Assembly (NCBI GenBank): GCA_903878115.1 | Contig: CAIRGO010000181.1 | Span: 1-36,926, forward strand | Direction: 5' to 3' | Origin: Akkermansiaceae bacterium | GTDB taxonomy: Bacteria; Verrucomicrobiota; Verrucomicrobiia; Verrucomicrobiales; Akkermansiaceae | Length of the DNA: 36,926 nt | In this document: one piece after another, positions 1-36,926 of the stretch | Numbering within the stretch: position 1 is the first letter of the stretch | How the letters are laid out: the number at the start of each line of letters is the position of its first letter | Translations under genes and position numbers: made by a program | The notes under the pieces: generated by a model | The model's database searches: none | The model's input: the letters and a program-made list of their open reading frames with translations, nothing else | What the model was told of the DNA's origin: nothing

Positions 1-278
1 CTGCTTGCTGCTTGCTGCTATGTGAGAATCAGATGCATGTGCCGCACGTAATCAATATGGGTGACGCAAGTCAATACAAAAATGTTAGGAAATAGATTTT
101 TTTGAGGGGTAAGGTGACGAAAATGTCAAATTTTTTTAGATTCAGCAGTTTTTAGCAAGTGCTAAATTAAGCCTCGTAAATGATAGAAAGATAGTTACCG
201 CCATGCCTGGATCAAGGAATTGGATTTGACCGAAGCCAATACGGATGTGAAAGAATAGAAAACGCGGAATCGCAAAGG
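1..278. other. Non-coding stretch at the window edge with a 16-base palindrome
   Basis: No convincing gene is visible here; the open frames that reach in are antisense shadows of the SGNH hydrolase gene. The first 19 bases are a tandem of a 7-base unit (CTGCTTG, CTGCTTG, CTGCT) cut by the window edge. At 151-166 there is a perfect palindrome, TTTAGCA-AG-TGCTAAA. It lies about 110 bases beyond the stop codon of the leftward SGNH gene, so it could be a weak terminator or an operator for a gene outside the window. Confidence 0.5.
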
Positions 279-1010
279 TCACTTTTTGGCCTTTTGCGCG
301 ACTTCCCATGCGACATCGCGCAGGATTTTTGCTTGCTCTGCATCCACGCCTTTTACTGTTGGTAAGTTTTGTGGAGAGACTTGGAAAATTTGTCCGTAAA
401 ACAAGCACGCAGCTAGATAAGATCCTGCAGCGGAGGGGTGATGACGATCGCCCGCATAGAGATTGATGGCTGGGTGTTTGGTTTTTACGATGTCCCACGC
501 GTTGCTGACTTGGCAGAGCGTAATGCCTTGTTCGCGGTTCAGCCGCGTAAAGGTTGCATTCATGCGATCACGACTTTTTTCATAGGTATCGTCGGGATAA
601 TTCGCCTTATCTCCAGCTTCGCGTGCCCAATGGCAATAGAGCAGGGGTTGTGCTTTGTTTGTCTTGCAAATGGCTAACAATTTTTCGACGGCGGGATCCA
701 TCATTTCCTTGACCTGCCCAACGGGCAGACCAGGCGTTTGGCTTTGTTCTTGCAAAATCACATAGTCCCAATGCGCTGCTTCGATGAGTTTTACCGCGTT
801 GCCTTTTTCCAAATGTTGGCGCAATTGCACGCCGCCGAAAGTCACTTGCTCGTGACGTCCGGTTTGTCCTCCTGCTTTTGAAATTTCTGCAAAAATTCGC
901 GCCATCGCCATGGTGTAACTGTTGCCAACAAACAGCACGTTTTTCTCCGCTGCCGTGACAGCGAAGAGCGGTGCTAATAAGAAAAGCGCAATGAGGATGA
1001 ATCGACGCAT
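279..1010 (-). CDS. Secreted SGNH/GDSL-type hydrolase
   Basis: A 243-residue protein that begins with a clear signal peptide (MRRFILIALFLLAPLFAVTAA). The SGNH fold is suggested by block I around GNSYT (residues 29-33, with the nucleophile Ser), the VILQEQSQTP segment near residue 85, and a C-terminal DRHHPSAAGSYLAA block near residue 188 that supplies the Asp-x-x-His pair. SGNH hydrolases are esterases or carbohydrate acyl-esterases; the substrate here is unknown. It starts 15 bases after the RNase G/E gene on the same strand, so it is probably the last gene of the cell-shape operon. A periplasmic role in wall or envelope polysaccharide deacylation would fit but is inference. Family confidence is good, substrate none. 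Confidence 0.8.
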   Translation of the reverse strand: MRRFILIALFLLAPLFAVTAAEKNVLFVGNSYTMAMARIFAEISKAGGQTGRHEQVTFGGVQLRQHLEKGNAVKLIEAAHWDYVILQEQSQTPGLPVGQVKEMMDPAVEKLLAICKTNKAQPLLYCHWAREAGDKANYPDDTYEKSRDRMNATFTRLNREQGITLCQVSNAWDIVKTKHPAINLYAGDRHHPSAAGSYLAACLFYGQIFQVSPQNLPTVKGVDAEQAKILRDVAWEVAQKAKK

Positions 1011-1025
1011 AAAATTGATGTAATA

Positions 1026-2603
1026 TTAGATTTGAACGATGGTTTTTTCTGTCGATGGATCAATGATGGCAAAACGTTCACGATGCATGCCAGCGTCTGC
1101 GCGGAAGATCAGTCGTCCGTTGTGAGAGCGCTCCAGTTCCATGAGTATTTTTGAGTCTTCGGTGCGGAAACGATTCAACACATCCGTATTCACCATGACC
1201 ACCAAGTCGCCTTGGTGGCTATTTTTCTGAATCAGCGTATTGAGTTGGCGTTGAATCTCGACAGACATTGTCATGGCTGTTTTCACGCGACCGCGACCTT
1301 GGCAATATGGGCATGGTTCATACATCGAATCACGCAGTGATTCGTTGAGACGCTGACGAGTCATTTCCATCAATCCAATGGCGGAGATTTGTAAGACTTG
1401 CGTTTTCGCTTTGTCTTTTTTCACTCGCTCTTTCATGGCCTTGTAAACTGCCATCTGATCTTTGCGATGACGCATGTCGATAAAATCCACCACCACCAGG
1501 CCTCCAATGTTTCGCAGGCGTAGTTGTCGAGCTACTGCTTGAGCGGCCTCGACGTTGGTCTCCAAGATCATTTTTTCTTGATCTTTGTTGCCGCGATTGC
1601 GTCCCGTGTTGACGTCCACAGCGATGAGCGCTTCGGTTTCATCGATCACAATGTAGCCGCCACAGGGCAGCCAGACTTGGCGTGAAAATGCCTCGTCAAT
1701 TTGTTTCTGAATGCCCATACGTTCGAAAATCGGCACGTGTCCGGTGATACAATTCACGCGACGTTTGGCTCGGCGTGATACTTTTCCTGCCACGGCGCGA
1801 ATCGCTTCTGTGGTTTCTGGACAATCGCAAATAATTTGATCGATGTCGTCGGTGAGCAAATCGCGTGCCGTGCGCTCCACAAGCCCTGGTTCTTGGAAAA
1901 CGCATGCGGGTGAGGCTTTTGAATCACGGGCTAATTCTACATCGCGCCACTGCTCCAAGAGCATCGCGAGATCGCGAATGAGGTGACGTTTGCGGGTGCC
2001 GATGGCGGCGGTACGCATGATGATACCCATTCCTTCAGGAACGGACAGTTTTTGCATGATGGTGCGAAGACGAGCGCGTTCTTTTTGATCCTCCACTTTG
2101 CGCGAGATACCAAACTGTTCCGTATAAGGCATCAACACGAGGTAGCGGCCTGCTAACGAAATATTGGTGGTAACCCGTGGTCCCTTGGTGCCGATCGGAC
2201 CTTTGGAAACCTGAATCATGATCTCCGCGCCAATCGGATAAATGCTGGGAATGTCTTTGGAGGTAATTTTTTTCTGTTGCTTCTTGGGACCACGCTCGAT
2301 TTCTTCAAGTCCGGCATCGAGAGCGGCTGGCAATGCATCCCAAAAATGGAGGAAGGCATTTTTATCGAGCCCGATGTCAACGAACATCGCCTTGAGGCCT
2401 TGCTCGATGTTTTTAACGCGGCCCTTGAAAATGCCGCCGACGATGTTTTGATCGCCTTCGCGCTCGATCGAATATTCCTCGAGCAAGCCATTCTCCAGAA
2501 GGGCTACGCGGCGTTCGAGTTTTTCGACATTGATAAGAATGGTGTTTCCTTCCATGGGATTGCTGCTGCCAAATCCGAGAAAGCGTTTGATTTTATTGAT
2601 CAT
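1026..2603 (-). CDS. rng: Ribonuclease G/E family endoribonuclease
   Basis: A single-strand-specific endoribonuclease for rRNA maturation and mRNA decay, in the cytoplasm. The 525-residue product has an N-terminal S1 domain (GGIFKGRVKNIEQGLKAMFV region), then the DNase I-like catalytic core with the two metal-binding Asp regions (IAVDVNTGRN and VVVDFIDMRHRKD), and the zinc-link CPYCQGRGR near the C-terminus. There is no long disordered tail of the E. coli RNase E kind, so it resembles RNase G or a short RNase E. The ATG at 2603 is preferred; a GTG at 2615 would add four residues. Neighbours are PBP2 upstream (about 46 bases) and the SGNH gene downstream. In E. coli rng also lies downstream of mreBCD, so the context is conserved. 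Confidence 0.93.
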   Translation of the reverse strand: MINKIKRFLGFGSSNPMEGNTILINVEKLERRVALLENGLLEEYSIEREGDQNIVGGIFKGRVKNIEQGLKAMFVDIGLDKNAFLHFWDALPAALDAGLEEIERGPKKQQKKITSKDIPSIYPIGAEIMIQVSKGPIGTKGPRVTTNISLAGRYLVLMPYTEQFGISRKVEDQKERARLRTIMQKLSVPEGMGIIMRTAAIGTRKRHLIRDLAMLLEQWRDVELARDSKASPACVFQEPGLVERTARDLLTDDIDQIICDCPETTEAIRAVAGKVSRRAKRRVNCITGHVPIFERMGIQKQIDEAFSRQVWLPCGGYIVIDETEALIAVDVNTGRNRGNKDQEKMILETNVEAAQAVARQLRLRNIGGLVVVDFIDMRHRKDQMAVYKAMKERVKKDKAKTQVLQISAIGLMEMTRQRLNESLRDSMYEPCPYCQGRGRVKTAMTMSVEIQRQLNTLIQKNSHQGDLVVMVNTDVLNRFRTEDSKILMELERSHNGRLIFRADAGMHRERFAIIDPSTEKTIVQI

Positions 2604-2649
2604 AGTAATGGGCACAAATTAGTGTAGTAAATGGTTTGTATAAGAAAAA

Positions 2650-4824
2650 TTACTCTTCGACAGGTCGAGCTCGCGGAATAGTTCCAGAGGGATCGATGTC
2701 AGGAGTAAGGGTTGGAGTGGGAATAATGTCAGTAGTGGGTTCTTCAGTGTTTGTTGTTGGTGTTACAGCTTCGATATCGGTTTGCACGTTTTCGGCTGTT
2801 TCAGTGATTTCAGTTGTCTCTGTCGCTTCGACAGCGGCGAGGGTGTCCTCGGGAAGTTTGATTTCTTCGATCATGTCAGTGTTGCCTTTGACTTCGTTCT
2901 GCGGATGGAGCGGTAGACTAAGTCCATCGTCTTGAGCAAAGAGTCCGCGATAAATTAAGTGAGCCAGTGGTCCTGCGACTTTACCGCCTGATTTGCCGCC
3001 GACGACGAGCACGCAGATAGCATACTTCGGTTTGTCAAAAGGTGCAAAGGTAACCGTCCACGAGTTGTTAGACTTTTTCCCGCGATCCATGCTCTGCGCG
3101 GTTCCGGTTTTACCACCTGCTTCGATGTTTGGCATTTTGACGCGTCCTGCCGTGCCGCCTGGTTCGTTGACGGCCATCCACATGCCCTTACGAATGCGGT
3201 CCATGTCTTTTACGGAAACGCCTTTTTCTAACAAATTAAGCATTAGCTTTGGCTCATCAGGCACGATGACTTGACCATTGCGGATGATTGTTTTCACCAA
3301 ACGTGGCTGATAATATTTGCCGCCATTGGCGATGCAGCTCACGAGTGCGCAGAGTTGCAGTGGCGATGCGGCCGAGACACCTTGACCGATTGCCAAGAAT
3401 GCTGTGTCAACGGGGGTGACTGAGGTAGAAGGATACTTGTGTTTCCAAGGCGCGGAGCCAATGACCATGCCAGGCTTCTCACTGGGTAGTTCAATGCCAG
3501 TGGTGCGTCCCAAATTGAGCATGGTAAAAGTATCGGCCATTCCTTGCGGACCAACGGCATTGGCGAGTCGGAAGAAGTAAGGGTTGCACGATTGTTTGAT
3601 CGCGGTGCTTATGTTTTCGGAGCCGTGCATTCCTTTGCTCTGATTCCAGATCCAGCATCCTGCTTTATGATTGCCATATTGAACGTATCCATTGCACGAA
3701 TAAATACGATCACCAAGACCTGCGCGGGCACCAGCGAGGGCAGTCGCAAGCTTGAACGTAGATCCTGGATCAAAGCCTTCCGTTGCACGGTTCATCAGTG
3801 GCAAACAAATATTTTTTTTGCTGTATTCTAGCCATTTTTCCGGAGCGATCGAGGGAATGAAATTGTTAGAGTCGTAATTAGGAACTGAAGCCATGGCGAT
3901 GACTTTACCCGTATTCACGTCCATCACTACCGCGGCGGCTCTGCCCGCACGGCGTAAAACATTTTCGACAAGATACTGTGCTTTCGCATCAATTGTTAGG
4001 GTAATATCAGCGCCTGTTTGCGGTTTGGTGTAGTCGGTCATGTTGACGACTCGTCCTTTTTCGTCTTTTAAAATTGTTTTAATGCCCTCAGAGCCTTTTA
4101 GGTATTTATCCATGGTGGCTTCGATGCCGGCAATACCTTTTTCTTCGCCAATGTAATGGTCAAACTGGCGTTGACCCTCTTCTGGCACATCACCTTTTTC
4201 CCATTCCTTGGTGTAGCCTAGGATGTGGCAGGCCAGCGTGTTGTAGGGGTATTGGCGTTGTGGGCGCAGACCGATGTAAACTCCTGGAAGCGATAAATTC
4301 AGCTCAGCGAAGCGCGCAAATTGTTCATTTGTTAGATCAGTACGATAAGAAAATGGCACCAACCCACCGTGCGTGGCGTAGTGGATTTCTAACGCTTTTG
4401 CAAAGGATGTAGCATCGTATTTTTTGTCGAGTCCGTATTCGGCGAGTCGGGCAATGATGGTCTCCTGAACGATCGAAGGGATGTTTCTCTTTTCCCCTTT
4501 GCGCGGCATGCCATTTTCGGTTTTGAGCACCTCGCGTATGGGATTTTGATCGTGTTGTAATTTGTAATAATTGACGATTTCATCAATATTGAATGTTACT
4601 TCATAGTGACGACTATTACGTGCCAGAATGACGCCATGCGAGTCGCGAATTTCCCCGCGCACGCCTGGTTCTCTCACCGATACATATTTTGCAGAGGGAA
4701 GCAGACTCTTGTATTTCTGTTGATCCTCAATCTGCACTTTATGCAGACGATGCAAAAGCGCACCAAACCCAAGGAGGATGAGTGCGGTGAGCAAATAGAG
4801 TCTGAGGCGAAATGCAGTTTCCAT
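2650..4824 (-). CDS. mrdA: Penicillin-binding protein 2, elongasome transpeptidase
   Basis: Peptidoglycan DD-transpeptidase of the rod-elongation complex, anchored in the inner membrane by one helix (residues 8-26) with the catalytic domain in the periplasm. The three penicillin-binding motifs are intact: STFK at 355-358, SCN at 412-414 and KTG at 572-574. The dimerisation domain precedes them (RGEIRDSHGVILARN near 56-70). The 724 residues exceed the usual 600-650 because of a C-terminal tail (about 655-724) made mostly of Thr, Glu, Pro and Asp. The gene starts 8 bases after mreD stops, with no clear Shine-Dalgarno, in the mreBCD-mrdA-rng cluster. No rodA is found in the window. The function is certain; the role of the tail is unknown. 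Confidence 0.95.
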   Translation of the reverse strand: METAFRLRLYLLTALILLGFGALLHRLHKVQIEDQQKYKSLLPSAKYVSVREPGVRGEIRDSHGVILARNSRHYEVTFNIDEIVNYYKLQHDQNPIREVLKTENGMPRKGEKRNIPSIVQETIIARLAEYGLDKKYDATSFAKALEIHYATHGGLVPFSYRTDLTNEQFARFAELNLSLPGVYIGLRPQRQYPYNTLACHILGYTKEWEKGDVPEEGQRQFDHYIGEEKGIAGIEATMDKYLKGSEGIKTILKDEKGRVVNMTDYTKPQTGADITLTIDAKAQYLVENVLRRAGRAAAVVMDVNTGKVIAMASVPNYDSNNFIPSIAPEKWLEYSKKNICLPLMNRATEGFDPGSTFKLATALAGARAGLGDRIYSCNGYVQYGNHKAGCWIWNQSKGMHGSENISTAIKQSCNPYFFRLANAVGPQGMADTFTMLNLGRTTGIELPSEKPGMVIGSAPWKHKYPSTSVTPVDTAFLAIGQGVSAASPLQLCALVSCIANGGKYYQPRLVKTIIRNGQVIVPDEPKLMLNLLEKGVSVKDMDRIRKGMWMAVNEPGGTAGRVKMPNIEAGGKTGTAQSMDRGKKSNNSWTVTFAPFDKPKYAICVLVVGGKSGGKVAGPLAHLIYRGLFAQDDGLSLPLHPQNEVKGNTDMIEEIKLPEDTLAAVEATETTEITETAENVQTDIEAVTPTTNTEEPTTDIIPTPTLTPDIDPSGTIPRARPVEE

Positions 4825-4832
4825 AGGGGACG

Positions 4833-5435
4833 TTAGTGTGGAAAATGAGGGGTAATACCAAATCGAGGACGAGTATTTTTCTCGTTAACGATGTGATGGT
4901 GGCAAAGACGTGACAGCAGGTAGAGCGTTCCAAAAATGAGGGGGGAAACCAAGACACTAAAGAGTGATGTGTATGCGATTTGCGACATTACTCCTTTGTT
5001 GATGGTAAAAGAGCCTCTTAGGAAATCGATGAGTTCATATTCTGCTAGCATGTAGACGGCAGTAGCAACGCCAGTGAGAATTGCGGAAAAATACCATTTT
5101 CCTTGGGAGAAAAATGAGGGGAATCCATGCATCAGCGAGCCTGCTAGACCAAACAAAATAATGGAGGTTCCAAAACGCAAGCTGGGAATATTATCAGGAA
5201 ACACCAAGGGGTCTAACTGATCGGGACGCAGAGCGCATTGCGCGTCCCATAGGAAACCACTCGCCAATGCCAGCATAAACATAATCGGCAATGGCACGGT
5301 CGCAGAAATACAAAGAAAAACGACTAACAACAAAAAGATCCGCGCGTTGTAAAGCCCAGTAAAAGCAGGAAGGAATTGCTGCATTATGACAGCAATGATG
5401 ATCAGAAAAAATAAGCTGATAGAGTAACGAAGCAC
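4833..5435 (-). CDS. mreD: Rod shape-determining membrane protein MreD
   Basis: Multi-spanning inner-membrane component of the MreBCD elongasome. From the GTG at 5435 it has 200 residues with about five or six hydrophobic segments, including ISLFFLIIIAVIM near the start. MreD is poorly conserved in sequence, so the call rests mainly on topology and on the position between mreC and mrdA. An upstream ATG at 5492 would give 219 residues but overlap the mreC coding end by 50 bases. The GTG lies 7 bases after the mreC stop and matches a normal MreD start just before the first helix. Neither start has a strong Shine-Dalgarno. Confidence 0.85.
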   Translation of the reverse strand: MLRYSISLFFLIIIAVIMQQFLPAFTGLYNARIFLLLVVFLCISATVPLPIMFMLALASGFLWDAQCALRPDQLDPLVFPDNIPSLRFGTSIILFGLAGSLMHGFPSFFSQGKWYFSAILTGVATAVYMLAEYELIDFLRGSFTINKGVMSQIAYTSLFSVLVSPLIFGTLYLLSRLCHHHIVNEKNTRPRFGITPHFPH

Positions 5436-5442
5436 GTGATTT

Positions 5443-6255
5443 CTACTGGTTTGAATTCGCTGAGGGGATAACGAATACAGTGACCAGATCATTGAAGTTC
5501 ACGGCGGGGCGTACGAGAGCTTCGGAATCCAATGCACCGGCTTCGACCGATTCGATAGTTCCTAAAAGGATGTTTGCTGGGACGATGCCGCCCCGGCCAT
5601 TGCTAAAAACGCGCTGGCCTTTTTTCAGGTTGGCGTTTTTTGATAAAAAGCGCAGTCGCAGCATCGGTTTATCACCGTAGTCTGCTCGTTGACCGCTAAG
5701 GATTCCCACTTCAGGTGTACTTTCCACTTTGGCGGAAACTTGGCATTTTTCGTCAGTAAGTAGAATCACTGTGGCAAAGTCTTTTCCTGATAGGTCAATT
5801 TTTCCTACCAGTCCCTCGGCGGTCACTACCGGGTTCTGATTGCCGACAAATGAACTTTCGCCGCAATCGATTTCTACGGTTTTATACCAGTTTGTCGTTT
5901 GACGGCGAGTAATCCGCGCAGCAACAATGGTGAAGGGCGTGTTTTTCTTAAATTCTAACGAAGTTCGCAAGCGTGCATTGTCTGCCTCTAACGAGGAAAA
6001 GCGTTGCTCGATCTGTCGCAGACGATCCAATTCCGCCCGAGTAATCAGCAATTCTGCTTCTAACTCTTCGGAGCGTTTCACTTCGCGAGAGAAATTCCGC
6101 GCACGATTTTCGATAGCAGATCCTGCTTTCAAAAAGGGTGATAGCGCCGTGTAGTAAGTGTTTTGTATCGAGCGGACAGTGCGGTCACTCCTTGTCAGTG
6201 CCCAAGTGGCACCACCAAGAAAACAGAGAAGGGCGATAAGATTAAGCGGCTTCAT
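5443..6255 (-). CDS. mreC: Rod shape-determining protein MreC
   Basis: Periplasmic scaffold protein that links MreB and MreD to PBP2 and activates it. The 270-residue product has one N-terminal membrane helix (about residues 5-20), a coiled coil (about 50-105, rich in Glu, Arg and Leu heptads), and then the double beta-barrel domain with the hallmark phrases GLVGKIDLSGKDFATVILLTD and ILSGQRADYG. It follows mreB by 32 bases. Length and domain order are normal for the family. Confidence 0.95.
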   Translation of the reverse strand: MKPLNLIALLCFLGGATWALTRSDRTVRSIQNTYYTALSPFLKAGSAIENRARNFSREVKRSEELEAELLITRAELDRLRQIEQRFSSLEADNARLRTSLEFKKNTPFTIVAARITRRQTTNWYKTVEIDCGESSFVGNQNPVVTAEGLVGKIDLSGKDFATVILLTDEKCQVSAKVESTPEVGILSGQRADYGDKPMLRLRFLSKNANLKKGQRVFSNGRGGIVPANILLGTIESVEAGALDSEALVRPAVNFNDLVTVFVIPSANSNQ

Positions 6256-6287
6256 TGCCTAGTATGGCAGAGGGAAAGACCGGGAAA

Positions 6288-7319
6288 TTAGCCAATATTT
6301 GAGATACGTTTGAGCAATGCAATTTCTTGCAAGGCTTTTCCGGTACCCTCGGCCACTGCACTCAATGGGTCTTCCGCGATGTGGACGGGAAGTCCTGTTT
6401 CTTCACGAATCATTCGATCTAACCCTTTGAGCAATGCTCCACCCCCCGCAAGAACAATCCCGCGGTCAACTAGGTCCGCTGCCAATTCTGGAGGACAGCG
6501 TTCGAGCGTGGTGCGAATGCCGTCAATCACTTGTGAGAGTGGGTCGGCCATCGCTTCACGGATTTCTTGAGAGGTAATCGTAATCGTTTTTGGCAAACCT
6601 GCCACCAAGTCACGACCTTTTACTTCCATGGTCATTTCTTTAGGCAGCGCAGCAGCCGAACCAATGCGAATTTTGATGTCTTCTGCGGTGCGCTCACCAA
6701 TCATCAGATTGTAGGCGCGCTTCATATAGGAAATGATCGCATCATCGAGCTCATCACCTGCCACACGAACGCTGCGAGAATAAACAATGCCCGACAGAGA
6801 AATGATCGCCACTTCGGTAGTTCCACCGCCGATGTCTACGATCATGTTACCTGCGGCATCTTGAACGGGTAAGCCGACGCCGATGGCAGCTGCCATCGGT
6901 TCTTCAATAAGATATACTTCACGCGCACCAGCTTGCTCGGCGGACTCACGAACGGCACGTTTTTCCACTTCGGTAATGCCAGATGGCACGGCGATGACTA
7001 CCCGCGAGTTTGAACGACGGCCATTATTTACCTTGCGGATAAAGTGGCGCAACATCGCTTCGGTGACGCGAAAGTCAGAAATTACGCCGTCGCGCAGCGG
7101 ACGAATCGCCACAATGTCGCCAGGCGTCCTGCCAAGCATGCGTTTGGCGTCGTCGCCTACAGCAAGAACTTCATTCGTGCCAGCCTTGACAGCTACGACT
7201 GATGGTTCTCGCAGAACGATCCCGTGATCTTTCACGCAAACGAGTGTGTTGGCAGTGCCAAGGTCAATGCCGATATCTTGTGACATCCAATTGCCGAAAA
7301 TTTTCTTAAAAATAGACAT
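6288..7319 (-). CDS. mreB: Actin-like rod shape protein MreB
   Basis: Bacterial actin that polymerises on the inner face of the membrane and directs the elongasome. Its 343 residues carry the actin-fold ATP-binding motifs: phosphate-1 ([11 protein letters not shown], about 15-25), phosphate-2 ([11 protein letters not shown], about 166-176) and the adenosine motif ([12 protein letters not shown], about 291). It is the first gene of the cluster mreB-mreC-mreD-mrdA-rng. The 175-base gap upstream (7320-7494) must carry the cluster promoter. Several weak boxes are present there (for example TTGTAC with ATTTAT 17 bases later on the minus strand), but none is decisive. Confidence 0.97.
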
Positions 7320-7425
7320 GAGGTACTAAGGAAAATGATAAATGCGCAGTTTATCTGCCAGTACAAGACGATAAATAAGTTGTCATGAGAGCAGATAAAA
7401 TGCCCTCTTTTGCCCTACAGGATCG

Positions 7426-7442
7426 CTTTGCACGCAGCAAAG
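7426..7442. other. Hairpin in the tcdA-mreB gap
   Basis: An inverted repeat CTTTGC-ACGCA-GCAAAG (6-base arms, 5-base loop) in the gap between the tcdA stop and the mreB start. There is no T-run on the minus strand after it, so it is not a classic terminator. It could be an mRNA processing or control site in the mreB leader, or chance. Confidence 0.3.
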
Positions 7443-7494
7443 AATAAAACATACGCGCGAGGGAAACATAAATAGCGTAAATGTCAATGAATAT

Positions 7495-8277
7495 TTAAGG
7501 AGAATGTGATAATTTTTGTAAAATTTCCAGCGCTTGCGCAGCTGCGATCAGCCCGAAGGTGGCGGTCACCGGTGTCGCGGTTCCATACCCAGAAGCGCAA
7601 TTGAGGCGGAGATTAGTGTCAGCAGGGCGTTCACACGACACAGAGCCGTCTTCTTGGGGGAACATCGGTGCCTCGGTAGAGAAAACGGCAGTTACTCCAA
7701 ATTTTTTAATTCTTTTTCCGGTGGGCGCTTTGGGGAAGTCGTGATCGGCGCGCAATCGTTTCCGCGTTTGCTCAAGTAAGGCGTCGTGGCAGGTCATGGC
7801 GAGGTCGGCCACTTCGATCCGGCTTGGGTCACGCTTGCCCCCAGCTCCGCCACATGTGATCACGGGAATGTTGCGTAACTTGCAATTGGCGATCAGGTGA
7901 CATTTCTGCCGCACGGCATCGATCGCATCAATCACACAGTCAAAACCTGCCCTTAGCAAAATCTCGGCATTAGTTTCTGAATAAAACGTTTGTTTTTCTT
8001 CGACTTCAATCAATGGATTAATCTGCCGCACTCGCTCGGCCATGGCCGTCGTTTTCAAACGACCGATTTGATCGTCTGTTGCATGCAGTTGCCGATTGAT
8101 ATTGGTCAGGCAGATTTCGTCCAGATCGATCAATGTCAGGTGTCCCACCCCGGATCGCGCTAGTGCCTCTACTGCCCAAGAGCCAACACCGCCAATGCCG
8201 ACAATGGCGACGCGAGCTCGGGAAAATTGCTCAAATGCCGATTGTCCATAGAGTCGAGATATTCCGGAAAAACGCAT
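7495..8277 (-). CDS. tcdA: tRNA threonylcarbamoyladenosine dehydratase
   Basis: E1/ThiF-fold ATP-dependent enzyme that converts t6A37 in ANN-decoding tRNAs to its cyclic form ct6A. The 260-residue protein has the nucleotide-binding GIGGVGSWAVEALARSG at 27-43, the LIDLDEICLTNINRQ segment that contacts ATP, and the family-specific GGAGGKRDPSRI and ADLAMTCHDALL stretches. These separate it from ThiF and MoeB. The usual zinc CxxC pairs of ThiF are absent, as expected for TcdA. It stands alone between the mreB promoter region and the NUDIX gene, 62 bases from the latter on the same strand. Confidence 0.92.
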   Translation of the reverse strand: MRFSGISRLYGQSAFEQFSRARVAIVGIGGVGSWAVEALARSGVGHLTLIDLDEICLTNINRQLHATDDQIGRLKTTAMAERVRQINPLIEVEEKQTFYSETNAEILLRAGFDCVIDAIDAVRQKCHLIANCKLRNIPVITCGGAGGKRDPSRIEVADLAMTCHDALLEQTRKRLRADHDFPKAPTGKRIKKFGVTAVFSTEAPMFPQEDGSVSCERPADTNLRLNCASGYGTATPVTATFGLIAAAQALEILQKLSHSP

Positions 8278-8339
8278 GTAATATGTTGATGGTTAGTGTT
8301 TAATGAATTTTTTTTGTAAGACGATTGATTCTTACTCGA

Positions 8340-8867
8340 TTATTTAAAATAAACGTTTGCTTTTAAGAGAGCGGCGTGAATTTTGAAATCGACCAATTTT
8401 CCTGCGGCTTCTTGCTGTGTCAACCAGTCGCGCAAGTGCTCAAGTTTAACGTGGTGAATGAGGATCTTTTCACCTGCCACGCCACCACCTGCGGCGATGC
8501 GTTTGAGCGAGTGCGCGTGGAAAAGGTGAGTGGTTTCCGAAGTCATTCCTGCGGAAGTAGGCGAACTCATAAGGTGTTCCATGACCTCAGCAAGGTAGCC
8601 GGTCTCCTCCATCAGCTCCCGCGAGGCGGTTTCGGCGAGAGATTCGTTGGCGTATTCAGGTTCGTCGCCTACCAGTCCGGCGGGGATTTCAATCACATAT
8701 TTCTGCATCGGAATCCGATATTGCTCCACGAGGATGATTTCTTGTTCCTCCGTGATTGCCAGAATTCCTACCGCGGCTTCAGAATTGGGGCGTTTGACAA
8801 ATTCCCAGTGCTCGATTCGATGAACCGATAACCAACGTGAGGCAAAAAGTGTGTGCATTTCAGACAT
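8340..8867 (-). CDS. NUDIX hydrolase, probable ADP-ribose pyrophosphatase
   Basis: NUDIX enzymes cleave nucleoside diphosphates linked to another group. The Nudix box ends in ETASRELMEETGYL and has a Gly-Glu spacing about two residues longer than the canonical form. The preceding IEIPAGLVGDEPE strand and the wE.V.R-like segment (HWEFVKRPN) point to the ADP-ribose pyrophosphatase branch. The start chosen (ATG 8867) gives 175 residues. The ATG at 8936 would add 23 residues (MMTHTGEFSF...) that do not look like part of the family. Neither has a Shine-Dalgarno sequence. The 11-C run (minus strand) lies 97 bases upstream of the chosen start, or 28 bases upstream of the longer one. Substrate is inferred from family. 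Confidence 0.85.
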   Translation of the reverse strand: MSEMHTLFASRWLSVHRIEHWEFVKRPNSEAAVGILAITEEQEIILVEQYRIPMQKYVIEIPAGLVGDEPEYANESLAETASRELMEETGYLAEVMEHLMSSPTSAGMTSETTHLFHAHSLKRIAAGGGVAGEKILIHHVKLEHLRDWLTQQEAAGKLVDFKIHAALLKANVYFK

Positions 8868-8963
8868 CCCGCCGAGAAAAGCACAATAGAAGTCGCCATG
8901 CAATGGAAATGAAAATTCTCCAGTATGCGTCATCATGTGGGCAGTTGCAAAACGACCTGATGA

Positions 8964-8974
8964 GGGGGGGGGGG
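8964..8974. repeat. Homopolymer of 11 G
   Basis: A run of eleven G on the plus strand (eleven C on the transcribed sense of both neighbours). It lies in the gap between the end of the GH99-like gene (9016) and the start of the NUDIX gene. Such tracts slip during replication and are a classic base for phase variation when they lie in a promoter or coding start. It is also the type of site where assemblies err. Confidence 0.95.
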
Positions 8975-9015
8975 ATGGGCAGCATGATATTCGCTCAGAT
9001 ACGAGATCGGAAGAC

Positions 9016-10170
9016 TCATTTTTCCCTCTTGGGAAAGGGGGGCGGGTTGAAGGAAGTTCCTTTCCATTCTGCGAGAATTTTCAGGTATTGGTAAGGGTCT
9101 GTCCATGAAGATGAGGGCTCGATCACCGTGGATTCCGGCCACTCGTTCCAGCTGGTTATCATGATATAGTCGGCACCTGCATCGCTGGCGGCGCGCAGGA
9201 AATCGCGCAGGGTTAGACCATCACGTCGAGGCATGACATAGGGATCATTACGGAAGTGAGAGTTGTCATGGCCTGGATGGACGGGTAAAAGCATTTTTTT
9301 TCCTGCATCGTGGGCGATTTTTGTTATATAGCGATATTTGCCGATGAGCGCGGTGTATTCGTGGGCGCGAAAGTTGGAAAATGTGCTGTAGAAAGCAAAG
9401 CTATCGACTCCTGAAGTTGCGAGCCAGTCGGCGGGAATGCATTTCTCACGATCCAAATCTCCTGCCTTGGCTGCTTTGGCGTCGTGGGCGATTTTATCGA
9501 CGATCCAATAGACCGGGCCGATTTCACTTTCGACGTGCTTTTTTAGCAGAGGAAATTCTAATGCGCTCAGGCTTGGCTCAGCCGCTACCTGGTAGAGATA
9601 TACTACGGGACGCCCTTCGATACGGAGGTAAGCGGGGTGATCTTTGTATCGTTTTAAGGCTCGTGTCAGCATCACCTTGTAGTCATCGAACTTTTGGTGG
9701 AACTGAGCGCGTTCATCGAGCAGCGCGAATTTGAAACCTAGTTTGTCCGACGCTGCTACGATTCCGTGATCAACATTTTGGTCGAGGTCATTGTGCGAGT
9801 CCCACCAGTCGACGAGAAATGCATCGATACCTGCCGCTTTCGCCAATTGAACATGCCATTCTGCTACCACCGGGTCTGCGCTATCGTAGAGCCCGATGAG
9901 TGGTCGGAACATACTGTTCGGCACGGGCTCACCCGGCTTCTGCGCTTGCTTCGCCAGAGCATTCGTTGCTGACGAAGAATACGTCCAATGCAAGAACGGA
10001 GCTTTTGCATGTTGACCGTCGTGATACCAACAATAGTAATTTGCGAGTAACAATGGTCGTGCGGGCGGTGTGTCGGCGGCATGCAGGGAAACCGCAGAAA
10101 TGAGCAGCAAAGAGGTGATCAGAATAATTTTCAATGAGCTCTTTAAAAATTTCTGTTCTCTGGCAGACAA
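9016..10170 (-). CDS. Secreted GH99/WbsX-like glycan-active protein
   Basis: Probable TIM-barrel protein of the GH99-like / WbsX-like family, which acts on alpha-mannosyl or related glycans. Signs are the N-terminal LLANYYCWYHDG strand, AGIDAFLVDWWDSHND (near residue 115) and the C-terminal ITSWNEWPESTVIEPS (near 345), which carries the family's conserved Trp-Asn-Glu-Trp and second Glu. A TTG start at 10170 is chosen because AAGGAG lies 10 bases before it, and it gives 384 residues opening with a signal peptide (helix SLKIILITSLLLISAVSLHA). A longer frame would overlap the upstream cytochrome gene by 65 bases. The chosen start lies 4 bases after that gene's stop, so co-translation is likely. 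Exact reaction is unknown. Confidence 0.82.
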   Translation of the reverse strand: MSAREQKFLKSSLKIILITSLLLISAVSLHAADTPPARPLLLANYYCWYHDGQHAKAPFLHWTYSSSATNALAKQAQKPGEPVPNSMFRPLIGLYDSADPVVAEWHVQLAKAAGIDAFLVDWWDSHNDLDQNVDHGIVAASDKLGFKFALLDERAQFHQKFDDYKVMLTRALKRYKDHPAYLRIEGRPVVYLYQVAAEPSLSALEFPLLKKHVESEIGPVYWIVDKIAHDAKAAKAGDLDREKCIPADWLATSGVDSFAFYSTFSNFRAHEYTALIGKYRYITKIAHDAGKKMLLPVHPGHDNSHFRNDPYVMPRRDGLTLRDFLRAASDAGADYIMITSWNEWPESTVIEPSSSWTDPYQYLKILAEWKGTSFNPPPFPKREK

Positions 10171-10174
10171 ATGA

Positions 10175-13100
10175 TTAGTTCTCCTTAATTTGATGAATGG
10201 TCCCGTGGATGCTGCGGGTGATTTTACTACCGTCTGCACTGCTAATGTTGACGGTTACTTCGTAGCAGCGGGTCGCCGATAGGCCTGGGATCAGTAGATC
10301 GACGGTGCGTAAATCTTCGCCTAGTTTTGCTTTGGTAATGGTCACGGCATGTTCGTCGAAGTGCTTGGAACCGTAACCTGCGCTGCGTTTGATGTCCCAA
10401 ACTTTGAAGGTAAAGGATTCTGTCGTGATGCTTTTAGGATCGAGTTTATCACTGAAAGTGATCGAGATTTGATCGTGTGTTGCATGGATGGCAACGGGCA
10501 AGTAGGTCGGTTTATCGTTGTAACGAATTCGGTAGAAGCCTCCTGGACTATTGGCATTTCCTGCCCAGGCAAACATGCCACAGGTGTAGAGTGCTCCGTC
10601 ACTGCCGAATCGACCACGCATGATTCCCGTGGGAAATGCGGGCATACTCAGTTCGCAAACGGCTCCTTGCCACACGTCGCCGATATTTTCATGAGGAATG
10701 ATGTATGCTTTGCCTGTGCCGTAGCTCAGATTGAGCAGTGATCCACCGAGTGAACCCCAGGTGTTTTTGGGAATCCACACAAGTTCTGCTGGGCTGCGAT
10801 CTTTGGCATTCGTTACCCACACCAATGGCTGTTCCATCGCAGAGTCAGCTGTGTCGGTGACGGGCGAGTAGCCAAACATATTGCCATAAAAGCCGCCAGG
10901 TTTGACGCGATTGATGCGATTTTTTGGTGTCCAAAATCCTTCTTGATCGGTAACGAAAAAACTGCCGTCGTCGTTAATGCATACGCCATTCGCCGCACGG
11001 AATCCAGTGGCGATGATTTCTGTCTTCGATCCATCGGCGCTGATTTTCAGCAAGGTGCCGTGCTGGGGAACTACCGAATCAAGCGCGTGGCGGCCAGATT
11101 TTGCATAGTAAAAATTTCCAGACTTATCGATCTGAAGTCCCATGGCAAATTCATGGAAATGCTCGGTCACTTGATGGTCGTTGTTGTAGCATTGAATGAA
11201 GTCGATTTCGCCATCGGCGTTCAAATCGCGCAGACATGCCAATTGATCACGACAGGTAACGAAGAGTTCATCACCGCGAAATTTCACTCCTAACGGTTGG
11301 AACAGTCCAGCGGCAATGCGCTTCCAACGCAGTGGGGCAGGGGCGCGTTCCATGATGCCATCGACCCGCCAAATATCACCATTCCACATCGCTACGATCG
11401 CGGCTTTGTGATCAGGGGTGAAGTCAAATCCGCTCGCGCGCATCCAACTATGCCATGGGTTTTCTGTGGGCAAAGGAAACGTATCGGCCGTGAGTGCGGT
11501 GTCGTCTTTTCCTGCTTCTGAGGTGGTGGTGGTTTCTTGTTGCCATTGGGCTGCACCACCATGAGTGAGCGCTTCGATTGCGATGGCAGGAGCTGCGGCG
11601 TTTTTGAGTGATTCTAACTCTTTGGCATCGCAGCGGGAGATGAATAACTGCGTTTTCGCAGGTCCTTTGATGGACGCCACCCAAAATCCATTTTCTTTGC
11701 GCATTTCGCCATCGCCACGCAGGGCAACCTGCACCGAATCAGGAGCCACACGCAGCAGCAGAGGTTGAGCGCTCGCAGCGATTTCTAACGATCTAACAAA
11801 AACAGTAGTGTTCTCTTTTTCGATGAAACTCGGAGTCTCCCAGACCTGAGTTCCGGCGACCTTTGACGAAATCACTATTTGATTTCCATGCACATACATT
11901 CCCAGATACTCCACCCATTTTTTTGCAAGAGGCCCGTAGTGCAAATGATCTTTGCCCTCGAGTCGCGCATCATCCCAGTTGCCCTCTGGCGAAGCCCATC
12001 CAGGACCTACAGGGTTGATGAAATGTTTTTCTCCTTTGATACTCGTGTGAGTGCCGTGGCTGCCATCGAAAGCGATGCCTTTCCAATCCACAAAATCACC
12101 TGTGGTGCCGGCAGCAACTCGCATCGTATCATGATCGTAAATCATCCATGCGCGCCCTTTGCCCACACCTCCAGGACCGGGGTCGAGTCTTACGGCAATG
12201 GCTTTTTGGGCAATATTTCCCGGTTCAATCTGCAAGGTCCACATCAGCGCGGGGCCGAGGTCCATCTTTAAGTAAGGAGGAAGATCGCGAATTTCTTTTT
12301 CCTTCTCGGCGCGAGCGAGAGCTTTGGGCAACATGGCCAGGTATTCAGGTGTGATTTCCGTCAATGGGGAAGCTGTGGATTCGCGTAAAAATTCTTCACG
12401 AATGTATTGGATCACCGCATACTTTTGCGCCGTGGTGTATTGTGGCATCGGAGTCATTTGACCATAGCCATGCGTGATTGTGTGATACATTGAAAAAGGA
12501 TCTCCTCCATTTTTGAACGGTGCTTTGCCGAAACGTAGCGCTGTCGGCAGCGATCCTTCTTTTTCTTTCGTGCCATGACAGGTGAGGCATAGTTCGGCAT
12601 AGATTTTCTTTCCTTCGGCGAGAGTTTTTTGATTCCAACCAGCCACGAGTTGAGCGTGATCACTCCGTTCTAGTGACTGAAACCATGACGATTTTACCGT
12701 GACACCGTTTGCAGGTTTGATCACGGGAAAGGCAGATTTTTCTGCAATTTCATAGAGAAATTCCGGAGTATTGATTTCTTGATCTCGTGCTGCGAGCAAT
12801 GTTGCCATTTCTTGTTCAGGCAATGCTCGTTTCCAAATGCGCAGCTGACTCACTTCGCCGCGCTTTAGATCACCAGCAAAATCAGGCTCTGTGTGCGCGA
12901 TTTTTACGACATGTCCTTTGACGTCTGCTTTCGAAAAATTCTTTTTTTCTCCCAGCAATTTACCATCCAACCATAGTTTAGCTACTCCACCTTGCACAGC
13001 CAACACGCAGCGATGCTGTTTTCCATCGCTGACGATCACATCAGTCGAAAATTCGCCAAGCCATGCAATGTCATACACCAATCGTCCGTCGCGAATGTAG

Positions 13101-13627
13101 AGCGACTTGCCATCGACTGACCATTTCCCATCGGGACTGCATTTCGAAAATAATGTTCCGTCACCTAGACTGGTGAAGCAAGCGAGTGCAGTAAAATCTC
13201 CTCCAAAGTCAACTGCCGCGTCAGGAAATCGGAGCGATAGTTGTTCCGAAAAGCTCGCAATTTTTTCCGGCCCACGGGTAAGTTTGCCATCAGTCCATAC
13301 TCTGAGGAGCGGCGTACTATCGTTAGGTATCTCCACAGCAAGATCATACGCCGCAGCTCCCGTGAGTGGAATGGATAAATCTTTCGATAACAAAACCGAT
13401 CCACCTTGTGGGGAAGAAAATTCCACATGAAGACGATAATTTTGCGGATGTCCTTTCGACATAACAGGTATCGCATCGCGGGGAATCTTGGGGTCGATCT
13501 TTGCGATCGACTCTGCGGCGGAGTTGCCAATGGCTAAAAGACCAAACAGCGGAAGGAAATGGCAGGCTACTTTATCAATACAGCGTTTCACGCCACAGAT
13601 ACGAAACGAATCCACTGATCTTTTCAA
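10175..13627 (-). CDS. Secreted LamG, cytochrome c, DUF6797-like and beta-propeller protein
   Basis: A 1150-residue multidomain protein. Order: signal sequence (about 18-38), LamG/concanavalin-like domain (about 130-280), cytochrome c domain with the heme motif CLTCH at 347-351 and a likely axial Met in MTPMPQ (391 or 394), a beta-rich DUF6797-like region (about 440-640), a six- or seven-bladed propeller resembling sugar dehydrogenases (about 725-1035), and a C-terminal Ig-like domain (about 1045-1145). Such fusions are common in Verrucomicrobiota and Planctomycetota and are thought to oxidise extracytoplasmic sugars, passing electrons to the heme. The apparent start is TTG (13627); GTG at 13615 is an alternative. 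It lies 30 bases after the IspH-like gene and directly before the GH99-like gene. Substrate unknown. Confidence 0.85.
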   Translation of the reverse strand: MKRSVDSFRICGVKRCIDKVACHFLPLFGLLAIGNSAAESIAKIDPKIPRDAIPVMSKGHPQNYRLHVEFSSPQGGSVLLSKDLSIPLTGAAAYDLAVEIPNDSTPLLRVWTDGKLTRGPEKIASFSEQLSLRFPDAAVDFGGDFTALACFTSLGDGTLFSKCSPDGKWSVDGKSLYIRDGRLVYDIAWLGEFSTDVIVSDGKQHRCVLAVQGGVAKLWLDGKLLGEKKNFSKADVKGHVVKIAHTEPDFAGDLKRGEVSQLRIWKRALPEQEMATLLAARDQEINTPEFLYEIAEKSAFPVIKPANGVTVKSSWFQSLERSDHAQLVAGWNQKTLAEGKKIYAELCLTCHGTKEKEGSLPTALRFGKAPFKNGGDPFSMYHTITHGYGQMTPMPQYTTAQKYAVIQYIREEFLRESTASPLTEITPEYLAMLPKALARAEKEKEIRDLPPYLKMDLGPALMWTLQIEPGNIAQKAIAVRLDPGPGGVGKGRAWMIYDHDTMRVAAGTTGDFVDWKGIAFDGSHGTHTSIKGEKHFINPVGPGWASPEGNWDDARLEGKDHLHYGPLAKKWVEYLGMYVHGNQIVISSKVAGTQVWETPSFIEKENTTVFVRSLEIAASAQPLLLRVAPDSVQVALRGDGEMRKENGFWVASIKGPAKTQLFISRCDAKELESLKNAAAPAIAIEALTHGGAAQWQQETTTTSEAGKDDTALTADTFPLPTENPWHSWMRASGFDFTPDHKAAIVAMWNGDIWRVDGIMERAPAPLRWKRIAAGLFQPLGVKFRGDELFVTCRDQLACLRDLNADGEIDFIQCYNNDHQVTEHFHEFAMGLQIDKSGNFYYAKSGRHALDSVVPQHGTLLKISADGSKTEIIATGFRAANGVCINDDGSFFVTDQEGFWTPKNRINRVKPGGFYGNMFGYSPVTDTADSAMEQPLVWVTNAKDRSPAELVWIPKNTWGSLGGSLLNLSYGTGKAYIIPHENIGDVWQGAVCELSMPAFPTGIMRGRFGSDGALYTCGMFAWAGNANSPGGFYRIRYNDKPTYLPVAIHATHDQISITFSDKLDPKSITTESFTFKVWDIKRSAGYGSKHFDEHAVTITKAKLGEDLRTVDLLIPGLSATRCYEVTVNISSADGSKITRSIHGTIHQIKEN
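10181..10186 (-). promoter_or_regulatory. Shine-Dalgarno AAGGAG deciding the GH99-like start
   Basis: AAGGAG on the minus strand lies inside the last codons of the cytochrome gene, 10 bases before a TTG at 10170. Most genes in this window lack such a sequence, so this one supports the TTG start and translational coupling of the two genes. Confidence 0.6.
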
Positions 13628-13657
13628 GAATATATGCTGTCAACGAAAGTCTGCCCG

Positions 13658-14545
13658 TTACGCCGCTTGCGGACCATTTTTTCGTTGAAGCAATTGTTTG
13701 ATTTTATCGACCATTTCGTTGGCTTCTTCTGGTAGAACATCGCTTGCTGCGGTGACGACAATCTTTCTTTCTGATAAATCAGTATCTCGGAGCTCGGAGA
13801 CATTGGTGAGGATTTTGGCCCGAATCCGAGCTTCCGCAGCACTATGGGCTAACATTTTAGCCGATTGAGAGCATCCGTGTATCAGTAATAAATCAGCATC
13901 ATGGGTGAGATCAGCCACTTGGCGATAACGTTTGCCCTCGCATTCGTCTGTGGTGTCTAAGAAGGTAAAACGTGAATCTCTCCGACGATTGCGCATTACT
14001 TCTAACAAATGCTTGGCGAGACTGTGATGGAATGTTGTTTCACAGATCACTCCATAGTTGGGTGCAAAAGGAATCCGTACCGCTTCTTCAGCCGTCTCCA
14101 CAACAATTGCTCGATGGTGGTCGGTGATTTGCGCGATAACCTCAGGATCATCTTTGCTGCCGATGATGATCAATTCGGCTCCTTCTAGTTTTAATAAACT
14201 TAACGATGTCTGCGCCCGGCGCACTTCTGGTGTTGAAAAATCTACCATCTTACGACCTTCGGCTTTCCATCTTTTCCGTAATGCATGCGGGGCTCCATGT
14301 GGCGGAATCACGATCAATGAATGTGAATGCAAATCCTGTGGGTCATCGCTTACGCCAGCATTTAATAGATGTTGCATCACTCTTTGGTTTTTTGAAAATG
14401 GTTGCCAGGTCCATACTTGATGTGTGTTGGCTAGCTCGATGGTTTTTTGTAGGGACTGTCTTTCTCGTTCGGTCATGCACCATGGCATGAGAATCTGTAG
14501 TGACTGCGCTGGGTCATGACTGTGCGATTGGGAATTGGTTTTCAT
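13658..14545 (-). CDS. Degenerate IspH (LytB)-like protein
   Basis: By eye the whole 295-residue protein aligns with IspH, the [4Fe-4S] enzyme that makes IPP and DMAPP. Matches: LQILMPWC (Cys23, first cluster Cys), PPHGAP (His83, E. coli His74), DPEV (Glu135, the Glu126 proton donor), CETTFH (168-173, the TT loop), ECEGKRYRQ (Cys202, third cluster Cys), GCSQSAKML (224-232, the SSN substrate loop) and a C-terminal VTAAS. The second cluster Cys is missing: DATCP has become DFSTP (102-106). Two active-site His positions are also changed (Gln48 and Asp133). It is therefore unlikely to be a working IspH and may bind a cluster differently or act as a sensor. Operator-like repeats precede the ATG. 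The homology is inferred from motif order; no search was run. Confidence 0.65.
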   Translation of the reverse strand: MKTNSQSHSHDPAQSLQILMPWCMTERERQSLQKTIELANTHQVWTWQPFSKNQRVMQHLLNAGVSDDPQDLHSHSLIVIPPHGAPHALRKRWKAEGRKMVDFSTPEVRRAQTSLSLLKLEGAELIIIGSKDDPEVIAQITDHHRAIVVETAEEAVRIPFAPNYGVICETTFHHSLAKHLLEVMRNRRRDSRFTFLDTTDECEGKRYRQVADLTHDADLLLIHGCSQSAKMLAHSAAEARIRAKILTNVSELRDTDLSERKIVVTAASDVLPEEANEMVDKIKQLLQRKNGPQAA

Positions 14546-14546
14546 G

Positions 14547-14561
14547 CTTTGTATGGCAAAG
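14547..14561. promoter_or_regulatory. Operator-like repeat B: CTTTG-TATGG-CAAAG
   Basis: Perfect inverted repeat with 5-base arms and a 5-base spacer, one base before the ATG of the IspH-like gene. It is identical in its arms and spacing to repeats at 14604 and 15572. A repressor bound here would block transcription or translation initiation of the IspH-like gene. Confidence 0.6.
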
Positions 14562-14570
14562 TTAAAATTT

Positions 14571-14595
14571 AAAAAAGACGCGAAGTAGCTCGCGT
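14571..14595 (-). terminator. Rho-independent terminator or attenuator before the IspH-like gene
   Basis: Read on the minus strand: stem ACGCGA, loop GCTACT, stem TCGCGT, then C and six T. It lies between the stop codon of the winged-helix regulator and the IspH-like gene. It may end the membrane protein/regulator operon. It also sits downstream of the promoter-like boxes at 14603-14630, so it could attenuate read-through into the IspH-like gene. Confidence 0.7.
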
Positions 14596-14602
14596 GAATT
14601 TA

Positions 14603-14630
14603 ACTTTGCATCACAAAGTGATCTTGGCAA
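14603..14630 (-). promoter_or_regulatory. Promoter-like boxes between regulator and IspH-like gene
   Basis: On the minus strand TTGCCA (14625-14630), 16 bases, then CAAAGT (14603-14608). The same two hexamers with a 17-base spacer form the promoter of the membrane protein gene at 15571-15599. Here too the CTTTG-N5-CAAAG repeat covers the -10 and spacer. The -10 box is a poor sigma70 match, so activity is uncertain, but the duplication argues for function. Confidence 0.45.
14604..14618. promoter_or_regulatory. Operator-like repeat A: CTTTG-CATCA-CAAAG
   Basis: Second copy of the inverted repeat, between the winged-helix regulator stop and the terminator. Together with repeat B it frames the terminator. 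The inner sides of the two sites (14557-14569 and 14597-14608) are inverted copies of each other over about 12 bases, so the whole segment 14547-14618 is a large imperfect palindrome. Confidence 0.6.
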
Positions 14631-14636
14631 GGAAAA

Positions 14637-14936
14637 TTATCGACCAATATCGAGAATTTTTTCCAAGATGGAAAGATAGCCATCGAACGCTTTTTTTCCA
14701 GTCTTCGAAAGCCAATAAGTAGTCTGAGGACGGCCATCGCCCGTATGTTTTTCGGTTTTCAAATATCCTGCAGTATCCAGAGTGCGCAGGTGAGTGATGA
14801 GATTGCCGTCACTCATATCAAGTTGTTGTTTTAAGTCCTGAAAAGCCCACGGCTCAGCGCGAGAAACGAGCAGCGTCATGATTGATAAGCGGCCTTTCTC
14901 GTGGATGATTTTATCGAGCTTGGAAAAATCAATCAT
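14637..14936 (-). CDS. Winged-helix transcriptional regulator
   Basis: A 99-residue DNA-binding protein of the small winged-helix type (HTH_34 / ArsR-MarR-like). RLSIMTLLVSRAEPWAFQDLKQQL forms the first helices, SDGNLITHLRTLDTAGYL is the recognition region, and KHTGDGRPQTTYWLSKTGKKAF is the wing. No ligand domain is present. The ATG at 14936 is chosen because it overlaps the stop of the upstream membrane protein gene by 8 bases (ATGATTGA); a longer frame would overlap by 50. Translational coupling to a membrane protein suggests that the two work together. The three CTTTG-N5-CAAAG repeats around this operon are its most likely binding sites (inference). Confidence 0.88.
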   Translation of the reverse strand: MIDFSKLDKIIHEKGRLSIMTLLVSRAEPWAFQDLKQQLDMSDGNLITHLRTLDTAGYLKTEKHTGDGRPQTTYWLSKTGKKAFDGYLSILEKILDIGR

Positions 14937-15564
14937 TCGCTGACTCACGCTGTTTGGTCGTGACAATAAGGGCCCCATAAATCATGTGGAATCCACCAAA
15001 CGAGATTGCCATTAGTCGCGAGCCATTGAGTTTCATCATAAAATGTTCCACATGATCCATAGTAAATAAACTGCTGAGGCAAAACACACCAAAGATTACA
15101 AATGCCCAGCCTAACCAAACCATTGACTTTGGCACAAATTCACGAATCGCCAGCAATGCAATCCCGTAGTGGGTGATCCAAAAGCAGGCGGCAATTTCTC
15201 TATTGATATTGTGAGCAAATGAAGTTTTTGCAACGAGTAGCCCGGTAATACCACCTGCTAAAAGAGACGGCAGTGCGCAGCGAATCACCAGTTTCAAACC
15301 CTGATTCCAGATTCTGCCGTTTTCTTTAGCGCGGGCAATCCGCCATAGCTGAAATAGATGAAATCCTAACACAATCGCTAGACCTATCAGCCATATTTGT
15401 GCCCATGCAAGACCAAATTTTTTCTCTGAGGCCCAAGCTGCCAAGCACGCAAGCGCCCCACCCACGAGTGCTGTTTCACCCGTTAGTGCGCGAAATATCG
15501 TGGCTTTCTCCATTAAATTGCGAATGATTCGCAATTGTTCTGCTGCTTCTCGAGCGGTGTCCAT
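14929..15564 (-). CDS. Integral membrane protein paired with the winged-helix regulator
   Basis: A 211-residue protein with an N-terminal amphipathic stretch (DTAREAAEQLRIIRNLMEKATIF) followed by about six hydrophobic segments (ETALVGGALACLAAW, AQIWLIGLAIVLGFHLF, LPSLLAGGITGLLVA, IAACFWITHYGIALLA, MVWLGWAFVIFGVFCLSSL, ISFGGFHMIYGALIV). I recognise no named family. The ATG at 15564 is chosen over a TTG at 15579. The promoter -10 ends only 6 bases before it, so the mRNA is probably leaderless. It is the first gene of a two-gene operon with the winged-helix regulator. It could be the signal-receiving partner of the regulator, but no direct evidence of function is visible. Confidence 0.75.
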   Translation of the reverse strand: MDTAREAAEQLRIIRNLMEKATIFRALTGETALVGGALACLAAWASEKKFGLAWAQIWLIGLAIVLGFHLFQLWRIARAKENGRIWNQGLKLVIRCALPSLLAGGITGLLVAKTSFAHNINREIAACFWITHYGIALLAIREFVPKSMVWLGWAFVIFGVFCLSSLFTMDHVEHFMMKLNGSRLMAISFGGFHMIYGALIVTTKQRESAND

Positions 15565-15570
15565 GCACTT

Positions 15571-15599
15571 ACTTTGCAAAACAAAGAGACTTCTGGCAA
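15571..15599 (-). promoter_or_regulatory. Promoter of the membrane protein/regulator operon
   Basis: On the minus strand TTGCCA (15594-15599), 17 bases, CAAAGT (15571-15576), then 6 bases to the ATG at 15564. The -35 is good, the -10 weak. The operator-like repeat C overlaps the -10 and the spacer. Confidence 0.5.
15572..15586. promoter_or_regulatory. Operator-like repeat C: CTTTG-CAAAA-CAAAG
   Basis: Third copy of the inverted repeat, placed over the -10 box and spacer of the promoter at 15571-15599. Binding here would repress the membrane protein and regulator genes, as expected for autoregulation. Confidence 0.6.
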
Positions 15600-15603
15600 G
15601 TCT
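15587..15603. terminator. Hairpin after the DUF3482 GTPase gene
   Basis: AGACTT-CTGGC-AAGTCT is a perfect 6-base stem. On the minus strand it follows the GTPase stop by 12 bases and is followed by CTTTGTTTT, a weak T-tract. It overlaps the -35 of the next operon, so it would separate the purN and regulator operons in very little space. Confidence 0.45.
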
Positions 15604-15615
15604 ATTTTTGCTCGA

Positions 15616-17073
15616 CTAGGGAGTCGTGAAATCAGCCTTTTCATGCAATGTGTTCAGAATTTCTTGATACACTTGAGGTTCCATTCCTCGATCAGGTGAT
15701 GATTTCATGCAGGAAGAAAACCATTTTTGTAAGGTGTTGCGACGCGCACGATCAAACTTACTGGTAAAAGAATGAGTGACGGAATCGATTTTTAAAATCT
15801 CACGGTCACGTCGTCCGTGAGCCCTAGCAAGAATGTGTTGATGGATGAGCAAAATGGAATCGAGCAGAATCCACGGGAAATTAGGGTTCGATGGCGGTCC
15901 GATCGAGAGTTCTTTGGCCTCGCTCTTTTTGAGTTTCATGCCATCCAAGCTGACGACCAAATTGGGCAGTGAACCACCTTTTAAAAATGCAGCAATGGCC
16001 CCAGTGCTGGCTGCGATTGCGGTAGGAATGCCGTGGGTTAATCCACCGGTGCCGATGTCGATGCTGCCGCCTGCAAGTGCTCCCGTGATGGCTCCTGCCA
16101 CAGTCAGTTGAGCGCGAGAAAGCCCCCATTTTTTCCATGTTTCATTGCTTTCAAAATCAAGTCCTTGGTGATGATTTTCTCGCAAATCAGCTTTTAATAA
16201 GTGATGTCGATAAAGTTTTAGCAATTTTTCGGATGCGGTTTTTTCGAGTTCAGCGAGTTTACGATAATACTCTTTCGATAGTGCAGCGATGTGTTTTTCT
16301 TTGCGCTGCGGAATTTCTAAATCCTGCGCATCGATTGTTTTTTCGCTGCGCAGTAGCAGTGAGGATTCGAGAAAATCAACGATGATTTCAGCGCTCTCTT
16401 CTTCACGATTTTCCCATTCTCGATAGATCAAGTCCACCGTAGTTTCGATAGCGGCACGATGTCTTTCTTCAATTTCCAATAAAGATTTCAGCAGTCGTAA
16501 TCGTTCGTCAAAACGAGCATGATGAGCATTGAATGTCCGCACTAAATTAAACGTAGCTCCTAGACGATTGCGCCATTCTTCTTGGTCGGGACTATTTTGT
16601 TCTTTTTGATTGAGCAATGCCAGACGCGGTCTTCCTGTCCATCGCAGTATTTCCATCTCGGCAAGAAATGCATCGCGCAGAGGTTTGGACGGATCAACAA
16701 TGTAGAGGATGCCCGCGCCTTCGATGAGTGGTTGCAGCAATCTGCATTCATCGGGGAATTCTGCATTACATTCCTGAGAGAATTTTGTGATGTCTTGCAG
16801 TGTAGGTGTCTTTTCTCCCGCGATGTATTGAATTCGTTTCATCGCATCCACAGCGCGAGAAAATCCAGGTGTGTCGAGAAAACGCACTCGTTCTTGCCCA
16901 TCAAGAATCAACGGTAATACTTGCACTTCAGTCGTCTCGCCCGGTGTCGGACTTACGCGAATTTGTGCATCATCATCGATCTCTAACAATGTTGATAAAA
17001 CGGCGGATTTCCCCATATTCACACGTCCTACAACGGCGAAGGCGGGAATGTTTTCTGCGATCCAACGACTCAT
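15616..17073 (-). CDS. DUF3482-family GTPase
   Basis: A 485-residue GTPase. G1/P-loop GRVNMGKS at 16-23, G2-like Thr-rich PTPGETTEV, G3 DTPG, and a G4-like LLNQKE. After the G domain come about 100 helical residues with charged coiled-coil character. Then follows a glycine-rich hydrophobic stretch (AGAITGALAGGSIDIG...) that could insert in or lie on a membrane. This is the usual architecture of the DUF3482 GTPases found beside DUF2868 membrane proteins. The start at 17073 shares ATGA with the stop of the DUF2868 gene; a start at 17094 would overlap further. Cellular role of the pair is not established. Confidence 0.85.
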   Translation of the reverse strand: MSRWIAENIPAFAVVGRVNMGKSAVLSTLLEIDDDAQIRVSPTPGETTEVQVLPLILDGQERVRFLDTPGFSRAVDAMKRIQYIAGEKTPTLQDITKFSQECNAEFPDECRLLQPLIEGAGILYIVDPSKPLRDAFLAEMEILRWTGRPRLALLNQKEQNSPDQEEWRNRLGATFNLVRTFNAHHARFDERLRLLKSLLEIEERHRAAIETTVDLIYREWENREEESAEIIVDFLESSLLLRSEKTIDAQDLEIPQRKEKHIAALSKEYYRKLAELEKTASEKLLKLYRHHLLKADLRENHHQGLDFESNETWKKWGLSRAQLTVAGAITGALAGGSIDIGTGGLTHGIPTAIAASTGAIAAFLKGGSLPNLVVSLDGMKLKKSEAKELSIGPPSNPNFPWILLDSILLIHQHILARAHGRRDREILKIDSVTHSFTSKFDRARRNTLQKWFSSCMKSSPDRGMEPQVYQEILNTLHEKADFTTP

Positions 17074-18392
17074 GGGGTAGGGGGGTAAAAGCATAGCTCT
17101 AGATGAGGGTCATTCACACCATCTGCAAACTGCTGCCACTGTTGTTGTTCTTCGTGTTGCGGTTTCGATACATCGCATAGACATAGAATCACGATTCGTT
17201 TATTCGCACTGTAACTTCGGATTTTTTTCAAAAGTGCCTGCATTTCTGGAATTGATAATGACCATGATTCGACGAGTAACACAAATCCAGCCGGAGCATT
17301 GCGCAAGGCAACTTGTGCTGCCGTCGATTGGCTAGCATCCATGACACCTGTGCGCTCCCATGCCACAGGATTCATCCGTAAATGTTGCAGCAAAAATGGT
17401 CGCAGCAATTCTTGGTTCGGGTTAATGCCCCCTACGTCGATCACCAATGCACCATCTAGAGGTCCTTGTGTGGGTTCTGATCGACGCACCCCGTCGAGCG
17501 CGCGCCATAGTTTGCGATGATGTGGTGCTTGGAAGGATAATTGCTTTAGTTTTCTCCGTTCATTGATCGAGCAGACGATGCTAAAAAAGATGCGTGGGAT
17601 GATTCCCCAAATGATGAGGCACATGACTAAATAAGGCCACCATGTTGTCTGATTAGGTAGCTGAGATGTTTCATTTGGTATCCAGCGCGAACCATGCACA
17701 TCTGGCACGGCATGAGGGAGCCAACTAGCCCATGGAAATGAAGAAAATTTCACAAAAATCGTTAGGATTTTTTCTGTCATATTTTCGGTGGTGGACTCCC
17801 AGTAGAAACCTATGTGACGAAAGGAAATTAGCCATGCTAAGGCACACGCAGCACCAAGGTGAAAGCATATTGCTATGGACTGTAGGTAACGCGATAAGCG
17901 CCATGCCAGAACCGTGGACACTTCACTGGGGCTTACGCATACGGAATCGGCTATCCATCGTTTCGTGATAGCAACCAGTAAGCTGCCCATGATACTATAT
18001 GATGTCAGATGACGTCTCACCAACATCAGAAAAAGTCCACAGCAAAAAATCACCCATGGCAGGAAAAGTGTTAGTGCCAGAAAAAGCATCACGTCAAGCC
18101 TTGCATGATCTTTATGATAGCATCCCCACGCACTTCCAGCGGCGGAGAAAAAGACGATCATGCAGCAAAAAAATGTCGCGGCAACTAAAGCAGAGATAGT
18201 CGCATTTCCTCGATGTGGCGATGCTTGTGTTTCTGTCCACCATAACAATCCTTGGCGTTTTCTCTCCACCTCATCGCCGTTGAGATTGCGAATATTTTCA
18301 CAGAGATCAGGTAACGGTGATGACTCACGTTCTTTACTACTGGCTGACTCGAAATCGATCAGTTTTTGCAACGTCCAGCGAGAATATTTCAT
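17070..18392 (-). CDS. DUF2868-family membrane protein
   Basis: A 440-residue protein with an N-terminal soluble part typical of DUF2868 (TLQKLIDFESASSKERES), four hydrophobic segments (about 65-90, 100-125, 172-190 and 255-278), and a C-terminal cytoplasmic domain from about residue 310. That domain has a Rossmann-like feel (GALVIDVGGINPNQELL, GFVLLVESWSLSIPEMQ, KRIVILCLCDVS). DUF2868 genes are commonly found directly before DUF3482 GTPase genes, as here, so the two proteins probably form a membrane complex. The ATG at 18392 overlaps the purN stop by four bases (ATGA); the longer frame from 18419 is rejected. Confidence 0.85.
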   Translation of the reverse strand: MKYSRWTLQKLIDFESASSKERESSPLPDLCENIRNLNGDEVERKRQGLLWWTETQASPHRGNATISALVAATFFCCMIVFFSAAGSAWGCYHKDHARLDVMLFLALTLFLPWVIFCCGLFLMLVRRHLTSYSIMGSLLVAITKRWIADSVCVSPSEVSTVLAWRLSRYLQSIAICFHLGAACALAWLISFRHIGFYWESTTENMTEKILTIFVKFSSFPWASWLPHAVPDVHGSRWIPNETSQLPNQTTWWPYLVMCLIIWGIIPRIFFSIVCSINERRKLKQLSFQAPHHRKLWRALDGVRRSEPTQGPLDGALVIDVGGINPNQELLRPFLLQHLRMNPVAWERTGVMDASQSTAAQVALRNAPAGFVLLVESWSLSIPEMQALLKKIRSYSANKRIVILCLCDVSKPQHEEQQQWQQFADGVNDPHLELCFYPPTP

Positions 18393-18976
18393 GCAAGTAA
18401 TTTTCTGGCTAAGGTGCATACTGCTTGCGGATATATCAGGTGTTCTTGTTCTTGAATCCGCGCGTGCAATGATGTGTAGGAATCATTTTCTAACACGGGC
18501 ACTTTCGCTTGAAGGATGGGCGTACCTGTATCCATGCCGGAATCAACAAAATGCACCGTGCATCCAGTCTCTGGTGCTTTTTCATCGAGTGCTTGTTTCC
18601 AAGCTTCTAGGCCGGGGAACGCCGGCAGCAATGAGGGATGAACGTTGATGATTTTGTTAGGAAATGCATCTAACAAAGGAGCTTTGATCAAGCGCATGAA
18701 CCCTGCTAGGCAAACCAGATCTACTCCAGCTTCACGTAATGCCTGCGCCACTTCATGCTGTGCCTCAATTGGGAACTTGGTGCTGAATCCGCGACAGTCA
18801 ATGACTGCGTGTTTGATGCCTGATTCACGCGCGCGGTGCAACAGTGCTGCGCTAGAATTGTCACTCATGACTAATGCGATTTCCGCTTCCAAGGTGCCGG
18901 CAACGATAGCATCGTGCAGAGCTTGGAAATTAGATCCCGAGCCTGAACCGAGGATGCCGAGACGTATGGCGCGCAT
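18389..18976 (-). CDS. purN: Phosphoribosylglycinamide formyltransferase
   Basis: Third step of purine synthesis: 10-formyl-THF plus GAR gives FGAR. The 195 residues include the phosphate loop GSGSGSNF (10-17), folate-contact AGFMRLI (91-97), and the catalytic triad Asn111-His113-Asp149 (NVHPSLLPAFPG and GMDTG; E. coli Asn106, His108, Asp144). Length is slightly short of E. coli (212) and normal for the family. The purN-DUF2868-DUF3482 genes are joined by ATGA overlaps. The -10 of the promoter ends 6 bases before the ATG and there is no Shine-Dalgarno. Confidence 0.96.
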   Translation of the reverse strand: MRAIRLGILGSGSGSNFQALHDAIVAGTLEAEIALVMSDNSSAALLHRARESGIKHAVIDCRGFSTKFPIEAQHEVAQALREAGVDLVCLAGFMRLIKAPLLDAFPNKIINVHPSLLPAFPGLEAWKQALDEKAPETGCTVHFVDSGMDTGTPILQAKVPVLENDSYTSLHARIQEQEHLIYPQAVCTLARKLLA

Positions 18977-18982
18977 GAAGCA

Positions 18983-19011
18983 AAGTTAGAGTAACGAGAC
19001 GAGCGAATCAA
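18983..19011 (-). promoter_or_regulatory. purN promoter
   Basis: Minus strand TTGATT (19006-19011), 17 bases, TAACTT (18983-18988), then TGCTTC and the ATG. The expected transcription start falls on or next to the start codon. Confidence 0.55.
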
Positions 19012-19022
19012 CTGATTTTGTG

Positions 19023-19877
19023 TCACAGTGTGAGTCCGTGGCGATTCCAGAGATTATTTAATTCACCATGGCTGCCGCTAAACACATTGCGCTCCACGGG
19101 ACGATCAAGATTGCCAAAATAGGGGCTAAATCCGCGATAAACTTTTGGCGAGGAACGTCCACCTTCCCAGTTGACGCCACCGTATTGCCAGAATGACCAA
19201 TTGTTCCAGACATCATACTGTTTCGCTAAGCCTGTTGCCGTCACGGGTGCTGGGAAGCACTTACACGCACCACCATCGTGTGAATACAGCGCAGCCCAAT
19301 ACGGACAGCGACGCAGGCGGTTTTTGGTGGCTTCGTCCGCGCCATTGAGTAACACGCGCATGCGCTCGCTGTTTTCCAAATACACCACGCAATCGACTCC
19401 GCAGCGTTCTTTTACCTGATCCAAAAAGCGCGTCATGTGGGACAATGACGAGTTCGTATCAAAGTCAGCGCACATCATCACTTTTTCATTTTTCCATGAT
19501 CGACTGCGACCAATGCTCGTCATGCGGTTCACGAATTGATCGGCTTGCGCTACCGCATCAACGCTTGCGATGGTTCGATAATAAGCACCCACCAGCATGT
19601 CATTTTGATCTGCGGAAGCGAGAAACGTAGCGCATTTTTCATCGAGCACGCCACCTTTACCGCAACGAGCAATCAGGCCCATCGCGCCATTATCTCGCAG
19701 GGCACTGACATCATTGGGTGAGTATGATCGCCCCGCGCGTTGTTTTTCTTTCGGGTCATAGGCTGAAACATTGACGACTTGCACACCGCGGGATGATCCA
19801 GCGGAACCCACTCCGCAATGAGTAAGAAGTGAGGTGAATAAAATTAATGTTAGAGCGAATATAATCCTTCGTTTCAT
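19023..19877 (-). CDS. GH25 lysozyme-like lipoprotein with altered catalytic residues
   Basis: A 284-residue protein with a lipoprotein-type signal (hydrophobic 4-18, box LLTHC at 17-21). The His before Cys is unusual, so lipidation is only probable. The fold resembles GH25 muramidases: VVNVSAYD (34-41) stands for the DVSxYQ opening, MMCADFDTN (134-142) for the DxE strand, FWQYGG (229-234) for the WQY strand, and VERNVFSGS (261-269) for the VDxNxF end. Three of the four acidic positions differ (Asn36, Asp140, Glu262), and only Asp138 is kept. The start at 19877 is set by the signal peptide; an upstream start would run through the divergent promoter region. It may bind rather than cut peptidoglycan. 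Confidence 0.7.
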   Translation of the reverse strand: MKRRIIFALTLILFTSLLTHCGVGSAGSSRGVQVVNVSAYDPKEKQRAGRSYSPNDVSALRDNGAMGLIARCGKGGVLDEKCATFLASADQNDMLVGAYYRTIASVDAVAQADQFVNRMTSIGRSRSWKNEKVMMCADFDTNSSLSHMTRFLDQVKERCGVDCVVYLENSERMRVLLNGADEATKNRLRRCPYWAALYSHDGGACKCFPAPVTATGLAKQYDVWNNWSFWQYGGVNWEGGRSSPKVYRGFSPYFGNLDRPVERNVFSGSHGELNNLWNRHGLTL

Positions 19878-19882
19878 GCAGA

Positions 19883-19909
19883 ATATTAGATCATATGATG
19901 CATTCTCAA
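19883..19909 (-). promoter_or_regulatory. Promoter of the GH25-like gene
   Basis: Minus strand TTGAGA (19904-19909), 15 bases, TAATAT (19883-19888), then 5 bases to the ATG at 19877. The -10 is strong and the spacer is short. Divergent to the promoter at 19951. Confidence 0.45.
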
Positions 19910-19950
19910 GCAAGCAGGATGATGAAGATTGCAAAATAAAATGATGCATC

Positions 19951-19979
19951 TTGACGATAAGCGCTGTGCAGTGCATAAA
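19951..19979 (+). promoter_or_regulatory. Promoter of the secreted-unknown/SET operon
   Basis: TTGACG (19951-19956), 17 bases, CATAAA (19974-19979), then TGCGCC and ATG at 19986. No Shine-Dalgarno; a leaderless start is suggested. Confidence 0.5.
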
Positions 19980-19985
19980 TGCGCC

Positions 19986-20597
19986 ATGCGAAATATTCTC
20001 TCTATTTTGATGGTTCTCAGCTCGGTGGCTAGCTTGCCTGCGCAGACGACTGCTCCTTTAGAGGTAGTGAACTCTTCGATCACGGCGGTGAATGACCTTG
20101 GCAAAGAAGTAGTATTAGGCAAATACAAAACTGCCTTGGATCGTATGTATCCACCTTGGAAAAGTCGCCTAGCAAGAAGGCTCGGCGGGGAAGAAAAAAT
20201 GACGCAGCAGTTCGAGCAGTTGAAAGCGGAAATGCTCAAGCAGGGCACTAGTATGGTTTCCTTTAAATCGTATGGTTTTCCTAAAGTTTTTGAATGCTAT
20301 CCCGGAAAAAAAGTAGAAATCGTTGATGGCAAGGAAGTGGAAGTGTTGATCTCTACCAAGTGGCTGATATTAATTCCCACGGAAACTCGCTATCGGATTA
20401 TGAATGGTAATGAGTTTATGGTGATCGAAAGCAAAGGCTTTCAGGTGGCAATTTCAGATAAAGATAAAATTGAATGGTCATTCATCGATGGCGCAGGTTT
20501 GGTAGTACAAGACCTTCGCAGTCTTTTCATCTCGCTGCCGCAGGATATGGTATTGCCAGAAACTGTGCGTCGTGAAGTACCAAAGAGCGAACAATAA
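19986..20597 (+). CDS. Secreted protein of unknown function
   Basis: A 203-residue protein with a signal peptide (MRNILSILMVLSSVASLPAQ). The rest is a mixed alpha/beta domain with helix-rich 30-90 (EQLKAEMLKQGTSM) and strand-rich 90-165 (STKWLILIPTETRYRI, MVIESKGFQVAIS, IEWSFIDGAG). No family recognised; the second half feels like a small secreted barrel or sandwich domain. The start at 19986 is chosen over 19929 because it begins the signal peptide and lies 6 bases after the -10 box. It is followed after 11 bases by the SET-domain gene, so the two are probably co-transcribed. Confidence 0.7.
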   Translation: MRNILSILMVLSSVASLPAQTTAPLEVVNSSITAVNDLGKEVVLGKYKTALDRMYPPWKSRLARRLGGEEKMTQQFEQLKAEMLKQGTSMVSFKSYGFPKVFECYPGKKVEIVDGKEVEVLISTKWLILIPTETRYRIMNGNEFMVIESKGFQVAISDKDKIEWSFIDGAGLVVQDLRSLFISLPQDMVLPETVRREVPKSEQ

Positions 20598-20608
20598 GAT
20601 CCCGTAGC

Positions 20609-21217
20609 ATGTCAAAAAAATTAAGCAAAGCCGAAAAGCAGGCTAAGTATATTCGTAAGTTCAAAAAAATGTGGGAGCGTAGTCAAAGCGAACTGTGTGA
20701 AGTAAGAAATTCTTCCATTCATGGTCGCGGGGTTTACGCGACTCGGTTGATCAAAAAAGATGAAAAAATCATCGAATACGTGGGTGAACTTATCGACAAA
20801 GAAGAAAGTGAACGTCGTGCTAATGTTCAAGCGGAGAAAGCGGCCAAACATGGCGATGCGGCGGTTTACATTTTCACTATTGATGAAGAGTATGATCTCG
20901 ATGGCAACTTGCCCTGGAACACAGCCCGTTTGATCAATCATTCCTGCGATCCTAATTGCCAAGCGTGGATCGATGGCAACCGGATTTTTATCCACGCGCT
21001 GAAACAGATCAAAATAGAGGAAGAGTTATCTTTCGACTATGGTTTCGATGTCGATACATGGGAGGATCATCCCTGCCGATGCGGCAAGCAAGCCTGTGTC
21101 GGCCACATCGTTAGCCGCGATCAGTGGAGTGAATTGCACAAACGCAAACAGGCAAAAAAAGCGCCCGCCGCGAAAAAATCTCACCAATCAGCGAGTCGCA
21201 AACCTACGACGAAATAG
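20609..21217 (+). CDS. SET-domain protein-lysine methyltransferase
   Basis: S-adenosylmethionine-dependent lysine methyltransferase of the eukaryote-like SET family. The 202 residues contain the SET opening (IHGRGVYATRLIKKDEKIIEYVGELI, about 37-62), the pseudoknot motifs NHSCDPNC (110-117) and EEELSFDY (137-144), and a post-SET zinc cluster CRCGKQAC (156-163). Both ends are Lys-rich; the tail (174-202) is nearly all Lys, Ala, Ser and Gln and resembles a histone H1-like tail that could bind DNA or be self-methylated. Its 3' end overlaps the convergent outer-membrane gene by 37 bases. Target in this bacterium is unknown. Confidence 0.9.
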   Translation: MSKKLSKAEKQAKYIRKFKKMWERSQSELCEVRNSSIHGRGVYATRLIKKDEKIIEYVGELIDKEESERRANVQAEKAAKHGDAAVYIFTIDEEYDLDGNLPWNTARLINHSCDPNCQAWIDGNRIFIHALKQIKIEEELSFDYGFDVDTWEDHPCRCGKQACVGHIVSRDQWSELHKRKQAKKAPAAKKSHQSASRKPTTK

Positions 21218-22035
21218 GTGCTGCTATCTGCATCGTCCTCGTAGATTTTTTTACCGCTACTTGAGCTGATTTCGCTTAGGTTGTTAAGCGTTAGGCCACC
21301 ACCGGCATAGACCCAAAGATTTTCTCCGATACGATGCTCCACGCTAACTCCTAGATTATAGCTGTTGAGATTCAGATCGTTAGATTTGCCAGATCCACCA
21401 GCATTCACATTCCATTGTCCACCGCCAGGTTGACCTGTGAAGCGCACATTCCAGTCTTCAGATAGCATGTAACGCGCTTCCAAAACTGGACCGATTAAGG
21501 AAACTTTCCACTGTTCCGTTGGATTCCAGATGAAACCGACAAATGGGATGATTGATGGCTCGCCCGTAAAACGTAAATAGGCGAGACCAAAATTTAAGGA
21601 AAATTTATCGGAAAATTGATAGGAGGCACCGCCAAATGCATCAAGGTAGAAATCATCGCTTGTGACAACATCAAAGTCAGTCGCAATCCCTGGTCTTAGT
21701 TGTAGATTGTATGACCATGGATTACCTTCTTCACGTCGCAGCAAGTTCAATTGCAGTTCGATTTCGTGAAGGTCAGTGATGTCGTCGTATTTGACATCTT
21801 GAAATTCAGCGTCGGTGAGCGTATAGCGAAAGCCGGGAATGAACACAATCGAGTTTCCTAACGATGTTGGTTTGTTAGAGGTAATTTGAAGCAAATAACG
21901 ATCGTATGACATGCTGCCGCCGTCATCAAAATCAGCTTCGTTCATATGTGAATATTGAAAACGACCCACGGTAGAGTCGATATCATTGGCATAAACAAAA
22001 AAAGGAATGAATGCGAGGAGAGATGCGAATTTCAT
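21181..22035 (-). CDS. Outer-membrane beta-barrel protein
   Basis: A 284-residue protein with a signal peptide (MKFASLLAFIPFFVYA). Alternating amphipathic strands follow through to the end (for example FSLNFGLAYLRFTGEPSIIP, NLWVYAGGGLTLNNLSEI) and it closes in FVVGLRLADW with a terminal Trp, as BAM substrates do. It resembles uncharacterised barrel families such as DUF6268. Likely porin or surface structural protein; no substrate is apparent. The 3' end overlaps the SET gene in the opposite direction. A promoter lies upstream at 22064-22091. Confidence 0.75.
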   Translation of the reverse strand: MKFASLLAFIPFFVYANDIDSTVGRFQYSHMNEADFDDGGSMSYDRYLLQITSNKPTSLGNSIVFIPGFRYTLTDAEFQDVKYDDITDLHEIELQLNLLRREEGNPWSYNLQLRPGIATDFDVVTSDDFYLDAFGGASYQFSDKFSLNFGLAYLRFTGEPSIIPFVGFIWNPTEQWKVSLIGPVLEARYMLSEDWNVRFTGQPGGGQWNVNAGGSGKSNDLNLNSYNLGVSVEHRIGENLWVYAGGGLTLNNLSEISSSSGKKIYEDDADSSTYFVVGLRLADW

Positions 22036-22063
22036 AAGTAGTGTGAGTTTGGTTTACTGAGTG

Positions 22064-22091
22064 ATTATGAACTAATTTAGTGAAAAGACAA
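22064..22091 (-). promoter_or_regulatory. Promoter of the outer-membrane protein gene
   Basis: Minus strand TTGTCT (22086-22091), 16 bases, CATAAT (22064-22069), predicted start near 22057, leaving a leader of about 22 bases. Good match to sigma70 boxes. Confidence 0.5.
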
Positions 22092-22194
22092 GGATGATTT
22101 CGTCCCGGACAAAGTTTGAGTATCTGCTTTTTAGAAAAAAGGCTTGGTCATCTTGGTGATGATGTTTACCTTTCAAGCACCACTTTTTTCAGCC

Positions 22195-23982
22195 ATGCCG
22201 ACCATTCGTATTCTTCCTGACATTCTCGCCAGCCAAGTAGCTGCGGGAGAGGTCGTGGAGCGGCCATCGAGCGTTGTGAAAGAATTGGTGGAGAATTCGA
22301 TTGATGCTCAAGCGCGCGAAATTCTCGTGGAAATCGAGCGTGGTGGCACAGCATTGATTCGGGTCACTGACGATGGCAGCGGCATGGAGCGAGAGGATGC
22401 CTTGCTCTCGTTAGAGCGTCATGCCACCAGCAAACTGCGTTTATCGAGCGATCTGAATGCAATTGCAACGCTAGGCTTCCGCGGAGAAGCTGTGCCTAGC
22501 ATTGCTAGTGTTTCTCGCTTTCGTTTGATCACGCGAGAGCGTGCTGAAATCGCGGGTACGGAGATCATCGTAGATGGTGGAAAAGTCAAGGACGTGCGTG
22601 ATGCGGGTGCCGCTCCGGGGACATCGATCGAGGTGCGGCAGTTATTTTTCAATATTCCTGCGCGCAGGAAATTTCTCAAGGCGGAGACCACTGAGGCATC
22701 ACATGTGGAGCATGAAGTTCGACTGCATGCATTGGCGGCAGAGACCGTGCGTTTCCGCTATCGGCGCGATGGAACGGATATTTTTGATCTGCCAGCAGTG
22801 GCAGGGAAGGGAGATCGATTGCGACATTTGTTAGGTGTGGATACAGCTAGTGAATTGATCGAAGTTCCTTCCTATCTCGGCAATGGTTTTTCCGTAGAGG
22901 GATTTTTGTTGCCTGCTGTGCATGCGCGTAAAGGCAGGCGCCATCAATGTGTTTTTTTGAATGGTCGACCGATTGAAGATGCGGCGATAGCTCGTGGATT
23001 GATTGAGGGATTTAAAGGTGGCCTCATGGAGGGAATGCATCCCGCCGCATGGTTATGGTTAGAGATGGAGCCGCATTTGGTAGATGTGAATGTACATCCT
23101 GCAAAGCGTGAAGTACGTTTTCATCGTCCTCTCGATGTGCGTGATGGCGTCGCCCAGGCGGTGATGCAAGCATGGCAGCCACTGATCAAGAATACCAAGC
23201 CTGCTCTCAGCGTGCCGTCAGACTTACCGCCAGCTGCGGATGTTCCTGGACGGGTGAAAAGTTTTGTCTCGCAAGCACCAGTTCCTTCCGTAACCCATGC
23301 TATTCCCATCGCTGCGCCGTCGCGCGCATGGATGACTAACGCCACACAGCAACAGTTACCGATCCAAGAAGCGCCAGCGCCCACCGTTGCTAGCGCCCTG
23401 CCAAAGCGCGGTGCGGCTGCGTTTCGTTTCATCGGCATTGTGTCGTCGCGTTTTATTGTATTAGAGAGTGCGGATGGCCTAGTGTTATTTGATCCACGCG
23501 CTGCAAGAGAGCGTATCGTCTATGAGCAGATGATGCTGGCAGAAAAAAAAGGTGTCGATGCACAAGGTCTGCTCGTACCCCTGTTGTTAGAGATGGATCC
23601 ACGGGAAAAAGATTTGGTCATGCGCTACCGTGATCGTTTCATGGCCGCTGGGCTTGACCTCGGAGAGTTTGGTGGTGGCACGATGCAGCTCCGTAGTTTT
23701 CCTGCCTGCTTGAAAATTGCCGATCCTAGGGAGTTTTTGCATGAAGTCATCGATGACTTACTTGCGGGTGGCTCAGGCGGCGCGCAGATGGCATTTGATC
23801 GTCTTGCCAAGGCTCTCGCAAAACGTGCAGGGCGAGAGCAGTCAGCCAATGAAGACAACGCAATGATTCTGTTAGATGAATTGTTTACTTGTGATTTGCC
23901 ATATTGCGCAGCGGACGGACGGCCCACGCTAACGGAATTTTCCTTACGTGAACTGGAGCGTAGATTCGGTTGCAAAATCTGA
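22195..23982 (+). CDS. mutL: DNA mismatch repair protein MutL
   Basis: ATPase that links MutS to strand incision. The 595 residues start at ATG 22195 (PTIRILPDILASQVAAGEVVERP), which matches the family start; the frame extends 51 bases upstream without homology. GHKL motifs: ELVENSIDAQA, DDGSGM, GFRGEAVPSIA and GTSIEVRQLFFNIPAR; then VDVNVHPAKREVRF. The linker (about 325-405) is Pro/Ala-rich. In the C-terminal domain the endonuclease motif DQHAxxE is replaced by DPRAARE (from residue 433), and CPHGRP by CAADGRP (from residue 571), so nuclease activity is probably lost. Next gene follows 21 bases later. Confidence 0.96.
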   Translation: MPTIRILPDILASQVAAGEVVERPSSVVKELVENSIDAQAREILVEIERGGTALIRVTDDGSGMEREDALLSLERHATSKLRLSSDLNAIATLGFRGEAVPSIASVSRFRLITRERAEIAGTEIIVDGGKVKDVRDAGAAPGTSIEVRQLFFNIPARRKFLKAETTEASHVEHEVRLHALAAETVRFRYRRDGTDIFDLPAVAGKGDRLRHLLGVDTASELIEVPSYLGNGFSVEGFLLPAVHARKGRRHQCVFLNGRPIEDAAIARGLIEGFKGGLMEGMHPAAWLWLEMEPHLVDVNVHPAKREVRFHRPLDVRDGVAQAVMQAWQPLIKNTKPALSVPSDLPPAADVPGRVKSFVSQAPVPSVTHAIPIAAPSRAWMTNATQQQLPIQEAPAPTVASALPKRGAAAFRFIGIVSSRFIVLESADGLVLFDPRAARERIVYEQMMLAEKKGVDAQGLLVPLLLEMDPREKDLVMRYRDRFMAAGLDLGEFGGGTMQLRSFPACLKIADPREFLHEVIDDLLAGGSGGAQMAFDRLAKALAKRAGREQSANEDNAMILLDELFTCDLPYCAADGRPTLTEFSLRELERRFGCKI

Positions 23983-24003
23983 ACGTCATGATAGCATTCA
24001 TGA

Positions 24004-24318
24004 ATGCACGAAATATACGGTGGTTCAGACTCGAGTATTTGTGGTCACTATCAATCGATCCTGAAAGCTAACGGCATCCCATCTTACATTCGCAATGAGA
24101 ATGCTGCTTTACTAACCGAATTGCAGGGGCCTGCCTTTTATCCGGTGTTGTGCGTTGATTCGATCGAAGACTATGAGTCCGCCATGGCCTTGCTGAAACC
24201 AATCTACGAAGCTGCGAAAACACCTGTTAACGATGCTGAGTGGACCTGTACTTGCGGTGCTACGGTGCCGGGAAATTTCGATAACTGCTGGCAATGTGGA
24301 GCAGAAAAGGATATTTGA
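24004..24318 (+). CDS. DUF2007-domain zinc-ribbon protein
   Basis: A 104-residue cytoplasmic protein. Residues 1-70 match the DUF2007 (putative signal-transducing) fold: HEIYGGSDSSICGHYQSILKANGIPSYIRNE, then PVLCVDSIEDYESAMALL. Residues 80-102 form a zinc ribbon with CTCG and CWQCG. DUF2007 resembles the PII-like/ACT alpha-beta fold, but its ligand is unknown. It lies between mutL and the FKBP gene on the same strand. Confidence 0.8.
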   Translation: MHEIYGGSDSSICGHYQSILKANGIPSYIRNENAALLTELQGPAFYPVLCVDSIEDYESAMALLKPIYEAAKTPVNDAEWTCTCGATVPGNFDNCWQCGAEKDI

Positions 24319-24385
24319 GATGCGCTTCTATGAAGTTGACAGAATCATTTTCTGCGGCATTCTTTCCCTCGCCCTAGGGCATCTT

Positions 24386-25240
24386 ATGAAAAATACACTC
24401 ATCTCATGTCTCAGTCTTGGACTGCTTATGGCCCATATGGAGCCACTGCGGGCCGAGGAAGAAAAGAAGCAAGCATTTACTATGACTACCGACACACCCG
24501 CTGACGTGAAAGCAGCACCTGCTGATGCAGAAAAGACAGCTTCAGGCCTCGCCTCGAAGGTACTTAAAAAAGGAACAGGCGCTAAGAAGCCAGCCGCTGC
24601 CGATACGGTAACTGTGCATTACTCCGGTTGGACGACCGATGGAGCAATGTTCGATAGTTCCGTAAAACGTGGTGAACCAACTAGCTTCCCGCTCAATCGC
24701 GTGATCAAAGGGTGGACTGAAGGTCTGCAATTGATGACCGAAGGAGAAATCCGTCGTTTCTGGATTCCTGGCAATCTAGCCTATGGTGAAGAATCCGTAG
24801 GAGGTCGCCCCGCTGGCACGCTAGTTTTCGATGTGGAATTGATCTCCTTCAAAGAGGCACCCAAGCCACCCGATGTCCCAGCTGATGTCAAAGCTGCACC
24901 GGAAGATGCAATCAAAACCGCTTCTGGTCTCGCATCGAAAGTGCTGACTAAGGGCAAGGGAGAAGTTCATCCTACTGCGACCAGCACGGTGAAAGTTCAC
25001 TACTCTGGTTGGACTACTGATGGAAAATTGTTTGATAGCTCGGTTGTCCGCGGTGAGTCGATCTCCTTTCCTCTCAATCAGGTAATTGCTGGTTGGACAG
25101 AAGGCGTGCAATTGATGGTTGTCGGTGAAAAACGCCGCTTCTGGATTCCTGGGAAACTGGCTTATGGAGACGTTCCACAAGGCGGCGCTCCTGCCGGAAC
25201 TTTGGTGTTTGATGTGGAACTACTCGGCATTGAGAAATAA
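24386..25240 (+). CDS. Exported tandem FKBP-type peptidyl-prolyl isomerase
   Basis: Folding catalyst for proline bonds, in the periplasm. The 284 residues start with a signal peptide (MKNTLISCLSLGLLMAHMEPLRA). Then come two FKBP units starting at about residues 39 and 166. Each opens with ADVKAAPxDAxKTASGLASKVL and has VHYSGWTTDG..FDSS, GWTEG.QLM, RRFWIPG.LAYG and AGTLVFDVEL. Active-site Tyr, Phe, Asp and Trp are present in both, so both should work. The very similar units show a recent internal duplication with a period of 381 bases. ATG 24386 is preferred over 24320 because it begins the signal peptide. A terminator follows. Confidence 0.92.
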   Translation: MKNTLISCLSLGLLMAHMEPLRAEEEKKQAFTMTTDTPADVKAAPADAEKTASGLASKVLKKGTGAKKPAAADTVTVHYSGWTTDGAMFDSSVKRGEPTSFPLNRVIKGWTEGLQLMTEGEIRRFWIPGNLAYGEESVGGRPAGTLVFDVELISFKEAPKPPDVPADVKAAPEDAIKTASGLASKVLTKGKGEVHPTATSTVKVHYSGWTTDGKLFDSSVVRGESISFPLNQVIAGWTEGVQLMVVGEKRRFWIPGKLAYGDVPQGGAPAGTLVFDVELLGIEK

Positions 25241-25263
25241 GTTTTCTAACATTATTATCTAAC

Positions 25264-25298
25264 AAAAAAGCGAACGGGTATCTCTCGTTCGCTTTTTT
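25264..25298. terminator. Bidirectional terminator between FKBP and apt genes
   Basis: Perfect 13-base stem AAAAAAGCGAACG / CGTTCGCTTTTTT with a 9-base loop. The A-run and T-run allow termination in both directions, which fits the convergent genes on each side. Confidence 0.9.
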
Positions 25299-25323
25299 TA
25301 TGTGTGAAATTCAGTGAAAAATC

Positions 25324-25842
25324 TCAATACCGCAAAATCGAATGAATCGGATAGTTGCCTAATTTCTCGCGTCCGTTAAGTTCAGTCAATTCGATGAAAA
25401 ACGCAGCGCCGATCAAATGTGCTCCGAGCGATGTGATCAATTCTGCTGCTGCTGCCGCAGTACCGCCAGTGGCTAACAAATCATCGACCAATAATATATT
25501 TTCACCTGGATGAACGGCGTCTTCATGCAGTTCTACCACGTTTTCCCCATATTCTAACGAATAAGCGAGGCCGCGTGTTTTCCATGGCAGTTTCCCTTGT
25601 TTTCGGACTGGTACAAAGCCTACACCCATGCGATCCGCTACCGCTGCAGCAAAAATAAATCCGCGCGCATCGATGCCTACTACTTTATCCACTCGTTGAC
25701 CATCAGCCGTGGCACAGAGTCGGGTGATGCTTTCACGAAAGAGTTCACCATTTGCCAACAAAGGCGTGATGTCCTTGAATAAAATTCCTGGCTTCGGAAA
25801 GTCAGGAATATCTCTAACAGCAGCATTAAGTCGATCAATCAT
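25324..25842 (-). CDS. apt: Adenine phosphoribosyltransferase
   Basis: Salvage enzyme: adenine plus PRPP gives AMP and pyrophosphate. The 172 residues include DIPDFPKPGILFKDITP near the N-terminus, the adenine-binding GIDARGFIFAAAVA stretch, PVRKQGKLPW and the PRPP-binding LLVDDLLATGGT. The ATG at 25842 gives the canonical start MIDRLNAAVRDIPDFP; an upstream start at 25866 adds eight poorly fitting residues. It ends at the bidirectional terminator. Confidence 0.96.
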   Translation of the reverse strand: MIDRLNAAVRDIPDFPKPGILFKDITPLLANGELFRESITRLCATADGQRVDKVVGIDARGFIFAAAVADRMGVGFVPVRKQGKLPWKTRGLAYSLEYGENVVELHEDAVHPGENILLVDDLLATGGTAAAAAELITSLGAHLIGAAFFIELTELNGREKLGNYPIHSILRY

Positions 25843-25902
25843 AAGCACGCGGACAACCCTAATCAAAAATGACAGATGCGCAACAATGAACCAATGAATT
25901 GT

Positions 25903-27669
25903 TTAGTAAAGCGGCCCATAGGTGGCGCAGGCGCGGAAGTCAGCGGACTCGGTGTTTGCAGTGCCAAAGGCGGCCCAGGCGCTGGGGCGGAAGAGGTTTT
26001 CTTCATTCACATTGTGCATGTAAACGGGGATGCGCAGCATGGCAGCCAAGGAAATGAGATCGGCACCGATGTGACCAAAGCAAATGGCTCCATGGTTGGC
26101 TCCCCAGTTGTTCATCACAGTGTAGGTATCACGGAATGCGCCTTGTCCTGTGAGGCGCGGCGCAAACCACGTGGTTGGCCAAGTGGGGTTGGTGCGCTCA
26201 TCGAGAATGTCATGCACCTCTTGCGGCAGATCCACGGACCAGCCTTCGGCGATTTGCAACGCTGGACCAAGGCCGGCGACGAGATTGAGTCGGCACATGG
26301 TGACGGGCATATTGCCCTTCGTGGCATAGCGTGTTGACCAACCACCGCCAGGAAAATACTCGGTGATCGATGGATGCCAAGTGGTTGCTTTGAGGCAGGA
26401 TTCAACTTCGGCATCAGTGATTTTCCAGAACGGCTTCATGGTCGGATTGCCCTGCGCATCTGTCTGTTGCCCTGTTCCGTCAAGTGTGGCAGGGCCGGAA
26501 TTGATTAAGTGTAATAGACCGTTGGCGGCAGCGCCGCTCAGTTCGTGACCAGTGACGCGTTTCACGGCATCGGCTGACCAATAGGTGCGCACATCGGCGA
26601 AAATTTGCGCGGTGTTGGTGAGCAAATGACCAAATAGCATCGACACACCATTGAGGCAGTCGTTTTCGGTCGCAACCATGAACGGTGCACGTTTGCCATT
26701 CCAATCGAACGAAGTGGTGAGAATCGCTTCCAGAAAATCACCATTAGGCTGGTAATCGGTCCATTGGCGTTGTCCCTGAAAGCCTGAAACGAGGGCGTTG
26801 TGTCCTTGCGCTTCCTCGGCGTAACCCATTTCTGCGAGTCGAGGATTGCCGATCATTAGATCGCGGGCGATGAGCGCCATTTTGACAGATTTTTCCCATT
26901 CGTGATCCAACTGTGTGCGGCTGCGTGTGGTCTCTGGTGAATTATAATCTTTTCCTTCTTGGCAGTGATTGCGTACCCAGGCGAGGGCTTTGGTGTATTC
27001 ATCGGCATCGTAAATGCCATGATCGATGCGGCGCAAAAATTCCGTCATGTCGATGGTTTCCACCCTCATGCCGAGAAATTTTTCAAAAAATGCCTGATCG
27101 ACGATTGAGCCAGCAATGCCCATCGATACACCACCCATGGCCAGATACGATTGGCCGCGCATGCTTGCCACGGCGAGACCGGCACGACAGAAGCGGAGGA
27201 TTTTTTCGGTCACGTCAGCGGGGATCGAGGTATCGCTGGAGTCACGAACATCACGACCGTAAATGCCAAATGCTGGAATTCCTTTTTGTGTATGGCCAGC
27301 GAGGACAGCGGCGAGATAAACAGCTCCGGGGCGTTCGGTTCCGTTAAATCCCCAAATGGCTTTAGGGATTTGGGCGTCCATATCCATCGTCTCCGAACCA
27401 TAACACCAGCAGGGGGTAACGGTGAGCGATACGCCCACGCCCTCTTTGCGAAATTTTTCCGCACACGCTGCGGCCTCGGCCACGCCGCCAATGCAACTAT
27501 CGGCGATCACGCATTCCACAGGAGATCCATCGCGATGTCGTAATGATGAAGAAATCAGAGCTGCCGCCGATTTCGCCATGTCCATGGTTTGTGTTTCTAA
27601 TGATTCACGAACACCGCCGAGACGACCATCAATGGTGGGACGAATGCCAATTTTAGGGTATGACTTCAT
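25903..27669 (-). CDS. fucI: L-fucose isomerase
   Basis: Mn2+-dependent ketol isomerase turning L-fucose into L-fuculose (also D-arabinose to D-ribulose). From ATG 27669 it has 588 residues, equal to the usual 590. It matches the family throughout: [20 protein letters not shown] at the start, [12 protein letters not shown], the [18 protein letters not shown] block, [35 protein letters not shown] with candidate metal ligands, and the C-terminal [20 protein letters not shown] longer frame from 27783 overlaps the next gene and is rejected. No fucose kinase, aldolase, permease or fucosidase is in the window, so the pathway partners must lie elsewhere. It follows the SurA-like gene by 65 bases. 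Confidence 0.95.
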
Positions 27670-27734
27670 AAGGGTAAATAACAACGTGATATGTTCGCAG
27701 ACATATTCGAAAAAAAGCGGGGCATCATCTGCGA

Positions 27735-28739
27735 TTACTTTTTCTTGCTGATCATTGCTTTCGAGCGAACGGTTTTCATCCATCGCTCGTAACGCTCAGC
27801 GGTTTTTTGGCGTGATACACGCTGTTCGATTTGTTCGCGCACTTGAGAAAGTGGAGGAACAGGGCCGTATGATTTACTGATGACTTTGACAATGGTTAGT
27901 CCCTTGCTATCCATCAATGGACCAATGATCGTACCCTCTGGGGGATCCATGATCAATGCGGCGAATTCTGGGGCTAAATCGGTACGTGGCACATCCACTT
28001 GCTTGCCGCCTTGAGCTGCGAAGGCATCACGCGAATGTTTCTTGGCGAGTTCCTCGAAATTGCCGCCAGCTTTGAGTTGTTTTACGATGTCCTCTGCTAG
28101 GGAAAGCTGAGCATCAGGTGTGGCACCGGCGTTCTGATCGTCAACGGCAGGAATGTAGATTTTTAGGAAAGTCATTTTATCGCCATTGGTATCGCGAATG
28201 CTGAGTTTCACCGTGTCATACTCCTTTTGAATTTCAAATGGCAGAGGGGGCGCGGCATCACTGAACTTGGAGGCACGCATCGCTTGCACGATGAGTTTTC
28301 GCTCGGTCATTTGTCGGTAGCCTTCTTGCGTGAGTCGCGCTTTTTGCAGTTCTTCGCGGTAACGCGCTTCGTTGCCGTTAAACTGTTCACGCTTTTGACG
28401 TTCGATTTCTTCATCGATGGCTTGTGAACGAAGTTTGCCACCTTGCGTTTTGAATTCGTGCAAAATGAGTTCGCGGTCGATCAATTCATCGACGATTTTA
28501 TCATGAGATTCTTTTAGTTTTTTCTCAAATTCTGGCCCGCGTCGAGGAAACTGTGCCATCAACTGACCGATGATCGGCGAGAGCAAAAATGAGACTTCTT
28601 TTTTGGTCACCACTGTTCCATTGACGGTTGCGGCGATGCCATCGACTTCTTGAGGTCCGCGATTAATAGGAGCGGCCATGGGCTGTGCATGAAGTGAGGA
28701 AAGAGAGAGAAATAGAATATAAAAGACTGCTTGTTTCAT
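27735..28739 (-). CDS. SurA-like periplasmic peptidyl-prolyl isomerase
   Basis: Chaperone/isomerase for outer-membrane proteins. The 334 residues begin with a signal peptide ([19 protein letters not shown]). A SurA N-type helical domain follows ([17 protein letters not shown]... through about 150). Then comes one parvulin domain (about 175-300) with [29 protein letters not shown] and [15 protein letters not shown] charged coiled-coil tail ends in [11 protein letters not shown]. coli SurA has two parvulin domains, this has one. The gene upstream (38 bases) codes for another secreted protein; both may be one operon. Confidence 0.88.
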
Positions 28740-28777
28740 AAGTAAATAGGAGCGGTGTGGAATCAGCAGGGTGAAAA

Positions 28778-29650
28778 TTATTGGTCAACGCGTTTCGCGG
28801 CGAGTGTGATGAGTTCTTTGGATTTGGCAAGTACCTCGGCAACTTTTTCTTTGGTGACGGGATTTTTTTCCTCGACTACCATTTCATTGCGCAGTCCTGA
28901 GAGAATTTCGCGCATTTCCACATAATTAGGACGCTCTGAAATGCGTGGATGCAGTGTGCCAATGGTTTCGGTGTAATAGTCTGCGATGTCCTCGCGCATG
29001 AGTTCTTTACCGCGAGCTTGTGAATATTGCTTATTTACAGCAGTGGCGGCCACGTTTAGTGCACGCAGCCAACCACCTAACGAAATCAAATGAGCCAAGT
29101 CGGTATCACGGAGAGCGACTAGTTCTTTTTCCACATCTTTCTGGGTGGCGGTTAGTTCTTTTTTGAGTTGGTCCACCTGATTGTTCTTAGCGCTTTCTAA
29201 CAACGAGGCTACATGACTAGAAACACGATCACCGGCACCTAGCGCTTTTCCATAACGTGAGAGCTCTTTGGCAATCGGTTCTACTTTTGCCATGTCACCC
29301 GCTTGCACCACAAGGAATCCATCGGCGATGAGAAAGCCGATTTCGATGGCGAGATCGGCGCGATCTAAGGGCATGCGTTCTGACATTTTCCTTTCTACAT
29401 CAGCCATCGGCAGTGGGGCTAGTGCCTGGAGTGAATCGAAGACTTTGGCAATCGATGGTGCAGTGAAATCGTTGATCGCCAACTCCTCGCGAGCGTGTTC
29501 GTCATCGAGCAAATCTTCAGGTGCGACAGGAGGCTCATCTGCGGGAGTTTCTATTTCGGCAGCAGTGGGCTTCGCTTCTTTGCTTTCTTCACTAGATGAG
29601 TTAGAAAGTGATAACAAAAGACATAATAAGCTCAGGGGAATAACTTTCAT
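28778..29650 (-). CDS. Secreted alpha-helical protein of unknown function
   Basis: A 290-residue protein with a signal peptide (MKVIPLSLLCLLLSLSNSSS). An acidic, Glu/Pro/Ala-rich linker follows (22-60), then a helix-only domain (60-290) with several amphipathic helices and no cysteine after the signal. A family is not recognised. It is just upstream of the SurA-like gene and shares its strand, so a role in envelope protein handling is possible but only inferred. Promoter-like boxes (TTTACC, 17 bases, CATGCT) end 6 bases before the ATG. Confidence 0.65.
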   Translation of the reverse strand: MKVIPLSLLCLLLSLSNSSSEESKEAKPTAAEIETPADEPPVAPEDLLDDEHAREELAINDFTAPSIAKVFDSLQALAPLPMADVERKMSERMPLDRADLAIEIGFLIADGFLVVQAGDMAKVEPIAKELSRYGKALGAGDRVSSHVASLLESAKNNQVDQLKKELTATQKDVEKELVALRDTDLAHLISLGGWLRALNVAATAVNKQYSQARGKELMREDIADYYTETIGTLHPRISERPNYVEMREILSGLRNEMVVEEKNPVTKEKVAEVLAKSKELITLAAKRVDQ

Positions 29651-29722
29651 GGCGTTAGCATGGAGTAAATAAGCGGTCTGGTAAAGCAGAAAGATTCGCG
29701 ATGATTTCCGCCGTAAAAATTG

Positions 29723-30697
29723 TTAGGGCTTGGGACTTGGTGAGGCAGAAAGAAGCTTGATTTGTTCTTCAAGAACAGGGTCTTCTGGTGGTCCGTGAAA
29801 GAGGATTTTTCCTTCAGGTGTGAGCAACACCAAAGTCGGCATATTCGTGATGCGTAGTTGTGCGCCTAAACTATTTTTTGAACGATCCACCAATTGCGTT
29901 CCAGGCATGGGGGTTTCTTGTCCTTTGAGGAATTCTTTTGCCTCGGCGACAATTTCTGATTTGCCATCGACAAGGATGCTGGAGAGTGAGATTTTTTGTT
30001 GTGGCAATGTTTTCGCGAGACCACTGACATCGGTCATGGTGGTTTCGCAGTCAGGACTCCAAGGTGACCAAAATAATAATAGTAGGGCATGATTTTTACC
30101 CAGCAACGATTGTAAGGTGTGTCCTTGGTTCGTGTGCAAATCATTGAGGCTAGTATCGAGAGCGATGACAGTTTTTTTCACATGTTCACGCAGCCTTGTT
30201 TTTTCGATGTAGGGAGTGAAGGCGCTGGCCTGTGAAGGGCTCAGCCACAGAGCCTCGGTGATGTGTTTTTTGAAATCGTCATTTTTATTTTCCGAGATCG
30301 CCTTGAGTGCATACGCGAATTCGATGATGGCCTGAAAATCTTCTGCTGTTGCAAAAATCTCAGAGTCATCGAGAGTGAAAGTCGGTAACTGTTTTTCAAG
30401 TTCTGGCAACAATCCGACAATCCCAGCATCGTCAGAGTGTTCCACAAAATACAAAAATCGTGCCTCAAGGATTGTTTGTTCGTGAACGCCTTGCTTTTTT
30501 GCGTTATCGATGGCGATATCCATTTCCTGTTTGGTGGCAGGAATGCTGAAAAGAGTGTCTAATACCATTTCACGCGGAGTCGCTTGCACCAGAGGAGTAG
30601 GCTGCGGGCTCTCTGGACGACTTGTTTCGAAAGGCTTTTCTGTCTCTTGAGCATAAGCAAGCGAGAGTGAACCGACGAGTAATAGAAATGATTTCAT
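29723..30697 (-). CDS. Exported thioredoxin-fold protein lacking the first catalytic Cys
   Basis: A 324-residue protein with a signal peptide (MKSFLLLVGSLSLAYA), a helical N-terminal region (about 45-180), and a TlpA/AhpC-like thioredoxin domain (about 190-320). The active-site strand reads LLLLFWSPWSPDC: the WCxxC motif is Ser214-Pro-Asp-Cys217, so only the second Cys remains. The cis-proline loop is intact (ITNMPTLVLL). The domain could act as a one-Cys redox protein, a binding scaffold or a chaperone rather than a disulfide reductase. It lies between the secreted unknown gene and the LysM gene, all on the minus strand. Confidence 0.8.
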   Translation of the reverse strand: MKSFLLLVGSLSLAYAQETEKPFETSRPESPQPTPLVQATPREMVLDTLFSIPATKQEMDIAIDNAKKQGVHEQTILEARFLYFVEHSDDAGIVGLLPELEKQLPTFTLDDSEIFATAEDFQAIIEFAYALKAISENKNDDFKKHITEALWLSPSQASAFTPYIEKTRLREHVKKTVIALDTSLNDLHTNQGHTLQSLLGKNHALLLLFWSPWSPDCETTMTDVSGLAKTLPQQKISLSSILVDGKSEIVAEAKEFLKGQETPMPGTQLVDRSKNSLGAQLRITNMPTLVLLTPEGKILFHGPPEDPVLEEQIKLLSASPSPKP

Positions 30698-30764
30698 AAA
30701 GCGAACGAGTTTGAGATGCGGTGATGGGAAGCAATGAAAAAATGAGCGACACTAATAAATCAGT

Positions 30765-30798
30765 GCCGCCCTGTTGATATTCTAACCGCTAGGGCGGC
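30765..30798 (-). terminator. GC-rich hairpin after the LysM gene
   Basis: GCCGCCCT and AGGGCGGC form an 8-base stem with an 18-base loop, 15 bases after the LysM stop on the minus strand. There is no T-run after it, so it may be a weak terminator or an mRNA-stability element between the LysM and thioredoxin-fold genes. Confidence 0.4.
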
Positions 30799-30813
30799 GA
30801 AAGATTGGTGAAA

Positions 30814-31203
30814 TTATTTTGCGGGGATAATCAGTCTTTTTCCAAGCACTACGGTATCGGTCGTCATGGCATTGGCGGCTTTGATCGAGTCCACTGGGAT
30901 ATTGTATTGGCGCGAAATTTTCCATAAACTATCGCCAGGGGCGACGTAGTGCGAGCGTGCTTCGACAGCAGAAGCGACATCAGCAGGTTGGGCGGGAGCT
31001 ACTGCGGCAGGATCGGTATTGGGAAGGGGAGGCGTTATAGTATCCTGATAGACAGCATCTTCGTAAGTAGGATTCGGAGCCACGGGCGCAGGGGCGTCAT
31101 ACGCAGCAGTGGGAGGTGTATCGAAGTTTTCGGATGCATCTTTGCTGCATGAAGCAAACAGTAGAGAAGCAAAGGGTAGTAAAAGAAATGTTGGTTTGTT
31201 CAT
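30814..31203 (-). CDS. LysM-domain lipoprotein
   Basis: A 129-residue lipoprotein with signal and lipobox LFASC (Cys at 19). A Pro/Ala/Asp-rich linker follows (about 25-80). One C-terminal LysM domain (about 85-128: HYVAPGDSLWKISRQYN, VDSIKAANAM, GKRLIIP) binds peptidoglycan or another GlcNAc polymer. The layout suggests a tether between membrane and cell wall. Start ATG 31203 directly begins the signal peptide. Divergent to the ApaG gene across a 144-base gap. Confidence 0.88.
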   Translation of the reverse strand: MNKPTFLLLPFASLLFASCSKDASENFDTPPTAAYDAPAPVAPNPTYEDAVYQDTITPPLPNTDPAAVAPAQPADVASAVEARSHYVAPGDSLWKISRQYNIPVDSIKAANAMTTDTVVLGKRLIIPAK

Positions 31204-31313
31204 ATCGTTATTTGATTAGTAGCATTAACATCTATTAAACGAGAGAGATGAGCATATTATTTCGAGAAAGTGAAACTTTCTGCAAAATATTCATTCGAAA
31301 AATAGGTCGACGC

Positions 31314-31341
31314 TTGTCAGTTGCCGTCAGGAATGTAAAGT
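31314..31341 (+). promoter_or_regulatory. Promoter of the ApaG-domain gene
   Basis: TTGTCA (31314-31319), 16 bases, TAAAGT (31336-31341), then 6 bases to ATG 31348 with no Shine-Dalgarno. Another likely leaderless start. Confidence 0.5.
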
Positions 31342-31347
31342 CAAGCC

Positions 31348-31713
31348 ATGCGTGAAATTGTCGAATGGAAAGTGGAAGTCATCGAAGTTCGCTACATGCC
31401 CGAATTGGAAGCACCAGCGGAAAAGCCATTTCCATTCATGTATACGATACGCATTGTGAATGATTCAGATGAGATTATCACCCTGCGTGGACGAAAATGG
31501 GTGGTGCGGGAGGACTCAGGAGAGGTAATCGTCGTGGAAGGCGAAGGTGTGGTGGGGGAAATGCCGATCTTTGCGTCGGGAGGCGAGTTCAGTTACAACA
31601 GTTATCATGTGGTTGCGCATTCCGCTACGGCTCAGGGAGCCTATTTTGGTGAGACTGATTCAGGAGAGCCCGTGTTCACGAGGATTCCAGAATTCCGATT
31701 GGCTGTGGATTGA
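31348..31713 (+). CDS. ApaG-domain protein
   Basis: A 121-residue protein of the ApaG / DUF525 fold (fibronectin III-like beta-sandwich). Strands: VEVIEVRYMPE, FPFMYTIRIVNDSDEIITLRGRKWVV, EGEGVVGEMPIFASGGEFSYNSYHVV, and the closing FRLAVD. The GxGVVGxxP and Y.S... motifs are kept. ApaG proteins are linked to Ap4A metabolism and protein interaction in other bacteria; the role here is unknown. Single domain, cytoplasmic. Lies 74 bases before mdh, which has its own promoter. Confidence 0.9.
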   Translation: MREIVEWKVEVIEVRYMPELEAPAEKPFPFMYTIRIVNDSDEIITLRGRKWVVREDSGEVIVVEGEGVVGEMPIFASGGEFSYNSYHVVAHSATAQGAYFGETDSGEPVFTRIPEFRLAVD

Positions 31714-31746
31714 TTGATTTTTTTCTAAAAATACTTCAAGCGTTTC

Positions 31747-31775
31747 TTGACCGCTGACAAAAAGCCGTTTATGGA
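31747..31775 (+). promoter_or_regulatory. mdh promoter
   Basis: TTGACC (31747-31752), 17 bases, TATGGA (31770-31775), 12 bases before ATG 31788. A short leader of about 6 bases is predicted. Confidence 0.55.
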
Positions 31776-31787
31776 ATTCTCCGTCTT

Positions 31788-32777
31788 ATGAAAGCACCGA
31801 TTACTGTTTCTGTTACTGGAGCTGCTGGCCAGATTGGCTATGCACTATTATTTCGTATCGCATCAGGAGCCGTATTTGGCCCTGATCAACCTGTGAATTT
31901 GCGTTTGATCGAGATCGAACCTGCATTGCCAGCCCTCGAAGGTGTGGTGATGGAGCTCGATGATTGCGCATTCCCGCTATTGAATGAAGTCGTTCCTACT
32001 GCCGATTTGAATGAAGGTTTTCGAGGCACGAACTGGGCCTTACTCGTAGGCTCTGTGCCGCGTAAAGCAGGAATGGAACGCGGTGACTTGCTAGGCATCA
32101 ATGGTAAAATTTTCACTGGTCAAGGCAAAGCGATTGCTCGTAATGCAGCCAAAGATGTGCGTGTATTGGTCGTGGGTAATCCTTGCAATACCAATGCTCT
32201 TATCGCCATGAATAATGCCGATGGGGTGCCGAAAGATCGCTTCTTTGCCATGACCCGTCTTGATGAAAATCGTGCGAAAAGCCAGCTTGCGAAAAAGGCA
32301 TCTGTGCATCAATCGAAAGTGACTAACTTGTGCATTTGGGGAAATCATTCAGCTACCCAGTATCCAGACTTTACCAATGCAAAAATCAATGGTCGCCCTG
32401 TGACTGACGTGATCTCGCATATCGAGTGGCTGAAAGGTGATTTCATCAGCACCGTGCAACAACGTGGTGCTGCGATCATCAAAGCGCGGGGAGCTTCCTC
32501 TGCTGCTTCAGCTGCCAACGCAGCACTTGATACTGTAATGAGCCTGATCACTCCAACACCTGCAGGTGATTGGCACAGTGTGGCGGTTTGTTCAGATGGA
32601 TCGTATGGCATCGAAAAAGGCCTCATGGCTTCCATGCCGATCCGCACGATTGAAAATGGTAAGTGGGAAGTCGTGCAAGGCGTTCCCGTTGATGCTTTCA
32701 GCCAAGAAAAAATTGATCTTTCCATCAACGAGCTCAAAGAAGAGCGCGATGCGGTGAAAGATTTGCTGCCTAAGTAA
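31788..32777 (+). CDS. mdh: Malate dehydrogenase
   Basis: NAD-dependent malate to oxaloacetate conversion in the TCA cycle. The 329 residues fit the cytosolic-type branch: NAD-binding [17 protein letters not shown] (11-27), [29 protein letters not shown], the substrate-binding [14 protein letters not shown], catalytic-His segment [13 protein letters not shown], and [12 protein letters not shown] strong terminator follows. Confidence 0.96.
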
Positions 32778-32797
32778 TCTAGGTTGCATGTAACATA

Positions 32798-32832
32798 AAA
32801 AAAGGCCGCTGATGAACTCAGCGGCCTTTTTT
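32798..32832. terminator. Bidirectional terminator after mdh
   Basis: Stem GGCCGCTGA / TCAGCGGCC (9 GC-rich pairs) extended by six A:T pairs, 5-base loop TGAAC. It can end mdh on the plus strand and the convergent outer-membrane gene on the minus strand. Confidence 0.9.
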
Positions 32833-32850
32833 ATAAGTCGAGTTACTGGA

Positions 32851-33507
32851 TCAAAATTGATAACGCATTCCCATGCCGAGGCTATTAACGCCACCGCGAT
32901 CGAATGTGCCAAAACCACCAGAATGGTGGGCGATGTAGATGACTAATTCTTGATTAGGATGAGAGGGACGGGCAAAAGTAAAGCTGACCGGTAAGTTGAA
33001 TTTTAAATGAGAGCGCTCATCATTGCTGTGAAATCTCACATCGTTGAGATAAAGTTTTTCGGAGTAAGAAAGACCTAGTCCCGCAGCAAATGTTGTTTTT
33101 ACTCTATCGTTCCAAGGGAAGTCAACCCACCTGCATTGCAATGATGCGTTGTAGTTTAAAAATGAATCACGCGAATTTTCATCAACGACCTCCAAGCACA
33201 ACGGCATTTCTAGTAGCGGGTGGTAGGTGTGATCACCAATTTTTACGGGTAAGGTGCTAAGCAACCGAGTGGCAGTGAATTGATAAACTTCGCCGCCACT
33301 ATCAGTGCTGTCGCGGGTAATCGTACCTGTTAGAATTTCTCCGATCGTATTTTCCGTGAGAAATGCGACGCCAAATTCATATGTCCAAAGATGTTCTGAT
33401 TCCTCAATGGTGTTTACATTAGCTGAAATTCCTGCAAATACAGATGAAGCGAGAGATAAGGAGGCAATGAATAACGATACGATAAATGATCGGAGGCACT
33501 TTTTCAT
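32851..33507 (-). CDS. Small outer-membrane barrel protein
   Basis: From ATG 33507 it has 218 residues with a signal peptide (MKKCLRSFIVSLFIASLSLASSVFA), then beta strands such as LWTYEFGVAFLTENTIG, VYQFTATRLLS, LKFNLPVSFTFA and LVIYIAHHSGG, and an aromatic end GMGMRYQF with terminal Phe. This suits an 8- to 10-stranded barrel. Family not identified. The HHSGGFGTFDRGGVNSLG stretch is reminiscent of PagL-like enzymes, but I cannot confirm this. Separated by 51 bases from the pyrophosphatase gene upstream. Confidence 0.65.
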   Translation of the reverse strand: MKKCLRSFIVSLFIASLSLASSVFAGISANVNTIEESEHLWTYEFGVAFLTENTIGEILTGTITRDSTDSGGEVYQFTATRLLSTLPVKIGDHTYHPLLEMPLCLEVVDENSRDSFLNYNASLQCRWVDFPWNDRVKTTFAAGLGLSYSEKLYLNDVRFHSNDERSHLKFNLPVSFTFARPSHPNQELVIYIAHHSGGFGTFDRGGVNSLGMGMRYQF

Positions 33508-33558
33508 GAGAAATGGGTGGCAGACAAATACCAAAACAATCTCAGTTGTCGAATAAAA

Positions 33559-35622
33559 TTAAAAGAAAATAGGAATAATCAGAATCGCCACGATATTGAC
33601 AACTTTGATCATCGGATTGACCGCTGGACCAGCAGTGTCTTTGTAGGGATCTCCTACCGTATCACCGGTTACTGCGGCTTGATGCGCAAGTGAACCTTTA
33701 CCTCCATGATTTCCTTCTTCGATAAATTTCTTGGCGTTATCCCACGCTCCACCGGCGGAGGTCATGGCGATCCCCACAAACAATCCGGTGACGATGGTGC
33801 CGACAAGTAATCCGCCGAGGGCTTCTTTGCCAAGGAAAGGAACGGCCGCCACGGCAACTACAAAAAGGATAGGCAGCAGCGCGGGGACAATCATTTTCTT
33901 CAATGCCGCCTTGGTGACAATGTCTACGCACTGTCCGTAATCAGGCGTATCCTGTCCAGTGAGAATGCCAGGAAATGCTTTGATTTGTCGACGTACTTCG
34001 TTGACCACAGCCCCCGCAGCGCTGCCCACGGCATCCATCGCATAAGCAGTGAAAATGTAGGGCAACAAACCACCAATAAATAATCCAATGATGATTTTTG
34101 GATTGGTGAGATCAAAGTTTAGATCGACGTTTGGTAAATGCGCTTTTAATTCCTCTACATACGAGCCAAACAGCACCATCGCGGCGAGTCCGGCTGAGGC
34201 GATGGCATATCCTTTGGTGACTGCTTTCATGGTGTTGCCCACGGCATCGAGCTCATCAGTAATTTTACGCACTTCTTCAGGCAATCCGCTCATCACAGCA
34301 ATGCCACCGGCGTTATCAGTGATCGGACCAAAGGCATCTAAGGAAATAATGATGCCAGAGAGACTCAACATGCTTACCACCGCGACCGCGATGCCATAAA
34401 GTCCGGCAATCTGATAACAGCCGAGGATCGATGCCGCGATCAATAAAACCGGCAAAGTAGTCGAGTGATGGCCGACACTGATTCCTGCGATGATATTTGT
34501 CGCATGTCCTGTTTCAGATGCGTCAGCAATGCGGCGCACTGGTTTGTGATTCGTAGCGGTGTAATAATTGGTGATCCAAACAGTGGCGAACGTCAGCACG
34601 ATGCCGATCACTACGCAGCCAAAGAGCGCTGAGGCAGATACCATTTTACCTGCAAATTCAACGGCTTGTGGGAAAAGCGCGTTAGTGGCTGGGTAAATCA
34701 AGGCCGCTGAAATGACCCCGCTCACCGCTACGCCACCGATCAATGCTTTAGTAGCATCGGTCTTGCAAATATTCACATACCAAATGCCTAACACCGAACC
34801 GATGATCGAAAGACCACAAATCAAAAATGGATACATTAATGCCGCTGCATTGTGATTGAGCGATGTGAGATAGCCAATGAGAACTGCTCCGATCAAACTC
34901 ACGGCATAGGTTTCAAAAACATCCGCGGCCATGCCGGCACAATCACCTACGTTGTCGCCTACGTTGTCAGCAATCGTCGCTGGATTGCGTGGATCATCTT
35001 CGTGCAAATTTTGTTCGATTTTTCCAACGAGATCCGCTCCCACATCCGCTGCTTTCGTATAAATGCCGCCACCGAGTCGAGCAAATACGCTGATCAGTGA
35101 ACTGCCTAACGCGAGACCGATCAATGAATCAATTGCCACCCGGTCACTTTGGTAAAAATGTTTTACCGCTAGATAAAAGATGCCCACTGACATTAAGCCG
35201 AGGCCAACGACCAGCAAACCTGTCACTGCGCCACCATTGAAAGCAACCCGTAATGCTGGCCGAGCGCCAGACGCCGCTGCTTGCGCCGTTCTCACGTTTG
35301 CACGCACTGCTACATTCATGCCAATATAGCCAGCTATGAGAGAACACACGGCACCAACCACAAAGCCCGATGCCGTTGTCCAATTGCGCAAAAATCCTAC
35401 CGCGATAAACATCAACACTGCAATCCATGAGATCGCTACTACTTGCCGATGCAAATAGGCAGCCGCTCCTGCTTGAACAGCTGCTGCAATTTCTTTCATG
35501 CGGTCATTGCCTGCGCTCGCTGCTAGCACTGAGCGGATTAATCCAACGGCAATAATCAAGCTGAATGCGCCGAGTCCGATGGCGAGGGCGATGCCGTGAA
35601 GGGCGAATAGTTTGTCAATCAT
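33559..35622 (-). CDS. hppA: Membrane-bound proton-pumping pyrophosphatase
   Basis: Hydrolyses pyrophosphate and pumps H+ across the membrane. The 687 residues (start ATG 35622, [16 protein letters not shown]) form about 16 membrane helices with the loop motifs [46 protein letters not shown] and [13 protein letters not shown]. Lys466 lies in [12 protein letters not shown], where K+-dependent enzymes have Ala, so this should be a K+-independent H+ pump. The open frame extends 159 residues upstream into the divergent promoter region; that extension has no family likeness. Confidence 0.95.
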
Positions 35623-35716
35623 AGGATCAGGTGAAGTGGTTAGTGGGTCGCGCGAGAATCCACATCCACGGCAACATGGCAAGATAAATCTGCACGATTT
35701 CTTAGTTCTTTTCTCA

Positions 35717-35744
35717 TTGACTTGTGGTAATGGTTCGTTACTAC
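35717..35744 (+). promoter_or_regulatory. Promoter of the metallophosphatase gene
   Basis: TTGACT (35717-35722), 16 bases, TACTAC (35739-35744), 7 bases to ATG 35752. Leaderless-type spacing. Confidence 0.45.
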
Positions 35745-35751
35745 TCGGCGT

Positions 35752-36732
35752 ATGAACCGTCGACGCGCCTTGAAGCAAACATTTGGATTTAGCGCTGCTT
35801 ATTTTATCAGTAAAGGATATTTGCCAGCCGCAGAATCTACTGCGGTTGCGGATGCTGGTAAGGGAACGCTGCACTACATGATGATTGGCGATTGGGGATG
35901 GAAAGATGACCTGCGCGCGCAAACGGCTGTCGCAAATGGCATGAAACGCTATCTCGCCGATCAGCCATTCAAACATGAAGCACTTTTCATGCTGGGTGAT
36001 AATTTTTACGGGGCATTCAAAGGTGGCACGAATTGCCCACGCTGGAAAACCCAATTTGAGGACATGTATCCAAAGGAAGTTTTCCCAGGCCCATGTCATG
36101 TTTTGTTAGGGAATCATGATTACGATGACGAACCCATTGATAAACTAGCTGCGGAACTCGCCTACGCCAAAGATCACCCTGGCACCCGCTGGAGTTTGCC
36201 CGCGAAATGGTATCGTCTTGATTTGGGACCTAAGGAAAAGCCTTTGATCACAGTGCTCGCGCTCGATAGCAATTATCATAACAGCAAAGTGTCACTCACC
36301 AAGGAAGAGCGCAAGGCGCAGATGATCTGGTTCAAAGCAGAGCTTGAAAAGCCTCGCACTGCTCCGTGGTTAGTGGTGATCGGACATCATCCGCTCTACT
36401 CGAATGGTGTGCATGGCGATGATAAAACTCTGATCTCAGAGTGGGATGAATTATTCAAAAAACACAAAGTTCATTTCTATTTCTGCGGACACGATCATGA
36501 CTTGCAACATCTGGAGTTTGAAAAGCACCCGACGAGTTTTGTAGTCTCTGGTGGTGGTGGGGCGAAAATGCGCGAACCAACTCACGAACGCGGCCCATTC
36601 GCTATGGGGGTTTACGGATTCACTCACCTCGAGATCAATCAAGAAAAATTCATCGTCCGCCACTTCGACGCCAATCGTAAATTACTCCACGCCTTCGCGA
36701 AAAAAACCGACGGATCTTGGGCATTGGTTTGA
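35752..36732 (+). CDS. Tat-exported metallophosphatase (purple acid phosphatase-like)
   Basis: A 326-residue protein with a Tat-type signal ([10 protein letters not shown], Arg pair at 4-5) and a calcineurin-like phosphoesterase domain. Metal-ligand motifs: GDWGW (about 46), MLGDNFY (about 80), LGNHDYDD (about 118), VIGHHPLYS (about 210) and [11 protein letters not shown] (about 244). Tartrate-resistant acid phosphatases of the ACP5 type share this spacing. The folded dimetal centre explains Tat export. It likely releases phosphate from organic compounds in the periplasm; substrate is inferred. Divergent to the H+-pyrophosphatase. Confidence 0.88.
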
Positions 36733-36765
36733 GTAAAATTTCCTCATTCCAGCTCTGATCATTGG

Positions 36766-36851
36766 GTAGCCATGAAGGAAGGTAGCCATGGTTACAAACT
36801 CATGCTTTACATGCTTTCTCATGTCGTAGCTATGAAGGATGGTAGCCGTGG
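36766..36851. repeat. Duplicated 26-base repeat after the metallophosphatase gene
   Basis: A 26-base unit at 36766-36791 (starting GTAGCCATGAAGGAAGGTAG) returns at 36826-36851 with three mismatches, 60 bases apart. Each unit contains two copies of GTAGCyrTG, 16 bases apart, giving four in all. The spacer also holds CATGCTTT twice. No gene is seen from 36733 to the window end. Confidence 0.7.
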
Positions 36852-36926
36852 ATTTTAACCCTGATCTTTATACACAAAATACTTGCAGCCGCAGGCGATG
36901 CTTGCTGGAATTTCGATGCGTAGATA

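Follow-up and report, generated by a model that had tools for sequence, protein, structure and literature searches.

The inverted repeat CTTTG-N5-CAAAG, found three times within 1.04 kb of an Akkermansiaceae contig, probably represents the operator of a winged-helix autorepressor which, together with a membrane partner, tunes isoprenoid supply and envelope genes. The site is conserved at the proposed promoter of the regulator's own operon, the same palindrome marks unlinked targets only in genomes with the regulator, and it is found on isoprenoid genes of either pathway, namely, a second IspH, ispH-ispG, or HMG-CoA synthase.

Three palindromes and their genes in the window

A motif search of the window (the whole stretch of DNA analyzed, 36,926 nucleotides) confirmed the three exact copies that the first-pass annotation had reported at 14547-14561, 14604-14618, and 15572-15586, and found no further ones (Table 1). 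In 100 dinucleotide shuffles, the mean was 0.04 copies and none of the shuffles reached three, in good agreement with the chance expectation of 0.035 given in the first pass. In the complete genome (4.41 Mb), we counted seven copies of the palindrome versus six of the reversed control pattern, indicating that the bare motif is not enriched genome-wide and that its clustering is the special feature. Indeed, three of the seven copies lie inside the 1.04 kb, while seven points placed at random had three within 1,040 bp in only 11 of 2,000,000 simulations. The four copies outside the window do not have the pyrimidine/purine spacer ends of the conserved operator described below.

The placement claimed for the three copies, at the membrane-gene promoter, after the regulator gene, and at the start of the IspH-like gene, also holds in the sequence, the promoters being proposed ones. 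The first copy ends 7 bases ahead of the likely membrane-gene ATG at 15564, the second lies in the gap beyond the regulator stop codon, and the third leaves a single base before the IspH-like ATG at 14545. The likely starts of the membrane protein (15564) and of the 99-residue regulator (14936) were judged by their orthologues. The outer flanks of the copy ahead of the membrane gene are A and A, so that it misfits the strict 17-bp pattern (see below) on one side.

Two near-identical promoter-like sequences were seen in the window, one ahead of the membrane gene (TTGCCA-17 bp-CAAAGT) and one after the regulator gene (TTGCCA-16 bp-CAAAGT), the latter having rightly been called a near-copy of the former. 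A generic sigma-70 scan, which gave few and weak hits, reported neither, and both are therefore designated as proposed only. In the relatives, with sites oriented by gene, a TTG starts 12 to 14 bp before the membrane-gene site in 44 of 73 cases; where IspH-like sites are paired, the first one has it at this distance in 21 of 22. For single IspH-like sites, the TTG is at 11 bp in 23 of 37, and for the second sites of pairs it is at 11 to 13 bp in 7 of 22. From these sequence patterns, it is plausible that TTGnnn, 15 to 18 bp, and CAAAGT form a -35/-10 pair, in which case the operator would cover the spacer and the -10. Within the order, the distance from the site start to the membrane-gene profile start has a median of 32 nt (range, 29 to 79). 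In an alignment of four genomes of the genus, the IspH-like start codon directly adjoins the second site.

The terminator-like hairpin at 14578-14595 follows the proposed IspH-like promoter and precedes the start codon; three relatives of the genus have a comparable stretch that is rich in G+C and ends in a T tail. The hairpin could mark the end of the regulator transcript or attenuate the IspH-like transcript.

Table 1. Features of the palindrome-bearing module in the window
Feature	Coordinates	Strand	Basis or remark
Operator copy, proposed membrane-gene/regulator promoter	15572..15586		Sequence, conserved in relatives
TTGCCA, proposed -35, 17 bp before CAAAGT	15594..15599	minus	Sequence and TTG spacing in relatives
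Membrane protein, no assigned family, proposed sensor/partner	14932..15564	minus	Stop codon 14929-14931
Winged-helix protein HTH_34 (PF13601), proposed autorepressor	14640..14936	minus	Stop codon 14637-14639
TTGCCA, proposed -35 of IspH-like gene, 16 bp before CAAAGT	14625..14630	minus	Sequence and TTG spacing
Operator copy over proposed IspH-like promoter	14604..14618		Sequence, conservation
Terminator-like hairpin with T run, between two operators	14578..14595	minus	
Operator copy directly 5' of IspH-like start codon	14547..14561		Sequence
IspH/LytB-like gene, degenerate second IspH paralogue, proposed target	13661..14545	minus	Stop codon 13658-13660

Conservation of the site and its association with the regulator

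The membrane protein, the regulator, and the IspH-like gene were searched for in 57 genomes (the window's own and its relatives), giving 29, 29, and 27 matches, respectively. An exact site was present upstream in 25 of the 26 strong membrane-protein loci (L008 to L033), L030 being the one without, and in none of the three weak ones (L034 to L036). Among the 27 IspH-like loci of this set, 24 had the site; the three site-less ones (G017, G029, and G030) belong to genomes without an orthologous regulator, the best regulator match of G030 being a 34% hit. In G044 (L036/L063), the membrane-gene and regulator matches are broken by stop codons, and no palindrome was found nearby.

A separate collection was made of the best 80 of 133 loci encoding a relative of the regulator, 79 of which are titled as Verrucomicrobiota taxa (including Luteolibacter, Haloferula, Prosthecobacter, and Roseibacillus) and one as "Bacterium". 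Since these loci partly overlap the 57 genomes (e.g., G006 and L179), the two samples are not fully independent. In the best 80 of 133 loci, exact sites numbered 163 in 460 kb, versus 0 for the reversed control. An exact site preceded the membrane gene, at the proposed promoter of the regulator's own operon, in 69 of the 76 loci with a usable start and preceded the IspH-like gene in 59 of 61, while none of the 16 loci without an IspH-like gene but with enough sequence had a downstream site. The search of related genomes advised in the first pass thus found the palindrome conserved near the orthologues. The seven membrane genes without an exact site are those of L200, L203, L210, L211, L217, L220, and L230, the first six of which are labeled as, or resemble, Roseibacillus-type loci. 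This Roseibacillus-like group lacks the membrane-gene site and keeps the site after the regulator. In the two IspH-like misses, L217 and L220, the site was instead found about 1.4 kb upstream. In the 80 loci, four positions that had not been used in the search were conserved as R, Y, R, and Y, extending the motif to the 17-bp palindrome RCTTTGYNNNRCAAAGY, which we used as the strict site.

The association reaches well beyond the order. The membrane-protein profile matched in 25 of 240 genomes of the phylum, and the regulator profile in 70 of 387, with 76 matches. We examined 57 of these 76, 56 of them from outside the order of the window; the matches left out were 14 modules from that order and 5 that were weak or partial. 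When whole loci were scanned, 44 of 49 membrane/regulator modules had a site at up to one mismatch, 35 of them an exact one; in the first count, the numbers were 42 of 48 (33 exact), versus 1 and 0 for the reversed control. An exact site was seen in the membrane-gene module L414 and also in L428, where it lies upstream beyond the cut-off distance. Regulator homologues without the membrane gene had a site in only one of eight cases (L419, with one mismatch) and an exact one in none. In several distant classes, the site is located about 80 bp ahead of the membrane-gene start. Five of the 49 distant modules had no site, and most of these keep the same recognition helix. A DGNL-RHL helix is common to most site-less modules and to three homologues originally counted among those without the membrane gene, indicating that the helix alone does not predict the site. 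In L289, L292, L373, and L374, a membrane family of YLEFPP type follows the regulator, with no Pfam match in the two that were scanned.

Strict sites numbered 81 in the 25 module genomes (0.60 per Mb) and were nearly absent from the 32 others (3 sites, 0.025 per Mb). The reversed control gave 8 in the same 25 genomes and 13 in the 32 without the regulator, so that the three sites of the latter, being fewer than those of the control, correspond to chance level. Moreover, IspH-like genes located away from the module bear their own site pair in four genomes: in G027, the gene is 0.78 Mb away on the same chromosome; in G008 and G015, it is on other large contigs; and in G028, it is on another short contig. 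The unlinked genes with their own sites and the near absence of strict sites without the regulator together indicate an action in trans. The idea of an autoregulated module is thus supported by the conservation of sites near orthologues, and the association extends to further classes of the phylum. As for the autorepressor with a small regulon proposed in the first-pass annotation, the regulon indeed looks small in the genome of the window, but it is wider in relatives.

Isoprenoid and envelope genes next to the site

The third gene of the module in the window's order is a member of PF02401, the family of IspH/LytB (TIGR00216), the last enzyme of the methylerythritol phosphate (MEP) pathway. 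An IspH over the TIGR00216 cut-off is present in 56 of the 57 genomes, and the module gene represents a second, shorter paralogue of PF02401 beside this long form, which in the genome of the window is encoded at G000:C197:19018-20040. The module copy exceeds the TIGR00216 cut-off in 18 of 27 cases and falls below it in 9, all from the window's family and including the window itself (79.6 versus an equivalog cut-off of 187.85 bits). Unlike in intact copies, the second and third cysteines are replaced by T and D in the window protein, and the histidine of the GxxxHxEV stretch is a D. We take these cysteines and this histidine to be the residues holding the cluster and the substrate in IspH. The gene (13658-14545) has an intact reading frame and has retained its operator despite the degenerate protein, as in the 8 further genomes of the family where it is likewise degenerate. 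Here, the operator has outlasted the usual active site of the enzyme.

In other classes, a different isoprenoid enzyme is found. Among the 16 distant modules that we examined first, 5 had HMG-CoA synthase as the next gene; the four that were scanned scored 462 to 500 bits against the TIGR01835 equivalog cut-off of 360.35, and the fifth (L290, G211) was also over the cut-off. The five genomes have an HMG-CoA reductase and no IspH match, and they therefore most likely use the mevalonate pathway. Over the whole set, HMG-CoA synthase exceeded the cut-off in 62 of 387 genomes, 24 of which also have the regulator, as determined by coordinates. In 15 genomes from seven families, a gap of no more than 200 bp separates the regulator match from the synthase match after it, and each of these genomes has a site with at most one mismatch (11 exact) ahead of the operon or of the synthase. 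An exact site was found within 350 bp ahead of the synthase in 6 of 27 copies from regulator genomes versus 0 of 40 from the others (Fisher P = 0.003), and a site at one mismatch in 9 of 27 versus 2 of 40. A further case is G114, which has IspH and no HMG-CoA reductase match and in which the only strict site outside the module precedes ispH-ispG. Six other ispH loci, from distant genomes with the regulator or the membrane gene, lacked a site even with one mismatch allowed, and in 9 of the 24 genomes with both genes, the synthase does not directly adjoin the regulator; both findings count against the generality of this association. With this reservation, the sequences indicate that the operator, the regulator, and the membrane protein remain linked to isoprenoid supply throughout the phylum though the enzyme and the pathway change. 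In G216, the regulator is followed by a DAGK_prokar gene (L427:1887-2300; diacylglycerol/undecaprenol kinase family), possibly another link to isoprenoid lipids.

We also inspected the stretches around extra strict sites, 25 in module genomes (among the matches listed) and 3 in the others. In the former, we found SLBB-type polysaccharide-export proteins (L121, L124, and L126, of which L121 and L126 were scanned against Pfam), a pair of membrane proteins (L139 and L143), and CreD (L135). A membrane family was near the extra sites in 5 of these 25 stretches (L125, L128, L138, L140, and L144); it has the operator in five genomes and no Pfam match in the three members scanned. CreD was encountered twice more, once with a site at the start of the gene in G256, which belongs to another class (L303), and once as the gene after the regulator in G388 (L417), so that CreD and other envelope genes appear to be recurrent putative targets. 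In enterobacteria, creD is controlled by CreBC, a two-component system with direct-repeat sites, whereas here the site is a palindrome and the candidate regulator is a one-domain winged-helix protein. Of the three extra sites in module-free genomes, two are inside long reading frames and one is 237 bp before one, which implies that some extra sites must be chance.

Proposed mechanism and alternative explanations

The regulator scored 73.1 bits against HTH_34 (PF13601), well over the gathering cut-off of 27, and 22.7 bits against the PadR family (PF03551), below the cut-off of 27. Its predicted model (pLDDT 93.7) has a winged-helix fold, and the best PDB match both by sequence and by fold is 1ub9, the solved HTH_34 member PH1061, which was the first Foldseek match with a TM-score of 0.76. 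The conserved helix SDGNLITHL is the putative recognition helix. The model also resembles PadR-like proteins, such as Rv3488 (5zi8) and Bacillus subtilis PadR with its operator (5x11). PadR-family proteins are small, often autoregulated repressors with palindromic operators. However, besides the Pfam score, the present system differs from PadR by its operator, its constant membrane partner, and its isoprenoid targets. The membrane protein matched no Pfam or NCBIfam family. Its model is all helical and confident (pLDDT 90.6), with no PDB fold match at an E value of ≤0.001 and no sequence match at an E value of ≤1; hence, no function can be derived from its fold.

We propose that the winged-helix protein encoded between the palindromes binds them as operators. 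The half-site centers lie 10 bp from each other, close to one helical turn; this would suit a symmetric dimer, and a homodimer could thus read the two CTTTG half-sites. The operator would overlap the proposed -35/-10 of both the membrane/regulator operon and the IspH-like gene, and the bound protein should then block RNA polymerase; we prefer repression on the basis of this geometry. The outcome would be autorepression and repression in trans of an isoprenoid-pathway gene, and the membrane protein, whose gene mostly lies directly ahead of that of the regulator, would be the likely sensor or partner that relieves repression.

The palindromes might instead be operators of another regulator encoded elsewhere, with the winged-helix/membrane operon as one of its targets, and the five distant modules that keep the gene pair and have no site would fit such an explanation. 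We consider it unlikely, given that strict sites follow the winged-helix gene from genome to genome and that its operon is the most constant target across classes. It is equally unlikely in our view that the winged-helix protein is the binder but serves as an activator, or acts with a sign that varies by promoter. A site about 80 bp before the membrane-gene start, as in several distant classes, is compatible with either sign, but the sites of the order are near the start codon and would cover the core promoter, provided that the proposed -35 is correct.

Two further explanations were rejected. RNA hairpins acting as leader or attenuator could be imagined from a possible stem of 5 to 6 bp and from the terminator-like hairpin between two palindromes. 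We regard this as very improbable: there was no Rfam match in 14400-15800 at E values up to 1, the arms keep their letters while the spacer varies, and distant one-mismatch sites are by definition uncompensated. In addition, the promoter-like TTG upstream of the first sites would place these at or before the transcript start, which argues against an RNA element. Chance or mobile repeats, suggested by a bare motif about as frequent in the genome as the reversed control, are ruled out for practical purposes by the shuffles, the clustering, and the conservation at orthologous positions with freely varying spacers.

Operators of a winged-helix autorepressor thus remain our preferred reading. To our knowledge, dedicated transcriptional control of bacterial isoprenoid precursor synthesis is poorly described, and we found, among the matches listed, no regulator of this kind in the literature. 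Likewise, among the matches listed, the search revealed no operator or regulon in print for HTH_34 (PF13601), and nothing relevant on CreD, Verrucomicrobia IspH paralogues, mevalonate in these phyla, or ACTTTG/CAAAGT. The operator therefore gives a handle on HTH_34 proteins and on an uncharacterized membrane-protein family, and its presence on two nonhomologous enzymes of alternative pathways is a strong hint at the signal sensed by the regulator. More speculatively, and with somewhat more doubt than belief, we envisage a phylum-wide two-gene switch, made up of the membrane protein and the winged-helix repressor of about 100 residues, that would sense the state of isoprenoid lipid carriers or of the envelope and in which one 17-bp operator would set precursor supply in either pathway (IspH in MEP users, HMG-CoA synthase in mevalonate users) along with CreD, polysaccharide-export, and uncharacterized membrane genes; the controlled IspH of the window's lineage would then be a pseudoenzyme without a cluster, possibly with a sensor function of its own.

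Finally, in L237, L238, and L244, two operators 33 bp apart (three helical turns) are found ahead of the membrane gene, suggesting two stacked dimers.
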